A stretch of 64,000 nucleotides of DNA from NCBI GenBank assembly GCA_016291135.1, contig JAEFAE010000001.1:1-64000 (forward strand), read 5' to 3'. Within the stretch, counting starts at the first letter, position 1; every line of letters starts with the position of its first letter. The position numbers were made by a program, and so were the translations under genes. Positions 1 to 64,000 of this stretch are shown here, piece by piece. This DNA is from Bacteroidales bacterium. Its GTDB lineage: Bacteria > Bacteroidota > Bacteroidia > Bacteroidales > F082. The notes beneath the pieces were generated by a model. It was not told where the DNA came from, ran no database searches, and saw only the letters and a program-made list of their open reading frames with translations.

Positions 1-1317
1 GGATTCGAGTTCGATGGTTGGAACACCGAGGCCAACGGCACGGGCGCCTATTATGCCGATGGGGCCATGATCACCCTGACCGACGACATCACGCTCTACG
101 CCCAGTGGGATCCGAAATACAGCATCACCTTGGTGCGGCCACAACACGGCACCATCACATCCAGCGTGAGTAGCGCTGTGGAAGAGGCCACCGTCACCCT
201 CACGGCCACGCCCGAAGAGGGATACGAGCTCAGGAATTGGACAGTGACCACCGGCAACGGCAACACCATCGAGGTGGTGGAAAACCAGTTCGAGATGCCG
301 GCCGACTCGGTGACTGTGAAAGCCATCTTCGTGAAAGGTGTCATTTCGAGCAGCGAATATGTGAAAGTCACCACGGCACCCGAAGACTGGAGTGGGGAAT
401 ATCTCATCGTAAATGAAAGCAAAACAAAAGCGTTTAACGGAAGCCTTACCTCATTGGATGCCAACAACAACACCATCAGCGTCACCATCAACAATTACAC
501 GATTGAAGCCAACGAATTAACCAATGCAGCCGTCTTCACCATAGCCACAATGGAAGTAGGTTATTCCATCAAAGGCACCTCGGGACAATACATCGGTTAC
601 AATGGCAATTCTGGAGGCTTGACTGCTTCAAATACCGCTTTAGTCAACACAATCAGTATGAATGACGGAGATGTGATCATCCAAGGAACTGGGACTTCAA
701 CTTTGCAATACAATCAACAAGCAGATAGGTTTCGTTATTATAGTTCTTCACAGTCACCCATCCAACTCTACAAGAAAACCAGCGCTACGCTCGCGCCCTT
801 TGAACAAACCATCACCCTCAACAAAGGCTGGAACTGGTGGTCCACCAACCTCGATATCAGCAAGACCGATCTGGAGGCAGCGCTAGGAGAGTATGGCATC
901 CAGATTTCCTCACACCACGACGGCTTCGACATGCGCAACACGGCTAACGGCAACTGGATCGGCAACCTCAGTGGCTTCTGCGTCGAAAAGATGTACAAGG
1001 TCAGGGTCAGCGAAAACTGCAGCATCCCCTTGAGCGGCTTCGCCGTGAGCCCCGCCGACCATCCCATCACCTTGACCCGTGGGTGGAACTGGATCGGCTA
1101 CCCCCTGGAACAAAGCCTCACAGTAAGCGAAGCCCTGTCCGACCTGAATCCCGAAACAGGCGACGAGATCAAATCAAAACAAAACGGTTTCTGCCAATTC
1201 AGCGGGACGAGATGGATTGGTAACCTGCAGACTCTCGATCCCGGTCAAGGCTATATGTACAAATCCAACGCTACGGAGACCAAGACCTTCACCTTCCCCG
1301 ACCCGGCGAAGGACTGA
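1..1317 (+). CDS. C-terminal part of a large repeat-containing surface protein (5' end outside window)
   Basis: The reading frame is open from base 1, so the start lies upstream. The first residues (GFEFDGWNTEANGTG, then TLYAQWD) are the end of a Listeria-Bacteroides InlB B-type repeat. A divergent InlB-type repeat follows (about nt 118-340, ending in the EMPADSVTVKAIF signature). A ricin/lectin-like stretch of unknown type covers about nt 350-780. The last 170 residues form a duplicated module in which each half starts ITL..GWNW (nt 808-1290) and ends GQGYMYKSN. The same module occurs near the C terminus of the protein at 17940-25640, where it is followed by a further domain and a T9SS sorting domain. 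Here the protein stops right after the module, so no sorting domain is seen. It is probably extracellular. The gene ends 2 bp from the convergent coaE stop. Confidence 0.85.
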   Translation, partial: GFEFDGWNTEANGTGAYYADGAMITLTDDITLYAQWDPKYSITLVRPQHGTITSSVSSAVEEATVTLTATPEEGYELRNWTVTTGNGNTIEVVENQFEMPADSVTVKAIFVKGVISSSEYVKVTTAPEDWSGEYLIVNESKTKAFNGSLTSLDANNNTISVTINNYTIEANELTNAAVFTIATMEVGYSIKGTSGQYIGYNGNSGGLTASNTALVNTISMNDGDVIIQGTGTSTLQYNQQADRFRYYSSSQSPIQLYKKTSATLAPFEQTITLNKGWNWWSTNLDISKTDLEAALGEYGIQISSHHDGFDMRNTANGNWIGNLSGFCVEKMYKVRVSENCSIPLSGFAVSPADHPITLTRGWNWIGYPLEQSLTVSEALSDLNPETGDEIKSKQNGFCQFSGTRWIGNLQTLDPGQGYMYKSNATETKTFTFPDPAKD

Positions 1318-1319
1318 AG

Positions 1320-1913
1320 TCACTTCCCACCCAACATCGTCATCAAAGCCTCGATCTGCGCCATGAGGGCGTCGTCTTCGTCGTCCTGCTCGTGGACGAT
1401 GACATGATCGGCTTTGGTCAGCTTCTCGGCCTGCGGAAGCTGTTGCGCCATGCGCGCACGCACCTCCTCTTCGGTACAGTGGTCGCGGGCCATCACCCGG
1501 CGGATGCGCACCGGCTCGGAAGCGGCTACCACGATGACGGCGTCGAACATCGACTCCAAGTGTTTCTCGAAAATCAAGGCGGACTCGTACAAGACGAAGG
1601 GCGCCTCCTGCTGCCCGGCCCACTCGGCAAACCAAGCGTTCAGCACGGGATACAGCACCGACTCCACATAGCCCAAGGCACAAGGATCGGAGAACAGCAC
1701 CGAAGCCATCCGACGCCGGTCGAGGCTGCCGTCGTCCAGGTACATGGCCTCGCCGAAACGGGCCACGATGGCGGCACGGATCTCAGGGCGGCTGTACAGC
1801 CGCTTCGCCTCCATGTCGGAGTCGAAGACAGGGATGCCCCGACGACGAAACAGGGAACAGACGTAGCTCTTCCCGCTGCCGATGTTGCCGGTAATCGCGA
1901 TCTTCAGCGCCAT
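1320..1913 (-). CDS. coaE: Dephospho-CoA kinase
   Basis: Catalyses the last step of coenzyme A synthesis, ATP-dependent phosphorylation of the 3'-hydroxyl of dephospho-CoA, in the cytoplasm. The 197-residue length is normal for CoaE. The P-loop GNIGSGKS spans residues 9-16. The DSD motif after the first helix (FDSDMEAKRLY) and the QLPQAEKLTKADHVI segment near the C terminus are typical of the family. It is the last gene of a minus-strand operon and starts 9 bp after the ybbR-like stop codon. The order yajC-ybbR-coaE is common in Bacteroidales. The last step of CoA synthesis is thus here and the preceding one (coaD) is about 59 kb away in the same window. Confidence 0.95.
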   Translation of the reverse strand: MALKIAITGNIGSGKSYVCSLFRRRGIPVFDSDMEAKRLYSRPEIRAAIVARFGEAMYLDDGSLDRRRMASVLFSDPCALGYVESVLYPVLNAWFAEWAGQQEAPFVLYESALIFEKHLESMFDAVIVVAASEPVRIRRVMARDHCTEEEVRARMAQQLPQAEKLTKADHVIVHEQDDEDDALMAQIEALMTMLGGK

Positions 1914-1922
1914 AGTGCCTTC

Positions 1923-2888
1923 TTAATGAATGATGAGATATTCCACCTGTGAGGGCTCCATCTTGAGCACCTGCACATGGGCAGGCGTCTTCACCAGGCG
2001 GACGTCGAGCAAGGGCTGTAGCCGATGCAGCTGCGCGGTGTCGACAAGGACCTGGAACGACGAAGGGCCGATGGAAGCGTAGTCGCAGATGGGGACCATA
2101 CACTTGAGACGAACCGTCTCAGGGAAGAAACGCAGCTCCAGGCTGTCGTCGACGGCCACGGGCACCTCGAGGTCGCGCTCGGTGTACTGCTCTACAGGAA
2201 CGACGACATCCACCCGGTCCACCTCGGAACGGATGGCGCCATCCATCAGGTCGAGCGACACGGTACGACGGAACGTCTCGCTGACATCGAGGGCCGACAC
2301 AGGAAGGGAATACACCCGCGTGAGTGTATCGAGGAGGTTCTTGGGGCCGTACACCGTCACCACATCGGGCGTCACCTCAGGATCGCCATAGAGCTGGTAT
2401 TGGCGCTGGGTCTGCACGTCGAGGGGCACGGCCACGGGCAGCGGTCGCGACTGCAGGTCTTCCATGTTGAAATACTGCTTGTCCTCGTTGACGGTGATGC
2501 TTCCGGCAGGGATGTTGAGCCAGTCGGCCAGACGCTCCACCACATACTGTGAGCTGATGGAATAGGTAAAACCGCCCTCCAGGCGATAAGGCACCTGGTT
2601 GAGCGGGATAGAGACCACACGCTTCCGCGAAGGGACCATCTTGTTACTCAGGATGACGAAACCGTCGGCCACAAAAGAATACTTCAGCGTCTGTTCAGGC
2701 GTGGAGATCCATTTGTTGACGGGCACCTCGGTATAGACGAGGTTGACGACACCCTGGGTGGTGTATTCCTTCGAGAGCTTGATGATCAGCCAGAGCGCCG
2801 TGGCAATGAATAGGAAGACAAGGAAGGTCAAAAAACGGCTCTTGTCCTTCTGCTCGATGTCTTCCTTGAACTGCTCTTCGGTATTCAT
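1923..2888 (-). CDS. YbbR-like domain protein, membrane anchored
   Basis: A 321-residue protein with a short cytoplasmic N terminus, one transmembrane segment (residues about 20-38, FLTFLVFLFIATALWLIIKL) and an extracytoplasmic part containing YbbR-type beta repeats (for example VTPDVVTVYGPKNLLDTL). YbbR proteins have been tied to regulation of c-di-AMP synthesis in Firmicutes; in Bacteroidota the function is not settled. I chose the ATG at 2886-2888; an upstream TTG would add two residues (MA). It sits between yajC and coaE in the usual Bacteroidales order, which supports the family call. Confidence 0.85.
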   Translation of the reverse strand: MNTEEQFKEDIEQKDKSRFLTFLVFLFIATALWLIIKLSKEYTTQGVVNLVYTEVPVNKWISTPEQTLKYSFVADGFVILSNKMVPSRKRVVSIPLNQVPYRLEGGFTYSISSQYVVERLADWLNIPAGSITVNEDKQYFNMEDLQSRPLPVAVPLDVQTQRQYQLYGDPEVTPDVVTVYGPKNLLDTLTRVYSLPVSALDVSETFRRTVSLDLMDGAIRSEVDRVDVVVPVEQYTERDLEVPVAVDDSLELRFFPETVRLKCMVPICDYASIGPSSFQVLVDTAQLHRLQPLLDVRLVKTPAHVQVLKMEPSQVEYLIIH

Positions 2889-2919
2889 GGCCAATAAAGG
2901 GTTTCAGAAGCCGGTCGGA

Positions 2920-3237
2920 TCACTGGCCGCCTACCTGAGAGGCGTTCTGCACCAGGGCGGACTTCTCGATCTCGACTTCCATGCCCGGAGCCAGCGATAC
3001 CATCACGGTATGTTCCTTCACCTCGGTGATCTTGCCGTGGAAGCCGCCGATGGTCACCACGTTGTCGCCTTTCTTCAAGGCCTCACGGAACTGCTGTTGT
3101 TCCTTGGCTTTCTTCGACTGCGGACGGATGAAAAACAGCCAGAACACCACGATGAGCAAAAGGATCATAACCAGGCTCGACCACATCGGTTTGGGCTGGG
3201 CCTGTTGTACTTCTTGTAATAAGATAGTCAATAACAT
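2920..3237 (-). CDS. yajC: Preprotein translocase accessory subunit YajC
   Basis: A small inner-membrane protein associated with SecDF-YajC and the SecYEG translocon. It has 105 residues from the ATG at 3235-3237. A single transmembrane helix (SLVMILLLIVVFWLFFIRPQ) is followed by the family hallmark RPQSKKAKEQQQFREAL, then a small beta domain (KKGDNVVTIGGFHGKI). An alternative TTG start would add seven residues with no benefit. It lies 39 bp after the DUF1573 lipoprotein gene and 31 bp before ybbR, on the same strand, so probably one operon. Confidence 0.95.
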   Translation of the reverse strand: MLLTILLQEVQQAQPKPMWSSLVMILLLIVVFWLFFIRPQSKKAKEQQQFREALKKGDNVVTIGGFHGKITEVKEHTVMVSLAPGMEVEIEKSALVQNASQVGGQ

Positions 3238-3276
3238 AGTTGTAATATTAATGGTCAATTCTCAATGATTCGGTTT

Positions 3277-3741
3277 TTAGAACTGGTCCGGCGTCCGCAC
3301 CTCAGCCTTGACCCTGAGGGTGTGGCTGGCAGGATTGGTATTGGCGTTGACGGTCAGCGTCTTGGTCTGGATGCCGTGATGCCCCTTGCTGTCGTAGCTG
3401 ACCTTGATGTCGCCCGTCATGCCGGGAGCGATGGGGTTGCGCGGGAAGTCGCTGGCGGTGCAGCCACAGCTCTTCTCGACACCGGAGATGATCAAGGGGG
3501 CGTCGCCGACGTTGGTGAAGTGGAAGGTATAGGTGACCACCTCGCCCTGGAGGATCTTTCCGAAGTCGTATTCCGTCTTGTCAAACTGCAGGACAGGATG
3601 GGCAACTTGCGTCTCCGTGGCCGACTTGGGGTTGGTGATAAGGTCGCCGGAAAGTTGGCCATGGTGCTCGCCAGGTTGGCTGCAGGCGCCCAGCAAGGCA
3701 GCCATCCCAATTCCTATGATAAGTGTGTGTAATGTCTTCAT
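3277..3741 (-). CDS. DUF1573-domain lipoprotein
   Basis: A 154-residue precursor starting at the ATG 3739-3741. The signal peptide ends in the lipobox LLGAC at about residues 16-20, so the mature protein should be lipid-anchored at Cys20. The rest is one DUF1573 immunoglobulin-like domain with its hallmark EYDFGKILQGEVVTYTFHFT, the central VEKSCGCTASDFP and the IKVSYDSKGHHG strand. DUF1573 proteins are abundant, uncharacterised envelope proteins in Bacteroidales. It lies 32 bp downstream of the T9SS type B gene and upstream of yajC, all co-oriented. Confidence 0.88.
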   Translation of the reverse strand: MKTLHTLIIGIGMAALLGACSQPGEHHGQLSGDLITNPKSATETQVAHPVLQFDKTEYDFGKILQGEVVTYTFHFTNVGDAPLIISGVEKSCGCTASDFPRNPIAPGMTGDIKVSYDSKGHHGIQTKTLTVNANTNPASHTLRVKAEVRTPDQF

Positions 3742-3773
3742 TGCGTTTCTCGATTTGCTTGTGTACGTGGCCG

Positions 3774-4808
3774 TCACTTGGTCAAGATCATCACGATGCC
3801 TTGATACTGCACCTCTTCCTTCAGGCCCTTGCATTTCAGGATGTAGTAGTAGGTGCCGTCAGACAGGCCGCTGCCGTCCCAGTCGTTCTGGTAGTCGCTG
3901 CTACGATAGACGATACGGCCCCAGCGGTTCATCACCACCAGCTCGCATTCCTTGTAATAGGTGTTGAGGGGCTTCTCGTCGGCGCCGGAAGCTCGTTTGC
4001 TGCTGCCAGTGTCGCCACCGCTACCGCTGCCGCTGCCATCGTCGAGGGTGATGACCCAGGTGTCGTTGACGCTGTCGCCGTTGGGAGTGAACACATTGGG
4101 GATCTTGAGCTTCACGGGGTTGACGAAGACCTCCTTAGTGAAGACGGTCTCGCAGCCGCAGTCGTCATAGACGGTGAGCGTCACCTCGTAAGGGTCGGGC
4201 TGGGTCATGACGTAGGTGAACATGGGACGCTCCAACGTGGAGGTGAGCCCGTGTTCGAAGGTCCAGAAGAAATGGTCCACGCCCACCACGTTGCCGCCGC
4301 CCTCAGGAGGCAGGTTCTCGAACGAGAAGGTGACGTCGGGATTCTGGATATAGACGGTGTCGCCAGGCGAACAGGTAATCTGGATGTTGGGTTGGGGATA
4401 GGCCTCGGTGAAGAGGGAGTCGACGTCCAGCACCACCTCGACAAGGAGGGTGGTGTCGACTTCGCCGATGAGGGTGTCGACAGCGATGGAGTCGGTCACC
4501 CGCAGCCGGTACCAGGTGTCGGGCATCAGGCCTACCGCCGACAACGGACTCGGCACATGCAGCCCTGGCAGACGGTCCCAGCCGTCGTCCTTCAGCTGCT
4601 GCCACTGCATCCGGGCACTGGCGGGCAAGACACCGGTGGTGTCGGCCCGAAGGGCGGCCCTGGCGTTGTCCTCGTCGCTGTTCTTGCAGGTCAGCGCCGT
4701 CTGGTGCAGCGTCACCGTAAAGGCAGCAGCGTCCTGAGCACGAAGTGGCTGGAGCACCGACGCGAGCAACAGGACCGTGAGGAGCATTCCCGAAAAGAGC
4801 TTGTTCAT
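3774..4808 (-). CDS. T9SS type B sorting domain protein (gliding motility-associated C-terminal domain)
   Basis: A 344-residue secreted protein. A signal peptide ends around PLRAQ at residue 25. The middle holds a cysteine-containing PKD-like beta domain with the typical HFFWTFEHG...YEVTLTVYDDCGC pattern. The C-terminal ~100 residues are a type B T9SS sorting domain: KIPNVFTPNGDSVNDTW, then MNRWGRIVYRS, W-D-G-S and GTYYYILKC, ending in ILTK. The linker before the MNRWG motif carries a Gly/Ser-rich insertion (GSGSGGDTGSSK), unusual in this compact domain. First gene of the five-gene minus operon; the promoter box TATCTTTG lies at 4830-4837. Confidence 0.9.
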   Translation of the reverse strand: MNKLFSGMLLTVLLLASVLQPLRAQDAAAFTVTLHQTALTCKNSDEDNARAALRADTTGVLPASARMQWQQLKDDGWDRLPGLHVPSPLSAVGLMPDTWYRLRVTDSIAVDTLIGEVDTTLLVEVVLDVDSLFTEAYPQPNIQITCSPGDTVYIQNPDVTFSFENLPPEGGGNVVGVDHFFWTFEHGLTSTLERPMFTYVMTQPDPYEVTLTVYDDCGCETVFTKEVFVNPVKLKIPNVFTPNGDSVNDTWVITLDDGSGSGSGGDTGSSKRASGADEKPLNTYYKECELVVMNRWGRIVYRSSDYQNDWDGSGLSDGTYYYILKCKGLKEEVQYQGIVMILTK

Positions 4809-4829
4809 GTGGATTGCTGATTAAGATTG

Positions 4830-4837
4830 CAAAGATA
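4830..4837 (-). promoter_or_regulatory. -7 box TATCTTTG for the T9SS-B/DUF1573/yajC/ybbR/coaE operon
   Basis: Matches the Bacteroidota -7 consensus TAnnTTTG on the minus strand, about 22 bp upstream of the start codon at 4808. No other good match lies nearer. Confidence 0.6.
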
Positions 4838-4871
4838 ACACTTTTTTGTGAGACCGATGAACAAAAAATCG

Positions 4872-4879
4872 TAAATTTG
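4872..4879 (+). promoter_or_regulatory. -7 box TAAATTTG for hutU-mfd
   Basis: Matches TAnnTTTG on the plus strand 57 bp upstream of the hutU ATG. A TTTG at 4845-4848 may be the upstream element. It is divergent from the operon promoter at 4830-4837. Confidence 0.6.
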
Positions 4880-4891
4880 CGCTTTAATCTC

Positions 4892-4929
4892 GAATCTTTA
4901 AATCTTCAAATATTGAATCTTTAAATCTT
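4892..4929 (+). repeat. Direct repeat of a 15-mer in the hutU leader
   Basis: The 15-mer GAATCTTTAAATCTT occurs at 4892-4906 and again at 4915-4929, a 23-bp period, ending just before the hutU start codon. It would lie inside the 5' UTR. Confidence 0.75.
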
Positions 4930-4935
4930 ACAATA

Positions 4936-6927
4936 ATGAACGCCTTCCAAAAAGAAATCCTCGCCGGCATTCCCGACGAACTGCCCGAAGTGAAGCCATA
5001 CGACCCCGACATCAACCACGCCCCCAAGCGCAAAGACATCCTGACCAAAGCCGAGAAGAAGCTCGCCATCCGTAATGCCTTACGCTACTTCCCCGAGAAG
5101 TGGCACGCCACGCTGGCCCCCGAGTTCGCCGAAGAGCTGGAGAAGTACGGACGCATCTACATGTACCGGTTCCGTCCGTCGTACAAGATGTATGCCCGCC
5201 CCATCGAGGAGTATCCCGCCAAATGCAAGCAGGCAGCGGCCATCATGCTGATGATCCAGAACAACCTCGACCCCGCCGTGGCACAACATCCCCATGAGCT
5301 GATCATCTACGGAGGCAATGGCGCCATCTTCCAAAACTGGGCCCAGTACCGTCTGGTGATGCAATACCTTGCCACCATGGACGAAGACCAGACCTTGGCC
5401 ATGTACAGCGGCCATCCGATGGGCCTCTTCCCCTCCCATAAAGACGCCCCGCGTGTGGTGGTCACCAACGGCATGATGATCCCGAACTACAGCAAACCCG
5501 ACGACTGGGAGCGTTACAACGCCCTCGGCGTGACGCAATACGGACAGATGACCGCCGGCTCCTATATGTATATCGGTCCCCAAGGCATCGTCCACGGCAC
5601 CACCATCACCGTGCTCAACGCCGCCCGTAAACACGGGGGTAGCACGGCAGGCAAGCTGTTCATCACCGCCGGCCTCGGCGGCATGAGCGGTGCCCAGCCC
5701 AAGGCCGGCAACATCGCCGGCGTGGTGAGCATCACTGCCGAGATCAACCCCGCCGCCACCCAAAAGCGTTATCAGCAAGGCTGGGTCGACGAGGTGCACG
5801 ACAACATCGAAGAGCTGTTCAAGCATGTCAACGAGAGTCTCGCCAAGAAGGAAGCCCGCAGCTATGCCTACCAAGGCAATGTGGTGGACCTTTGGGAATA
5901 TGCCGCCGAGCACGACCTCCACGTCGACCTCGGAAGCGACCAGACCTCGCTCCACAACCCGTGGGCAGGCGGTTACTATCCAGTGGGACAGTCGTTCGAG
6001 GAGTCGAAGACCATGATGGCCGAGAATCCCGAGCTGTTCAAGGAGAAGGTGCAGGCTTCGTTGCGCCGCCATGTGGCCGCCATCAACAAGCTCACCGCCA
6101 AAGGCATGTATTTCTTCGACTACGGCAACGCCTTTCTGTTGCAGTCGTCGCGTGCCGGCGCCGACATCCTCAAGGCCGACGGCACCTTCCGTTATCCCAG
6201 CTACGTGCAGGACATCATGGGCCCGATGTGCTTCGACTACGGCTTCGGCCCCTTCCGCTGGGTCTGCGCCTCGGGTAAGCCCGAAGACCTGGCCGTCACC
6301 GACGACATCGCCTGCAACGTCCTCGAAGAGATTGCCCGCACCGCACCTGTTGAAATTCAGCAGCAGATGCGCGACAACATCCAGTGGATCCGCGGCGCCC
6401 AAGCCAACCACCTCGTGGTGGGATCCCAGGCCCGCATCCTCTACGCCGACTGCGAAGGACGCACCAAGATCGCTGCCGAGTTCAACAAAGCCATCGCCGA
6501 CGGTCGCCTGAGCGGACCCGTCGTCCTCGGCCGCGACCACCACGACGTGTCCGGCACCGACTCGCCTTTCCGTGAGACTTCCAACATCTACGACGGCTCG
6601 CAATTTACCGCCGACATGGCTGTGCAGAACGTCATCGGCGACGGTTTCCGCGGCGCCACCTGGGTCTCGATCCACAATGGCGGTGGCGTAGGTTGGGGCG
6701 AAGTCATCAATGGCGGCTTCGGCATGGTCCTCGACGGCACGCCAGAGGCCGACCGTCGTCTCCACTGCATGCTCCACTGGGATGTCAACAACGGCATCGC
6801 CCGCCGCAACTGGGCCCGCAACGAAGGCGCCACCTTCGCCATCAAGCGTGCCATGGAAGCCGAGCCCAAGCTCAAGGTCACCCTCCCGAACCTCGTCAAG
6901 GACGAGCTGTTGGAGCATCTCTTTTAA
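4936..6927 (+). CDS. hutU: Urocanate hydratase (urocanase)
   Basis: Second enzyme of histidine degradation: converts urocanate to 4-imidazolone-5-propionate using tightly bound NAD+, in the cytoplasm. The 663 residues match the long form found in Bacteroidota and eukaryotes rather than the ~555-residue proteobacterial form. Visible signatures are ELIIYGGNGAIFQNWAQYRL near residue 126, the nucleotide-binding AGLGGMSGAQPKAGN near 247, and FDYGFGPFRWVCASG, whose Cys444 aligns with the conserved active-site cysteine region. No hutH, hutI or ftcD gene is visible in the window. mfd follows 14 bp downstream, probably co-transcribed. Confidence 0.95.
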   Translation: MNAFQKEILAGIPDELPEVKPYDPDINHAPKRKDILTKAEKKLAIRNALRYFPEKWHATLAPEFAEELEKYGRIYMYRFRPSYKMYARPIEEYPAKCKQAAAIMLMIQNNLDPAVAQHPHELIIYGGNGAIFQNWAQYRLVMQYLATMDEDQTLAMYSGHPMGLFPSHKDAPRVVVTNGMMIPNYSKPDDWERYNALGVTQYGQMTAGSYMYIGPQGIVHGTTITVLNAARKHGGSTAGKLFITAGLGGMSGAQPKAGNIAGVVSITAEINPAATQKRYQQGWVDEVHDNIEELFKHVNESLAKKEARSYAYQGNVVDLWEYAAEHDLHVDLGSDQTSLHNPWAGGYYPVGQSFEESKTMMAENPELFKEKVQASLRRHVAAINKLTAKGMYFFDYGNAFLLQSSRAGADILKADGTFRYPSYVQDIMGPMCFDYGFGPFRWVCASGKPEDLAVTDDIACNVLEEIARTAPVEIQQQMRDNIQWIRGAQANHLVVGSQARILYADCEGRTKIAAEFNKAIADGRLSGPVVLGRDHHDVSGTDSPFRETSNIYDGSQFTADMAVQNVIGDGFRGATWVSIHNGGGVGWGEVINGGFGMVLDGTPEADRRLHCMLHWDVNNGIARRNWARNEGATFAIKRAMEAEPKLKVTLPNLVKDELLEHLF

Positions 6928-6941
6928 TCGCTACGGTAGGT

Positions 6942-9900
6942 TTGTCGGAAACGCCATCCCATAGCATCTATTCCGGCCTCGTCGGCTCCGCAAAGGCCTT
7001 CGCCGTTGAAGAACACTTCCGCCAAAACGGCGGACAGCATCTTGTTGTGTGTGCCACCAAGGAGGACGCCGCCTATTTCTACAACGACCTGGAGGCCATG
7101 TTCGGGGAACGGAACCTCGACTACAGCAAGAAGCAGATCCTCTTCTACCCCACCTCCTACAAACGGCCTTATGAACCCGAGCGACCCGACAACACCTACA
7201 TCCTCTCGCGCACCGAGGTGCTGCAACGCGTCTCTACCAGCGAGCGCAAGACCGTCATCGTCACCTACCCCGAGGCGCTCAGCGAGAAGGTGTTCACCCG
7301 CAGGCTGCTGGCCAAGAACACCTTCAAGGTGAAGCAAGGCGACCGCGTCAACCTCGACTTCCTCACCGACCTGCTCTACGAATACGGCTTCGAGAACGTG
7401 GACTTTGTGGTGGAACCCGGACAGTTCGCCCTCCGCGGCGGCCTCATCGACGTGTTTTCCTTTGCCAACGACAACCCCTACCGTATCGAGTTTTTCGGCG
7501 ACGAGATCGACTCCATCCGTAGCTTCGACATCGCCAGCCAGCTCTCCATCGAACGGCTGAACCAGATCGTCCTGTTGCCCAACTTGCAACAGCGGGCCTT
7601 CATCGAGGAACGCGAGTCGATCTTGGAATACATGCCCAAATCGGTGACGGTGTGGATCGAGGAGGCCCAATTCCTTCCCACACAGATCGACCAGGAATAC
7701 GAGCGGGCCGTGGAAGCCTGGGAAAAAGCGGCGGAGGCGGAACGCAACAGCGAAACCCTCAGCGAAGTTCAAACGGAAAACAGCGGCAGGGTGGCCCCCG
7801 GACAACTGTTTTCCAAATCGGAAGCGCTGCTGAAGGCCCTGGAAGCCCACCCCACCATCGAATTCGGAAAACAAAAGACCGAAGATCGCGGCAGCCTTCG
7901 GTCTTCTGAAGCCAATCTTCGGTCTTCCAAAGAATTCCACACCACCCCCCAGCCCATCTTCAACAAGAACTTCCAGCTCCTCATCGACAACCTCAACGAA
8001 TACAAGGAGAAGGGCTACCGCATCGTCCTCTATTCGGAGAGCTCCAAGCAACTCGACCGTATCCAGGCCATCCTCAACGACCTACAACACCACGACGAGC
8101 TGCACGCTGACTTCGAGCGCAAGCTCATCGCCATCCACGCCGGCTTCATCGACCACGACCGTAAGGTCTGCTGCTACACCGACCACCAGATCTTCGAGCG
8201 TTACCACCGCTACCACCTGCGCGACAACTTCTCGAGCAAACAGGCCATCACGCTCAAGGACCTCTACGACCTCAAGCCCGGCGACTACGTCACTCACATC
8301 GACCATGGCATCGGCCGCTTCGAAGGGCTGGTCACCATCGAACTGCACGGCAAGGAGCAGGAGGTGCTGCGCATCACCTACAACCACGGCGACACCTTAT
8401 ATATTAGTGTGCATTCGCTGCACCAGATCGCCAAGTACAGCTCCAAGGACGGCGCCGAGCCCAGCCTGAGCACCCTTGGGTCCAACACCTGGAACCGACT
8501 CAAGTCGAAGACCAAGAGCAAGGTGAAGGACATCGCCCGCGAGCTCATCCAGCTCTACGCCGAACGCAAGCGGAGCAAGGGCTTCTCCTTCGCCCCCGAC
8601 AGCTACCTCCAGACCGAGCTCGAGGCCTCCTTCCTCTACGAAGACACCCCCGACCAGCTCAAGGCCACCAACGACGTCAAGCGCGACATGGAGTCGGAGA
8701 GCCCCATGGACCGTCTCATCTGCGGCGATGTGGGCTTCGGCAAGACCGAGATCGCCATCCGCGCCGCCTTCAAGGCCGCCACCGACAGCAAACAGGTGGC
8801 CGTGCTCGTGCCCACCACGGTGCTCGCCCTGCAACATTACCAGACGTTCAGCTCCCGACTCAACGGCTTCCCCGTCACCATCGAATACCTCAACCGCTTC
8901 AAGACCGCCAAGCAGCAGAAGGAGATCCTCAAACGACTCGAAGACGGACAGATCGACATCATCATCGGCACCCACCGCCTCACCGGAAAAGACGTCAAGT
9001 TCAAGGACCTCGGCCTGCTCATCATCGACGAGGAGCAGAAATTCGGCGTCTCCGTCAAGGAGAAGCTCAAGGAGATGAAGGCCAACGTCGATACCTTGAC
9101 CCTTACCGCCACGCCCATCCCCCGCACCCTGCAGTTCTCGATGATGGGTGCCCGCGACCTCAGCGTCATCAACACGCCGCCCCCCAACCGCTACCCCGTG
9201 CAGACCGAGCTTCGCACCTTCGACGGCGCCCTCATCCGCGAGGCCATCCAGTTCGAGCTCGCCCGCAACGGCCAAGTCTTCTTCATCCACAACCGGGTGC
9301 AGAACATCATGGACCTGCACGACCTCATCCTCAGCTACGTGCCAGGGTGCCGCATCGCCGTGGCCCACGGCCAGATGGAAGGCGCCAAGCTGGAGCAGAT
9401 CATGCTCGACTTCATCCAAGGCGAATACGACGTCCTCCTGTGCACCACCATCGTGGAGTCGGGCCTCGACATCCCCAACGCCAATACCATTATCGTCAAC
9501 GACGCCCACCGCTACGGGCTCAGCGACCTGCACCAGCTGCGCGGCCGCGTGGGACGCTCCAACAAGAAGGCCTTCTGCTACTTGCTCACCCCGCCCCTGG
9601 CCACCCTCACCGAAGAGGCTCGCAAACGGCTGCGCGCCCTCGAGGAGTTCTCCGACCTGGGCAACGGCATCAACATCGCCATGCGCGACCTCGACATCCG
9701 GGGTGCAGGCAACCTGTTGGGGGCAGAACAGTCCGGCTTCATCAACGACATCGGCTTCGAGACCTACCACAAGATCCTCGACGAGGCCATCGCCGAACTC
9801 AAGACGAACGAGTTCGCCGACCTCTTCGACAAGGAGAAGGAGCTCGTGTACGTCACCGACTGCGCCATCGAGACTGACATGGAGGTGCTGCTTCCCTCCG

Positions 9901-10304
9901 ACTACATCAACGCCACCGCCGAGCGCATCAGCCTCTACACCGAGCTCGACCACATCGCCACCGAGGAACGTCTCCAAGAATTCAGCAAAAACCTGGAAGA
10001 CCGTTTCGGTCCCCTGCCCAAACCCGTCATCGACCTGCTCAATACCGTGCGGCTCCGCTGGATTGCCAAGGACCTGGGCTTCGAGAAGATCGCCCTGCGC
10101 GACAACTTGATGATTGCGCATTTCGTAAGCAACCAAGAATCAGCCTATTACGAAACTGAGACCTATCAGCAGGTGATGCAGTACATCATCGGCCATCCCA
10201 AACGTTGCGCCCTGAAAGAGGCCCATGGCAAGCTCATCCTCACCATCAAAGAGGTGTCGACGGTCACCCAGGCCTTGGACGTAGTCAGGGCCATGGTTCA
10301 CTGA
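6942..10304 (+). CDS. mfd: Transcription-repair coupling factor Mfd
   Basis: ATP-dependent translocase that removes stalled RNA polymerase from lesions and recruits UvrA. Domain order: UvrB-like N-terminal part (to about residue 370), RNA polymerase-interacting CarD-like domain (about 446-500, GDYVTHIDHGIGRFEGLV), helicase core with Walker A GDVGFGKTE near 595 and DEEQ near 694, helicase C-terminal lobe, RGAGNLLGAEQSG, and the TRCF C-terminal domain. The reading frame opens inside hutU, but the only plausible start after the hutU stop is TTG at 6942, giving 1120 residues. That leaves only about 12 residues before the conserved SGLVGSAKAF, shorter than I expect. An extra ~20-residue segment encoded by palindromic DNA interrupts the UvrB-like part (see 7875-7927). 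Confidence 0.92.
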   Translation: MSETPSHSIYSGLVGSAKAFAVEEHFRQNGGQHLVVCATKEDAAYFYNDLEAMFGERNLDYSKKQILFYPTSYKRPYEPERPDNTYILSRTEVLQRVSTSERKTVIVTYPEALSEKVFTRRLLAKNTFKVKQGDRVNLDFLTDLLYEYGFENVDFVVEPGQFALRGGLIDVFSFANDNPYRIEFFGDEIDSIRSFDIASQLSIERLNQIVLLPNLQQRAFIEERESILEYMPKSVTVWIEEAQFLPTQIDQEYERAVEAWEKAAEAERNSETLSEVQTENSGRVAPGQLFSKSEALLKALEAHPTIEFGKQKTEDRGSLRSSEANLRSSKEFHTTPQPIFNKNFQLLIDNLNEYKEKGYRIVLYSESSKQLDRIQAILNDLQHHDELHADFERKLIAIHAGFIDHDRKVCCYTDHQIFERYHRYHLRDNFSSKQAITLKDLYDLKPGDYVTHIDHGIGRFEGLVTIELHGKEQEVLRITYNHGDTLYISVHSLHQIAKYSSKDGAEPSLSTLGSNTWNRLKSKTKSKVKDIARELIQLYAERKRSKGFSFAPDSYLQTELEASFLYEDTPDQLKATNDVKRDMESESPMDRLICGDVGFGKTEIAIRAAFKAATDSKQVAVLVPTTVLALQHYQTFSSRLNGFPVTIEYLNRFKTAKQQKEILKRLEDGQIDIIIGTHRLTGKDVKFKDLGLLIIDEEQKFGVSVKEKLKEMKANVDTLTLTATPIPRTLQFSMMGARDLSVINTPPPNRYPVQTELRTFDGALIREAIQFELARNGQVFFIHNRVQNIMDLHDLILSYVPGCRIAVAHGQMEGAKLEQIMLDFIQGEYDVLLCTTIVESGLDIPNANTIIVNDAHRYGLSDLHQLRGRVGRSNKKAFCYLLTPPLATLTEEARKRLRALEEFSDLGNGINIAMRDLDIRGAGNLLGAEQSGFINDIGFETYHKILDEAIAELKTNEFADLFDKEKELVYVTDCAIETDMEVLLPSDYINATAERISLYTELDHIATEERLQEFSKNLEDRFGPLPKPVIDLLNTVRLRWIAKDLGFEKIALRDNLMIAHFVSNQESAYYETETYQQVMQYIIGHPKRCALKEAHGKLILTIKEVSTVTQALDVVRAMVH
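7875..7927 (+). repeat. Palindromic/direct repeat insert inside mfd
   Basis: AAGACCGAAGAT at 7875-7886 is the exact inverse of ATCTTCGGTCTT at 7915-7926. CTTCGGTCTTC also occurs directly repeated at 7896-7906 and 7917-7927 (21-bp period, giving LRSSEAN/LRSSKEF). The insert keeps the reading frame and separates IEFGK from the conserved FHTTPQPIFNKNF. Confidence 0.8.
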
Positions 10305-10669
10305 TAAGCGCATTTTGTTCAAAAAAAATATTTCAAAAATATTCCACTATTCCATTTTTTTGTATATTTGCATGTCCAAAATGGGGCCAAAACCCACGGC
10401 GGACATGCTTAGAACAATTGTTTTAGATTTATAGTTTATTATGACAAACAGCATTGGCACATTGTGTAGTCAGCGCATGAATTTAAGCGGATCTCCCCGG
10501 TTCGCTTCGGCTTTGTTTATAATAAACCCCAAGAACCAACCTTTTTGTACACCTTTTTATATTAATGCAAGAACCCACGGGCAGAGGAAAGTGGATCTGG
10601 AAGCCCAGCAACTCAATCAACTGAAAATTCAATCTAATTAACTAAATTATTAATCAAATTTTTCAACTT
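10305..10669 (+). promoter_or_regulatory. Intergenic region with promoter and ~290-nt leader of the first giant gene
   Basis: A -7 box TATATTTG lies at 10363-10370, so transcription should start near 10377 and leave an unusually long 5' UTR of about 290 nt. A 66-codon frame at 10441-10641 has no recognisable features and I do not call it a gene. No clear terminator follows mfd; only A/T-rich sequence with a weak AATATTT inverted repeat is seen near 10327-10343. Confidence 0.6.
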
Positions 10670-13600
10670 ATGAAAAAAGTTCTATGGATTGCATGCTTAT
10701 TGTGTATGTTGCCGTTCCTCGGCATGGCACAGAATCATGCAGGTCTTGCAATGCAAGACGAGGCGGCAGGCTTTGGACAGGCCCCTGTTTCAAAAGAACT
10801 GCCATCGATGATTCAGTTGAAGAATGTAACTAGGGATGCAGCCGCCGAAGGTGACACCATCGGTGACTTCCATACCATGTACATTCCGCAACAGAACTTC
10901 AATTTTGGTCGTTACTACCACATTGTCCTCGTTGGCTCTACGGCTTACATCACGCAAGTCCGTATGTACAACGACTGGTACTACAGTGCGGCGGATTACT
11001 ACTACAATGCTGAGGAGCAATCCACTGCCCCCGAGTTCCCGGTGTGGGCTTATGCCAACGACTACACCAAAGGCTTCATGACGCTGAATTTCGAAAACGG
11101 TAGCTTCAACCAGAGCACCAACCCGATCAGCTTGAGCATGAACGACATCACCTACGACTACAACCACGGCTACATGCTGGGTACCAAGTTCGGTCGTATC
11201 TACAAGCTGACGCTGGCTACTGAAGAAGGTATCAGCGGCGCTGCCGAATTGATGTACGACTACATCGACCACGACGACCTGAAGCCGGTGGCCATCGCTG
11301 CCGACCTCGACGGTACGCTGTACTTCGTGTCCCTCAGCCCGGACGGCGCTGAGATGTCCAGCCTTTACAAGATGGTCACCAAAGCCGACGGCACCTTCGA
11401 CGAACCCGAAGAGGTCGGAAGCCTTAACTGGCCCGCCTACCACATCCAAACCATGGCCTTCGATCACAACACCCGCAGACTGTTCTGGTGGGCTTGCGAC
11501 ATCGACGGTAACACCATGCTCAAGGAAGTGGACAAGGAAACCGCTGCTTGCACCGACTACTTCCCGGAGACTCCGGAAGGCGACGGTACCACCACTGAAA
11601 TGGGCGGTCTGATCTTCCAGTTCGAATACAGAGACTACACGGTCACCTGCATCAACGAGGAAGGCACCCTCACCCTCGACAATGGTGAAACCACCAACCA
11701 ATACAAGCCCGGTGCCAATGTCAACGTCACCGTGGAGGCTGCCGACTGCCAGACCCTCGATCATCTGGTAGCCCTCAACCACAATGATCACACCGACACC
11801 ATCGCTGTGATCTATAACGACGAACTCGTCGACGGCGTCGGCACCTTTGCCATGCCCGCTTGCGACGTCGATGTGGACGCTGTCTGGTCAGGCAACGAGC
11901 ACACCATCACCGTCACCGTGACCCCGGCTGAGATGCAAGACCAAATCACCACGAATCCCTCCGGTACGGGTGAATGCGGTAGCACCATCACCATCAACTA
12001 CGGTCACCCGGTTGGTTGGATTCTCAACACCAACATGCTGAAAGCCAAGAAAGGCAACACCAACATCACGCTGAACGGTTACCCGAACTACTCGGCCACC
12101 TTCACGATGCCCGACGGCAATGTCGTTGTAACGGGTACCTACAGCCCCATCTCGGTGGCCCAGATCCCGGACATGTGCCAGTGGCAGGCCCTCGAAGGCA
12201 TCCCGTCTTTAACCTGCGGCACCACCTACACCGCCATTGAGTACTACTTCAAGAAACCCGGTGGCAGCTTTGTGAAATTCACCAACGCCGACATGCTCAA
12301 CCCCAACAAGTTCGACAAGGCCGGCACGTGGCAATACTACGTCAAAGTGCAGAACATGTATGGCTGGTTCCAGACCGCTACCATGAGCTTCAATGTCATG
12401 GCTGCCCCGAAGAGCATCGCTATCGAAGGCAACCAGTACAACTGCGACGGCGACAGCATCGTGCTGAACGTGGTTCCGAACCCGACCACCGCTACCATGA
12501 CCGGTACGTTTACCTGGAGCAAGGACGGTGACGAAGTGGCTGTCACTACGGAGCCCAAGCTCGTCATCAACCCCTGCACCACCACGGACGCTGGTATCTA
12601 CACCGTGGTCTTTGCCCCGGGTGCCGATACACAAAACGAAAGCACTTGCGAAGTCGAGACCGAAGAAGGTTACACCGTGAACGTGGCTACGCTGCCCAAC
12701 AAGCCGATCATCGGCGTCGTGGGCGGTGAAAACCCGATCTGCTACCACAGCACCGTTGAGCTTGAATGGCTGAACGGCGTTTTGGATCCCGACGAATACC
12801 TGATCCAGTGGTTCTACATTGATGGCGAAACCGAGGAATGGTATGAGATTGAAGATGCCAACCTCCGCGTCCTCAACACGGCCGAAACCAATACGGTGGT
12901 TGTTTCTGAAGACTCCACCTTCACCATCCAGCCCGTCGACGACAGCATCGTCATCGGTCTGAGCATCCGCTACGCTGGCGACTACATCCTCTGCCACAGA
13001 GAGAGCGATCCGTTCGTTGTCTACGCAAAGGAGAACGTGCCGCTTGAGATTTCCGGCGACCTCGAAACCTGCCAAGGCTTCGTTCCTGCTGAGAGCCCCT
13101 ACCTCGATGGCGAATTCACCAACTTTGTCTGGAAGTTCGACGGCGAAACCGTCCTCGAAGGCGAAGATGCCAACGTCCTCGATTTCGAAAACATCGCTGA
13201 ACTGGGTGTCCTGCTGCAAACGGCTGGCACGCACGTCCTCGATGTGGCTGCCGAAGACGGCAGTGGTTGCACCCTCTATGGCACCTACGACTTCATCGTC
13301 AAGGAATTGCCTGATGTAACCATCACCAACAACATCACCTCCGACACCGCCCACTACAACGACAACCCGGTCGTCACCATCAACGTCTGCTTCGGCGACA
13401 TCGTCGAACTGACCGCTGCCGGTGCCGATGCCTATCGCTGGGGCGATGCCAAGGACGGCGAAACCGAAACCGGTGTCACCAGCACGATCACTTTCGTTGC
13501 TGAAACCTCCACCACCTACTCCGTCTCTGGTATGAGCGAAGAAACGGAATGCTGGAACACCACCACCATCCGTATCAACGTGATCCAACTGCCGACGATC

Positions 13601-16600
13601 ACCTGGATCAACCCGGTGAAGCCTGAGAATCCTCAGGATACCATCGTGTTCAGCATGATCGAAGACGACATCCTCCTCGAAGCCACGCCTGAAGGCGGTA
13701 TCTTCTCCTATGCCATCGCCGGTGAACCCGACGTTGACTACCCGATCCTGGATGAAGAGGGCAACCCCACCAACCACCTGAATCCGTCGCTGCTCGGCAT
13801 TGGCGATTACCTGTTGATCTACAGTGTTGAAGGTGAAAACGGCTGCGCTGCCGAAGACCACATCAACATGTCGATTGAAAAGCGTTACTGGAGCGATCCT
13901 GACATTTGGGACAGCCTCTGGTATCAGAACTGCGAAGAAGCCGGTCAGTTCGAAATCAGCGATCCTCACCAGATGGGTGCTTTCATTGCCCACGTCTATG
14001 GTTTGAACGGCGTTGAACAGAAGGACTTCAGCGGTATCACCATCTACATCACCAACAACATCGACCTCCAAGAGAAGCCTTACTTCTACCGTCCGTTCTG
14101 CGACACCGCTGTGTTCAATGGTACCCTTGACGGTAACGGCAAGATCATCAGCAACATGGTCATCCTCGAGGACGACCTCGATATGAGCATCACGGGTCAC
14201 ATCCGCAACGTCGGCTTCAAAGACGCCAAGATCTCCAACCCGACCAGCGAGACTGTGATCGATGTCGTTGACACCGCCAGCTTCCACAACAGCTTCATCA
14301 CCATGCCGACCTTCGTGAACGTGACCCCGAACTTCGAACCTACGGGCGAAGTCAGAAACGTTTACTATGTTGGTCCTAGAGACGGCGAAGAGGCCCATAT
14401 CTACATGGACAACGCCGCTGAAGAGCCCGTCGTGATCGACCCGGTCGAGAACGAAGCCCTGCTCCACAGAATCAATCCTGACGAAGAACCTGTTGAAGGT
14501 ATCCTCGAAGACTGGGTCTGGCTGCAGAACGACTTTAGCTACTTCTCCTGGACCCTCGATGGTCAAGAGGACGAACAGGTGAACTATGGTTGGCCGATCT
14601 TCATTACCCGCTTCGAGCACCATCACTACATCGTGGTGGCCGACTACGAAGATGGCACGCATGAATTCGAAGGCGCCCAAGAGAACACCATCGACGGTGT
14701 GACCTACACCTATGCCATGAACGGTGACGAGGTGACCATCACCTTCCACCCGGACAACCACATCATCTTCGATACCGTCACCATCATCGCTCACGACTAC
14801 AGAGAGCTTGGTGTTGACCTCGACATCGACTATGAACTTGAAGGCACCAGCTTCACCTTCACCATGCCGCTCGACAGCCTGTATGAACCCGCCTACTGGG
14901 TGGAGATCATCCCGATGCCGCGTAGAGACTACTGGACCGACGGTCCTGAAGTCCTTGGCGAAGGCAACTACAACTACAACCCCGATTGGTACAACGACTG
15001 CGAAAGCGCCAAGGGTCGTTTCGAGATCACCAGCGCTGAAGACCTCGCCGCTCTGGCTTGGGAGGTTGACTTCGGTGGCCACGACTTCGACGGTGTGACC
15101 GTGTGGATCATGGGTCCGGAAGACGGCTTCCTCGATATGGCCGCCCACATGTGGAGACCGATCTACGGCTTCAGAGGCGTTCTCGACGGCACCCACTTCA
15201 TTGTGGATAGCCTCTTCATCAGAGAGAACTATGAAGGTTCTATGCAACCTTACGTCAACGCCATGTTTGTTGACCTCGAAGGTGTTGTCCGCAACATCGG
15301 TATCCAGGATATCGACCTGCCCGAAGGCAGCGCCGTTGTCAGATCCATGGATGACGACTTTGAAGACGACGAATATGACGAAGAACCCATCATGATGTCC
15401 GCTGCTATCGCTTGCAACAGCCTCAAGCCTCGTGAGATTGAGGAAGAACCCGGTAGCGTTTACAACAGCTTCGTGACGGTCAACCCCGACCTCCATATCC
15501 AATATGAAATCGGTGATGAATGGATCAACGTCGTCAACAGCTACACGCTCGACCCGAACGGCAACATGATCGACGGCAACTATGACCCGATCGACTTCGA
15601 CGACCTGCGCGCCTGGGTGGCCGCTGCCAACGCCGATGCCGCTTCACCGGAAGAAGCCCTCTATTGGGATTGGATCCTCGACGAGGAACTCATCAACTAC
15701 TCCTACCCGATCCACGACCCGAACCACGATCCTGGCTTCAACATCACCTACATCCCGAGCACCGAAGACTACCAAGGCGATCCTGAAGGACACGGCTACA
15801 TCTGGGGTCCGACCATCGGTCATGAAGGCGAGACCATTGAGGTCAACTTCAAGCCTGACTACTGCTACGACCTGACCCAGCTCTGGCTGATCCACGACGA
15901 AGACAGCATCGACATCAAGAACGAAATGAGCTTCGAAATGCCCGCCTATCCTGTGACGGTGTACGCAGTCTTCACTCCTTACGAGTGGACCTTGACCATC
16001 AACTACCTCGACATGAATGGCGAACCGCTCGCCGAGCCTGTTGTTTCCACGCAGCACTATGCCGACGAGATTTACGTTTGGTCACCCAGCTTCGAAGGCC
16101 TCGAGCCCGACATGCCGGTGGTCGACACCGTGATGATCTGCGGTAACATGACCATTGACGTCATCTATGACGGTGAAGAACATGCGATCTTCTTCTGCGA
16201 AGACATGATCATCGGAGAAGACGAAGATGGCGAACTTGAGTATGCTGAATGGATCAACTCGATTGTTTACGATGACACTGCCCGCTACACCCACGAGGTG
16301 ACGGTCACCATCGTTCCTGCCGAAGGCTTGTCCATCGGTAACGTTACCATCACCAACATGGACAACGGCGAAGAGGTGGAATACACCAACGGCCCCGGTA
16401 ACTACGACTACACCTTCATCATGCCGCTCGGCGATGTGATGATCTGCGCCGAACCTACCGAAGAGTACTGGGATGACTGGAGCATTGCTGATATCAGCTG
16501 GTTCGTCGGCCACGAAGACGATGACGTCTTTGTCCTGACCACCGACAGCATGCTGGGCGGTCTTGCCGCACTCGTCACCGGTAGAGAATGGTTGTATGAC

Positions 16601-17725
16601 ACTTCCGACGGCCACGAATGGCTGTTCGACGGCGAGCCTTACGAAGAAGGCAGCCACTTCTTCGACTTCGCTGGTAAGACCATCATCGTCGAAAGCGAAC
16701 AAGAAGAAGGTATGATCGACCTCATTGAGCACAAGTGGAGACCGATCGGTGCCCAGATCGAATTCGACAGATGGTTCCAAGGCTACTTCGATGGCAATGG
16801 TCACCAGATCGTCAACATGAGAACCGCCGACATCGCCCTCTTGGACGAACCCGGCAACGGTTCCTGCCAGGCCTTCTTCGGCCACGTCGGTATCAACGCC
16901 GTCATCAACGACCTCGACATCGAAGGTCTTGCTGAAGGCCGTTACTTCACCGCCGGTATCGCTGGTATCAACAAGGGTACCATCATCAACAGCGTCTCTA
17001 GAGTGAATGTCCGTTCCGAGTTCGAAGCCGGCGGTATCGTTGGTAACAACTACGGTAACATCTACAACAGCTACTGCGCTGCTGAAACGATCGAATGCTG
17101 GTCTGCTGCTCCTGCCAAGGCTACCAACAACTACTATGTTGGTGGTATTGCTGCCTGGAACACGGGCGAAATCAGCAACTGCCACAGTGTCGCTGAGCTC
17201 GTCAAGGGCAACGGCAACAACCCGATCAACTACTATGGTGGCCTCGTCGGTATGAACGACGGCACGCTCGAAAACAGCTTCTGGACGGTCAACCCGATCG
17301 AAGACGCCATCGGCGCCGGTGAAGAAGAAGCCGTCAACTGCGCTGTGATGAGCACCACCACCAGCACCCTGATGAACACCAACGCCCAGGCCCTGGCCAC
17401 CGAGATCGGTTACGAACTCTTCGGCTGGACCGACGGCGACGATGACTACCCGGTCTTCGACAGAGAAGACAGAGCCATCATGGACATCGACAACATCGAC
17501 CTCAACGTCAGCCTCTACCCGAACCCGGCTAGCGACTTCGTGAAGGTTGAGTGCGAGAACATGCAGCGCGTCATGGTGTACAACATGTTCGGTCAACTCG
17601 TGATTGACAACGAAGTCAATGACAACATGGCTGACATCAATGTGAGCGGTTTCGCCGCTGGCATCTACACCGTGAGAATCGTCACCGCCAACGGTAGCGC
17701 AACCCGCAACGTTGTGGTGAAATAA
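10670..17725 (+). CDS. Giant secreted acidic protein, T9SS type A sorting domain
   Basis: A 2351-residue secreted protein. Signal peptide at residues 1-20 (ends FLGMAQ). Residues ~50-320 look like a beta-propeller-type module (FGRYYHIVLVG, MAFDHNTRRLFWWACD). Residues ~320-490 hold divergent InlB-like beta repeats, then several Ig/PKD-like domains with paired cysteines (~490-1070). A module starting YW(S/T/D)D occurs three times (near residues 1072, 1420 and 1933); each copy leads into a FDGNGH- or LDGNGK-type stretch like those next to GLUG motifs, and the last copy continues with AGIAGINKGTIINS repeats. The type A sorting domain covers ~2274-2351 (SLYPNPASDFVKV to NVVVK). The protein is rich in Asp, Glu and Asn, so likely very acidic. 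It has its own promoter and a strong terminator. Function unknown; probably a surface structural or binding protein. Confidence 0.9.
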   Translation: MKKVLWIACLLCMLPFLGMAQNHAGLAMQDEAAGFGQAPVSKELPSMIQLKNVTRDAAAEGDTIGDFHTMYIPQQNFNFGRYYHIVLVGSTAYITQVRMYNDWYYSAADYYYNAEEQSTAPEFPVWAYANDYTKGFMTLNFENGSFNQSTNPISLSMNDITYDYNHGYMLGTKFGRIYKLTLATEEGISGAAELMYDYIDHDDLKPVAIAADLDGTLYFVSLSPDGAEMSSLYKMVTKADGTFDEPEEVGSLNWPAYHIQTMAFDHNTRRLFWWACDIDGNTMLKEVDKETAACTDYFPETPEGDGTTTEMGGLIFQFEYRDYTVTCINEEGTLTLDNGETTNQYKPGANVNVTVEAADCQTLDHLVALNHNDHTDTIAVIYNDELVDGVGTFAMPACDVDVDAVWSGNEHTITVTVTPAEMQDQITTNPSGTGECGSTITINYGHPVGWILNTNMLKAKKGNTNITLNGYPNYSATFTMPDGNVVVTGTYSPISVAQIPDMCQWQALEGIPSLTCGTTYTAIEYYFKKPGGSFVKFTNADMLNPNKFDKAGTWQYYVKVQNMYGWFQTATMSFNVMAAPKSIAIEGNQYNCDGDSIVLNVVPNPTTATMTGTFTWSKDGDEVAVTTEPKLVINPCTTTDAGIYTVVFAPGADTQNESTCEVETEEGYTVNVATLPNKPIIGVVGGENPICYHSTVELEWLNGVLDPDEYLIQWFYIDGETEEWYEIEDANLRVLNTAETNTVVVSEDSTFTIQPVDDSIVIGLSIRYAGDYILCHRESDPFVVYAKENVPLEISGDLETCQGFVPAESPYLDGEFTNFVWKFDGETVLEGEDANVLDFENIAELGVLLQTAGTHVLDVAAEDGSGCTLYGTYDFIVKELPDVTITNNITSDTAHYNDNPVVTINVCFGDIVELTAAGADAYRWGDAKDGETETGVTSTITFVAETSTTYSVSGMSEETECWNTTTIRINVIQLPTITWINPVKPENPQDTIVFSMIEDDILLEATPEGGIFSYAIAGEPDVDYPILDEEGNPTNHLNPSLLGIGDYLLIYSVEGENGCAAEDHINMSIEKRYWSDPDIWDSLWYQNCEEAGQFEISDPHQMGAFIAHVYGLNGVEQKDFSGITIYITNNIDLQEKPYFYRPFCDTAVFNGTLDGNGKIISNMVILEDDLDMSITGHIRNVGFKDAKISNPTSETVIDVVDTASFHNSFITMPTFVNVTPNFEPTGEVRNVYYVGPRDGEEAHIYMDNAAEEPVVIDPVENEALLHRINPDEEPVEGILEDWVWLQNDFSYFSWTLDGQEDEQVNYGWPIFITRFEHHHYIVVADYEDGTHEFEGAQENTIDGVTYTYAMNGDEVTITFHPDNHIIFDTVTIIAHDYRELGVDLDIDYELEGTSFTFTMPLDSLYEPAYWVEIIPMPRRDYWTDGPEVLGEGNYNYNPDWYNDCESAKGRFEITSAEDLAALAWEVDFGGHDFDGVTVWIMGPEDGFLDMAAHMWRPIYGFRGVLDGTHFIVDSLFIRENYEGSMQPYVNAMFVDLEGVVRNIGIQDIDLPEGSAVVRSMDDDFEDDEYDEEPIMMSAAIACNSLKPREIEEEPGSVYNSFVTVNPDLHIQYEIGDEWINVVNSYTLDPNGNMIDGNYDPIDFDDLRAWVAAANADAASPEEALYWDWILDEELINYSYPIHDPNHDPGFNITYIPSTEDYQGDPEGHGYIWGPTIGHEGETIEVNFKPDYCYDLTQLWLIHDEDSIDIKNEMSFEMPAYPVTVYAVFTPYEWTLTINYLDMNGEPLAEPVVSTQHYADEIYVWSPSFEGLEPDMPVVDTVMICGNMTIDVIYDGEEHAIFFCEDMIIGEDEDGELEYAEWINSIVYDDTARYTHEVTVTIVPAEGLSIGNVTITNMDNGEEVEYTNGPGNYDYTFIMPLGDVMICAEPTEEYWDDWSIADISWFVGHEDDDVFVLTTDSMLGGLAALVTGREWLYDTSDGHEWLFDGEPYEEGSHFFDFAGKTIIVESEQEEGMIDLIEHKWRPIGAQIEFDRWFQGYFDGNGHQIVNMRTADIALLDEPGNGSCQAFFGHVGINAVINDLDIEGLAEGRYFTAGIAGINKGTIINSVSRVNVRSEFEAGGIVGNNYGNIYNSYCAAETIECWSAAPAKATNNYYVGGIAAWNTGEISNCHSVAELVKGNGNNPINYYGGLVGMNDGTLENSFWTVNPIEDAIGAGEEEAVNCAVMSTTTSTLMNTNAQALATEIGYELFGWTDGDDDYPVFDREDRAIMDIDNIDLNVSLYPNPASDFVKVECENMQRVMVYNMFGQLVIDNEVNDNMADINVSGFAAGIYTVRIVTANGSATRNVVVK

Positions 17726-17767
17726 TTCCTGCGCTGACAAAGGACTGAAAAAGTCCTGAAAAGCCCG

Positions 17768-17801
17768 AGTGGGGCGGCCGGTTGGCCGCCCCACTTTTTT
17801 T
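17768..17801 (+). terminator. Rho-independent terminator after the first giant gene
   Basis: The arms AGTGGGGCGGCC and GGCCGCCCCACT pair perfectly (12 bp) around a GGTT loop and are followed by a run of T. Confidence 0.92.
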
Positions 17802-17866
17802 ATGTCATGTGTTGATTTTGAAGCTTTTTTCACCCCATTATTCACCACTATTTCGCAAAAAAAATG

Positions 17867-17874
17867 TATATTTG
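17867..17874 (+). promoter_or_regulatory. -7 box TATATTTG for the pseudo-subtilase gene
   Basis: Perfect TAnnTTTG match 65 bp upstream of the ATG at 17940 and downstream of the preceding terminator. Confidence 0.65.
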
Positions 17875-17939
17875 CTGATTAATTATATTGGGTATAGTAG
17901 TACTCCACTAAAGAGAAGAATAATCAACCATATAGGAAC

Positions 17940-20900
17940 ATGAAAAAAGCAATCGTCCTCTTTTTAGCCACCCTCTTCGCATTTGGAAGCGGCTATGCAC
18001 AAAACAAGCTGTCCGGTCAACTGACCCAAGCCCTCCAACAATCGGGTGCACAAGAAAAAATCGATGTCATCATCACCATGGCGGACCAATACGACGGGTC
18101 CAGCCTCGACGCCAGAACCAGTTTCCTGAACCGGAAGCAACGGACCGCGTTCGTCACACAAGAGCTAAAGAATTTCTCCGCCAACAGCCAAGCCGACCTG
18201 CTCACCTTGCTCAACGAAGCCAAGGGACAGGTCAGCGACATCCAATCGTTCTGGATCTTCAACGGGATTGCCTGCAAGGCCACCCCGACCATGATCCAAG
18301 CGATCGCCCAACGTCCCGACGTACGGGTGGTCGACTGGGATACGGAATGCCCCACCACAGGGCTCACGTTCACCGAAACGGAATCCGCACCCAGAACCAC
18401 CCTTGAATGGAACGTGGAACGCATCGAGGCCGACCAGGTGTGGACCTACAACGGAACCACGGGCTACACTGGCAACGGCGTGGTGGTGGCCATCCTCGAC
18501 TCGGGTGTCCACTTCTCCCACAACGACTTGAAAAACAGCATGTGGACCGCCACGGGCTTTGCCAACCATGGTTGGAACTACGTCAACGGAACCAACAACC
18601 CCAACGAGACCCAAAGCAACGGCAATGGCGTGGGTACCATGGTGGCCGGCATCGTCGCCGGACAAGGCACCTCAGGCCGCCAAACCGGCGTGGCTCCCGG
18701 CGCCAAAATCATGGCGGTCAAGATCGCTGGAAGTACCGGCAACGTCACCGAGACCCGTATCAACAACGGCCTTCAGTTCGCCATCGAACACGAAGCCGAC
18801 ATCGTCCTCGTCTCCGCCGTGGAATCAAATGTAGGCGCAAAGGCCTCCTACCGCGATAAGATGGTCAACCTGCTCAACCTCGGAGTCCCGGCTTTCACCG
18901 CCGCTGGCGACGACGGCACCATCGACGCTCCCAACAGCATCGGTGCCCCATCCAACTGCCCCTCGCCTTGGCACAACCCCGACGAGACCCTCAACCAGGG
19001 CCGTTCTGCCAACATCTGCGTAGGTGCCACCAACCGAAGCGAGTTGAAGGCTGGTTTCTCAAGCATCGGACCCGTGACCTGGGAAAGCGTGACGGGCTAT
19101 AACGACTATGCCCTCGCCGCCGGCGGTCACATCCGTCCCGACGTGATGGCACCCGGTGTCAACATCACCTCTACCAGCTACCTGGACAACAGCAGCTACC
19201 GCTCCGCCCAAGGTACCGCGCTGGCTGCCGCCCACGCCGCAGGCGTGGCCGCCCTGCTGCTGGAGGCAGACCCCAACCTCACCCCGGCCGACATCGACCG
19301 TCTGCTGGAGACCACCGCAGCCAAATGCGAAGGCCTCGTCACCAAGAACAACTTCTACGGCGCCGGCCGCATCAACGCCTACGACGCCATCACCGCCCTG
19401 CTGTCGACCGTCGCGGCCCCGACCAACCTGACCGCCACCGCCGATAACAACGAGGTCACCCTTACCTGGACCGCCGCCAGCGGTGCCGCCTCCTACAACA
19501 TCTACTGCAACGAGGAATGCATCGCCACCGGAGTCACCGGCACCACCTATACCTACCAGACCGACTTCAGCGGCGCCCACGCCTACTGCCTCCGCGCGGT
19601 GACTGCCAACGGCACCCTCTCACCGAAGTCGCTTTATGCATACGTCTTTATCGACCCCGCCGGCCCCATCGTCCGGAACCTCGCAGCCACCGTCAACAAC
19701 GACCAAAGTCAGGTGGCCCTAACCTGGGAGCTTCCCGAACAGACCAACACGCTGCGCTACGGCACCTCCGAAACGCCCAACGGCGCCTACGGCGGACAGA
19801 ACGGTAAACAAAGCTACTGGGCCCAACGTTATCCCAGCGCCATGCTGGTGGACTACGCGGGCACCCATCTCGACATGGTAAGTGTTTACTTCAACAAATA
19901 CAAGAACACCACCTATACCCTCACCCTCTATGACGGCGACGCCAACGGCCCCGACCAGCAACTCTTCACACAAAGCTTCACCGTCGCGCAGAGCGAGATC
20001 GGCGGATGGAAAGAAATCCCGCTGACGACGCCCATCGCGATCAACCACAACAAAGACCTGTGGATCGTCATGAGAGACCCCGTCGCCAACCCCAACAGCG
20101 CCAGCTCCGGGACCACCGCCAACCTCACCTACTGCACCATTCCCTACAACAGCACCGGCTTCCCGGCCTTGTTCAGCACGGACGGCATCAACTGGTCCAC
20201 CTACAACAATAACGACGCTTGGATGATGAAAGCCCATCTCACCACCGGCTCCTATACCTACAACGTCCAACGCGACGGCGTCAATGTGGCCACCAACAAG
20301 ACCACCCTCAGCCATACCGATACCAACGTCCCTGCCGGCGTGCATTACTATACCGTCACCACCAACTACAACAACGGGCAGAACGAATCCTTCCCCTGCG
20401 ACCCGGTACGCGCCAACGTGAACACCCACTTCACCGTGACCTTTGTCCCTGGCGACGGCACCTGTGAGGTAGAGACCATGACCCAAGGAGGCGGCACCGG
20501 CGCCATCACGCTGCCAACGGCCACGCCTTCGGCCCTCTGCCAAAGCGAAGGCTATACCTTTGCGGGCTGGTGCAGCGAGATTGTGGAAGGCACCCACACC
20601 CCACCCACCCTCTTCCCTGCCGGCTACGACTATATCCCCGATGACGACTGCACGCTCTATGCCGTGTACAAAGTGGTCCAAAGCGAATATGGCTGGAAGC
20701 AGGCACGCTCCTTGAGTGCAGGCGACCAGGTGTGCATTGTAAATCAAGCCAATAGCGTCGAGTTCGACGATCTGGAAGAGGGCAACTCCATGGCATCGAG
20801 CATCGGGTACGACACCGAGATCCTGGGCGAGCATCCCTTTACCGCCCATGCCCGTAACGGAGGCTATACCCTCACCGACGCCCAGGGCCGCTACCTCAAC

Positions 20901-23900
20901 AACCAGGAAGGCTACCTCCGGCTGAGCGCCACGTTCTACGCCGGTTGCGTGTGGACTGCTGAGTGCATCGGCGAAAACATCTACCTGCGCAATGGCAGCA
21001 ACGAAAACGCCTATCAGCTCATGGCCTACAACGATGGTGAGGCAATCCTCTTTGCCAGCGTGCCGGCCAACGACATCGACGATCCGGTCTATTCGCCAAT
21101 CCAGCTCTACCGCTTCAAGGGCAGCGAAGGCGTCTACTACGCCCACATCCCGGGTTGCGGCACCACTGTCAACGCCCCGATCTTCAACCCCGAAGCCGAC
21201 GGCATCTATATGGAGCCCCTCCAGGTAAGCCTCAGCTGCAACGCCCAAGGTGCCACCATCCATTACACCACCGACGGCAGCACCCCCACCGCCTCCAGTA
21301 CGACGTACGCCAACCCCATCACCGTCAACAGCACCGTCACTATCAAGGCCAAGGCCTTCAAGGACGGCATGACGGACAGCCCGGTAGCCCAACAGACCTA
21401 CCAGTTCCCCACGACGTATGCCAACATCGCTGACTTCAAGGATGCCGACGACCCGAACGAGATTGCCCGGATCACCAGCACGATGACGTTGGTGTATCAA
21501 TATGAACGGTACTACTACTTCAGCGACGACACCGGCGGCCTGCTGGTGTACGACGACTACCACGTAGTGAACGGCAGCTTCGCCCCTGGCGACCGCATCA
21601 ACCTGCTTCAGGGCCGTTACCGCCTCGACCATGGCCAGCCCATGCTCATCCCGCTGGCTCCCCTCACCAAGACGGGCACGGGTACGGTACCGGATCCGGC
21701 CCCCGTCACGGTCGAAGCGTTGGAAACCTACTATTATCCCATGGATGCCATGCTGGTACAGATTGAGGACGTGCTCTTCAGCCGTAGCTACAGTCTCGCC
21801 ACAGACGACACCCTCGATACGATCAGCTTTGTCCAAGACGGCCACAGCATGATGCTGCGCAACCGTTTCTACGCCTTGGAGGGCGACATCGACAACACTT
21901 ACCACTACGACGTCACCGGACTCCTTGGCGTCAAAGACGATGTCTACTACCTCTATCCCCGTGGCGACCAAGACATCCGCCAATACCACACCATCACCCT
22001 CGCCGAAACCCAACACGGCACCCTCCAAGCCGACCACGAACAGGCCTCCCACCTCAGCACCGTCACGCTTACCGTGACCCCCGAAGCCAACTACCACCTT
22101 GAGAGCCTGTACTACTATGGGTCCAACCCGAGCAACCATACCGACATCGAAGCACCCTACAGCTTCGAGATGCCCGACGAGAACATCACCGTGGTGGCCG
22201 TCTTTGCTGAAGACGTCACCTACACCGTGACCTTCAACGCCGGCAACGGCACCTGCGCCACCAGCAGCCTCGAAGAGACCGCCTGGAATGCCGGCGTTGT
22301 CCTACCCACCGCCGCCCCCTCGTCCGGCTGTGCCACCGAGGGCTACACCTTTGCAGGTTGGGCCGAGAGCTTCATCGAGGAGGCCCTGACCGCCCCTGAG
22401 CTGTTCGCCGCCGGCACCACCTACCATCCGACCGACAACGTCACCTTGTATGCGGTGTACACTGCCGCCAGCGGTACCGAATGGCAAGACGTCACCACCA
22501 CCCAAGACCTGCTTGAGGGTGAGTACATCATCTCGTCGCTCTTGACGGAGAACCAAAAGTACTATTACCTGGTACGCGAAGGAGCTGTCACCCAGAACCC
22601 GAAAGCCCGTAGAATCAACGGACTGCCTTCGGCTAGCTCGGAAGCCAAAAACAATGTGTGGACCGTCAAGAAGATCAGCAGCACGGAGTACTCCATCAGC
22701 TATACGGATGCCAACGACGTCACCTACTACCTGATCAACACAAACAACTATGCACAAGGCAACAGTGTGACCACCACCCCGCCCACCCGTGGTTGGACGT
22801 TCTCCAACAATGCCAACTACGGACTCGTGACCCAGTTCCGCAAAGCCACCACCCAGCGTTATCTCGACTTAAGCGGCGGCACCGGCGTCACCGCCTACTG
22901 GTATTCCCATTCCGTGAGCACTTCCGTCAATGAATACAAAGGCCAACTTCACCTCTTCCTGAAGCCCGCCAACGTGTACTCCACCAACCCGGCCTGCCAG
23001 ATGGCCGTGGCCACCCCGGAGTTTGTCGGCCTGCCCGAGGGCGACTACATCCTCACCGACAACTACATGGTGAACCTCACCTGCAGCACCGAGGGCGCCG
23101 TCATCCATTATACGGTGGATGGCAGCACACCCACGGAGAGCTCCCCGACGTTCAGCGCCCCGTTTGCCATCAACCAGACCTGCACCGTGAACGCCATCGC
23201 CTTCCTGGAGGGCGAGCCAAGCGCCATGGCCACGCATGCCTTCACCTTCCCGATGCAGTTCGAGAATATCGCCGCCTTCAAACAGGCCGGTAACGACGGA
23301 GTCATCACCACCAGCACTGTCGCTCGGATTGCCGGTGACGTGCAGTTTGTCTTCCGTCATGAAAACATGATCTACCTGGCTGACGAAAGCGCCGGTCTGC
23401 TGGTCCGCGACAACAACGGCATCATCACCAACACCTACAACGACGGCGACCTCATTCAAGGCGGCCTTGTGGGCACCTACCTCAATACCAGCCAACAGCC
23501 GATGATGATCCCCATCGCGAATCCTGCAGCGGGCATCGCCGGAAGCCCCGTCGAGCCGCTTGTGGCCACCGCCCTTGACATCAAGACTCAATACGACAAC
23601 TATGACGCCCGACTTGTGACCATCGTCGACGCTGAATTCGCCTCCGGCTACGACTTCAGCAACAACCCGGTCGCGCCCGCCAACGACCACGGCACCGCCA
23701 TCAACATCCGCAACCAGTTTGGCACGGTGACCCTCTCGGGTGAGGCAGGCGAGCATGACGACATCACCGGATTCGTCGGACAATACGTCGCTTCCAACAC
23801 CTATGTGGTAGGCATCTACCCGAGAAACAACGACGACTTCGTTCGTTACTATGACATCACCTGCGCCACCCTAGCGCAAGGAACCGTCAGCACGACGCCC

Positions 23901-25640
23901 GACCACGCCCGTGCCGGCGACCTGGTGACCTTGAACGCCCATCCCAATCCGGGTTATGAGATCGACCAATGGACCGTCACCGGCCCCAACGGCCAGTCCA
24001 TCACCGTCAGCGGCAACCAGTTTGAGATGCCTGCCGGTGAAGTCACCGTGAGCGCTACCTTCCAGCAGATCGACTACACCGTCACCGTAATTGCCGAACC
24101 CGCCGAAGGCGGCACTGTCAGCGAAGGCGGCATCTATCACTATGGTGAGACCATCCAGGTGACGGCCACCCCCAATCCGGGCTACAAGTTCTTCCGTTGG
24201 TATGTGAATGGTACCATCGACACCCCCAACGCTTCCACCGTGTACACCATCACCGAAAACACCGAACTCAAGGCCGTCTTTGAGGCCACCGAAGACCACT
24301 ACCTGATCCAGTTGGTAAGCAACGGCAACGGCACCGTCAGCGGTGAGGGCAACTACCTCTCCGGCACCACGATCACCGTGACGGCCACGCCCGATGAAGG
24401 ATCCACCTTCCTCAACTGGACGGAAAACGATGTGGTCGTCTCCTCCGAGGCAAGCTACACCTTCACCGTCACCCGGGCGCGGACCCTCTATGCCAACTTC
24501 GTGACGGGATCCGGCGATGCCGAGCAGGCCATCAGCCTGTCGTCTGGCTGGAACTGGTGGTCGAGCAGCCTCGAGATGGACGCCACGCTGGATGCGGCCC
24601 TGAAGGACGCCATCGCGGCGGAAAACACCACGGCGGTGATCAAGAACGTGGGCGGCAACACCATGCTGGAGAACGGTACCTGGTCGCCCGACATGGCCCT
24701 CAACAACGAGTCGATGTACATGATCCGTGTTGACAATGCCGTGACGGCGACGCTGACGGCGGCTCCTGCCGACCCGACCAACCACCCGATCACGCTGGCT
24801 TCGGGCTGGAACTGGATCGGATTCCCCACGGTCAACGCCATGACGCTGGACGAGGCCTTCGCGGGCATCACCCCGAACGAGGAAGACGTGATCAAGGGCA
24901 CGGCGGGACCGGCTACCTACACCACTCAGTACGGATGGAACGGTAGCCTCACGGGCCTGGAACCCGGCGTGGGTTACATGTACAAGAACAACGGCGATCC
25001 GATGACGCTGGTTTATCCTTCGACGTCGAAGGGGATGGTGCGTGTAGTGCCCATGGAGCGTTACTGGATGAGCGACACGCACCGCCATGCGACGACGCTG
25101 ACGATGCTGGCGACGCTTGACGCGAGCCGTTACACGATGACGGAAGGCAACTACGAGATCGGCGCCTTCGTGGGCGACGAGTGCCGTGGCAGCGCCCGCC
25201 TGCAGCGTGTGGGCAGCCAGTACATCGCCTACCTGTCGGTGAGCGGTGAAGAGGGCGAGACCGTACGGTTCAAGCTCTACGACGTGACGAACAACGTGGA
25301 GCAAGGCCTGGCCGAAGAGCAGGTGAGCTACGTTTCGAACGCCATCACCGGTACGACGCACGAGCCTGTGGTGCTGCACTTCCGCGGCACGACGGACGTG
25401 AACGAGCAGGCTTCCCAAGTGCGGGTGTTCCCCAACCCTGCCGACGACTGGATCACCATCGAATCCGAGGCCCTGCAGTCCGCCACCCTGTTCACCCTGA
25501 CTGGCCAGCAGTTGCTGCACGAGCCCATCCAAAGCGGGAGCGCCCGCCTCAACGTGAGTGCCCTCGCCCCGGGTCTCTACCTCCTCCAACTGAGGAGTGC
25601 CGATGGCAGCACGCTCACTCGGAAATTGGAAATCAAATAA
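17940..25640 (+). CDS. Giant secreted subtilisin-like (S8) protein with degenerate active site, T9SS type A sorting domain
   Basis: A 2566-residue secreted protein. Signal peptide 1-20 (GSGYAQ); propeptide-like domain ~25-135; S8 fold ~160-490. The Asp motif AILDSGV is intact (Asp187). The His motif reads GVGTMVAG instead of GHGTHVAG (His to Val231). The Ser motif reads GTALAAAH instead of GTSMAAPH (Ser to Ala427). The oxyanion AAGN reads AAGD (Asp324). It is therefore probably a pseudopeptidase. Further on come an Fn3 domain (~495-575), two Flg_new/InlB repeats (~830-911, ~1428-1506), two chitobiase-C-like domains (~1081-1157, ~1689-1771), each followed by an OB-like domain, three divergent InlB repeats (~1971-2190), the duplicated GWNW module (~2197-2361), a YEIGAFVGDECRGSARL domain and the sorting domain (~2488-2566). 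Codon use is more C-rich than in its giant neighbours. Confidence 0.92.
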   Translation: MKKAIVLFLATLFAFGSGYAQNKLSGQLTQALQQSGAQEKIDVIITMADQYDGSSLDARTSFLNRKQRTAFVTQELKNFSANSQADLLTLLNEAKGQVSDIQSFWIFNGIACKATPTMIQAIAQRPDVRVVDWDTECPTTGLTFTETESAPRTTLEWNVERIEADQVWTYNGTTGYTGNGVVVAILDSGVHFSHNDLKNSMWTATGFANHGWNYVNGTNNPNETQSNGNGVGTMVAGIVAGQGTSGRQTGVAPGAKIMAVKIAGSTGNVTETRINNGLQFAIEHEADIVLVSAVESNVGAKASYRDKMVNLLNLGVPAFTAAGDDGTIDAPNSIGAPSNCPSPWHNPDETLNQGRSANICVGATNRSELKAGFSSIGPVTWESVTGYNDYALAAGGHIRPDVMAPGVNITSTSYLDNSSYRSAQGTALAAAHAAGVAALLLEADPNLTPADIDRLLETTAAKCEGLVTKNNFYGAGRINAYDAITALLSTVAAPTNLTATADNNEVTLTWTAASGAASYNIYCNEECIATGVTGTTYTYQTDFSGAHAYCLRAVTANGTLSPKSLYAYVFIDPAGPIVRNLAATVNNDQSQVALTWELPEQTNTLRYGTSETPNGAYGGQNGKQSYWAQRYPSAMLVDYAGTHLDMVSVYFNKYKNTTYTLTLYDGDANGPDQQLFTQSFTVAQSEIGGWKEIPLTTPIAINHNKDLWIVMRDPVANPNSASSGTTANLTYCTIPYNSTGFPALFSTDGINWSTYNNNDAWMMKAHLTTGSYTYNVQRDGVNVATNKTTLSHTDTNVPAGVHYYTVTTNYNNGQNESFPCDPVRANVNTHFTVTFVPGDGTCEVETMTQGGGTGAITLPTATPSALCQSEGYTFAGWCSEIVEGTHTPPTLFPAGYDYIPDDDCTLYAVYKVVQSEYGWKQARSLSAGDQVCIVNQANSVEFDDLEEGNSMASSIGYDTEILGEHPFTAHARNGGYTLTDAQGRYLNNQEGYLRLSATFYAGCVWTAECIGENIYLRNGSNENAYQLMAYNDGEAILFASVPANDIDDPVYSPIQLYRFKGSEGVYYAHIPGCGTTVNAPIFNPEADGIYMEPLQVSLSCNAQGATIHYTTDGSTPTASSTTYANPITVNSTVTIKAKAFKDGMTDSPVAQQTYQFPTTYANIADFKDADDPNEIARITSTMTLVYQYERYYYFSDDTGGLLVYDDYHVVNGSFAPGDRINLLQGRYRLDHGQPMLIPLAPLTKTGTGTVPDPAPVTVEALETYYYPMDAMLVQIEDVLFSRSYSLATDDTLDTISFVQDGHSMMLRNRFYALEGDIDNTYHYDVTGLLGVKDDVYYLYPRGDQDIRQYHTITLAETQHGTLQADHEQASHLSTVTLTVTPEANYHLESLYYYGSNPSNHTDIEAPYSFEMPDENITVVAVFAEDVTYTVTFNAGNGTCATSSLEETAWNAGVVLPTAAPSSGCATEGYTFAGWAESFIEEALTAPELFAAGTTYHPTDNVTLYAVYTAASGTEWQDVTTTQDLLEGEYIISSLLTENQKYYYLVREGAVTQNPKARRINGLPSASSEAKNNVWTVKKISSTEYSISYTDANDVTYYLINTNNYAQGNSVTTTPPTRGWTFSNNANYGLVTQFRKATTQRYLDLSGGTGVTAYWYSHSVSTSVNEYKGQLHLFLKPANVYSTNPACQMAVATPEFVGLPEGDYILTDNYMVNLTCSTEGAVIHYTVDGSTPTESSPTFSAPFAINQTCTVNAIAFLEGEPSAMATHAFTFPMQFENIAAFKQAGNDGVITTSTVARIAGDVQFVFRHENMIYLADESAGLLVRDNNGIITNTYNDGDLIQGGLVGTYLNTSQQPMMIPIANPAAGIAGSPVEPLVATALDIKTQYDNYDARLVTIVDAEFASGYDFSNNPVAPANDHGTAINIRNQFGTVTLSGEAGEHDDITGFVGQYVASNTYVVGIYPRNNDDFVRYYDITCATLAQGTVSTTPDHARAGDLVTLNAHPNPGYEIDQWTVTGPNGQSITVSGNQFEMPAGEVTVSATFQQIDYTVTVIAEPAEGGTVSEGGIYHYGETIQVTATPNPGYKFFRWYVNGTIDTPNASTVYTITENTELKAVFEATEDHYLIQLVSNGNGTVSGEGNYLSGTTITVTATPDEGSTFLNWTENDVVVSSEASYTFTVTRARTLYANFVTGSGDAEQAISLSSGWNWWSSSLEMDATLDAALKDAIAAENTTAVIKNVGGNTMLENGTWSPDMALNNESMYMIRVDNAVTATLTAAPADPTNHPITLASGWNWIGFPTVNAMTLDEAFAGITPNEEDVIKGTAGPATYTTQYGWNGSLTGLEPGVGYMYKNNGDPMTLVYPSTSKGMVRVVPMERYWMSDTHRHATTLTMLATLDASRYTMTEGNYEIGAFVGDECRGSARLQRVGSQYIAYLSVSGEEGETVRFKLYDVTNNVEQGLAEEQVSYVSNAITGTTHEPVVLHFRGTTDVNEQASQVRVFPNPADDWITIESEALQSATLFTLTGQQLLHEPIQSGSARLNVSALAPGLYLLQLRSADGSTLTRKLEIK

Positions 25641-25711
25641 TACAATAGTATCCTATTTAATTATAATAGATTTATATTAAATCATAATATTATTGTAATA
25701 CATAGAACAAC

Positions 25712-25765
25712 AAAAAGTCCGGCGGCGCCTTCCGAATTCGACGGAAGGCGCCGCCGGACTTTTTT
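25712..25765 (+). terminator. Rho-independent terminator after the pseudo-subtilase gene
   Basis: An 18-bp GC-rich perfect stem (25717-25734 with 25742-25759) extended by five A-T pairs, loop AATTCGA, then T-run. Exceptionally strong; the A-run on the other side makes it potentially bidirectional. Confidence 0.95.
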
Positions 25766-25828
25766 GATTTTTCCCAAAAAATTAATGCCATTTTTTTCCC
25801 ATTTTTTTCTTGACACATGTTTTTTTTT

Positions 25829-25836
25829 TATATTTG
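25829..25836 (+). promoter_or_regulatory. -7 box TATATTTG for the dockerin protein gene
   Basis: Perfect TAnnTTTG match 59 bp upstream of the ATG at 25896. Confidence 0.65.
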
Positions 25837-25895
25837 CCGCTACTAATTACGAAATCTATTGAATCATTCACAAATTATTAACTAACACTAACGTT

Positions 25896-28800
25896 ATGAA
25901 AAACAGATTTTTATTGTTATTACTGTTGCTCTGCACCTTCGGTTTGGCAGGCAATAGTTTCGGTCAAGGACCTGCTGATTGGACCGGTCCTGCAGCCGTT
26001 CCTTCCTATACGGACGGATCAACCATGTCCTTATTCGTGACACCTTACATCGACGGACAGCCTATCACCAGCGACAACTATGTGATGGCCGCCTTTATGG
26101 GCGATGAGGTTTGCCAAATCGGTCCCGCATGGAGTGCCATTGTTCGCCCCACTGGGGAGGGCTATTATTTCAGTGGCAACACTTTTGGATACAAGACTGT
26201 TAATCAAAGCCCCACGCGCAACCGTTGCATCTTCAAATTGTGGGATACTGAGGCGAATGCCGAAGCGGGCACTTCCACCTACGAATTTACGTATAACGCA
26301 AACGAGGTTATCGGAACCCCCACTTATCCCTTGGTAATCAACTTCTACACCGAAGAACCCGTTTGGGAACAGGTGACAGACGCCTCCACCCTGGCTGAAG
26401 GCGATGTCATTGCGGTCACCAATGTCGGCCTGACCAAGGCTTTGGGTGAACAACAATCTCTTTCTATAGACGAGGATACGGAAGAGGAATTTTATTACAG
26501 AAGAGCCTTTGATATTACCGCTGAGGGTGATGGTTTCACCTATGACGCAACGGGCACCTGGGCTGTTCAGGAGATCCTCGTTCACTTCGATTCACACAGC
26601 AGCACCAATCCGCTCCTGTTCGCTTCCATGGGATACTTGTATTCCGGCGCCGGACTGCAATCAGGTTACGAGATCGACAACAACTATCTGTGGAGTATCA
26701 CCACCAACGATGACGGCACAGCTACCCTTGAGACACAAGGTTCTGTAAGTGACAAAACGATTAGATGCACGACCGCTCGCTTCTCTTGCTATGGCGCTAC
26801 CGACAATAATCCCGTTCGCATCTATCGCAAGGTTTTGCCTACCCCCGTGGTAGAATATGATGTGACCGCTACGGCTACCCCCGCTGACGGCGGTAGCATC
26901 CAAATGGATGGCGCCGTTTTCACGGGTGGCACCTATGAAGAGGGCACCGAACTGACCCTCACCGCTGTTCCTGCCGAAGGTTACAACTTCGTCAGCTGGA
27001 CGGTGAACGGCACTGAACTCACTGAAACCATCATTACGATCGAAGTGACCGAAGCCCTCACCATCGTGGCTACGTTCGAAGAGATTCCGGTGGTTTACTA
27101 CACCCTCACCTACAACGTTGATCCCACCGAGGCCGGTACCATCGCCGTGACACCTGCAGCCGGTGAACAAGGCTATGAAGCGGGCACCACTGTGACCCTC
27201 ACGGCCACACCTACCGACAACACCTGGATCTTCGACGAATGGCAGAATGAAGTCGGTGAAGCCGTATCCGCAATGAACCCCTACGAATTTGCAATCAACG
27301 AAAACACCGCCCTCGTGGCCAAGTTCCACCAGGAGATTCCGGTGGTTTACTACACCCTCACCGTGAACGTGAATCCTGCCGAAGCAGGTTCCTACACCGT
27401 CACCCCCACCCCCGGCGATCAAGGTTTTGAAGCGGGCACGGAAGTGACCGTCACCGCTGTTCCTGCCGATGAAACCTGGACCTTCGTGAAATGGCGCAAC
27501 GCCATTGACGAAACCTTGACCACCGAGGCCGCCTACACCTTCACGATCGATGCCAACACGACCCTCTTCGCCGAGTTCGAACCCGTGGTCGTGGTTGAGC
27601 CCCACACCGTCACCCTCAACCCCGGTAGCGGTACTTGCACCGTGGATGAACTGACCGAGGCCGAAGGTGGCGCGGGTGTCACCCTGCCCACGGCCACGCC
27701 TTGCGACGCTGCCATCACCGCCGGCTATACCTTCGCTGGCTGGGCTGCCGCCGAGGTCGCCGAGACCACCACGGCTCCCGAGCTGTTCAACGGTGAATAC
27801 CATCCCGAGGCTGACATCACCCTCTATGCGGTCTATGCAATGGGTGAGCAAACCTATACCTTCAAGAATGGCGACAACTACCTGAACTGGGGCTCCGGAA
27901 ACTCGCTGTCTTTGGCTAACCAGGTCAGCGACAATACCTGCTGGAATGTCACTTTCAATGGCAACATCGCCAAGATCTCACCCATCACTCAAGAGGTGGA
28001 ACGTGAGATCGCCTGGAACAACCAGACCACTGGCCAAAGATTTGCTGCATACAAGCACACCAGCCTTTATAACAACAACGGCCAAATGAGCGCCAACTAT
28101 GGTGCCATCACCCTCTTCAAAGATGGTGTTGCCGTTACCAGCCTGGCTGAGAACGATGTGGTTGTCCTCGCTTCTGAAACCGTGAAGAAAGAACTTAGCA
28201 CCGTTGGTAATTATGGTACAGGTGCTGATTATGAAGAAGTTCCCGAAGGTCTGTATCCCCTGACCGTCGGTATCGAAGGCGAACCTGCCACCTACAACTC
28301 GAATCCTTCCTGCGAAGGCCCCGTGGTCACCCAGGATCCTGTGATTAGTCCTAATTCCGGCACGATCACTGATCCGAGCGTCATGGTCGAGATCACCTGC
28401 CCCACCGAAGGCGCTGTGATTTACTACACCCTCGACGGCAGTACGCCTACCGCTGAATCCACCGTCTACACGGCTGCTATCGAGATCACCGAGACCACCA
28501 CAGTGAGCGCCATCGCCATCGTTGAAGGCGGCGAGCCCAGCAACGTGGTCACCGCAACCTACACCTTCCCGGAAATCGTTGAATATCCGAACATCGCTGC
28601 CTTCAAGGCCGCCTACGATGCCACCAGCACGGAAATCGCCTCCATCACCGGCGATGTCACCTTCGTCTTCCGTAGCGGTAGATACATGTACGTCCAAGAC
28701 GAAACCGCTGCCCTGTTGATCTATGACAACAGCACCCCGGTCATCACCAACACCTACGAAAACGGTGATGTCATCAGTGGTGGTATCACAGGTACCATGA

Positions 28801-30842
28801 ATGTCTATAACGGCCAGAAAGAACTGGTGCCTACCACCAACCCGGCCGCAGGTGTCGCCGGCACCCCCGTCGAACCCACCGTGGTCACCGCTGCCGACGT
28901 CGTCGCCAACTATGCCGACTACGATGCCATGCTGGTCAAGATGGAAGGCGTGACCTTCGATGCAGACTATACGTTCAGCAACTCCGCCCGTTCCACGACC
29001 TTCACCCAGGACGAAACCAACTACACCGTCTACAGCCGCTTCAACAACCTGACCGTCACGGTTGAAGAAGGCCAAGAGGGTGACGTAACCGGTTTCATCG
29101 GTATCCACAACGACACCAAACAAATGTATCCTCGCAACAACGAAGACATCGAACTGGTCGAGATGCCGGTGGAGACCGTCATCATCAACGCCACGGCCAA
29201 CCCGGCCATCGGTGGTACCGTCGAAGGCGCTGACGAATATGAGGTGGGCGAAGAGGTCACGCTGATCGCCACCCCCGCTGAAGGCTATGTCTTCGTGAAC
29301 TGGACAGAAGGCGATGTTGAGGTCGGCACCGATGCCACCCTCACCTTCACCGCCGAAGTCGACAGAGACCTGGTCGCCAACTTCGAGGAAGGCACTCCTG
29401 TTGAACCCGAGACCTACATGATCACCGTCACCATCGATCCCGAAGATGCCGGTACCGTCACTGGCGCTGGTGAATACGAAGAAGGTGCTACCGTCACCTT
29501 GAACGCCACCGCCGCCGAAGGCTATGAGTTCTGGAAGTGGATGGAAGGCACCACCTTCGTGGGCAGCAACCCCATCCTCACCTTCACCGCCGAGGCCGAC
29601 AGAGACCTGATCGCCATGTTCAAGGAAACGACGCCTGAACCGGAAGTCTACACCATCACCGTTCTGGAGAACGAAAATGGTACGGTCACCGCTCCCGAGA
29701 GCGCTGAAGCCGGTGTCACCATCGATGTCACCGCTACGCCGAACGAAGGCTACATCCTCACTGGCCTGTACTACTACACCACTGACGAAGAAGAAACGAC
29801 CGAAATCGACCTCGAGGACATGAGCTTCGTGATGCCCGCCGCCAATGTCACCATCGGCGCCGAGTTCACCGAAGAGACGCCCGAACCGGAAGTCTACACC
29901 ATCACCGTTCTCGAAGTCACTGGCGGTACCGTCACGGCTCCTGCCACTGCTGAAGCCGGCGAGACCATCAACGTCACTGCCACTCCGGCTGTGCTCCATG
30001 CCCTTACCAGCCTGTACTACTACACCACGGATCCTGAAGACGTGACCGAGATCGACCTCGAGGCCATGAGCTTCGAAATGCCCGCCGCCAACGTCACTAT
30101 CGGTGCTGTGTTCACCTCCACCGCTGAACTGGGCGACGCCAACAACGACGATGAGGTCAACATCCTCGACGTCCTGGCCGTGTTGAACTACATCCTCGGC
30201 AAGAACCCGCAACCGTTCGACTTCGAACAGGCTGACATGGACGAAGACGGTGTCATCGACATCAGCGACGCCATGGCCATCAACGCCCTGATCCACGGCA
30301 TGAAGGCCAACTGCGGCGAAGAGATCGCCCTTTACGATGTGGTGGACGGCCAACTCATGATCGAAGCCCCCGTCGCCCTGGCCGGTTATCAGTTCCACCT
30401 GAGCGCCGAACCCGTCAGCAACGAACTGGCTGGCTTCAGCACCATGGGCAACTGGGTCAACGGTGAGTACATCCTCCTCGTCTTCAACCTCAACAGCGAC
30501 CACGAGGCCGGCCTCTACACGGTCCTCAACCTCGGCGACGCCCAAGTCAACAGCGTGGCACTCGCCACCATGACCGGCTGCAAGGTCATCGCCGAAAAGG
30601 GAACCCTGAGCGTCAACAGCCTCGAAGCCAACTTCAAGGTGTACCCGGTGCCTGCCACCACCACCGTCACGGTTGAAGGTGAAGGCATCAACTTCATCGA
30701 AGTCTACAATGTCATGGGACAACGCATCATGAGCGCCAACACCCAAGAGGTGAACGTCAGCGCCCTGAGCGCCGGCACCTACATGTTCCGCATCTACACG
30801 GACAACGGTGTGGCCAACAAGAACGTCGTCATCGTGAGATAA
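25896..30842 (+). CDS. Giant secreted dockerin-containing protein, T9SS type A sorting domain
   Basis: A 1648-residue secreted protein with a signal peptide ending near residue 23 (GNSFGQ). Residues 25-160 resemble the NYVMAAFMGDEV type domain also seen near the end of the preceding protein. Three divergent InlB repeats (~322-563), one Flg_new repeat (~565-648), a chitobiase-C-like domain (~814-893, YYTLDGSTPTAES), an OB-like domain (~895-1085) and four more divergent InlB repeats (~1088-1408) follow. A type I dockerin spans ~1411-1470 with two complete calcium loops, GDANNDDEVNILD and ADMDEDGVIDISD, each keeping Asp/Asn at positions 1, 3, 5, 9 and 12. A cohesin-like beta segment (LAGYQFHLSAEP) comes next, then the sorting domain (~1572-1648, VYPVPATTTVTV to NVVIVR). 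Function unknown; the dockerin implies a binding partner. Confidence 0.92.
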   Translation: MKNRFLLLLLLLCTFGLAGNSFGQGPADWTGPAAVPSYTDGSTMSLFVTPYIDGQPITSDNYVMAAFMGDEVCQIGPAWSAIVRPTGEGYYFSGNTFGYKTVNQSPTRNRCIFKLWDTEANAEAGTSTYEFTYNANEVIGTPTYPLVINFYTEEPVWEQVTDASTLAEGDVIAVTNVGLTKALGEQQSLSIDEDTEEEFYYRRAFDITAEGDGFTYDATGTWAVQEILVHFDSHSSTNPLLFASMGYLYSGAGLQSGYEIDNNYLWSITTNDDGTATLETQGSVSDKTIRCTTARFSCYGATDNNPVRIYRKVLPTPVVEYDVTATATPADGGSIQMDGAVFTGGTYEEGTELTLTAVPAEGYNFVSWTVNGTELTETIITIEVTEALTIVATFEEIPVVYYTLTYNVDPTEAGTIAVTPAAGEQGYEAGTTVTLTATPTDNTWIFDEWQNEVGEAVSAMNPYEFAINENTALVAKFHQEIPVVYYTLTVNVNPAEAGSYTVTPTPGDQGFEAGTEVTVTAVPADETWTFVKWRNAIDETLTTEAAYTFTIDANTTLFAEFEPVVVVEPHTVTLNPGSGTCTVDELTEAEGGAGVTLPTATPCDAAITAGYTFAGWAAAEVAETTTAPELFNGEYHPEADITLYAVYAMGEQTYTFKNGDNYLNWGSGNSLSLANQVSDNTCWNVTFNGNIAKISPITQEVEREIAWNNQTTGQRFAAYKHTSLYNNNGQMSANYGAITLFKDGVAVTSLAENDVVVLASETVKKELSTVGNYGTGADYEEVPEGLYPLTVGIEGEPATYNSNPSCEGPVVTQDPVISPNSGTITDPSVMVEITCPTEGAVIYYTLDGSTPTAESTVYTAAIEITETTTVSAIAIVEGGEPSNVVTATYTFPEIVEYPNIAAFKAAYDATSTEIASITGDVTFVFRSGRYMYVQDETAALLIYDNSTPVITNTYENGDVISGGITGTMNVYNGQKELVPTTNPAAGVAGTPVEPTVVTAADVVANYADYDAMLVKMEGVTFDADYTFSNSARSTTFTQDETNYTVYSRFNNLTVTVEEGQEGDVTGFIGIHNDTKQMYPRNNEDIELVEMPVETVIINATANPAIGGTVEGADEYEVGEEVTLIATPAEGYVFVNWTEGDVEVGTDATLTFTAEVDRDLVANFEEGTPVEPETYMITVTIDPEDAGTVTGAGEYEEGATVTLNATAAEGYEFWKWMEGTTFVGSNPILTFTAEADRDLIAMFKETTPEPEVYTITVLENENGTVTAPESAEAGVTIDVTATPNEGYILTGLYYYTTDEEETTEIDLEDMSFVMPAANVTIGAEFTEETPEPEVYTITVLEVTGGTVTAPATAEAGETINVTATPAVLHALTSLYYYTTDPEDVTEIDLEAMSFEMPAANVTIGAVFTSTAELGDANNDDEVNILDVLAVLNYILGKNPQPFDFEQADMDEDGVIDISDAMAINALIHGMKANCGEEIALYDVVDGQLMIEAPVALAGYQFHLSAEPVSNELAGFSTMGNWVNGEYILLVFNLNSDHEAGLYTVLNLGDAQVNSVALATMTGCKVIAEKGTLSVNSLEANFKVYPVPATTTVTVEGEGINFIEVYNVMGQRIMSANTQEVNVSALSAGTYMFRIYTDNGVANKNVVIVR

Positions 30843-30860
30843 GACGAACGAAAAACGCAC

Positions 30861-30884
30861 CCCCACTTCCCTTCGGGAAGGGGT
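30861..30884 (+). terminator. Short hairpin downstream of the dockerin gene
   Basis: CCCC-A-CTTCC pairs with GGAAG-GGG around a CTTCG loop, followed by A rather than T. It precedes the stronger terminator and may stabilise the mRNA 3' end. Confidence 0.5.
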
Positions 30885-30924
30885 AAAAAAAAGCGGCTCC
30901 AGCATTTGGAGCCGCTTTTTTTTT
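30885..30924 (+). terminator. Rho-independent terminator after the dockerin gene
   Basis: GCGGCTCC (30893-30900) pairs with GGAGCCGC (30908-30915), loop AGCATTT, flanked by eight A on the left and nine T on the right. Confidence 0.92.
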
Positions 30925-30955
30925 CATTTTTCGCTCATTGAATATTTTATTTTTT

Positions 30956-30963
30956 TATATTTG
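30956..30963 (+). promoter_or_regulatory. -7 box TATATTTG for the HagA-like giant gene
   Basis: Perfect TAnnTTTG match 90 bp upstream of the ATG at 31054, directly after the terminator. Confidence 0.65.
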
Positions 30964-31053
30964 CGAGTTAAAAAGTATGTTTTAAAGAGGAAAAAAGGCG
31001 AAAAACAACAATACACATTCAATTAACTTATTATTAACTAACTATTTATCATC

Positions 31054-34000
31054 ATGAGAAGAGTTTTTCTTATCATCAGTCTTCTGTGTCTGATGCCATT
31101 TGCAATGATGGCGCAGACGAGGGATGCTTACAATCCCGTAGCCGATGAGTTGGAAGCACTCGAAGAAGGTTACGCCTATGCATTTCAGATCTTTGATGGA
31201 CCTGAAGCCGCATTCGTGAAATTCGACCTCGAGAACCCCTCATCGCTGAATGAGTTGAAACACTACACCGGCATGAAAATTACCGCTGCCGAGATGGTGC
31301 CCTACAACTCAACGAAAGACTTCGTTTATGCCTACGCCACGGCGGACGGCATAAGCGGCCAGTTCTGCACGGTTGACCCGATGACCGGTGAGCTCACCGT
31401 CGTTACCAGCGACGTGGAGCCCATGTCGGAGATGGCCTACGACCCCACTACCAAGACCATGTACGGTCTGAAGTATGGCGTCCTCTACACCATCAACCTC
31501 GACAATGGTACCGCCACCGTGATCAACGAAATGCAGACCGGTAGCAACAACTGGGTTGCGCTGGCCATCAACAATGATGGACTCATGTATGCGGTGAACA
31601 ACACCTTCAGCGAAACCAACGCTGAACTGTACCGCATCAACCCCAGCACCTGGAACAGCACCCTCGTCGGTACGGTTCCTTACAAGACTCAGTATGCGCA
31701 AACCATGGCATTCGACCGCGACAACGGTACGTTGTACTGGTGGCAGACCTCTGCAGCAGGTTCCAACCTGATGCAAGTGGATCCCACCACGGCAACGTGC
31801 TCCGTCCTCTGGGCCAACAATGGCTGCCAGATGGCCGGTCTGATGTTCAGAAACCAACCTGAGAAGTTCAACATCACCTATGAGACCGTCGAGAACGGTG
31901 CCTTCAGTGGCCCCGCTCAAGCCGCTGCCAATGACGTGGTTACCATCACGGTGACCCCCGAATATGGCTATCGTCTCGGAACCCTCACCTGGAATGGCAA
32001 TGCCATCGACGTTGAGGCTGGTGAACCCTACACCTTCACGATGCCCGAGGAAGCCGTTACCGTTACCGGTAGCTTCCTGCTGAGCCTCCACGACATCACC
32101 GTGATCGATCCTCTGAACGGCGAACTGGCCACCGAGCCTGCCGACCAGGGCCTCTATCCGAACATGATCAACGTGCTCCCGACTCCCGATCCGGGCTTCG
32201 GCATGGGCACCATCACTTGGGTAGCCAACGGCGAGGAACACACCATCACCGGTGAAGCTCCTTACCAGTTCGCGATGCCTGATTACGATGTGACTGTCAG
32301 CGCTGTCTACGAGCAGACTGGCGAGAACACCGTCAGCACCGCCGAATACATTGGCTACTTCAACGAAACCGTGACCGTCGCTGTTGCGCTGGCCAACGAC
32401 AACTACGTGGCCGGCACCCAGATGGACATCACCCTGGGCGAGAACCTCACCTTCGTGGAAGGCTCCCTGACCCACAGCGAGCGCGCTGAAGGCGAAGGTT
32501 GGAACATCACCGGTAGCCTCCACGATGGCGTCCTCAAAGTGACGACCTTCAACACGGGTCTGGCCCACTATGCTGGCAACGAAGGCACGATCTTCACCTT
32601 CCAGGTGGTCTGCGCTCCCGTCATCAGCATGAACCCGCTGACCTTCAGCAACGTGATCATCGGCACCCCCGACGGCACCCAGTTGACCGTCGCTACCGTC
32701 AATGGCAACGTTGAAATCAAGGATGTTGTCATGAACCAGCCTGAAAATGTGGTTGCTTGCCACAACGCCACCGTGCCCGCCATCGAGTTCACCCTCGATG
32801 AGAGCAACGAAGACGGCGAAGCTTCCTTCGCTTGGACCAACGACAACCCGACCATCGGCATCGCCGCCGAAGGCACTGGCAACATCGCTGAGTTCACTGC
32901 CGTCAACACCGGCAACGCCGCTGCCGTGGCCAACATCACCGTCACGCCTACCCTGACCGTTGACGGCGTTGCCCACCTCGGCACCCCCAAGACCTTCACG
33001 ATCACTGTCCTCCCGCAGGTCGTCATGGATCCTGTCGCTGACCTCGCCGTCTGCCACGATGGTAGCGTCAACGTAGCATTCACCACCACCGTTACCGATG
33101 GCGAAATGACCTATGCTTGGACCAACGACAACCCGGCCATCGGTCTTGCCGCCGAAGGCGAAGGTGAAATCGCTTTCACCGCCGTCAACGAAACGGCTGA
33201 CCCGCTCGTCGCCAACATCAGCGTGATCCCCACCTATGCCGCTGGCGAGCTCACCTGCGAAGGCGAAGCCGTTGAATTCACGATCACGGTCTATCCGAAC
33301 ACCGTCATGCTTCCCGTTGAAAACCAGACCGTTTATAGCCGCGAAGCCACCGAGGCCATCTTCTTCGGTGCCAACGTCAACGACTATGAGCTGAAGGTCG
33401 TCTTCAACTGGACCAACGACAACCCGGCCATCGGCCTCGCCGCCTCCGGTACCGGTAACATCCCGAGCTTCGTGACCGCTGCCTGCAGCACCGAGCAAGT
33501 CGCCAACATTACGGTCGTCCCGACCTACAATGGCGGTGAGCAAACTTGCGAAGGCGAAGGCTACACCTTCACGATCACGGTGATGCCGACCTTCCTGGTC
33601 GTCATCAACGAGGGTATCACCAATGGTACGTTGGTTGACAACGCCAGAGTGTCCGCCACCGGTGAGCACTATGCTCCCGCCGGTGAGGAAATCACCCTGA
33701 CCGCCACCCCGGATCCGGACTTCTTCCTCGACTATGTGACCGTTACGCAACTCGACAACAACGGCATTGTGGTGCCCTTCACCAGTGAATACAAATTCAA
33801 CATGCCGGAGTTTGACGTCCTCTGCAACGCTAACTTCATTGACGCCAACAACCTGTCCATCCAACCTGGCATCCTTGATATGGGTTACCGCCCGATCAAC
33901 GCCTGGATGTACTCCAAGTTCTTCGACGTCAACAACATCAGCGAAAGCGACTTCGACGTCACTGAAATTGAGTTGACCAACTACAACTTCATGGTTTTGG

Positions 34001-37000
34001 ATCCGATCACCCTCCCGTTCACCATCGCTCCCGGCGCTGCTGCACAGGTGGGTCTCAACACCAACTACAAGAACGTGACCCCGGGCCTCTATCAGGCCAC
34101 GATGGCACTGAAGGGTGTACAAAACCGCAAGGCTTATCTGAGAGACGTTGTCGCCACGGCCTATACGCCTGTTGAGCCTGACGTTTGGGAGCTTGCCACC
34201 AACGTGACCACCTTCCCGTATGTCAACACGCAGGCTACCGAAGGCACGATCTACAACAACTATCAGCTGCCTGGTGAAACCACCGACGGTTATGATGGTG
34301 TTTACAAGATCGTTGTCGACCACGACGTTATCCTGAACGCTTCCGTCACCGGTGCCGATCCTAAGATCGCCATCTACGAAGAAGGCTTCAAGGGTGTTGG
34401 TGGTCCTCACAACAACAACTACATGGGTGCCGCCGAAGAAATCCTGGCCACCGCCCAGATCGGCGAAGGCACCGAAAATATCGGTTATGAGCCTTTCCAC
34501 ACCTTCTATAAGTATTCTATCTGCCAGCTCCTCTACAAAGCCGAAGAGCTGACGGCCGCAGGCTTGAGCGCTGGCAAGATCTCCAGCATCGAGTTCGAGT
34601 ACGCTCCCACCAACTCCAACTTCTTCACCCGTACCCTCCAGGTTTGGATGGGCAACACCTCGCTGAACGAGATGACGACCACTTCGGTGAGCGTCGCCGG
34701 TATGCCTCAGGTGTTTGACGGTACCATCACGCAGCAGGTTGGTTGGAACAAACTGCAGTTCAACGGTGCCAACTTTGTTTGGGACGGTACCAGCAACGTG
34801 CTAATCACCATCGTCATGAACGCCGGTGCTTATAACAGCACGACCTACTGGCGCTGCGAAGAATCCGGTTTCACTTCCGTCGCTTACCGCTATGTGGACA
34901 GCGCCCCGTTCTACCCGAACACGGACACCTATACCACGTCAAATACTTCAGTACGTGCCAACATCAAGCTGAACGGTACTGTCGGTATGACCGAGGGTGT
35001 CGCCATGGGTGACGAACCGCTCGTCGACTACGGCCTGTATCCGGGCACCTATTATATCGTTGCTTCTTCCACCAGCGAAGACAGCTACACGATCAACATC
35101 GACATGGAAGACATGCCGCTGCCGGAACCTCCGACAGTGATCTACCCTGCTCACGAATCGAACGGCATCGAAACGCCTGTGACCTTCGAATATGAGCTCG
35201 GCCAGTACACGCATGAATACCAGATCCTCCTTGGTACCTCCTACACGCAGCAGGATGTGGTCCTCGACTGGACTTCCGACCTGAGCAACACCTTCGATGC
35301 GGGCGAACTGCTCCACAACAAGGTGTACTTCTGGAGAATCAACGAACGCAACAGCACCGGTGTGACCGAAGGACCGCTCTGGATCTTCACCACCGAACTC
35401 AACATGCCTCTCAACCTGGCAGTTGCCGACGACGAACTCTACGAAGGCGAAGACGCCGTGTTCACTTGGGACACCCCGGCTGACCGTACCCTCCGTGGCT
35501 ACAACTTCTACCAGGATGGTGTGAAGCTCAATGAAGAACCTCTCACCGAGAACACCTACACGGTTGAAGGCCTCACCTACAACATGGACGGCTACGACTT
35601 CAACGTCACCGCTGTCTGGGACGAAGGCGAATCCAACTATAGCAACACCGTTACCGTGTTGGTTAGCGGCTACGGCACTGTCAGCGGCCACGTCTACGAA
35701 CAAGACGGCACCACTGGTATCGCCGGCGCCACGGTCACCATCATCGGCTTCGACGAATTCGATGAACTGGTTGACTTTGAATTCACCACCGACGAAAACG
35801 GTGCCTACAGCGGCAATGTCCTTGTCGGCTACTGGTTCGGTATGGCCGAGAAAGAAGGCTACCAGACTGTTGGCGACGACACCGGTATCGAAGTTGAATA
35901 CCAAGGTGCTATCACGAACTATGACTTCATCCTGAACGAGGAATACACCCCCGTCACGAGAGTGGTTGCTGAAGAAATCAGCAACGACCAGGTCCACGTT
36001 TACTGGGGCTGGGATATGATCGAAGACTTCGAGTCTGGCACCCTCACTTCCTACGACTGGGTCAATGACACGCAATATCCTTGGGTGCTCACCACGAACA
36101 ACCCGTACGAAGGCACCTACTGCATCAAGAGCTCCTGCGAGGGCATCGACTATGGAAGCTCCTCCATCGAGATTACGATGATGTTCGCTCAAGATGGTCT
36201 GATGAGCTTCTACGGCAAGATCTCCTCTGAAGCCACTTACGACAAGGGTCAGTTCTTCATCGATGGCGCTACCCGTCTCACCATGTCCGGTACGAGCGAC
36301 TGGACGTTCAAGGAGTATGGCATCGGCGCTGGTATGCACACCTTGAAGTGGAGCTACACCAAAGACGTCTCATTGTCCTCTGGTGACGACTGCTTCTACA
36401 TCGACTACATCAACTTCTGGTATGCTGCTCCTCCGGTTCCGGAAGGACAGATCCTTGTTAACTTCGAGAGCGGCATTCCTTCTAACTGGACGATGATTGA
36501 TGCCGATGGCGACGGTTACAACTGGGGCCTCGTCAGCGAATCCTATCCTGACGATGGTGGTTACAACTCCGCCGACGCTGCCTACTCCTTCAGCTGGTCC
36601 GCCAGCACGAGCGCACTGGAGCCGGATAACTACCTGGTTTCTCCTGAGGTCGAACTTGGTGGTAGCGTTAGCTTCTGGGCTACCAACCACACCAACTCCT
36701 TCCCGGAGCAACTTGGCGTGGCTATCTCCACAACGGGCAACACCAATCCTGCTGACTTCACCACCATCTGGACCAGCGAGGTCGATGCCAAGGGATATAC
36801 TCCTGGCACACGTGAAAATCCCGCTAAGATCGGCACTTGGCATCAATACACGATTGACCTGAGCAGCTATGCCGGTCAAACGGGTTACATCGCCATCCGC
36901 CACTATGGCACCTACAACGAGTGGGGTGTGTTGGTTGACGACATCGCCATTGACCAACCCAGAGAGCGTGCTTTCACGAACTACAACGTGTATCGCAAGA

Positions 37001-40000
37001 ACATCTCTACCGACCAGGCTCCGCAGCTGCTTGCTACCGGTGTCGCTGAGGAAGAGTATGACGACAACAGCTGGGGCAGCGCCGCCGCTGGTGTCTACCA
37101 GTGGGGTGTCAGCGCCAACTATGCTGGCAACCGTGACGGTGAATCTGAAATCACCTGGTCCAACAAGATTGACAAGAACATGACCACCAACGTGGTTGTG
37201 AACGTCAGCACCAACAGCAACGATCCTGCAACGGGCGCCGTGGTCACCCTGACCAACACCAGCGAACCCGGTCTGGAACTTGCTTACAACACCACCCTCG
37301 ACGAAACCGGTACCTACACCTGGACCGACTTCCGCAAGGGCACCTACGACGTCACCGTCAACCTGGAAGGCTTCGATCCGCTGACCGCCACGGCCACGGT
37401 TTGGGAACCCACCACGCTGAGCTACGTCCTCAACGAAATCATCGCCAACATCGATGACCTCTACGTCTCCACCACAGGTTGGGCCATGTTCGGTGAAATC
37501 CCGAGCGTCGATCCTCCGGCGGGTGCTGTGACCGTCAAACTCACCCACGGTGACAACTGGGGCGACGGCTCTGGCTACCAGATGCTGCTTGATGCCGATG
37601 CCACCGCCTTTGGCGTTGAAATCCCCACCTCCGGTGCACTGACCTCTGGCTGCTCTGTCTCACCCACGCTCTACGACGTGTTTGAGTACAAAATCCCGGA
37701 GAACGCCGATCCTAACTGCAGCACGCAGAACATGGTGGTCAACAACACGGTGACCATCACCATCCCCGCCGGCGTTTATGACTGGTGCATCACCAACCCG
37801 ACTCCTGGCGACCGTATCTGGATCGCTTCCTCTCAAGGCAACGTCGGTGGTCGTCAAGACGACTACGTGTTCGAGGCTGGCAAGACCTACGAATTCGTTC
37901 TGAGCATGCAAGGCTCCAACGACGCTACGAACGTCACCATCACCGATGGTAACAAGAACGTCTACACCAATACCTTTGCCCCGATCCCGGCCGACGGTGC
38001 CAAAGACCTCGCCGATGTCGTGACCGTTGACAACGGTTATGTGGTGCTGCCTGCCAACAACCGCAAGGTTGAATACTACAACGTGAAACTCGACGGCATC
38101 ATGGAAGGCACGACGGAACTCCCGTTCTTCCAGCACAATGTTGAGAACCTGATCGAAGGCGAAACCTACACCACCTCCGTCCAGAAGGTGTACACCACGG
38201 GCGAAAGCGAATGGGCCAGCTTCGACTGGATCTACACTGCTTGCGACAACTACGCTGGTATGCCGAGCGAACCTACCGCTCAGTGGAGCGGCGAAGATGT
38301 CGTCCTCAACTGGGTGCTTCCTGGTGGTGGTGACGGCCCGACGCCTCCCACGCCTCCGACGGGTGACGACAACTTCTCATTCGACTTCGAAAGCGGTTTG
38401 AGCGGCTGGCTCACCATCGATGCTGACGGCAATGGCCTCAACTGGTATCACAGCAGCAACTCAACTACCCAATCCGGTTACGACTACACGGGCCTCGGCC
38501 ACAATGGCTCGAATGGCTTCATCATCTCACAGTCCTTCATCGACTATGACGGCGCCTACCAGGCCGACAACTACATTTACACGCCTCAGATGTACGACAT
38601 CACCAACGGTTCTCACCTGAGCTTCTGGGCCGACTACGCCAACGACAGCTATCCTGACCACTTCGGCGTATGCATCGCCACCGTTGCCAACCCGACCGCC
38701 AATGACTTCACGATGGTTTGGGAAGGCACCGCCAAGAGCGGCAACACCGAAAAGGCAGCCTTGCGTCACAGCAACTCGCGTTATGAGAACTGGCGTCAAC
38801 ACACCGTCGACCTCAGCGCCTACGCTGGCCAAACCGTGTGGATCGCCTTCCGTCACAACGACTATGACATGTATGAGATCTGGATTGACGACGTTAACTT
38901 GACTGCTGGCAGCAAGGGCAACCGTTCCACCAGCTATGACTTTGAATCTGGCCTGAGCGGCTGGACCACCATCGACGCTGATGGCAATGGCCTCAACTGG
39001 TACCACAGCAGCAACTCGACTTCACAGTCCGGTTACGACTACACGGGCCTCGGCCACAATGGCTCGAATGGCTTCGCCATCTCACAGTCCTTCATCGACT
39101 ATGACGGTGCTTACCAAGCCGACAACTACCTCGTCAGCCCCACCATGTTCGCCCTGCAAAACGGTTCGAACATCACCTTCTGGGCCGACTATGCCAATGA
39201 CAGCTATCCTGACAACTTCGGTGTCTACGTCTCCACCGCTGCCACCCCGACGGCTAGCAGCTTCACCATGGTGTGGCAAGGCACTGCCAAGGGAGCAGGC
39301 GAAAAGACCGCTGTCCGCCACAACGGCACGCGTTATGAGAACTGGCGTCAACACACCGTCGACCTCAGCGCCTACGCTGGCCAAACCGTGTGGATCGCCT
39401 TCCGTCACAACGACTATGACATGTACGAGATCTGGATCGACGATGTGACCATCAACGCCGAAGGTGGCGATGTCCCGCCGGTTGATCCCGATGATCCGCC
39501 GACTCCGGCTGCCGACGTGATCGGTGTTGAAATCTTCCGCGACGGTGAATGGATCGCTGAAGTCCTGGCTCCTGCCACGACCTACACCGACCTCGCTGTT
39601 GAAAACGCTGAAGAATACACCTTCCGCGTCGTGTACGACGGCGACCAAGCCGACTACATGTACTATCGTATGTCCTGCCCGCAGACCTGCGCTGTGGCAG
39701 AAGATCCTTGCAAGGCTCCGAAGAACCTCGCTGGCGTCTACCAATGGAATGCTGCCAACAACTTTGGCGCCCTCATTACCTGGAACTACGGCGACTTCGG
39801 CGCATGGCTGATGTACGACGACGGTGTGACGGGTCACTTCGTGGGTGAGAACACGGATGCCATGTCATTCGAATGGGCCAACAAGTATCACGCTGCCGAT
39901 CTGGCTGCCTATGCCGGAACCGCACTGACCAAGGTCTCGTTCGTTGGCTACGACGGTAGCAACCCGCAAAACGGCATCTACACCATCAGAATCTATGAAG

Positions 40001-40875
40001 GTGGTGAGAGCGCTCCTGCTACCCTGGTCTACACTCAGGACTACAACTTCAACGCTGCCGACAACGGTCAGTGGATCGAAGTGACCCTGGATACCCCGGT
40101 GGCTGTCGATGCTACCCAGAACCTCTGGATTGCCCTCTACAACGACGGTACCGTTGGACACCTCCGTTATCCTGCCGGCTACACTGAAACTGGCACGGGT
40201 GATGCTGATGGAAGATGGTTCAACGAGAACAACGATGGTTGGTATGACCTCACCGCGGCTGGCTTGCCGATCGGTGCTTGGATCATCCGCGGCTATGTCA
40301 CCAACGCTGTTGATGGCAGCAAGCCGATGGAACTCGCTGTCAACAATGGCACTGCCAATGGCAGCACCAACCTCAGCGTCGGTGGACAAGTTGTCCTGCC
40401 GCAATACAACTTCGGCAAGAGCAACAGAGACGCCAACAGCTTCAATGTGTATCGCAATGGTAACCTCATCGCCAACGTCGAAAACGACGGCAGCGGCAGC
40501 TACAACTACTTCGACAACGTTGCCATCGGCAACTACGAGTACCAAGTGACCGCCCTCTACGACGACTGCGAGTCTGCCTATGCCCTGACGCCTGACCTCA
40601 CTCAAGACTATGTCGAGGTGAACGTCACCGACGTCAACGAGCTTGGCAACAGCACGAAGCTGTATCCGAACCCGACCACGGGTACCGTGAAGATCGAAGC
40701 CTCCGGCATGACTCACATCACTGTGATGAGCGCCCTTGGCCAGGTCCTCTATGATGCCAACATCAGTGGTGACAATTACGAACTGAGCCTGAACCAGTAC
40801 AACGCTGGTCTCTACCTGGTCCGTATTGCTCACGAGAACGGTGTCAGCGTCAAGCGCGTGACCCTGGTTAAATGA
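31054..40875 (+). CDS. Giant secreted HagA-like adhesin with cohesin-like and haemoglobin-binding-like domains, T9SS type A
   Basis: A 3273-residue secreted protein, the largest here. Signal peptide 1-21 (AMMAQ). Propeller-like module ~60-270, related to that of the first giant protein. Divergent InlB repeats ~272-420. Cohesin-like domain ~424-557 (NYVAGTQMDITLGENLTF). Three PKD-like domains ~558-848 sharing AWTNDNPAIGLAA. An InlB repeat and an unassigned stretch follow. Fn3-like and carboxypeptidase-regulatory-like domains ~1360-1630. Cleaved-adhesin (choice-of-anchor J) domains ~1800-1969 and in two near-identical tandem copies ~2440-2620 and ~2626-2804. Residues ~2150-2304 closely resemble the gingipain/HagA HA2 haemoglobin-binding domain (GSGYQMLLDADATAFG, VYDWCITNP, YVFEAGKTYEF). 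Sorting domain ~3195-3273. Likely an adhesin; haem or haemoglobin binding is inferred from the family resemblance. Confidence 0.92.
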   Translation: MRRVFLIISLLCLMPFAMMAQTRDAYNPVADELEALEEGYAYAFQIFDGPEAAFVKFDLENPSSLNELKHYTGMKITAAEMVPYNSTKDFVYAYATADGISGQFCTVDPMTGELTVVTSDVEPMSEMAYDPTTKTMYGLKYGVLYTINLDNGTATVINEMQTGSNNWVALAINNDGLMYAVNNTFSETNAELYRINPSTWNSTLVGTVPYKTQYAQTMAFDRDNGTLYWWQTSAAGSNLMQVDPTTATCSVLWANNGCQMAGLMFRNQPEKFNITYETVENGAFSGPAQAAANDVVTITVTPEYGYRLGTLTWNGNAIDVEAGEPYTFTMPEEAVTVTGSFLLSLHDITVIDPLNGELATEPADQGLYPNMINVLPTPDPGFGMGTITWVANGEEHTITGEAPYQFAMPDYDVTVSAVYEQTGENTVSTAEYIGYFNETVTVAVALANDNYVAGTQMDITLGENLTFVEGSLTHSERAEGEGWNITGSLHDGVLKVTTFNTGLAHYAGNEGTIFTFQVVCAPVISMNPLTFSNVIIGTPDGTQLTVATVNGNVEIKDVVMNQPENVVACHNATVPAIEFTLDESNEDGEASFAWTNDNPTIGIAAEGTGNIAEFTAVNTGNAAAVANITVTPTLTVDGVAHLGTPKTFTITVLPQVVMDPVADLAVCHDGSVNVAFTTTVTDGEMTYAWTNDNPAIGLAAEGEGEIAFTAVNETADPLVANISVIPTYAAGELTCEGEAVEFTITVYPNTVMLPVENQTVYSREATEAIFFGANVNDYELKVVFNWTNDNPAIGLAASGTGNIPSFVTAACSTEQVANITVVPTYNGGEQTCEGEGYTFTITVMPTFLVVINEGITNGTLVDNARVSATGEHYAPAGEEITLTATPDPDFFLDYVTVTQLDNNGIVVPFTSEYKFNMPEFDVLCNANFIDANNLSIQPGILDMGYRPINAWMYSKFFDVNNISESDFDVTEIELTNYNFMVLDPITLPFTIAPGAAAQVGLNTNYKNVTPGLYQATMALKGVQNRKAYLRDVVATAYTPVEPDVWELATNVTTFPYVNTQATEGTIYNNYQLPGETTDGYDGVYKIVVDHDVILNASVTGADPKIAIYEEGFKGVGGPHNNNYMGAAEEILATAQIGEGTENIGYEPFHTFYKYSICQLLYKAEELTAAGLSAGKISSIEFEYAPTNSNFFTRTLQVWMGNTSLNEMTTTSVSVAGMPQVFDGTITQQVGWNKLQFNGANFVWDGTSNVLITIVMNAGAYNSTTYWRCEESGFTSVAYRYVDSAPFYPNTDTYTTSNTSVRANIKLNGTVGMTEGVAMGDEPLVDYGLYPGTYYIVASSTSEDSYTINIDMEDMPLPEPPTVIYPAHESNGIETPVTFEYELGQYTHEYQILLGTSYTQQDVVLDWTSDLSNTFDAGELLHNKVYFWRINERNSTGVTEGPLWIFTTELNMPLNLAVADDELYEGEDAVFTWDTPADRTLRGYNFYQDGVKLNEEPLTENTYTVEGLTYNMDGYDFNVTAVWDEGESNYSNTVTVLVSGYGTVSGHVYEQDGTTGIAGATVTIIGFDEFDELVDFEFTTDENGAYSGNVLVGYWFGMAEKEGYQTVGDDTGIEVEYQGAITNYDFILNEEYTPVTRVVAEEISNDQVHVYWGWDMIEDFESGTLTSYDWVNDTQYPWVLTTNNPYEGTYCIKSSCEGIDYGSSSIEITMMFAQDGLMSFYGKISSEATYDKGQFFIDGATRLTMSGTSDWTFKEYGIGAGMHTLKWSYTKDVSLSSGDDCFYIDYINFWYAAPPVPEGQILVNFESGIPSNWTMIDADGDGYNWGLVSESYPDDGGYNSADAAYSFSWSASTSALEPDNYLVSPEVELGGSVSFWATNHTNSFPEQLGVAISTTGNTNPADFTTIWTSEVDAKGYTPGTRENPAKIGTWHQYTIDLSSYAGQTGYIAIRHYGTYNEWGVLVDDIAIDQPRERAFTNYNVYRKNISTDQAPQLLATGVAEEEYDDNSWGSAAAGVYQWGVSANYAGNRDGESEITWSNKIDKNMTTNVVVNVSTNSNDPATGAVVTLTNTSEPGLELAYNTTLDETGTYTWTDFRKGTYDVTVNLEGFDPLTATATVWEPTTLSYVLNEIIANIDDLYVSTTGWAMFGEIPSVDPPAGAVTVKLTHGDNWGDGSGYQMLLDADATAFGVEIPTSGALTSGCSVSPTLYDVFEYKIPENADPNCSTQNMVVNNTVTITIPAGVYDWCITNPTPGDRIWIASSQGNVGGRQDDYVFEAGKTYEFVLSMQGSNDATNVTITDGNKNVYTNTFAPIPADGAKDLADVVTVDNGYVVLPANNRKVEYYNVKLDGIMEGTTELPFFQHNVENLIEGETYTTSVQKVYTTGESEWASFDWIYTACDNYAGMPSEPTAQWSGEDVVLNWVLPGGGDGPTPPTPPTGDDNFSFDFESGLSGWLTIDADGNGLNWYHSSNSTTQSGYDYTGLGHNGSNGFIISQSFIDYDGAYQADNYIYTPQMYDITNGSHLSFWADYANDSYPDHFGVCIATVANPTANDFTMVWEGTAKSGNTEKAALRHSNSRYENWRQHTVDLSAYAGQTVWIAFRHNDYDMYEIWIDDVNLTAGSKGNRSTSYDFESGLSGWTTIDADGNGLNWYHSSNSTSQSGYDYTGLGHNGSNGFAISQSFIDYDGAYQADNYLVSPTMFALQNGSNITFWADYANDSYPDNFGVYVSTAATPTASSFTMVWQGTAKGAGEKTAVRHNGTRYENWRQHTVDLSAYAGQTVWIAFRHNDYDMYEIWIDDVTINAEGGDVPPVDPDDPPTPAADVIGVEIFRDGEWIAEVLAPATTYTDLAVENAEEYTFRVVYDGDQADYMYYRMSCPQTCAVAEDPCKAPKNLAGVYQWNAANNFGALITWNYGDFGAWLMYDDGVTGHFVGENTDAMSFEWANKYHAADLAAYAGTALTKVSFVGYDGSNPQNGIYTIRIYEGGESAPATLVYTQDYNFNAADNGQWIEVTLDTPVAVDATQNLWIALYNDGTVGHLRYPAGYTETGTGDADGRWFNENNDGWYDLTAAGLPIGAWIIRGYVTNAVDGSKPMELAVNNGTANGSTNLSVGGQVVLPQYNFGKSNRDANSFNVYRNGNLIANVENDGSGSYNYFDNVAIGNYEYQVTALYDDCESAYALTPDLTQDYVEVNVTDVNELGNSTKLYPNPTTGTVKIEASGMTHITVMSALGQVLYDANISGDNYELSLNQYNAGLYLVRIAHENGVSVKRVTLVK
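38382..39465 (+). repeat. Intragenic tandem duplication of a cleaved-adhesin domain
   Basis: Two ~550-bp copies lie side by side. A 48-bp block is identical at 38473-38520 and 39028-39075, and a 97-bp block is identical at 38777-38873 and 39329-39425. The copies differ by one codon in length. Confidence 0.9.
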
Positions 40876-40888
40876 TCCTAGATGAAAC

Positions 40889-40917
40889 GTAGAGACGGGG
40901 CGCGTCCCCGTCTCTAC
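40889..40917. repeat. Palindromic element GTAGAGACGGGG-CGCGT-CCCCGTCTCTAC
   Basis: Perfect 12-bp inverted repeat with a 5-nt loop, 14 bp after the stop of the HagA-like gene. There is no T-run, so it is not a classical terminator. GTAGAGACG...CGTCTCTAC palindromes resemble dispersed REP-type repeats seen in other phyla; that family link is from memory. Confidence 0.7.
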
Positions 40918-40936
40918 CTCATCCATTATCATTGAC

Positions 40937-40977
40937 AAAAAAGTGAGAACGACTGAAAAGCCGTTCTCACTTTTTTT
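40937..40977 (+). terminator. Rho-independent terminator after the HagA-like gene
   Basis: AAAAAAGTGAGAACG pairs with CGTTCTCACTTTTTT around a 10-nt loop, ending in a T-run. Confidence 0.9.
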
Positions 40978-40980
40978 GTA

Positions 40981-41150
40981 ACTCCGCGGCTCGGAATTCA
41001 GTGATCGACATGTTAGGTCACATCCTCGTTTGCCGTGAAGTCCATGCCGACTCCCGGATCCTGTCCTCTGACTTCCTCACCAGCGGCGTGTATGTCCTCC
41101 GCCTCAGCAACGGCGAGAACGTCAAGACACAGAAAATCGTCATTGACTGA
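40981..41150 (+). pseudogene. Orphan remnant of a T9SS type A sorting domain
   Basis: An open frame of about 55 codons ends at the TGA 41148-41150. It reads SVIDMLGHILVC, then SSDFLTSGVYVLRLSNGENV and KTQKIVID, which is the second half of a type A sorting domain (compare MSALGQVLY, AGLYLVRI and VKRVTLVK in the preceding protein). There is no signal peptide, no promoter and no upstream passenger; the frame begins directly after the preceding terminator. Most simply this is the 3' end of a deleted T9SS gene. Confidence 0.75.
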
Positions 41151-41179
41151 TTCGATTTGCAGGGACATTGATATGAAAC

Positions 41180-41211
41180 AGAAAACCCGCTGGACATCCA
41201 GCGGGTTTTCT
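41180..41211. terminator. Bidirectional terminator between sorting-domain remnant and tRNA-Ala
   Basis: A 14-bp stem AGAAAACCCGCTGG / CCAGCGGGTTTTCT with an ACAT loop. It is U-rich on both strands, so it can end both the remnant transcript and the tRNA transcript, which ends at 41222. Confidence 0.85.
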
Positions 41212-41221
41212 TGTTGTTTTG

Positions 41222-41294
41222 TGGAGATTACCGGACTCGAACCGGCCACCTTCAGATTGCGAACCTGACGCTCTACCAGATGAGCTAAATCCCC
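41222..41294 (-). tRNA. tRNA-Ala (anticodon CGC)
   Basis: A 73-nt cloverleaf on the minus strand. The acceptor stem GGGGATT/AATCTCC contains the G3:U70 pair that specifies alanine. The anticodon loop is TTCGCAA (anticodon CGC, reads GCG), with a TTCGAGT T-loop and discriminator A73. CCA is not encoded. A promoter box TACTTTTG lies on the minus strand at 41305-41312. Confidence 0.93.
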
Positions 41295-41304
41295 AAATGC
41301 GCTG

Positions 41305-41312
41305 CAAAAGTA
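41305..41312 (-). promoter_or_regulatory. -7 box TACTTTTG for tRNA-Ala
   Basis: TAnnTTTG match 11 bp upstream of the mature tRNA 5' end. Confidence 0.6.
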
Positions 41313-41354
41313 AGAAAATATTTAGAATAACAAATGAAGAATTTAGAATAATCG

Positions 41355-41362
41355 TACTTTTG
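41355..41362 (+). promoter_or_regulatory. -7 box TACTTTTG for the patatin-barrel gene
   Basis: TAnnTTTG match 19 bp upstream of the ATG at 41382. Confidence 0.6.
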
Positions 41363-41381
41363 TGCATCAAACAGTATTTCC

Positions 41382-43622
41382 ATGAAACACACCATTCTCT
41401 TTATCCTCTGCCTCCTGCTTACCCTAGGCCTGCAGGCACAACCAAGCAATGACAACAGCGCATCACGGCCCAAAGTGGGCGTGGTGTTGGGCGGAGGCGG
41501 CGCCCGAGGCGCCGCCCACATCGGCGTATTGAAATACCTCGAGGAGCTGGGCATCCCCGTCGACTACGTGGCAGGCACCAGCATGGGCTCCATCATCGGT
41601 GGCCTGTACGCCATGGGCTATGATCCCGACGAGATGACGCAACTGATCTCCAGCATCCCATGGAACGAGTACATCGGCAACAAGATCGACCGTACCACCA
41701 TGACGCAAGAAAGCCGTTTGCGCAGCAGCACCACCCTGCTGACCATCCCCTTCAGCCTGGAGAGCCTCGGCAAGAGCGACCCCAACGCAACGCTCGCCAG
41801 CAGCCTACCGGGCGCCTACGTCAACAACAGCGGCCTCATCAACCTGTTCAACGACCTGTGTGTCGGCTATCAGGAAGAGATGGACTTCAACAAGATGCCC
41901 ATCCCCTTCGCCTGCGTGGCCACCGACCTCATTTCGGGAGAAGAAGTGGTGATGCGATCGGGCGTCGTGCCTCAGGCGATGCGGGCCAGCATGGCCATCC
42001 CGGGCGTGTTCTCGCCGGTGATCATCGGGAATCAGGTCATGGTGGACGGCGGCCTGGTGAACAACTTCCCCGCCGACGTGCTTCGCGAGATGGGCGCCGA
42101 TATCATCATCGGCGTGGAGGTCACCTCAGAGAAGACCTGGACCCCGGAAATGCTCAAGTCACTCCCTCAGGTGATGGCAAGGCTCCTTACCAACGTCACC
42201 AACGCCAAACGGAAAACCAACAGGGGCTTGTGCGACATCCATATCGTCCCCGACTGCTCGGGCTACGGCATGCTCAGCTTCACCCCCGACGCCATCGAAA
42301 CCCTTGTAAACAGAGGCTACGCCAAAGCACAGGAAAACCAGCAGCGATTGATGGACGTTAAGCAGGCGGTCGACAAGGCGGCCGGACATTCTGTCAGCAA
42401 GGAACTCCATGCCCCAAGGTCGCTCAACTTGATGGAGTATCCCGTGTGCATCAACGGCATCAACATCCATGGCGTCGACGCCAAATACAACCGATGGATG
42501 GTTCGCAAAAGTGGACTGAAACCCGGCGGCAAGTATTCGAAAGAGGAAATCGAGAAAGGGATCAACGTCTTCCGTGGCACCGGCTGTTTCGACGACATCA
42601 CCTACAACCTCATCGAGTCCGATACGGCCTATGCCTTGAACATCAATATGATTCCCGCCTCGCCCAACGTGATCGGGTTCGGAGCCCGATACGACACCGA
42701 GGAAGGGGCGGCCCTGCTGTTCACCCTGGGCCTCAACGAGAAGGCCTTCGACGGCCATAAACTCAGCCTGACCGCCAAACTCAGCTACAACCCTCGCATC
42801 AGCGCCAGATACACCTACTCCCGTCACAACCTGGCCAACTTCAATATCTTTTACGACTTGCGGAACGAACACTACAAAGACCGGTACAACTATGTCGATT
42901 TCATCAACTTCCACCATTACCAGCAGCGGATCGGAGCCTCCATCTCGCAGTACCACATGCTCAACATGAACGCCTCCCTGGGTGCCTATCTCGTTTCTAC
43001 CACCTACGACAAACTGGGCATCGCGGGAGACGACTTCGAAGTGTACCTGGCAGACAACACGCAGTTCGTCCCCTTCATTGAATACCAGTTCGACAACCTG
43101 GATGACGCCTATTTCGCCAAACGAGGCTTCTACGGCAAAGTGAGAGGGGAATGGATGCTGGACATCAACTCCCGTGAAAACAACAGCCAAAACGCCAGTC
43201 TGGCCCTCCAAAGCTATCTTACTCCCGGGGGCGGACGCGTCACCTTCATCCCCCAGGCCTATGGAAGATACTTTTTCGGCTCCCCCCAATACTATAACCT
43301 GACCAATTTCTACGGTGGCGAGGTGGCCGGGCGCCATTACGAGCACCAACTTCCCTTCATCGGCATCAACTACACGCAAGACGGCGCCCCTGTGATGGGC
43401 ATCCTTCGTTGCGACATCAGGTACAACTTCTACAAAAAGCATTATCTCACGGCGATGTACAACGTGTTGTATGAGAAATACTCGACATTCAACTACTATA
43501 CGCACGGTGCGGGCCTGAAGTATTCCTACAACAGTCCGTTGGGGCCCATTTCGCTTACCGGACAATGGGAAAGCCTCACCCATAAATTCAATGCCTATTT
43601 CTCTTTTGGATATACTTTTTAA
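41382..43622 (+). CDS. Patatin-like phospholipase with outer-membrane beta-barrel (PlpD/RssA-like fusion)
   Basis: A 746-residue precursor with a signal peptide (ends LGLQAQ, residue 20). The patatin domain has all catalytic features: the GGGGARG oxyanion loop near residue 35, the GTSMG nucleophile elbow (Ser67) and the VDGG motif with Asp222. A POTRA-like stretch (~340-420) links to a C-terminal Omp85/BamA-type barrel ending in the aromatic strand AYFSFGYTF. Family members (type Vd autotransporter-like) expose or release a lipase at the cell surface. It is monocistronic or co-transcribed with the kinase gene 35 bp downstream, which has its own -7 box overlapping the end of this gene. Confidence 0.93.
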   Translation: MKHTILFILCLLLTLGLQAQPSNDNSASRPKVGVVLGGGGARGAAHIGVLKYLEELGIPVDYVAGTSMGSIIGGLYAMGYDPDEMTQLISSIPWNEYIGNKIDRTTMTQESRLRSSTTLLTIPFSLESLGKSDPNATLASSLPGAYVNNSGLINLFNDLCVGYQEEMDFNKMPIPFACVATDLISGEEVVMRSGVVPQAMRASMAIPGVFSPVIIGNQVMVDGGLVNNFPADVLREMGADIIIGVEVTSEKTWTPEMLKSLPQVMARLLTNVTNAKRKTNRGLCDIHIVPDCSGYGMLSFTPDAIETLVNRGYAKAQENQQRLMDVKQAVDKAAGHSVSKELHAPRSLNLMEYPVCINGINIHGVDAKYNRWMVRKSGLKPGGKYSKEEIEKGINVFRGTGCFDDITYNLIESDTAYALNINMIPASPNVIGFGARYDTEEGAALLFTLGLNEKAFDGHKLSLTAKLSYNPRISARYTYSRHNLANFNIFYDLRNEHYKDRYNYVDFINFHHYQQRIGASISQYHMLNMNASLGAYLVSTTYDKLGIAGDDFEVYLADNTQFVPFIEYQFDNLDDAYFAKRGFYGKVRGEWMLDINSRENNSQNASLALQSYLTPGGGRVTFIPQAYGRYFFGSPQYYNLTNFYGGEVAGRHYEHQLPFIGINYTQDGAPVMGILRCDIRYNFYKKHYLTAMYNVLYEKYSTFNYYTHGAGLKYSYNSPLGPISLTGQWESLTHKFNAYFSFGYTF

Positions 43623-43625
43623 TCG

Positions 43626-43633
43626 TATTTTTG
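43626..43633 (+). promoter_or_regulatory. -7 box TATTTTTG for the LicA-like kinase
   Basis: TAnnTTTG match 24 bp upstream of the ATG at 43658; a TTTTGG lies upstream inside the end of the patatin gene near 43603. Confidence 0.6.
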
Positions 43634-43657
43634 CCGACTCAAAACACTTATTCAATT

Positions 43658-44515
43658 ATGAACATTGAAGACTATATCGTGGCAAGGGTGAACGCCTTGC
43701 TGCACACTCAAGACACTCGCATCGTCATGCGCCTCGAGGGGGGCATGAGCAACTACACCTACGTCGTTGAATCTCAAAACAAGAAATTTACCTATCGCGT
43801 TCCCGGGAAGTTCGCCGAGAAGTTTGTGGACCGCGTGGACGAATGGCATAACATCCAGGAAGTGGATCGGCTCGGGATCAACAATGTCACCACCTACGTG
43901 GAGATCCTCTCAGGAGAGAAACTGGCAGAATACGTGGAAGGGACCATCATGAGCACGACCGACGTGGTCTCCTACAACGAGCTTTCGGTGAATGCCCTGA
44001 AAAAGATCCACGGCAGCGACCTGAAGTTCAAGCCCTACAACGCCTTTGGACGCCTCGACGACGACGAGCGCTACTGCAGGGAAACCGGGTTCACCCATCC
44101 TCAGGAATACCTCGACCTCCGCGCCCAATTGGAGGCGCTCCGTGAGAAATACAAGGAGATCCCCATGGTGCCCTGCCATTGCGACTACCAGCCCACCAAC
44201 CTCGTCATCAGCGGCGACAAGCTCTATGTGCTCGACTGGGAGTTCGCCGGCATGAACGACCCCTTCTACGACATCGCCTGCTACGGTAACGTCGGCTTCG
44301 ACAAGGCACTATCGCTGCTGGAGTGCTATGTGGGGCACAAACCCACGAAAGACGAGTTGGAACGCCTCAGTTTCCACCGGGCCTTCCAATGCCTGCAGTG
44401 GTACAACGTGGCCATCTTCAAGGACCGCGTTGGCCTTAGTAAGGATTTGAACATGGATTTCAATGCGGTGGCATTGATGTTCCTAGGGATGGCGAAAGAC
44501 TTGCTGGAGGCTTAA
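43658..44515 (+). CDS. LicA-like choline/aminoglycoside-type phosphotransferase
   Basis: A 285-residue soluble kinase of the choline kinase/APH fold, starting at the ATG 43658 rather than an upstream in-frame ATG that would add nine residues before the likely transcript start. Catalytic loop HCDYQPTN (His174, Asp176, Asn181) and the metal-binding LDWEFAGMND follow the order of the family. The N-terminal RLEGGMSNYTYVVES is the nucleotide-binding loop. In LicA-type enzymes the substrate is choline for phosphocholine decoration; the actual substrate here cannot be read from sequence. Its stop overlaps the convergent DUF59 gene by 4 bp. Confidence 0.85.
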   Translation: MNIEDYIVARVNALLHTQDTRIVMRLEGGMSNYTYVVESQNKKFTYRVPGKFAEKFVDRVDEWHNIQEVDRLGINNVTTYVEILSGEKLAEYVEGTIMSTTDVVSYNELSVNALKKIHGSDLKFKPYNAFGRLDDDERYCRETGFTHPQEYLDLRAQLEALREKYKEIPMVPCHCDYQPTNLVISGDKLYVLDWEFAGMNDPFYDIACYGNVGFDKALSLLECYVGHKPTKDELERLSFHRAFQCLQWYNVAIFKDRVGLSKDLNMDFNAVALMFLGMAKDLLEA

Positions 44516-44871
44516 TACAGGAAATCGGTGGCGGAGAAGCTGCCATAATCCCCGTCAAGGCCGAGTTCGGCCTTGGCTTCGTCAGACAACATGCTGATAT
44601 CCCATACGGGGTCGAACGTCAGTTCGACCTCGACTTTTTTTACACCCATCACGGCCTGCACCCGTTGCTGCACCTCACCGGGCAACACCTCGGCTACCGG
44701 GCAGTTGGGCGCCGTCACGGTCATCACGATCTTGACATTGCCCTCGGCATCCACCTCCAGGCCATAGATCAAGTGCAAGGTCCAGATGTCGATCGGAATC
44801 TCCGGGTCGTAGATGGTCTTCAAGACGCTGATGATGGTCTCTTTCAGTTGGTTGATTTCGTCGTTTTCCAT
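44512..44871 (-). CDS. DUF59/MIP18 family Fe-S assembly protein (SufT-like)
   Basis: A 119-residue cytoplasmic protein. The family signature YDPEIPIDIWTLHLIYGLEV and the conserved cysteine in TAPNCPVAEVLP are present. Members support Fe-S cluster maturation and are often the last gene of suf operons, as here. It follows sufE by 29 bp on the minus strand. Confidence 0.9.
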   Translation of the reverse strand: MENDEINQLKETIISVLKTIYDPEIPIDIWTLHLIYGLEVDAEGNVKIVMTVTAPNCPVAEVLPGEVQQRVQAVMGVKKVEVELTFDPVWDISMLSDEAKAELGLDGDYGSFSATDFLY

Positions 44872-44900
44872 GGTTTTTCGTTTTTATGGGATGACCAACG

Positions 44901-45320
44901 TTACGAGGCGATTTGGAAAGCCTCGGCATACAACAGCATCTGCTTCACCATCGATAGCAATCCATTGGAACGGGTCGGACTCAGGTGCTCCTTCAAACCG
45001 ATTTCGTCCAAGAACGACAAGTCGGCCGCCAAAATGTCAGCAGGCGCCTGGCCGGAGAACACCTTGATCAGCAGGTTGATGATGCCCTTGGTGATGACGG
45101 CGTCGCTGTCGGCGGTGTAATACACCTTGCCGTCCTTGAGTTCGGCATGCAGCCACACCCGCGACTGGCAACCGTTGATCAGGTATTGGTCGTTGCGATA
45201 CTGTTCGTCGATCAAGGGACATTCCTTCCCCATCTCGATCAGCATGGCATAACGGTCCATCCAATCGTCAAACATCGAGAAATCCTCAACAATCTGGTCC
45301 TGTATCTCTTTTATGGTCAT
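44901..45320 (-). CDS. sufE: Cysteine desulfuration protein SufE
   Basis: Accepts persulfide sulfur from SufS and passes it to the SufBCD scaffold. The 139 residues are the normal length. The sulfur-accepting cysteine sits at position 51 in LINGCQSRVWL, the same position as in Escherichia coli. I chose ATG at 45318-45320; the frame extends further upstream without family similarity. Confidence 0.95.
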   Translation of the reverse strand: MTIKEIQDQIVEDFSMFDDWMDRYAMLIEMGKECPLIDEQYRNDQYLINGCQSRVWLHAELKDGKVYYTADSDAVITKGIINLLIKVFSGQAPADILAADLSFLDEIGLKEHLSPTRSNGLLSMVKQMLLYAEAFQIAS

Positions 45321-45388
45321 TTTAATATATTGTTTTTCAGTTTCGTAATCGTCTTTTTCATCCCAGGGTAACGTTTCACCCGTTGCGC

Positions 45389-46633
45389 TCACCGCAACAT
45401 CATCGCGGCCCGTGACACGGCCTTCACGAAAACATCGATCTCCTCCAAGGTGTTGTACACCGCAAACGAGGCCCGCACCGTCCCCGGGATGCCAAAACGG
45501 GTCATCACCGGCTCGGCACAATGATGGCCGGTCCGAACGGCCACGCCCATCTTGTCAATAATGGTGCCAAGATCGTAGGGATGGATGCCGTCGATGACAA
45601 AACTCACCAGGCCGCTCCGCTCCGGAGCCTGTCCGATGAAACGCATGCCCTCGATGGCAGCGAGCCGTTCCAGGGTGGCATTCACCAGCAATGCTTCGTG
45701 GGCTGCAACGGCACTGCGGTCCAGGCCTTCGATAAACCCGATGGCCGTCTCCAGACCCAAGGCCGCACCCACGTTGGGCGTCCCCGCCTCGAACTTAAAC
45801 GGCAGCTTGTTGAAGGTGGTCCGCTCAAAGCTTACGGTGTCCACCATCTCGCCTCCGAACTGATAGGGTGGCATCTGCTCCAGCCACTTCGTCTTGCCAT
45901 AGAGGCCGCCGATACCCATCGGTGCATACATCTTATGCCCCGAGAACACAAAGAAATCGCAGTCCAGGTCCTGCACGTCGATGGGCAGGTGTGCCATCGA
46001 CTGGGCACCGTCCACCACCGTCAGCGCGCCATATTGATGCGCCAGACGGATCATCTCCTTGATGGGATTCACCGTGCCCAGGGTGTTCGACACATGGGCC
46101 ATGGCCACGATCTGAGGGCCTTGTTTCAAGCGTTCCTCATAGGCTTGGAGGTCGAGTACGCCGTCGTCGTCCATGGGCGCCACCAAGAGCTTGCCCCCCT
46201 GTTGCTGTACCAGCTGCTGCCAAGGCACCAGGTTGGAATGGTGCTCCATGGCGGTGACTAGCACAGTAAGCGGAACGCAGTGCGGTCCCCCTTTCCCGGT
46301 TTCCGATTCCACAATCATCCGCCCCAACGAAGTCGCCAACAGGTTCAACGACTCGGTGGTGCCGCGGGTGAAGACGATCTCATGGGCCTCAGGGGCGTTG
46401 ACAAAGCGCGCCACCGTCTGGCGGGCATGCTCGTACGCCTCGGTGGCTTGCTGGCTGAGGTAATGCACCCCACGATGGATGTTGCAGTTCTCGTGCAGGT
46501 AGTAGTCGCGTTCCCGATCGATGACACACAAAGGCTTCTGGGTTGTCGCCGCATTGTCGAGATACACCAAAGGCTTGCCATAGACCTGCTGGTCCAAGAC
46601 GGGAAACTGACTACGTATTTCGTTGATATTCAT
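45389..46633 (-). CDS. sufS: Cysteine desulfurase SufS (group II)
   Basis: PLP enzyme that removes sulfur from cysteine for Fe-S assembly. 414 residues. PLP lysine Lys234 in SGHKMYAP; AMEHHSN contacts the cofactor; persulfide cysteine Cys372 in RTGHHCAEP, the short-loop arrangement typical of SufS. It starts immediately after sufD: the sufD stop codon and the sufS ATG overlap by one base. Confidence 0.97.
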   Translation of the reverse strand: MNINEIRSQFPVLDQQVYGKPLVYLDNAATTQKPLCVIDRERDYYLHENCNIHRGVHYLSQQATEAYEHARQTVARFVNAPEAHEIVFTRGTTESLNLLATSLGRMIVESETGKGGPHCVPLTVLVTAMEHHSNLVPWQQLVQQQGGKLLVAPMDDDGVLDLQAYEERLKQGPQIVAMAHVSNTLGTVNPIKEMIRLAHQYGALTVVDGAQSMAHLPIDVQDLDCDFFVFSGHKMYAPMGIGGLYGKTKWLEQMPPYQFGGEMVDTVSFERTTFNKLPFKFEAGTPNVGAALGLETAIGFIEGLDRSAVAAHEALLVNATLERLAAIEGMRFIGQAPERSGLVSFVIDGIHPYDLGTIIDKMGVAVRTGHHCAEPVMTRFGIPGTVRASFAVYNTLEEIDVFVKAVSRAAMMLR

Positions 46634-47445
46634 TACATTCTAGGATTTTTACAATGCAGCACGCAGTGATCGCAGCTCGAGAGCTCGCCCCGCAGCCGGC
46701 GTTTGATCATGTCGTCGATCGTGTCCTTGATGTCGTCGATCTGGATGTGGTTGCTGATCTCCGCCGCAAAGGCATACATCAGCAGCATACGGGCGTTGGC
46801 TTTGCTGATGCCGCGCTGCCGCATGTAAAACATCGCTTCCTGGTCGAGTTGCCCGGTGGAGGTGCCATGGGAGCACTTCACGTCGTCGGCATAGATCTCC
46901 AGGAACGGCTTGGTGTCGATCCGGGCAGTCGGGGTAAGGATGATGTTGGCGTTGTTCTGCTGGGCATCGGTCTTCTGGGCACCCGGAGCCACATACACAT
47001 GGCCATTGAACACCGCCGAGGCCTCATCGTCCATGATGCCCTTGAAACGGGTGTCGCTGGTGCAATGTGGAACGTTGTGGTTGATCTTCAGGAAGTTCTC
47101 CACATGCTGCTTCTTGTCCACCAGATAGAGGCCATACACCTGGGTGTCACTGCCTTCGCCGTCGATGTCGACTTCAATGTGGTTGCAGAGGTCGCCGGCA
47201 TTGAACGAGATCACCACAAAATGCACCCGGCTGTCGCGCTCCTGACGGATGTGGATATGGGTCTTAAGCGGCGTGGTGTCGTCGAGGTTCTGGATGCGAT
47301 ACAATTCCAGGAAACCGTTCTCCTTGACCACGATGTCGCAATGCTCCTCGTTGGCCTGAAGGTGTTCCGTGTCGTCCAACACGACGATCTGACGCTGTTG
47401 TCCGCTTTCGACTACGATATTGTTCTCTAGATAATCCATCGCCAT
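46633..47445 (-). CDS. sufD: Fe-S cluster assembly protein SufD, short form
   Basis: Partner of SufB and SufC in the cluster scaffold. The protein has the SufB/SufD core and the C-terminal helices: CSHGTSTGQLDQEAMFYMRQRGI, which I split here as CSHGTSTGQ and EAMFYMRQRGI, and SNHIQIDDI. Only 270 residues are present from the ATG at 47443-47445, against roughly 420-450 in typical SufD. The N-terminal helical domain is missing, and sufC ends only 5 bp upstream, so there is no room for it. No frameshift is evident. Confidence 0.9.
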   Translation of the reverse strand: MAMDYLENNIVVESGQQRQIVVLDDTEHLQANEEHCDIVVKENGFLELYRIQNLDDTTPLKTHIHIRQERDSRVHFVVISFNAGDLCNHIEVDIDGEGSDTQVYGLYLVDKKQHVENFLKINHNVPHCTSDTRFKGIMDDEASAVFNGHVYVAPGAQKTDAQQNNANIILTPTARIDTKPFLEIYADDVKCSHGTSTGQLDQEAMFYMRQRGISKANARMLLMYAFAAEISNHIQIDDIKDTIDDMIKRRLRGELSSCDHCVLHCKNPRM

Positions 47446-47450
47446 GCCGA

Positions 47451-48203
47451 TTACAGGTTCATCTCCTTGATCCATTCGTAACCCTTTTCCTCCAACTCGA
47501 TGGCGAGGTGCTTGCCGCCCGACTTGACGATGCGTCCGTCGTACATCACATGCACGAAATCCGGCACGATGTAGTCCAACAGCCGCTGGTAGTGTGTGAT
47601 CACCACGAAAGCGTTGTCTTTGCTGTGCAGCTGGTTGACACCATTGGCCACGATGCGCAGGGCGTCGATGTCCAGGCCCGAGTCGGTCTCGTCGAGGATG
47701 GCGAGGCTGGGCTCCAACATGGCCATCTGGAAGATCTCGTTCTTCTTTTTCTCGCCGCCGGAATAGCCTACGTTGACAAAGCGGTTCTGCAACTTCTCCG
47801 TGATCTCGACCATGGCCTGCTTCTCCTTCATCTTCTTCATGAATTCGAGGGTGGTGAGGGCGGGAAGGCCTTGATACTCCCGTTTGGAGTTGACAGCGGT
47901 ACGCATGAAGTTCTGGATGCTCACGCCGGGGATCTCCACAGGATATTGGAAGCTGAGGAAGATACCCTCGTTGGCGCGGTCCTCGGGCGACATGCCCACG
48001 ATGTTCTTGCCCTTGTACCAGATCTCGCCTTCGGTGATTTCATAGCCCTCTCGGCCGGTGATGGCGGCCGCCAGGGTACTCTTGCCCGTTCCGTTGGGGC
48101 CCATGATGGCATGGATCTCACCTTCGTTGACGCCTAGATTGAGGCCTTTCAGGATTTCTTTTCCTCCGATGGAGACATGGAGGTTCTTGATATTCAATAA
48201 CAT
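47451..48203 (-). CDS. sufC: Fe-S assembly ATPase SufC
   Basis: ABC-type ATPase of the SufBCD complex, 250 residues. Walker A GPNGTGKS (residues 35-42), the SufC-specific signature YSGGEKKKNE, and Walker B SLAILDETDSGLD are all intact. It lies between sufB and sufD in the suf operon, but a 179-bp repeat-rich gap separates it from sufB. Confidence 0.97.
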   Translation of the reverse strand: MLLNIKNLHVSIGGKEILKGLNLGVNEGEIHAIMGPNGTGKSTLAAAITGREGYEITEGEIWYKGKNIVGMSPEDRANEGIFLSFQYPVEIPGVSIQNFMRTAVNSKREYQGLPALTTLEFMKKMKEKQAMVEITEKLQNRFVNVGYSGGEKKKNEIFQMAMLEPSLAILDETDSGLDIDALRIVANGVNQLHSKDNAFVVITHYQRLLDYIVPDFVHVMYDGRIVKSGGKHLAIELEEKGYEWIKEMNL

Positions 48204-48259
48204 CTTGTTATATGTTTTTGTTTCTTCTTGTTTGCTTTTTCATTAACCGTTTCTTGTCA

Positions 48260-48316
48260 CCCAGGGTAGCGCTTTGCGCAGCCCTGGGCTACCGAGCTTG
48301 AACCCCTACGGGGTTC
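48260..48316. repeat. Two palindromes between sufB and sufC
   Basis: CCCAGGG-TA-GCGC-TTT-GCGC-AG-CCCTGGG forms a nested hairpin at 48260-48288. GAACCCC-TAC-GGGGTTC forms a second at 48300-48316. Both can fold in the suf mRNA. A related CCCAGGGTAACG occurs between sufE and sufS near 45362. Confidence 0.75.
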
Positions 48317-48340
48317 GCCTACCACGAGGTCCCTTCTCAC

Positions 48341-48387
48341 CTCCTATCTCTTTCTCCTATCTCTTTCTCCTATCTCTTTCTCCTATC
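48341..48387. repeat. 13-bp tandem repeat CTCCTATCTCTTT, 3.6 copies
   Basis: Three exact copies (48341-48353, 48354-48366, 48367-48379) plus a partial copy that overlaps the sufB stop codon. Confidence 0.92.
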
Positions 48388-49834
48388 CAACGCTTCCTTC
48401 CAAGGTGATCGACAACAGTTTTTGTGCTTCCACGGCAAACTCCATGGGAAGCCGGTTCAAGACGTCCTTGGCATAGCCGTTGACGATGAGGCCGATGGCC
48501 TTCTCGGTGGGGATGCCACGCTGCTGGCAATAAAAGAGCTGGTCCTCTGAAATCTTCGAGGTGGTGGCCTCATGCTCGAGGATGCTCGACTCGTTGCCAC
48601 ATTGGACGTAAGGCCAGGTGTGCGCACCGCATTGGTCGCCCATCAGCAGGGAGTCGCACTGCGAGTAGTTGCGGGAATTGGCTGCTTTCGGGGCCACCCG
48701 CACCAAGCCACGGTAGCTGTTTTGGCTGTGACCGGCCGAGATGCCCTTCGAGATGATGGTGCTGCGGGTGTTCCGACCCAGATGGATCATCTTGGTGCCC
48801 GTATCGGCCTGCTGGTAATTGTTGGTGACCGCCACAGAGTAGAACTCGCCCACGGAGTGGTCACCCATCAGCACACAACCCGGGTATTTCCAGGTGATGG
48901 CCGAGCCCGTCTCGACCTGCGTCCACGAGATCTTGGAACGGTCGCCACGACAGAGGCCGCGCTTGGTAACGAGGTTATACACGCCGCCACGTCCTTCCTT
49001 GTCGCCCGGATACCAGTTCTGCACCGTGGAATATTTCACCTCGGCGTCGGTCTCGGCGATGATCTCCACGATGGCGGCATGAAGCTGGTTCTCGTCGCGC
49101 ATCGGGGCGGTACAGCCTTCCATATAGCTCACGTAGGCCCCTTCGTCGGCCACGATGAGCGTACGCTCAAACTGACCTGTGTTGGCTGCGTTGATGCGGA
49201 AATAGGTGGAAAGCTCCAGCGGGCAGTGCACGCCCTTGGGGATGTAGCAGAACGAACCGTCGCTGAACACGGCGGAGTTCAGGGCGGCGAAGAAGTTGTC
49301 GGTGTAGGGCACCACCTTGCCGAGGTATTTCCTGACCAGGTCGGGATGCTGCTTCACCGCTTCGCTGAACGACATGAAGATAACCCCGTGCTTGGAGAGC
49401 GTCTCCTGAAAAGTCGTCTTCACCGAGGTGGAGTCCATGACGGCATCGACGGCCACGCCCGAGAGCTTTTTTTGCTCGTCGAGCGAAATGCCCAGCTTGT
49501 CGAAAGTGGCCAACAACTCGGGATCCACTTCGTCGAGGCTCTGTTTCTCCTGACGCTTCCTGGGTGCGGCATAATAGATGATATCCTGATAGTCGATCTC
49601 CGGAAGATCGAGGTGGCCCCAGTTGGGCTGTTTCAGGGTCTGCCAATGGCGAAACGCCTTTAAACGGAACTCCAGCAGCCACTCCGGCTCCTCTTTTTTG
49701 GCGGAGATCAGGCGGATGATGTCCTCGTTCAAGCCTTTCGGTACAAAATCGGTCTCAATATCGGTCACGAAACCAAACTCGTAATCCTTGCTAGTGACCT
49801 CATTGATAATATTTTCCTTTGGATTGGAATCCAT
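48383..49834 (-). CDS. sufB: Fe-S cluster assembly scaffold SufB
   Basis: Main scaffold subunit of SufBCD, 483 residues, normal length. Conserved stretches include [52 protein letters not shown] (20 residues) and the C-terminal [20 protein letters not shown]. First gene of the minus-strand suf operon, with a TATTTTTG box upstream at 49871-49878. Confidence 0.97.
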
Positions 49835-49870
49835 TTTTCCTTACAATTAAGAATAATTTTAAATAGTGTG

Positions 49871-49878
49871 CAAAAATA
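49871..49878 (-). promoter_or_regulatory. -7 box TATTTTTG for the suf operon
   Basis: TAnnTTTG match on the minus strand 36 bp upstream of the sufB ATG, divergent from the box at 49916-49923. Confidence 0.65.
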
Positions 49879-49915
49879 ACTATAAATCGTGAACTGGCAA
49901 TCAAAAAGAAAGAAT

Positions 49916-49923
49916 TACATTTG
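49916..49923 (+). promoter_or_regulatory. -7 box TACATTTG for the envelope operon
   Basis: TAnnTTTG match 15 bp upstream of the ATG at 49939; the leader would be very short. Confidence 0.6.
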
Positions 49924-49938
49924 CAAATATTTTAGTTG

Positions 49939-51153
49939 ATGTACAAACGTATCAAAAACCGGGGCCTGCGCTGGCTGCTCATCGTACTTACGCTACTGAT
50001 CGGGCTGCTGGTCTGCTATTGGCTCTTTGTCTATCTGATCACGCCGCGCTACCAGTTCCGTGAAGGACGCCCCTTCCGTGGCGAATATTTTTACAATCCT
50101 TATCAGAACATGGATCCCGACCAGTGGAAACAATACAACTTCCATTGCCATTCGCGCAAGCATCTGGGCCTCACCAACGGTCGGTTGAGCAAGGAACAGG
50201 ACATCGACAGCATCTACCAGACCCTCGGGTATGACCATTACGGCATCTCCGATTACATGCACATCAACACCCACGGGAACGACCGGCCCGACTACCTCCC
50301 CGCCTACGAGCACGGCTATGGCTTTTTCCGCAAGACCCACCAACTCTGCATCGGCGCCGAAAACGTGGTGTGGATGGACTATCCCTTCATGCAGAGTCTC
50401 GACATGAAACAACACATGTTGAATGTATTGCAACAACACAGCCGCTTCGCCGTGCCCGCACACGCACCTTTTACCACGGGATACAAGCTGAGCGACATGC
50501 GCTATCTCAGCGGCTACCGTCTGTTGGAGATCGGCAACCCCTACGGCACCGCCTACGACTACTGGGACGTCGCCCTCTCCACCGGCCACCGGGTCTACGG
50601 CATCGGCGACGATGACACGCATAAGGTATTGAATCCCAACGAAGTAGGACGCTTTTTCACCATGATCAACACCGCCAGCATGGCGGCCGACAGCGTTTAT
50701 GACGCCCTGGATCGCGGCTGCGCCTACACCGTGGACTTCCACATCTACTACGACAAGCCATTCGAGCTGAAGGTGGAGCGCATGCAGGCACTGCCGCACC
50801 TGACCCGTTGCGAGCTGGTCGGCGACACCTTGGTGGTGGAGACCGATGCCCGCATCATCGAGATCGCCGAGTTCATCGGACAGGACGGCAAGGTGCTGCA
50901 ACACGAGGAACGGCTCCAGCAGGCGCGCTATGTCATCCAACCCGACGACACCTACGTGCGCGTGATGCTACGCCTGCCCAACCTCACCTTCTTCTACCTG
51001 AACCCCATCACCCGGCACAACACGCCGACGCCCCAAGACCTCAGCACGGCGGAGATCAACTGGTCCCAGACCATCCTGTTCTACTTCGTCTATCTGGTAG
51101 TGGTGGCACTTTGTATCGCCAGGGTGGTCAAAAACCTGAAACAAGACCGCTGA
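49939..51153 (+). CDS. Membrane-anchored PHP-type metal-dependent phosphoesterase-like protein
   Basis: A 404-residue protein with transmembrane segments at both ends (residues ~11-33 and ~375-395, TILFYFVYLVVVALCIARVV). The middle has PHP superfamily signatures: FHCHSR (His69, His71), GYDHYGISDYMHI, the GAEN motif, PAHAP and GIGDDDTH. These supply the metal ligands of the fold, so hydrolytic activity is likely, on the periplasmic side judging by topology. The ATG at 49939 follows an in-frame TTG three bases upstream. Its stop overlaps the next ATG by one base (TGATG). Substrate unknown. Confidence 0.78.
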   Translation: MYKRIKNRGLRWLLIVLTLLIGLLVCYWLFVYLITPRYQFREGRPFRGEYFYNPYQNMDPDQWKQYNFHCHSRKHLGLTNGRLSKEQDIDSIYQTLGYDHYGISDYMHINTHGNDRPDYLPAYEHGYGFFRKTHQLCIGAENVVWMDYPFMQSLDMKQHMLNVLQQHSRFAVPAHAPFTTGYKLSDMRYLSGYRLLEIGNPYGTAYDYWDVALSTGHRVYGIGDDDTHKVLNPNEVGRFFTMINTASMAADSVYDALDRGCAYTVDFHIYYDKPFELKVERMQALPHLTRCELVGDTLVVETDARIIEIAEFIGQDGKVLQHEERLQQARYVIQPDDTYVRVMLRLPNLTFFYLNPITRHNTPTPQDLSTAEINWSQTILFYFVYLVVVALCIARVVKNLKQDR

Positions 51154-52742
51154 TGCGCCTCAAACCCATCCATATCCTGCTGTTGGCCAGCCTGTTGATC
51201 CGGTCTCTCTTGGCCGGATGGATCGAGTTGGGCAACGACGAGGCATATTATTGGACCTATGCGCTGTTTCCCGACTGGAGCCATTACGACCATCCCGGCA
51301 TGGTGGGATGGGTCATGCAGCTGTTTAGCCTCAACTTGCTGTTCGACAGCGAGTTCTTCCTACGGCTCGGGTCGCTGGTCTTCATGACGTTGAACACCTG
51401 GCTGGTGTATCGCATCGGCTTGGAGCTCAAGGACGAACGCACCGGCCTGCTGGCCGCCCTGCTTTACACGGCCTCGGTGTATGCCTTCGTCATCACCGGC
51501 GTCTTCATCCTGCCCGACACGCCCTTGAACCTCTTCTGGCTGCTGGCCTTCCGGAGGCTGCTTCGTTACGTTCGGGAAACCTCGCCGCAGGCAGCAACGG
51601 CACCCCGACGTCACAGGGACTGGCGAAAACCGTCCAAGCACCTGCTCCTGGCCGGCCTCTATATCGGCCTGAGCATCCTCTCCAAATACAGCGGTGCCTT
51701 CCTCTGGGTGGGCTTCCTGGCCTATCTCCTGCTGCACGATAGGAAACAGTTCAAGAATCCCTACCTGTACCTGGCCACCCTCTTGACGGCCCTCTGCTGC
51801 CTGCCCATCCTATGGTGGAACCTCCAAAACGACTTCATCAGCTTCCGCTTCCACGGCGAGCGGGTCGGCTTCTTCGGGACGCTGACGCCGGGGAATTTCT
51901 TCAAGGAACTGGGAGGTGAAGTGCTTTATAACAACCCCGTCAACGTCGGGGTTGCCCTCCTCGCCGCGATCGCGGCGTTCCGGCGCAAGCTTCCCCTGGA
52001 ACGGCCGGCACAACGCCTGTTGCTGCTCACCGCCCTGCCCATGATCGGGCTGTTCCTCCTCATCTCGCTCACCCGCCCCACCCTACCTCACTGGTCGGGA
52101 CCGGCCTACAACCTGTTGGTCTTGCTCAGCGCCGTCTGGCTGACAACGCGATCGCTCAAGCGGCAACGACGTTGGATCACCGCCTCGCTGGCCGTTTTGG
52201 CCTTGATCTTGGTGGTAGGCGTTGCGGAGATCAAGACCGGATTCATCCCCCTTGACCGCCATGAGGAACCCCAGCACATCGGCAAGGACGACATCAGCCT
52301 CGACCTGTACGGCTGGCGCCAGGCCGGCGAGAAGTTCGCCGCCTTCCGGGCCCAAGAGATCGCCGAAGGCCGGATGCACGAAGGGGACGCCATCATCGGC
52401 AACAGCTGGTTCCCCACCGCCAGCATCGACTACTACATCGCCCGCCCGCTCGGCCTGAAGGTGTTGGGATACGGCCCCTTTGAGCGCATCCACAAGTATC
52501 AGTGGATCAACGAAGAACGAGGCGGATTCACCCAAAAGGCCGACTACTGGTACCTGGCCGACAGCCATTATTTCATCGACCCGGAGAAAGCCTACGCCTA
52601 CGTCAACTTCAAGAACATCGCGCTGGCAGGCGTCATCCCCATCGAACGCAACGGAAAGGTCGTCCGGAACCTCCTGGTCTATGAGTGCAAGTCGCTGGTG
52701 TATGGGCCGCCGACCTTAGAAGAGATAAGAACAAACCATTGA
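51153..52742 (+). CDS. GT39/GT83-like polyprenol-phosphate-sugar glycosyltransferase
   Basis: A 529-residue polytopic membrane protein. The N-terminal loop ELGNDEAYYWTYAL followed by SHYDHPGMVGW is the catalytic acidic loop of ArnT/PMT-type (GT-C) enzymes, which move a sugar from an undecaprenyl-type carrier to an envelope acceptor on the periplasmic face. About ten hydrophobic segments precede a soluble C-terminal ~170 residues. I chose the ATG at 51153 because it overlaps the PHP gene stop and begins with a hydrophobic anchor. Sugar and acceptor unknown. Confidence 0.88.
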   Translation: MRLKPIHILLLASLLIRSLLAGWIELGNDEAYYWTYALFPDWSHYDHPGMVGWVMQLFSLNLLFDSEFFLRLGSLVFMTLNTWLVYRIGLELKDERTGLLAALLYTASVYAFVITGVFILPDTPLNLFWLLAFRRLLRYVRETSPQAATAPRRHRDWRKPSKHLLLAGLYIGLSILSKYSGAFLWVGFLAYLLLHDRKQFKNPYLYLATLLTALCCLPILWWNLQNDFISFRFHGERVGFFGTLTPGNFFKELGGEVLYNNPVNVGVALLAAIAAFRRKLPLERPAQRLLLLTALPMIGLFLLISLTRPTLPHWSGPAYNLLVLLSAVWLTTRSLKRQRRWITASLAVLALILVVGVAEIKTGFIPLDRHEEPQHIGKDDISLDLYGWRQAGEKFAAFRAQEIAEGRMHEGDAIIGNSWFPTASIDYYIARPLGLKVLGYGPFERIHKYQWINEERGGFTQKADYWYLADSHYFIDPEKAYAYVNFKNIALAGVIPIERNGKVVRNLLVYECKSLVYGPPTLEEIRTNH

Positions 52743-52772
52743 AAACGCAACAACTGAACAACAACATACGCT

Positions 52773-53990
52773 ATGGAAAAATTATTAGACAAATTCCTGA
52801 GATATGTCGCCGTGGAGACGACATCGGATGAGAATTCAGAGACACAACCCAGCGCCGAACGTGAGCTGGACCTCCTGCGGATGCTCCGCGATGAACTGGA
52901 ACAGATGGGCATCAAGGCCGAACTGGACGAATACGGCTATGTGATGGCCACCATCCCGGCCAACACCCGCAAAAAGATCCCGACCATCGGCTTCATCGCT
53001 CATGTAGACACCGCCCCCGACGCCTCCGGCAAGGACATCAAGCCCCAGATCATCAAGAAATGGAACGGCGAGGACATCGTGCTGAACAAAAAGAAAAACA
53101 TCGTGCTACGCACCTCCGAGTTCCCCGAGATGCTGCAGTACAAGGGACAGACGATGATCACCACCGACGGCACCACCCTGCTGGGCGCCGACGACAAGGC
53201 CGGCGTAGCCGAGATCATGTGGGCCGCCCAGTACCTGATGGTCCATCCCGAAGTCAAGCATGGTGCCATCAAGATCGGTTTCACCCCCGACGAAGAGATC
53301 GGCCGCGGCGTGGCGAAGTTCGACGTCAAGAAATTCGGCGCCCAATACGCCTACACCATGGACGGTGGCGAGATCGGCGAACTGGAGTATGAGAACTTCA
53401 ACGCTGCCGGTGCCAAGATCCACATCCAAGGCAGCAACATCCATCCCGGCTATGGCAAGGACAAGATGGTGAACGCCATGCTCATCGGCATGGAGCTCAA
53501 CGCCATGTTGCCCGAGGAGCAGAAGCCCCGCTACACCCAAGACTACGAAGGCTTCTTCCACCTCACCGCCTTCAACGGCACCGTCGAGGAGGCCACGATG
53601 AACTACATCATCCGTGACCACGACCGCGAAAAGTTCGAGGAAAAGAAGGCCCTGATGACCGCCATCGTCAAGTTCCTCAACCAGAAATACGGCAAGGTGG
53701 TCAAGTTGGAACTCAAACACCAATACTACAACATGCGTCAGGAGGTGGAACCCCACTTCTTCATCGTGGAGAAAGCCATCAAAGCCATGGAGATGGCCGG
53801 CGTGAAACCCAAGGTACAACCCATCCGCGGCGGCACCGACGGCGCCAACCTGTCGTTCATGGGCCTGCCCTGCCCCAACATCTTCGCCGGCGGACACAAC
53901 TTCCACGGCAAACTGGAATACGTGCCCCTCGAAAGCATGGAGAAAGCGGCGGAGGTCATCCTGAACATCATCAAGCTGTTCGCTGAATAA
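52773..53990 (+). CDS. pepT: Peptidase T (tripeptidase)
   Basis: Dizinc M20 aminotripeptidase, cytoplasmic, 405 residues. Metal and catalytic motifs: FIAHVDTAPDASG, LLGADDKAGVAEI, FTPDEEIGRG, YTMDGGEIGELEYENF and the C-terminal GGHNFHGKLEYVPL. It lies 30 bp after the glycosyltransferase gene and 4 bp before the sulfatase-family gene, so it rides in an otherwise envelope-related operon. Confidence 0.97.
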   Translation: MEKLLDKFLRYVAVETTSDENSETQPSAERELDLLRMLRDELEQMGIKAELDEYGYVMATIPANTRKKIPTIGFIAHVDTAPDASGKDIKPQIIKKWNGEDIVLNKKKNIVLRTSEFPEMLQYKGQTMITTDGTTLLGADDKAGVAEIMWAAQYLMVHPEVKHGAIKIGFTPDEEIGRGVAKFDVKKFGAQYAYTMDGGEIGELEYENFNAAGAKIHIQGSNIHPGYGKDKMVNAMLIGMELNAMLPEEQKPRYTQDYEGFFHLTAFNGTVEEATMNYIIRDHDREKFEEKKALMTAIVKFLNQKYGKVVKLELKHQYYNMRQEVEPHFFIVEKAIKAMEMAGVKPKVQPIRGGTDGANLSFMGLPCPNIFAGGHNFHGKLEYVPLESMEKAAEVILNIIKLFAE

Positions 53991-53994
53991 AGCG

Positions 53995-55911
53995 ATGAAA
54001 GCCACACTTTACAAACGACTGCTGCGCTTTTACGGCATCAGCCTGTCCATCCTGACCCTCCTGCGCATCGTCTTCATTGGTGTCCATCACCAGGCAGGAT
54101 GTTCGTTGGGAGCGGTGCTGAAAGCCTTGGGGATCGGCATCGTCATGGACTCGAGCGTGATGTCCTGTTGCATCGTCGGCTGTTATCTGCTGGGAACCCT
54201 GGCCTCCTTGCTTGGGGAGAAAACAGGCAAGAAAACCTTGACCGTCAGCCTGACGTTGGCATTGTTGTTTGTATCGGCCATCAACGTGGTGGATTTGTAT
54301 TACTTCAAGTATTACAACACACGGCTGAGTTACAACTTGGTTCGGTATTTCTTTGAAAACATGGGGGAAAACTTCCGCATGCTTTGGAACAGTTTCCCCC
54401 TGTTTTGGATCCTGCTCGGCCTTCTCACCGCCATGGTTGCGATGTGGTTGCTTGTCGAACGTCTGTTCAAGGACGCCCCGATGCGGCAACGATGGACCAC
54501 GGTCCCGGCCGTCCTCTTGACGTTTGCCGCCTTGTCGTTCCTGTATTACGGCCCACCCTTTTGGAGACTCACCACCTTCTCTTCGAACGAGATGCTGAAC
54601 CAGGCGGCCAGCAACGGCGCCTATACCTTGGCCAAGTCGTACAGCGTCATGCGGAATTACCATGACGACCTGTTTCCTTTTGACGAACATGCGGTCCTCC
54701 ACGACATGGAAAACAACCTGGCTTTCCTACGTTCCTCCGAGGAAACGCCTGTGCCTTCCATCATGCCCACCTTGCGCAAGTTCAAGCAACCCAGCGGGCA
54801 TGCGGCACCCAAAAACGTCGTCATCGTCATCTGCGAAAGCTTCAGCGCCACCTTGACCGGTGTCATCGGTCAGGACGAGCGGTCCTATTCACCTTATTTT
54901 GATACGCTCTGCAAGGAAGGCGTGTTGTTCACCCACTGCTTCTCCAACGGGCCACGCACCCAGCACGGACTGGTGTCGGTGCTGTCGGGCTTTCCTTCGG
55001 TGATCGGAAGCTCGCTGATCCGCCGCAGGGGAACCAACGCCCTTTTCACCATCGCCGACGCCCTTCGACCCGAAGGATACGAGACCCGTTTCATCCACGG
55101 CGGCGATGTGCACTATGACGACATGCTCGACTATCTGCGCCAAGGCAATTTCGAGCACATCCATGGCGTGGACGATTTCGACACTTGGCGATTCAAGAAC
55201 GACTGGGGCGTCTGCGACGAGGACCTCTTCGACTTCGCCTTCCAGAAGATCAGCGAAGCCACGAAGCCCCACCTCACGGTGATCCTGACCATGAGCAACC
55301 ATTTGCCTTTCGACATCCCACCCTATTACGCCGAAAGCCATCCCGAAGTGCTCGATTTCCAGGATTCGAAAGCTTCCTATTATTATGCCGATTACGCCTT
55401 TGGCACCTTCATGGACAAGATGAAGACCTTGCCCGATTACGAAAACACCCTGATCTTGCGCATCGCCGATCACGGCGAGGTGTACTCCCAAGCCGACCAT
55501 CAATTCAGGATGTTTCACATTCCCGCCTTGCTATTGAACGGAAGCCGGCATGACACGGTCTTCGACGCCGTATGCTCCCAAATGGACTTCGTGCCGACCC
55601 TCCTGTCGGAAATCGGATACCAAGGCAGCTTCCCCTGTATTGGCCGGAATCTCTATGCCAGCGACTACCGGCCCTTTGCCACGATGAACACGTACGACAA
55701 CCTCCATATCTGGATGGAGAACGACAAAGTGATCACCTGGGATCTCATGACCGATGAGGCCCGTTGCTATCAGATGCGAGATGACTTCCTGCTGGAACCC
55801 TCGGAACTTCCCTCCGAGCCGGAAACAAAGAAGGCGAAGTCATACCTCGCCTTCATTAGTTACCTCTATCAAAAAGGGCTTTATTCCGCGCCGCCCTCCA
55901 ACTTGCCGTGA
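53995..55911 (+). CDS. LTA synthase-like membrane sulfatase/phosphotransferase
   Basis: A 638-residue protein with about five N-terminal transmembrane helices (to residue ~190) and a large extracytoplasmic alkaline-phosphatase-superfamily domain. The metal/nucleophile regions are [34 protein letters not shown] (candidate nucleophile Thr322) and [16 protein letters not shown]. Relatives transfer glycerol- or ethanolamine-phosphate groups to envelope polymers; the donor and acceptor in a Gram-negative Bacteroidales are unknown. It is last in the four-gene plus operon and its 3' end overlaps secA by 31 bp tail to tail. Confidence 0.9.
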
Positions 55912-58900
55912 CAGTTCTTGTATTTCTTGCCTGAACCACACGGGCAGGGATCGTTGCGTCCCACCTTCTTCTCCACACGGATCGGCTGGGTGATCTCACG
56001 CTGCTGGGTGTTGCTGTGTGCCTGCGAGAGCAGGTCGTTGCGCTGTTCCCGGATCTTGGAGCGGTCGATGCCGCGGGCGCGGTGCTCCCGGACGTTGTCG
56101 GCGTCCTGCACGGGGATGTCGGCCCGCATCAGGAAGGAGATGACCTCCTCGTTGATCTTCTCGATCATGGCGCTGAACAGGTTGAACGACTCGAGCTTGT
56201 AGATGACCAACGGGTCTTTCTGCTCGTAGGTGGCGTTTTGCACCGATTCCTTCAAGTCGTCCAGTTCGCGGAGGTGTTCCTTCCAGGCGTTGTCGATGAG
56301 GCCCAGGGTGATGCTCTTCTCGATGCAGAGACTTACCTCGCGGGCGCCGTTCTCGACGGCCTTCTTGAGGTTGACGATGACGTTCATGCCATGGCGACCG
56401 TCGGTGATCGGGATGGCGATGTTCTCGAAATGCGTTTCCCGCTCATACACGTTCTTGATGACCGGCATGGTCTTCTCGCCGATGATGCGCGACTTCTCAC
56501 GGTAGTGCTCCAGCGCGCTGTCGAAGATCTGCTGCGCCAGGTCGTCGGTGCGGCCCCGGTCGAAGGTTTCCTCGTCGAAAGGCACATCGATACCCATGGT
56601 GGCCAACAAGTTCATCTTCAGACCCTCGTAGTCCTTGACGTCGCGGGCATCGTTGAGCAGCTTCTCGCCCAGGTCGTACATCATGTTGTTGATGTCGATG
56701 GACAGACGCTCGCCAAACAGGGCGTGGTGGCGCTTGCTGTAGATCACGGTACGCTGCGAGTTCATCACGTCGTCGTATTCGAGCAGGTGCTTACGGACAC
56801 CGAAGTGGTTCTCTTCGACCTTCTTCTGTGCCTTCTCGATCTGCTTGGTGATCATCGGATGTTGGATCACCTCGCCTTCCTTCAGGCCCATGCGGTCCAT
56901 GAGGGGTGCGATACGCTCGGAGCCGAACATACGCATCAGGTCGTCCTCGAGGGAGACGTAGAACTGGGAGCTACCCGGGTCGCCTTGACGACCGGAACGG
57001 CCACGCAGCTGACGGTCCACACGACGGGACTCGTGACGTTCGGTGCCGATGATGGCCAAACCACCCGCTTCCTTGACACCGGGTCCCAGCTTGATGTCGG
57101 TACCACGGCCTGCCATGTTGGTGGCGATGGTGACGGTGCCCGCCTGACCGGCCTCGCGGACGATCTGTGCCTCCTTGAAGTGCAGCTTGGCGTTCAACAC
57201 ATTATGCGGGATGCCCTTGCGGGTCAGCATACGGCTCAGCAACTCGGAGATCTCCACCGAGGTGGTACCCACCAGCACCGGACGGCCTTCCTTGACCAGC
57301 TGCTGGATCTCCTCGATGACGGCATTGTACTTCTCACGCTTGGTCTTGTAGATCATGTCTTCGTGGTCGATACGGGCGATGGGACGGTTGGTCGGGATGA
57401 CCACCACGTCGAGCTTGTAGATGTCCCAGAACTCGCCTGCCTCCGTCTCAGCGGTACCGGTCATACCGGCCAGCTTGTGGTACATACGGAAGTAGTTCTG
57501 CAGGGTGATGGTGGCGTAGGTCTGCGTGGCGGCTTCCACCTTGACGTTTTCCTTGGCTTCCACAGCCTGGTGGAGGCCATCGCTCCAACGGCGGCCTTCC
57601 ATCACACGGCCGGTCTGCTCATCGACGATCTTGACCTTGTTTTCCTGGATGATGTAGTCCTTGTCTTTCTCAAACAACGTGTAGGCCTTGAGCAGCTGGC
57701 GGACGGTGTGCAGACGCTCCGACTTCTCGGAGAAGTCGCGCATCAGCTCGGCCTTGCGAAGCACCTTCTCGTCGTTGGAGAGGTTTTGCTGCTCCAGCTC
57801 GGCAATCTCGGCACCCACATCGGGCATCACGAAGAAGTCGGGGTTGTTGTATGCGGCGCAGAGGGCGTCGATACCCTTTTCCGTCAGGTCCACGGTGTTC
57901 AGCTTCTCGTCGATGACGAAGTACAGGTCATCGTCGATTTCATGCATCCGCTCGCCCCGGTTCTGCATATAGATGCCTTCGGTCTTCTGGAGCAAGGTCT
58001 TCATGCCCTCCTCGCTGAGGAACTTGATCAAGGCGTTGTTCTTGGGCAGACCACGATAGGAGCGGAACAGCAGGTCGGCGCCATGATTCTTCTGCTCCTC
58101 GGTGGAGGCCGGATTGGTCAGGATCGACTTGGCTTCGGCCAGGATGGTGGTGACCAGGCGCTTTTGGGCATCGTACAGCTTGACCACATCGGGCTTCAGC
58201 TGGTCGAACTCCTGGAGGTCGCCACGCGGGGTGGGACCGCTGATGATCAACGGCGTACGGGCATCGTCGATCAACACGGAGTCAACCTCGTCGACGATGG
58301 CATAGTGATGCTTGCGCTGCACCAGCTCCTCGGGGTTGCCTGTCATGTTGTCACGCAGGTAGTCGAAACCGAATTCGTTGTTCGTACCGTAGGTGATGTC
58401 GCAGTTATAGGCGCGGCGGCGCTCAGCGGAGTTGGGCTCGTGTTTGTCGATGCAATCGACGGTGAGTCCGAGGAACTCGTACATGGCACCCATCCACTCG
58501 GAGTCACGTTTGGCCAGGTAGTCGTTGACGGTGACCACGTGGACGCCTTTGCCCGCCAGGGCATTCAGATACACCGGCAGAGTGGCCACGAGGGTCTTGC
58601 CTTCACCGGTGGCCATCTCGGCGATCTTGCCTTGGTGCAGCACGATACCGCCGATGATCTGGCAGTCGTAATGGACCATGTCCCAGGTGACCATGTTGCC
58701 GCCCGCCATCCAGCTGTTCTTGAAGTAGGCCTTGTCGCCCACGATGGTGACGTGCTCGTACTTGGCTGCCAGCTCACGGTCCAGCTCGGTGGCCTTCACC
58801 TCCACGGTCTCATGCTCGCAGAAGTACTTGGCAGCGGCCTTCACCACGGCAAACGCCTGGGGAAGGATCTCGTTCAACGCCTCCTCGATCTTGTCGAGCT

Positions 58901-59183
58901 CACGTTTCTCGATCTTGTCCACCTCGGTATAGATCTTTTCCTTTTCGTCGGGATCCATGTCGGGGTTGGCATCGACACGGGCCTTCAGCGCGCTGATTTC
59001 CGCCACTTCGGCAGCGGTCTTTTCCTTGATGTATTCTTGAAATTCCACCGTCTTGTGACGGATGGCGTCGATATCCAGTTTCACGATCTCGTCGTAGGCG
59101 GCGAGGGTCTTTTGCAGTATGGGCTGCAAGGCCTTGTTATCGCGGGTGGCCTTGTCGCCGAAGAGTTTCTTTAGAAATCCCAT
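55881..59183 (-). CDS. secA: Preprotein translocase ATPase SecA
   Basis: Motor of the Sec pathway; it drives the first membrane crossing of the giant T9SS substrates encoded nearby. The 1100 residues are normal for Bacteroidota SecA. Walker A MATGEGKT (193-197), [19 protein letters not shown], the helicase motifs [13 protein letters not shown] and [18 protein letters not shown], and the C-terminal zinc-binding [18 protein letters not shown] are all present. A promoter box TACCTTTG lies at 59251-59258. Confidence 0.98.
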
Positions 59184-59250
59184 TGTATCAGTTAAAAGTT
59201 AATAATTTGCAGTTAACAGTAAAGAAAAACGCCCTTGGGCAAAATTCGTG

Positions 59251-59258
59251 CAAAGGTA
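59251..59258 (-). promoter_or_regulatory. -7 box TACCTTTG for secA
   Basis: TAnnTTTG match on the minus strand 67 bp upstream of the secA ATG. Confidence 0.6.
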
Positions 59259-59302
59259 AGGATTTTCTGTTAATAACAGAAATATACGCCAAAAAGTCAG
59301 GT

Positions 59303-60604
59303 TTATTTCCCGTACAAATGCGTCACATGCTTGTCGAGGGTCTGGTCCGGCGAGGGTGCGGGAGCCATGCCGATCTTGGTACCGGGCAGGATGATGAAAT
59401 ACTCGGGGAAGGTACGCACCTCGTAGCGCTCGAGCAACAGAAGGTCGTTGCCCAGGTTCAACAACGGCCAGTCGTAGCGGTGCTCCTCAAAGCGTTTCCG
59501 GCAGGCAGCCATCTGGTCCTTGGTACACACCGTGACGAGCTGCACGCTGTCCTGCCACTGGCGGTGGAGGTCGGACAAGGTCTCAAACTGGTGCTCCACC
59601 GTAGCGGAGCCGCCTTCCACAAACTGCAGCACCACCATCCGGTCCTTGAAGTCGGACAGCCTGATGGTGGCACCTGCGGCGTCCTTCAAGGCAAAGTCCG
59701 GCGCCGAGGCACCCATGGCGAAACGGTCGAACTCGGCCAAGACATGGTCCACCCCCTGGCGGGTCTCCGCGAACTGGGTCTTTGCACGCAGGCGTTGCAG
59801 CTGTTCCCTCACCGCCTTTCGGGCCCGAGGCTCCTCGTTGTAGTAGTTTCTCAGACGATAGAGTTTGATCAGCTCGGCCAGCCGGGGGTTGCGCTGGAGG
59901 AAACCATCATCCAAGGTGTTGTTCTTGAAGAGATCCTTGAAGAGGTCCATATACGACTGACACCGATACAGCACCGGTTTTCCGTCAAAGTATTCGTTGA
60001 TGACCTTTTTTCCCCCATCGGCGTTCACCGCCATCTGGACCGAAGCAATTCGGTACTCGTTGTATTGGCGGACATAGGGGACTCCGTCGCCGAGGTTGGC
60101 TTGGATCGCCGCTTTGATGGAGTCGAGATAGCGGTATTGCCGGCGACGGTAGATGGCGTCGAAATAGTCCAAGACATAGCTGTTGGTGATCTGGTCGGAG
60201 ACGATGAGCTGTCGGCAGAGTCCGTTATCGCTGGCAGTCTTGATCCGCAACGTGGGCAAGGGACGTTCAAAATACGATTTCGAAGGATCCACCTCGGGGA
60301 GGGTGACCGTCACCTCGTAGGAGGCACCCGGTGTTACCACCCAGTCGACACGCTCAAGCTCCACCGCCAGACAGGCGGGTGTCACTTGGTCCACCGGACC
60401 TTCCAGCAGGAAGAAGCCCTGGGCATCGGACGTGGTCCGGGCCACCTCCGTCTCATGCATCGTCAGCAGGTCGTCGACGACCAAGAGGCGCACCAAGGCC
60501 TCCGCCCGGTTGACCCGGCCGGTAACGGTGACGGGACCCCCTTGCAGGCACAAGGGAAGGAGCAGGAAAAACAGTCCGAGGACTTTCAGGAAAAACCGTT
60601 TCAT
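59303..60604 (-). CDS. TlpA/thioredoxin-fold envelope protein lacking CxxC
   Basis: A 433-residue protein starting at the ATG 60602-60604, with a signal peptide or anchor (FFLKVLGLFFLLLPLCLQGG). A beta domain (~20-110, DUF4369-like) and a helical middle lead to a C-terminal thioredoxin-like domain from ~300 (APDFALKDAAGATIRLSDF, then MVVLQFVEGG). The place where TlpA proteins have WCxxC reads VEGGSATVEH, so the redox cysteines are absent. A downstream cis-Pro-like FPEYFIILP is kept. Such proteins are common in Bacteroidales; redox activity is unlikely here. It follows coaD by 43 bp. Confidence 0.82.
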   Translation of the reverse strand: MKRFFLKVLGLFFLLLPLCLQGGPVTVTGRVNRAEALVRLLVVDDLLTMHETEVARTTSDAQGFFLLEGPVDQVTPACLAVELERVDWVVTPGASYEVTVTLPEVDPSKSYFERPLPTLRIKTASDNGLCRQLIVSDQITNSYVLDYFDAIYRRRQYRYLDSIKAAIQANLGDGVPYVRQYNEYRIASVQMAVNADGGKKVINEYFDGKPVLYRCQSYMDLFKDLFKNNTLDDGFLQRNPRLAELIKLYRLRNYYNEEPRARKAVREQLQRLRAKTQFAETRQGVDHVLAEFDRFAMGASAPDFALKDAAGATIRLSDFKDRMVVLQFVEGGSATVEHQFETLSDLHRQWQDSVQLVTVCTKDQMAACRKRFEEHRYDWPLLNLGNDLLLLERYEVRTFPEYFIILPGTKIGMAPAPSPDQTLDKHVTHLYGK

Positions 60605-60647
60605 GCAAGACAAAACGGAGCGACTGCCCAATTATTGCCTTTCAGGC

Positions 60648-61118
60648 TCACTTCTTCGCAGGCAAGATCACCTCTGCAGGCAGGAATTTCGAGGTGTCGC
60701 CGCCGTTCTTGTAGATGTCGCGCACCACGCTGGAGCTCACGCCCACCAACTCGCTCTCGGTGAGCAGGAAGATGGTCTCCAGCTCGGGATGGAGCCGCTT
60801 GTTGGCATGGCCGATCATGTTCTCGTACTCGAAGTCACTGCCGCAACGCAAGCCACGGATGATGACATTGGCGCCCACCTTCTTGCAGAAGTCGGCAGTG
60901 AGCCCTTCGTAGCTCTCCACCTTCACCTGGGGATAGTCGGCAAAGACGGCCTTGCACCAGTCGATACGGTCTTGCAAGTCGAAGGTGGTGCGTTTCTCCA
61001 TGTTGATGCCAACGGCAACATAGATCTCGTCGAACATGGGAAGGGCCCTCAGCACGATGGAGCGATGGCCAAGGGTGATGGGGTCGAACGACCCAGGGAA
61101 TACAGCGATTCTTTTCAT
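60648..61118 (-). CDS. coaD: Phosphopantetheine adenylyltransferase
   Basis: Fourth step of CoA synthesis: makes dephospho-CoA from 4'-phosphopantetheine and ATP. 156 residues from the ATG 61116-61118. The nucleotidyltransferase motif FPGSFDPITLGH and the C-terminal VSSSVVRDIYKNGG are intact, with IIRGLRCGSDFEYE between. A TACTTTTG promoter box lies at 61167-61174. Confidence 0.97.
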   Translation of the reverse strand: MKRIAVFPGSFDPITLGHRSIVLRALPMFDEIYVAVGINMEKRTTFDLQDRIDWCKAVFADYPQVKVESYEGLTADFCKKVGANVIIRGLRCGSDFEYENMIGHANKRLHPELETIFLLTESELVGVSSSVVRDIYKNGGDTSKFLPAEVILPAKK

Positions 61119-61166
61119 GTTTACTTGGTTCAGGGAAACGTGTTGGTCAAGCGAGCCCTGAGCCCG

Positions 61167-61174
61167 CAAAAGTA
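61167..61174 (-). promoter_or_regulatory. -7 box TACTTTTG for coaD
   Basis: TAnnTTTG match on the minus strand 48 bp upstream of the coaD ATG, between the Nudix gene and coaD. Confidence 0.6.
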
Positions 61175-61200
61175 CGATTAAATATGAGACCTGCCACCAT

Positions 61201-61833
61201 TCATGCTTCTTTTTTCAGGATTCCACGGATGGAATCGCCCAAGGCATCTGCCAGGGAACGGTAGGTATGCTGCAGGAACCAATCGAGATCGTCGGGCCCC
61301 AGGAACACCACCTCGGTGATGTCTTCGTCCCGTTGGGGAGCCACATGGTCCGTATCGGCAGCCTCCATCAGGAACCAGGCCGTCTGTTTGAGACGCCATT
61401 CGTCTTCATATAGGTAACAATGCCAGGAAGAAGGCAACGGGCGGAGGATGTGCAACCCCTGAAGGCCCGTCTCCTCCTCCACCTCGCGGAGCGCCGCCGC
61501 AGGGAAGCCCTCCCCCTCCTCGACATGGCCCTTGGGCAGGTCGGGGATGCCATGCCGCTCGATGGCGGCGAAACGGTCGTCGGCAACGACGACCCCTCCG
61601 GCGGCGGGCGCCATCACAAAGGTACGGCACAGCGCTGCGGAAAGCACCTCGGGACGCACCCCGTCGATGACCACATCTTCCTTGAGCGAGAGCGAAAGCC
61701 ACTGGCGAAGAAAAAGATGGATTTTTTCAACTTCGTATGTCTCTAATTGTTGGGCACTTGCATCCAACATCAGGTCCTTTTCCCCGATATTCGGGAAAAT
61801 CAGTGCTTGCTGTTCGTAAAAAATCTTGTACAT
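61201..61833 (-). CDS. Nudix hydrolase
   Basis: A 210-residue cytoplasmic protein starting at the ATG 61831-61833. The Nudix box GHVEEGEGFPAAALREVEEE (first 20 residues of G-x5-E-x7-REVEEETG) is intact in the second half, after a ~75-residue N-terminal part of unknown fold. Substrate unknown. Divergent from pyrE; the promoter box TATTTTTG is at 61866-61873. Confidence 0.88.
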   Translation of the reverse strand: MYKIFYEQQALIFPNIGEKDLMLDASAQQLETYEVEKIHLFLRQWLSLSLKEDVVIDGVRPEVLSAALCRTFVMAPAAGGVVVADDRFAAIERHGIPDLPKGHVEEGEGFPAAALREVEEETGLQGLHILRPLPSSWHCYLYEDEWRLKQTAWFLMEAADTDHVAPQRDEDITEVVFLGPDDLDWFLQHTYRSLADALGDSIRGILKKEA

Positions 61834-61836
61834 TTG
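61829..61836 (+). promoter_or_regulatory. -7 box TACATTTG for pyrE, overlapping the Nudix start codon
   Basis: TAnnTTTG match 45 bp upstream of pyrE; it overlaps the Nudix ATG at 61831-61833. Confidence 0.55.
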
Positions 61837-61865
61837 TAGCTGAATAACAATCGTCGTTCCAACGG

Positions 61866-61873
61866 CAAAAATA
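61866..61873 (-). promoter_or_regulatory. -7 box TATTTTTG for the Nudix gene
   Basis: TAnnTTTG match on the minus strand 32 bp upstream of the Nudix ATG, located between the pyrE -7 box and the pyrE start codon. Confidence 0.6.
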
Positions 61874-61881
61874 GTCATTTT

Positions 61882-62526
61882 ATGAAATACGAAGATTCCG
61901 CATTGAATTTAGCGATGCATCTTTTGCAAATCAAGGCCGTCAAACTCAGTCCCAAACAGCCTTTCACTTGGGCATCGGGACTGCACAGCCCCATCTATTG
62001 CGACAACCGGGTGACCCTCTCCTATCCCATGGTACGGACCTTCATCCGCCAGCAGTTCGTCGAGAAAGTGCTGCAACACTACGGCAAGCCGGACGTGATT
62101 GCCGGCGTGGCCACGGGAGGCATCGCGCAAGGCGCCCTGGTGGCCCAGGAACTCGGCCTGCCTTTCGTCTACGTTCGGTCGGAGAAGAAGTCGCATGGCA
62201 TGCAGAACCAGATTGAAGGCGTCGTTGAGCCCGGCCAGTCGGTCGTCGTCATCGAAGACCTGGTATCGACCGGCAAGTCGAGCCTGCTAGCGGTGGATGC
62301 CCTCCGCGAGGCGGGTGCCGTCGTCAAGGGCATGGTGGCCATCTTCACCTACCAGCTGCCCACCGCAACGGAAAACTTCGCAGCCAAGGAATGTTCCCTG
62401 CACACGCTGACCAACTACGAGACGCTGATCTACAAGGCCATCGAAGAAAAATACATCAGCGAGGAAGACCAGCAATCCCTGCTGGAATGGCGGAAAGACC
62501 CGCAGGCGTGGTCGGACCAGCATTAA
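61882..62526 (+). CDS. pyrE: Orotate phosphoribosyltransferase
   Basis: Forms OMP from orotate and PRPP in pyrimidine synthesis. 214 residues. The PRPP loop VVVIEDLVSTGKSSL and the orotate-binding WASGLHSPIYCDNR are present. It stands alone here; its 3' end converges with birA, leaving 13 bp between the stop codons. Confidence 0.96.
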   Translation: MKYEDSALNLAMHLLQIKAVKLSPKQPFTWASGLHSPIYCDNRVTLSYPMVRTFIRQQFVEKVLQHYGKPDVIAGVATGGIAQGALVAQELGLPFVYVRSEKKSHGMQNQIEGVVEPGQSVVVIEDLVSTGKSSLLAVDALREAGAVVKGMVAIFTYQLPTATENFAAKECSLHTLTNYETLIYKAIEEKYISEEDQQSLLEWRKDPQAWSDQH

Positions 62527-62539
62527 AGACGGCAGCAGA

Positions 62540-63292
62540 CTAAAGGAATCGGATTTCCTTGATGTCGTAAACCCCTTCCCGCGTATGCTCATCGACCGTC
62601 ATGAGGCGGCCGAAGGGATCGATTCCCGTGATGCACATCCGAACGGGTTCACCTTTTACTTCATAGCGCGCCCACTGCCGATAACGGTACAGCCGGTTCA
62701 GGTATTCGTACCCTATACGGTCGGCTCCTTCTTCCATTCGTAGCATCGCCACCCGATGTTGCACCGCGTTCACCAAACGTTCCAGCAACGGCTGCAGTGC
62801 CACCTCATGGCCCAGGATCTCCTTCAAGGAGATGGGATGGGAAGGCCAGTCCCGAAACTGCGTCTGGTTCACATTGAGGCCGATGCCCACCACCGACACC
62901 CCCATGGCATCGCCATGAATCGTGCTGTTGATGAGGATGCCGCAAAGCTTCCGGTCACCGTAGTAAAGGTCGTTGGGCCATTTCACCGAAAGCTGGGCAT
63001 CGGGCATCGCCATCGACGGCTCACGGAGCAGCACCGTGTCGAGCACGTCAAGCAAGGCCAAAGGAACCGCTTGGGAAAGGGTGAACTGGTCGGCGGCCTT
63101 CATGAAGGACATGTCGACCCCCATGCTGAAGGTGAGGTTCTGCCCTGGAGCGCTCTCCCACGTGTTGTCCGCCATCCCCTTGCCGGCCACCTGCTCCGAC
63201 GCCGACACCACGGTGTCCACCCGTTCCTGCTCTTCAAAGCGGAGGAGATAGGCGTTGGTGGAATCGAGCTTTTCAAAATGGAAAAAACGCAT
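62540..63292 (-). CDS. birA: Biotin-[acetyl-CoA-carboxylase] ligase
   Basis: Attaches biotin to biotin-dependent carboxylases. 250 residues from the ATG 63290-63292. Only the catalytic and small C-terminal domains are present; there is no N-terminal helix-turn-helix, so it is not a repressor. Motifs: LDSTNAYLLR, VAGKGMADNTWESAPGQNLT and KWPNDLYYGDRKLCGILI. Confidence 0.94.
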   Translation of the reverse strand: MRFFHFEKLDSTNAYLLRFEEQERVDTVVSASEQVAGKGMADNTWESAPGQNLTFSMGVDMSFMKAADQFTLSQAVPLALLDVLDTVLLREPSMAMPDAQLSVKWPNDLYYGDRKLCGILINSTIHGDAMGVSVVGIGLNVNQTQFRDWPSHPISLKEILGHEVALQPLLERLVNAVQHRVAMLRMEEGADRIGYEYLNRLYRYRQWARYEVKGEPVRMCITGIDPFGRLMTVDEHTREGVYDIKEIRFL

Positions 63293-63307
63293 GGCAACTT
63301 TTTTGTG

Positions 63308-63315
63308 CAAAAATA
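63308..63315 (-). promoter_or_regulatory. -7 box TATTTTTG for birA
   Basis: TAnnTTTG match on the minus strand 15 bp upstream of the birA ATG. Confidence 0.55.
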
Positions 63316-63349
63316 GCAGATTTTCGAGCAGAATATGGAATATTTTTTG

Positions 63350-63357
63350 CATCTTTG
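63350..63357 (+). promoter_or_regulatory. Possible -7 box CATCTTTG for the T9SS gene at 63407
   Basis: One mismatch to TAnnTTTG, 49 bp upstream of the ATG at 63407. Confidence 0.4.
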
Positions 63358-63406
63358 CAGTCTATTATAGACCCTTAAGTATCAAATTTAAAAAAATAAC
63401 ATAACT

Positions 63407-64000
63407 ATGATCAAAAAAACTTTACTATCCATTGCTTTGTGCGGCTTGTTCGGATTCCTTTCCGCTCAATCGCTGCAATTCGGCTACTATGACGAGGAGG
63501 CCGCATTCCATGGCTACGACAACAACCTGCGCGTCATCTGCGACAACGCCCCCACCGAATGGGGTGAGATCGCCATGGAAAAGCTCGGCATCAAGAACCT
63601 CACTGCCAACGACATCAACGTCGTGGTCGAGAAGGAGGAGGTTTCCCTCGTTGAAGGCACGGAGAACTCCTTCTGCTGGGGCAATTGCTACACGCCGATG
63701 GTGTTTGTAAGCGACCCGCCGCTCCTGGTACCCGCTGGGACGGTTTCGGATCCGGGCGAACTTTCGTTCCACCACCAGATCGACCCCACTTTTGAGGGAA
63801 CCGGCATGATCCCCGGCACTTCGGTGGTCAAATACCACGCCTATCCCGCCGGACAACCCGAAGACCGCGCCACCCTCGAGGTCTGGTTTGCCTACCATGC
63901 GGAAAACGTGGTGGAGACGCCCGCCAGCTTCGGCAAGGCCTACCCCAACCCCGCCGTCAACACCGTCCGTTTCGATGTGCAAGGCGGCCATGGCACCATC
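63407..64000 (+). CDS. T9SS type A sorting domain protein (3' end outside window)
   Basis: An open frame of 198 codons running off the window end. It starts with a signal peptide (KKTLLSIALCGLFGFLSAQ). The passenger is one small beta domain (FGYYDEEAAFHGYDNNLRV, WGNCYTPMVF, EVWFAYHAENVVETP) of the kind seen in short Bacteroidales secreted proteins. The last visible residues, FGKAYPNPAVNTVRFDVQGG, open a type A sorting domain, so the gene probably ends within about 60 codons. Function unknown. Confidence 0.88.
   Translation, partial: MIKKTLLSIALCGLFGFLSAQSLQFGYYDEEAAFHGYDNNLRVICDNAPTEWGEIAMEKLGIKNLTANDINVVVEKEEVSLVEGTENSFCWGNCYTPMVFVSDPPLLVPAGTVSDPGELSFHHQIDPTFEGTGMIPGTSVVKYHAYPAGQPEDRATLEVWFAYHAENVVETPASFGKAYPNPAVNTVRFDVQGGHGTI

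Follow-up and report, generated by a model that had tools for sequence, protein, structure and literature searches.

A giant T9SS-type protein of Bacteroidales carries a maintained subtilisin-fold domain that has lost its catalytic residues

The locus described here raises the question of what an S8 peptidase domain is kept for when the residues that make it a peptidase have gone. The gene in question lies in the window (the whole stretch of DNA that was analysed, 64,000 nucleotides) as an open reading frame of 2566 codons that starts with ATG. The first-pass annotation, made from the letters alone, had described a secreted subtilisin fold with three of four catalytic positions lost in an intact frame, and had taken it for a selected pseudopeptidase used as a binding scaffold on the cell surface. 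The frame is indeed intact, and its product is laid out as follows:

17940..25640, + strand: whole gene of the T9SS-type S8 pseudopeptidase, 2566 aa (open reading frame list and translation)
17940..18002, + strand: putative signal peptide, about residues 1-21 (by eye from the translation)
18069..18347, + strand: Inhibitor_I9-type propeptide, residues 44-136 (22.3 bits, cut-off 21.2, E 2.1e-4)
18471..19367, + strand: Peptidase_S8 domain, residues 178-476, catalytic residues lost (Pfam, match to PDB sequences, model)
21198..21389, + strand: first of two CHB_HEX_C_1 / Fn3_assoc domains, residues 1087-1150 (Pfam-type match)
22221..22457, + strand: Flg_new (Listeria-Bacteroides repeat), residues 1428-1506 (profile match)
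23061..23216, + strand: second CHB_HEX_C_1, residues ~1708-1759 (profile match)
23850..24503, + strand: divergent InlB B-repeats (Flg_new_2), between residues ~1971 and 2188 (profile match)
25425..25637, + strand: T9SS type A C-terminal sorting domain (TIGR04183 / PF18962), residues ~2496-2566 (profile match)

The Pfam match to Peptidase_S8 covers profile positions 1-288 of 288 at 142.7 bits (cut-off 21.8, E 1.9e-41), and sequence and predicted fold both place the protein in the S8 family as a homologue. The Inhibitor_I9 propeptide, which passes its cut-off narrowly, stands ahead of this domain as in a pro-subtilisin. No Pfam match above cut-off was found in residues ~490-860, which follow the S8 domain. 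The protein further contains DUF5689-like stretches below cut-off, two chitobiase-C-terminal-like domains and another divergent InlB B-repeat (Flg_new_2) at residues ~1350-1420, with four such repeat stretches in all.

The catalytic positions read as follows:

18498..18500, + strand: Asp187 (GAC), the catalytic Asp, kept (alignment, codon read)
18630..18632, + strand: Val231 (GTG) in place of the catalytic His (alignments, codon read)
18909..18911, + strand: Asp324 (GAC) in place of the oxyanion Asn (alignments, codon read)
19218..19220, + strand: Ala427 (GCG) in place of the catalytic Ser (alignments, codon read)

Asp187 is the sole remainder of the Asp-His-Ser triad and oxyanion Asn of an active S8 peptidase; the second His of the HGTH motif is also replaced (Met234), as is the Pro of the GTSMAxP motif (Ala431). 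When the protein is compared with PDB sequences by phmmer, GTALAAAH pairs with GTSMASPH of subtilisin and the His-motif stretches pair likewise. In MAFFT alignments residues 187, 231, 324 and 427 sit on the D, H, N and S columns, which in a 54-row alignment (51 rows being S8 domains from viral contigs) are invariant for D and nearly invariant for H, N and S. Chance or misalignment of the motifs is rejected as an explanation, because phmmer and MAFFT agree on these columns. The loss of triad and oxyanion residues with Asp187 kept, as first annotated, is thus confirmed by the codons, the Pfam match and both kinds of alignment.

A first structure model, from a three-sequence alignment, reached a pLDDT of 39.7, and S8 domains from viral contigs (51 of 133 candidate stretches) were added for this reason. 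The model of residues 25-490 obtained from the resulting 54 sequences has a mean pLDDT of 83.1 and a pTM of 0.75, with 23 of 34 ten-residue blocks at 90 or above from residue 155 on, its alignment consisting mostly of intact S8 domains, which favours an S8 fold. Against subtilisin BPN' entries, Foldseek gives a TM score of 0.91 by target and 0.55 by query at an rmsd of 2.3 Å. The top E-values belong to the pro-subtilisins 3afg and 3whi; the rmsd over both domains is 16-17 Å, which leaves the predicted docking of the propeptide unsettled. The structure prediction that the first-pass annotation had named as a check thus recovers the S8 fold, and its description of a dead S8 domain with the fold kept agrees with the full-profile Pfam match, the model and Foldseek.

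S8 homologues retrieved from the window genome and from related Bacteroidales form an alignment of 168 rows. In 156 of them D/H/N/S is present; ten are incomplete through gaps, with 0 substitutions (some being pieces of one gene), and two are dead, namely this protein (D/V/D/A) and its orthologue in a second genome (D/Q/E/A). Because 156 of the 158 rows covering all four positions have D/H/N/S and only this protein and its orthologue differ, the dead positions do not reflect chance. An earlier alignment of 148 rows contained 137 with D/H/N/S, nine incomplete and the same two dead. The rows are the loci retrieved, the weak matches of the 40-genome search being mostly left out, and rows contained in others were removed before counting, as were duplicate rows of the window gene and the orthologue (L039 and the stretch of genome G004 that holds the orthologue are one record of identical sequence). 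Matches were obtained in 30 of 40 related genomes at E 1e-3, in 65 of 99 genomes of the genus at E 1e-95, in 67 of 173 genomes of the family at E 1e-95 (best 9 candidates per genome) and, with the orthologue as query, in 18 of 393 genomes of the order at E 1e-90 (best 4 candidates per genome); these genome sets overlap. Two scans of viral contigs for relatives with protein alignments found none, and 110 plasmid records had matches, all below 60% identity among the matches listed. Separately, one S8 homologue (L112 / L076, G018:C14:19139-20521) occupies a 3479-aa frame interrupted by one in-frame TGA, and the usual catalytic motifs occur in both of its pieces.

The orthologue lies in record JAEEON010000017.1 of the MAG Bacteroidales bacterium Tb.RUG.288, in which "RUG" presumably stands for rumen genome. 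Over a stretch of 460 codons that includes the S8 domain it is 55.9% identical to the window protein; it has an open frame of 2569 aa, and its contig keeps the same order of genes: the gene found at 4936-6927 in the window, mfd (which we name from its sequence), the 2351-aa gene, the giant S8 gene, the 1648-aa gene and the start of the 3273-aa gene. A lone mutated copy, which the first-pass annotation had named as something that would refute its reading, is therefore rejected, the syntenic orthologue being dead too. Of the three replacements whose conservation it had asked about, Ala is shared, and Val and Asp are not, the orthologue having Gln and Glu there. With catalytic residues replaced in two species, the giant S8 protein is almost certainly a pseudopeptidase.

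The two dead rows are joined in the tree at SH-aLRT 100. Next nearest are intact S8 rows of genomes G022, G087 and G095, at an SH-aLRT of 35, which is not significant and comes with a long-branch warning. The intact S8 gene of G022 adjoins mfd, but upstream of it, whereas the giant S8 gene lies downstream of mfd at this locus. Because of these nearest rows and the place of the G022 gene beside mfd, the ancestral S8 at this locus may have been intact. The simplest reading of the sequences would be that catalysis was lost from an intact ancestor before the split of the two species; two separate losses are possible. The neighbouring gene P0002 is matched, at E 1e-30, in at least 2 of the 99 genomes of the genus (best 3 candidates per genome), and the island of giant genes is accordingly known from one species pair.

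Selection has very probably maintained the dead domain, to judge from codon substitutions. Over residues 178-476 dN is 0.362 and dS 1.53, and over a longer stretch of 460 codons they are 0.379 and 1.73; dN/dS is ~0.2 in the S8 part, a ratio that is only rough, since dS approaches saturation at 1.5-1.7. In a neutral simulation at d=1.5 the S8 part gathers a mean of 12 stops (minimum 4, 200 runs) and falls to 10.8% identity, and the whole gene gathers 108 stops; both real frames are open. A pseudogene is rejected on these grounds, as the first-pass annotation had argued when it set aside a decaying gene, and by its sequence the domain is a maintained S8 pseudopeptidase. Both dead proteins keep 40 of the 50 positions that are at least 99% conserved in 148 active rows; the three lost catalytic positions are all among those changed in both (231, 324, 349, 353, 397, 427 and 431). 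At the 107 positions that are at least 90% conserved in 129 active rows, 72 residues are kept in both dead proteins and 81 in each, the median active row keeping 105; at nine positions the two share a new residue (including Met234, Ala427, Ala431 and His397), and at eight their new residues differ. Both counts use rows longer than 400 residues and exclude the distant loci L007, L008, L032-L038 and L080.

The window genome has a SprA match of 2483 bits (cut-off 200) and 116 Por_Secre_tail sorting-domain matches. With its C-terminal sorting domain, the giant S8 protein has the make-up of a T9SS type A cargo in a genome with T9SS, SprA being the component of the machinery that was searched for. 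It is probably exported by this system to the cell surface, so that the location first proposed is a probable one; release into the medium is possible. The following signals flank the gene:

17767..17796, + strand: intrinsic-terminator-like hairpin with T run, between the upstream giant gene and the giant S8 gene (13 pairs, -29.4 kcal/mol, z -5.5)
17867..17874, + strand: TATATTTG, like a Bacteroidota -7 element (by eye)
25715..25761, + strand (scored on both strands): strong terminator-like hairpin after the gene (hairpin scan)

The box in front of the gene resembles the Bacteroidota -7 consensus, TAnnTTTG; a promoter scan ahead of the gene, which models sigma-70 only, found none. Because two strong terminator-like hairpins flank the gene and this box precedes it, the gene is probably its own transcription unit.

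The window holds four giant T9SS-type genes at 10670-40875 (2351, 2566, 1648 and 3273 aa) beside mfd, a fast-evolving surface island whose first three members show 36-54% protein identity to the sister species (mfd 88.6%). The 1648-aa protein carries, besides a T9SS sorting domain, a Dockerin type I domain at 30129-30287 (residues 1412-1464; 38.8 bits, cut-off 22.9). Within the 3273-aa gene, 38383-39446 consists of tandem near-duplicate units with 83-91% DNA identity and a spacing of 552-555, which are a recent internal duplication and are probably choice-of-anchor-J domains. Directly after this gene, a 67-aa frame contains a piece of a T9SS sorting domain (40998-41144), perhaps the remnant of a lost gene. 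At the contig start, the open reading frame 67-1317 is 33% identical over 431 residues to the repeat-rich part of the orthologue in Tb.RUG.288, and may be the end of a further giant surface gene, truncated by the edge of the contig.

S8 pseudopeptidases are already known as a class, in which CspC/CspA and PIMMS2 are included. CspC of Clostridioides difficile keeps D105, its His and Ser are replaced by T170 and G485, its propeptide is not self-processed, and it is the proposed germinant sensor, a spore protein with a jelly-roll insert; the dead state of Csp proteins is limited to a subset of relatives, others being intact (PMC6636752). CspC and CspA are like the giant S8 protein in having an S8 fold with a propeptide, and CspC also in its kept Asp and lost His and Ser; they differ from it in being spore proteins with a jelly-roll insert that are not of T9SS type and have no giant stalk (PMC6636752). 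A CspC-like insert (~130 residues) is absent from the giant S8 domain, in which the match of 299 residues to 288 profile positions leaves no domain-size insert. Propeptide retention is shown for CspC and predicted here, and CspC provides the precedent for a dead S8 domain that has a working non-catalytic role (PMC6636752).

PIMMS2 of Plasmodium is a putative subtilisin-like pseudoenzyme with a signal peptide and degenerate HGT/GTS motifs, and as in the giant S8 protein the residues at the lost positions vary among orthologues; unlike it, PIMMS2 is a eukaryotic parasite protein with a transmembrane domain (PMC5520436). PIMMS2 of P. berghei retains D/H/S, and changing these residues lowers its function without abolishing it (same source). 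SpBcA, SpBcB and SpBcC of Bergeyella cardium are putative T9SS cargo with an S8 domain, and with a propeptide in A and B, but their active centre is conserved in all three, and A and B are active; SpBcC is reportedly inactive in vitro despite its conserved centre, and hence is not the same thing (PMC11982257). A survey of 91 genomes counted 42 putative inactive homologues among 966 proteins from five families of serine proteases, and the present architecture is not among its proteins in the part of the survey covered (PMC2605481). Streptococcal C5a peptidase, an active S8 surface enzyme, mediates adhesion to human cells (PMC5555575). The intact S8 proteins of G022 (1283 aa) and G087 (1276 aa) are 47% identical in the S8 domain, with similarity over residues 1-824, and differ in having D/H/N/S intact and about half the length. 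Among the literature matches listed, neither a T9SS-displayed S8 pseudopeptidase nor a dead S8 domain that keeps its propeptide within a T9SS-type protein of 2566 aa was found.

The reading preferred here, with a probability of roughly 0.6, is that of a T9SS-exported S8 pseudopeptidase, probably held at the surface, that acts as a non-catalytic binding head. The dead domain, predicted to fold like pro-subtilisin, would be unable to cut itself, and for that reason its propeptide should stay attached, as in CspC. This head, borne by a stalk of ~2000 residues in which InlB repeats, chitobiase-like domains and others occur, would hold its ligand (a peptide, a protein or a protease inhibitor) and leave it uncut. 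A binding role is slightly favoured over a purely structural one. A bolder version, in which a zymogen has become a permanent surface receptor and the locked pro-S8, as the head of a giant adhesin, binds ligands or sequesters inhibitors in one species pair and within a fast-evolving surface island, is offered only tentatively. Counting against a binding head are the differing residues at the lost positions, the faster divergence and the finding in two species only.

The first two of these points would suit a structural leftover, a spacer without a ligand whose S8 fold has been kept for no other reason than that it must fold if the giant protein is to be exported. Between the two species protein identity is 88.6% for mfd and 95.3% for the gene before it, and 47.9% for the giant S8 gene, 54.0% for P0002 and 36.3% for P0003, so that the whole surface island is fast. 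In the same two genomes, the intact S8 pairs that match best reach identities of 84.1, 69.7, 65.6 and 63.2%, as against 55.9% for the dead pair; these are best matches and not established orthologues, the last two sharing one partner in Tb.RUG.288. By this measure constraint on the dead domain is looser than on the intact enzymes, and the lost sites carry different residues in the two proteins. A mere spacer, however, would not be expected to be better conserved than its surroundings, and the S8 part (178-476, 57.5%) and the propeptide (25-150, 54.1%) exceed residues 860-2250 (44.9%). A leftover is regarded as unlikely.

A decoy or inhibitor sink is a less probable explanation. The dead domain would then bind protease inhibitors of the host, of protozoa or of competing bacteria, or shield shared substrates, and thereby spare the active S8 enzymes of the cell. 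Such enzymes are at hand: the window genome, an assembly 83% complete in 60 contigs, has eight PF00082 matches, of which the seven besides the giant S8 gene all show His and Ser motifs in a motif scan; one of these seven is 47% identical, and the dead protein keeps its fold and propeptide. Residues of the catalytic site, on the other hand, differ between the dead proteins (Val/Gln, Asp/Glu), and a propeptide that the domain does not cut off itself would obstruct the cleft, unless a second protease took it away.

A cryptic enzyme, with some remaining activity, hydrolytic or of another kind, that comes from a different His or Ser or from paired carboxylates (Asp187 with Asp324/Glu), is very improbable. 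Sequence comparison, the level at which a substitute His or Ser in the cleft was sought, offers it the kept Asp187, an acidic residue at 324 in both dead proteins (Asp or Glu) and a new His common to both (His397); yet the nucleophile position is Ala in both, with no Ser, Thr or Cys there, and both His of HGTH are absent from both. We know of no S8 enzyme that works by such a carboxylate-pair or substitute-residue site. A recent accident or an error of sequencing or assembly in one MAG, for which the incomplete window assembly (83%, 60 contigs) and the MAG origin of the orthologue record might speak, can be dismissed: the site is dead in another record too, which has a frame of 2569 codons and the same synteny, and three positions have changed while the frame stays open.

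The loss of catalysis bears on how such genes are to be counted. A family search alone labels the giant S8 protein an S8 protease, and it should not be counted as one. Genomes of these gut Bacteroidales carry several intact S8 copies, and the present case indicates that their secreted S8 enzymes can lose catalysis and yet be kept by selection in a surface-type protein. Should the dead domain prove to bind a ligand, that ligand would offer a way to learn what these bacteria adhere to or protect themselves against.
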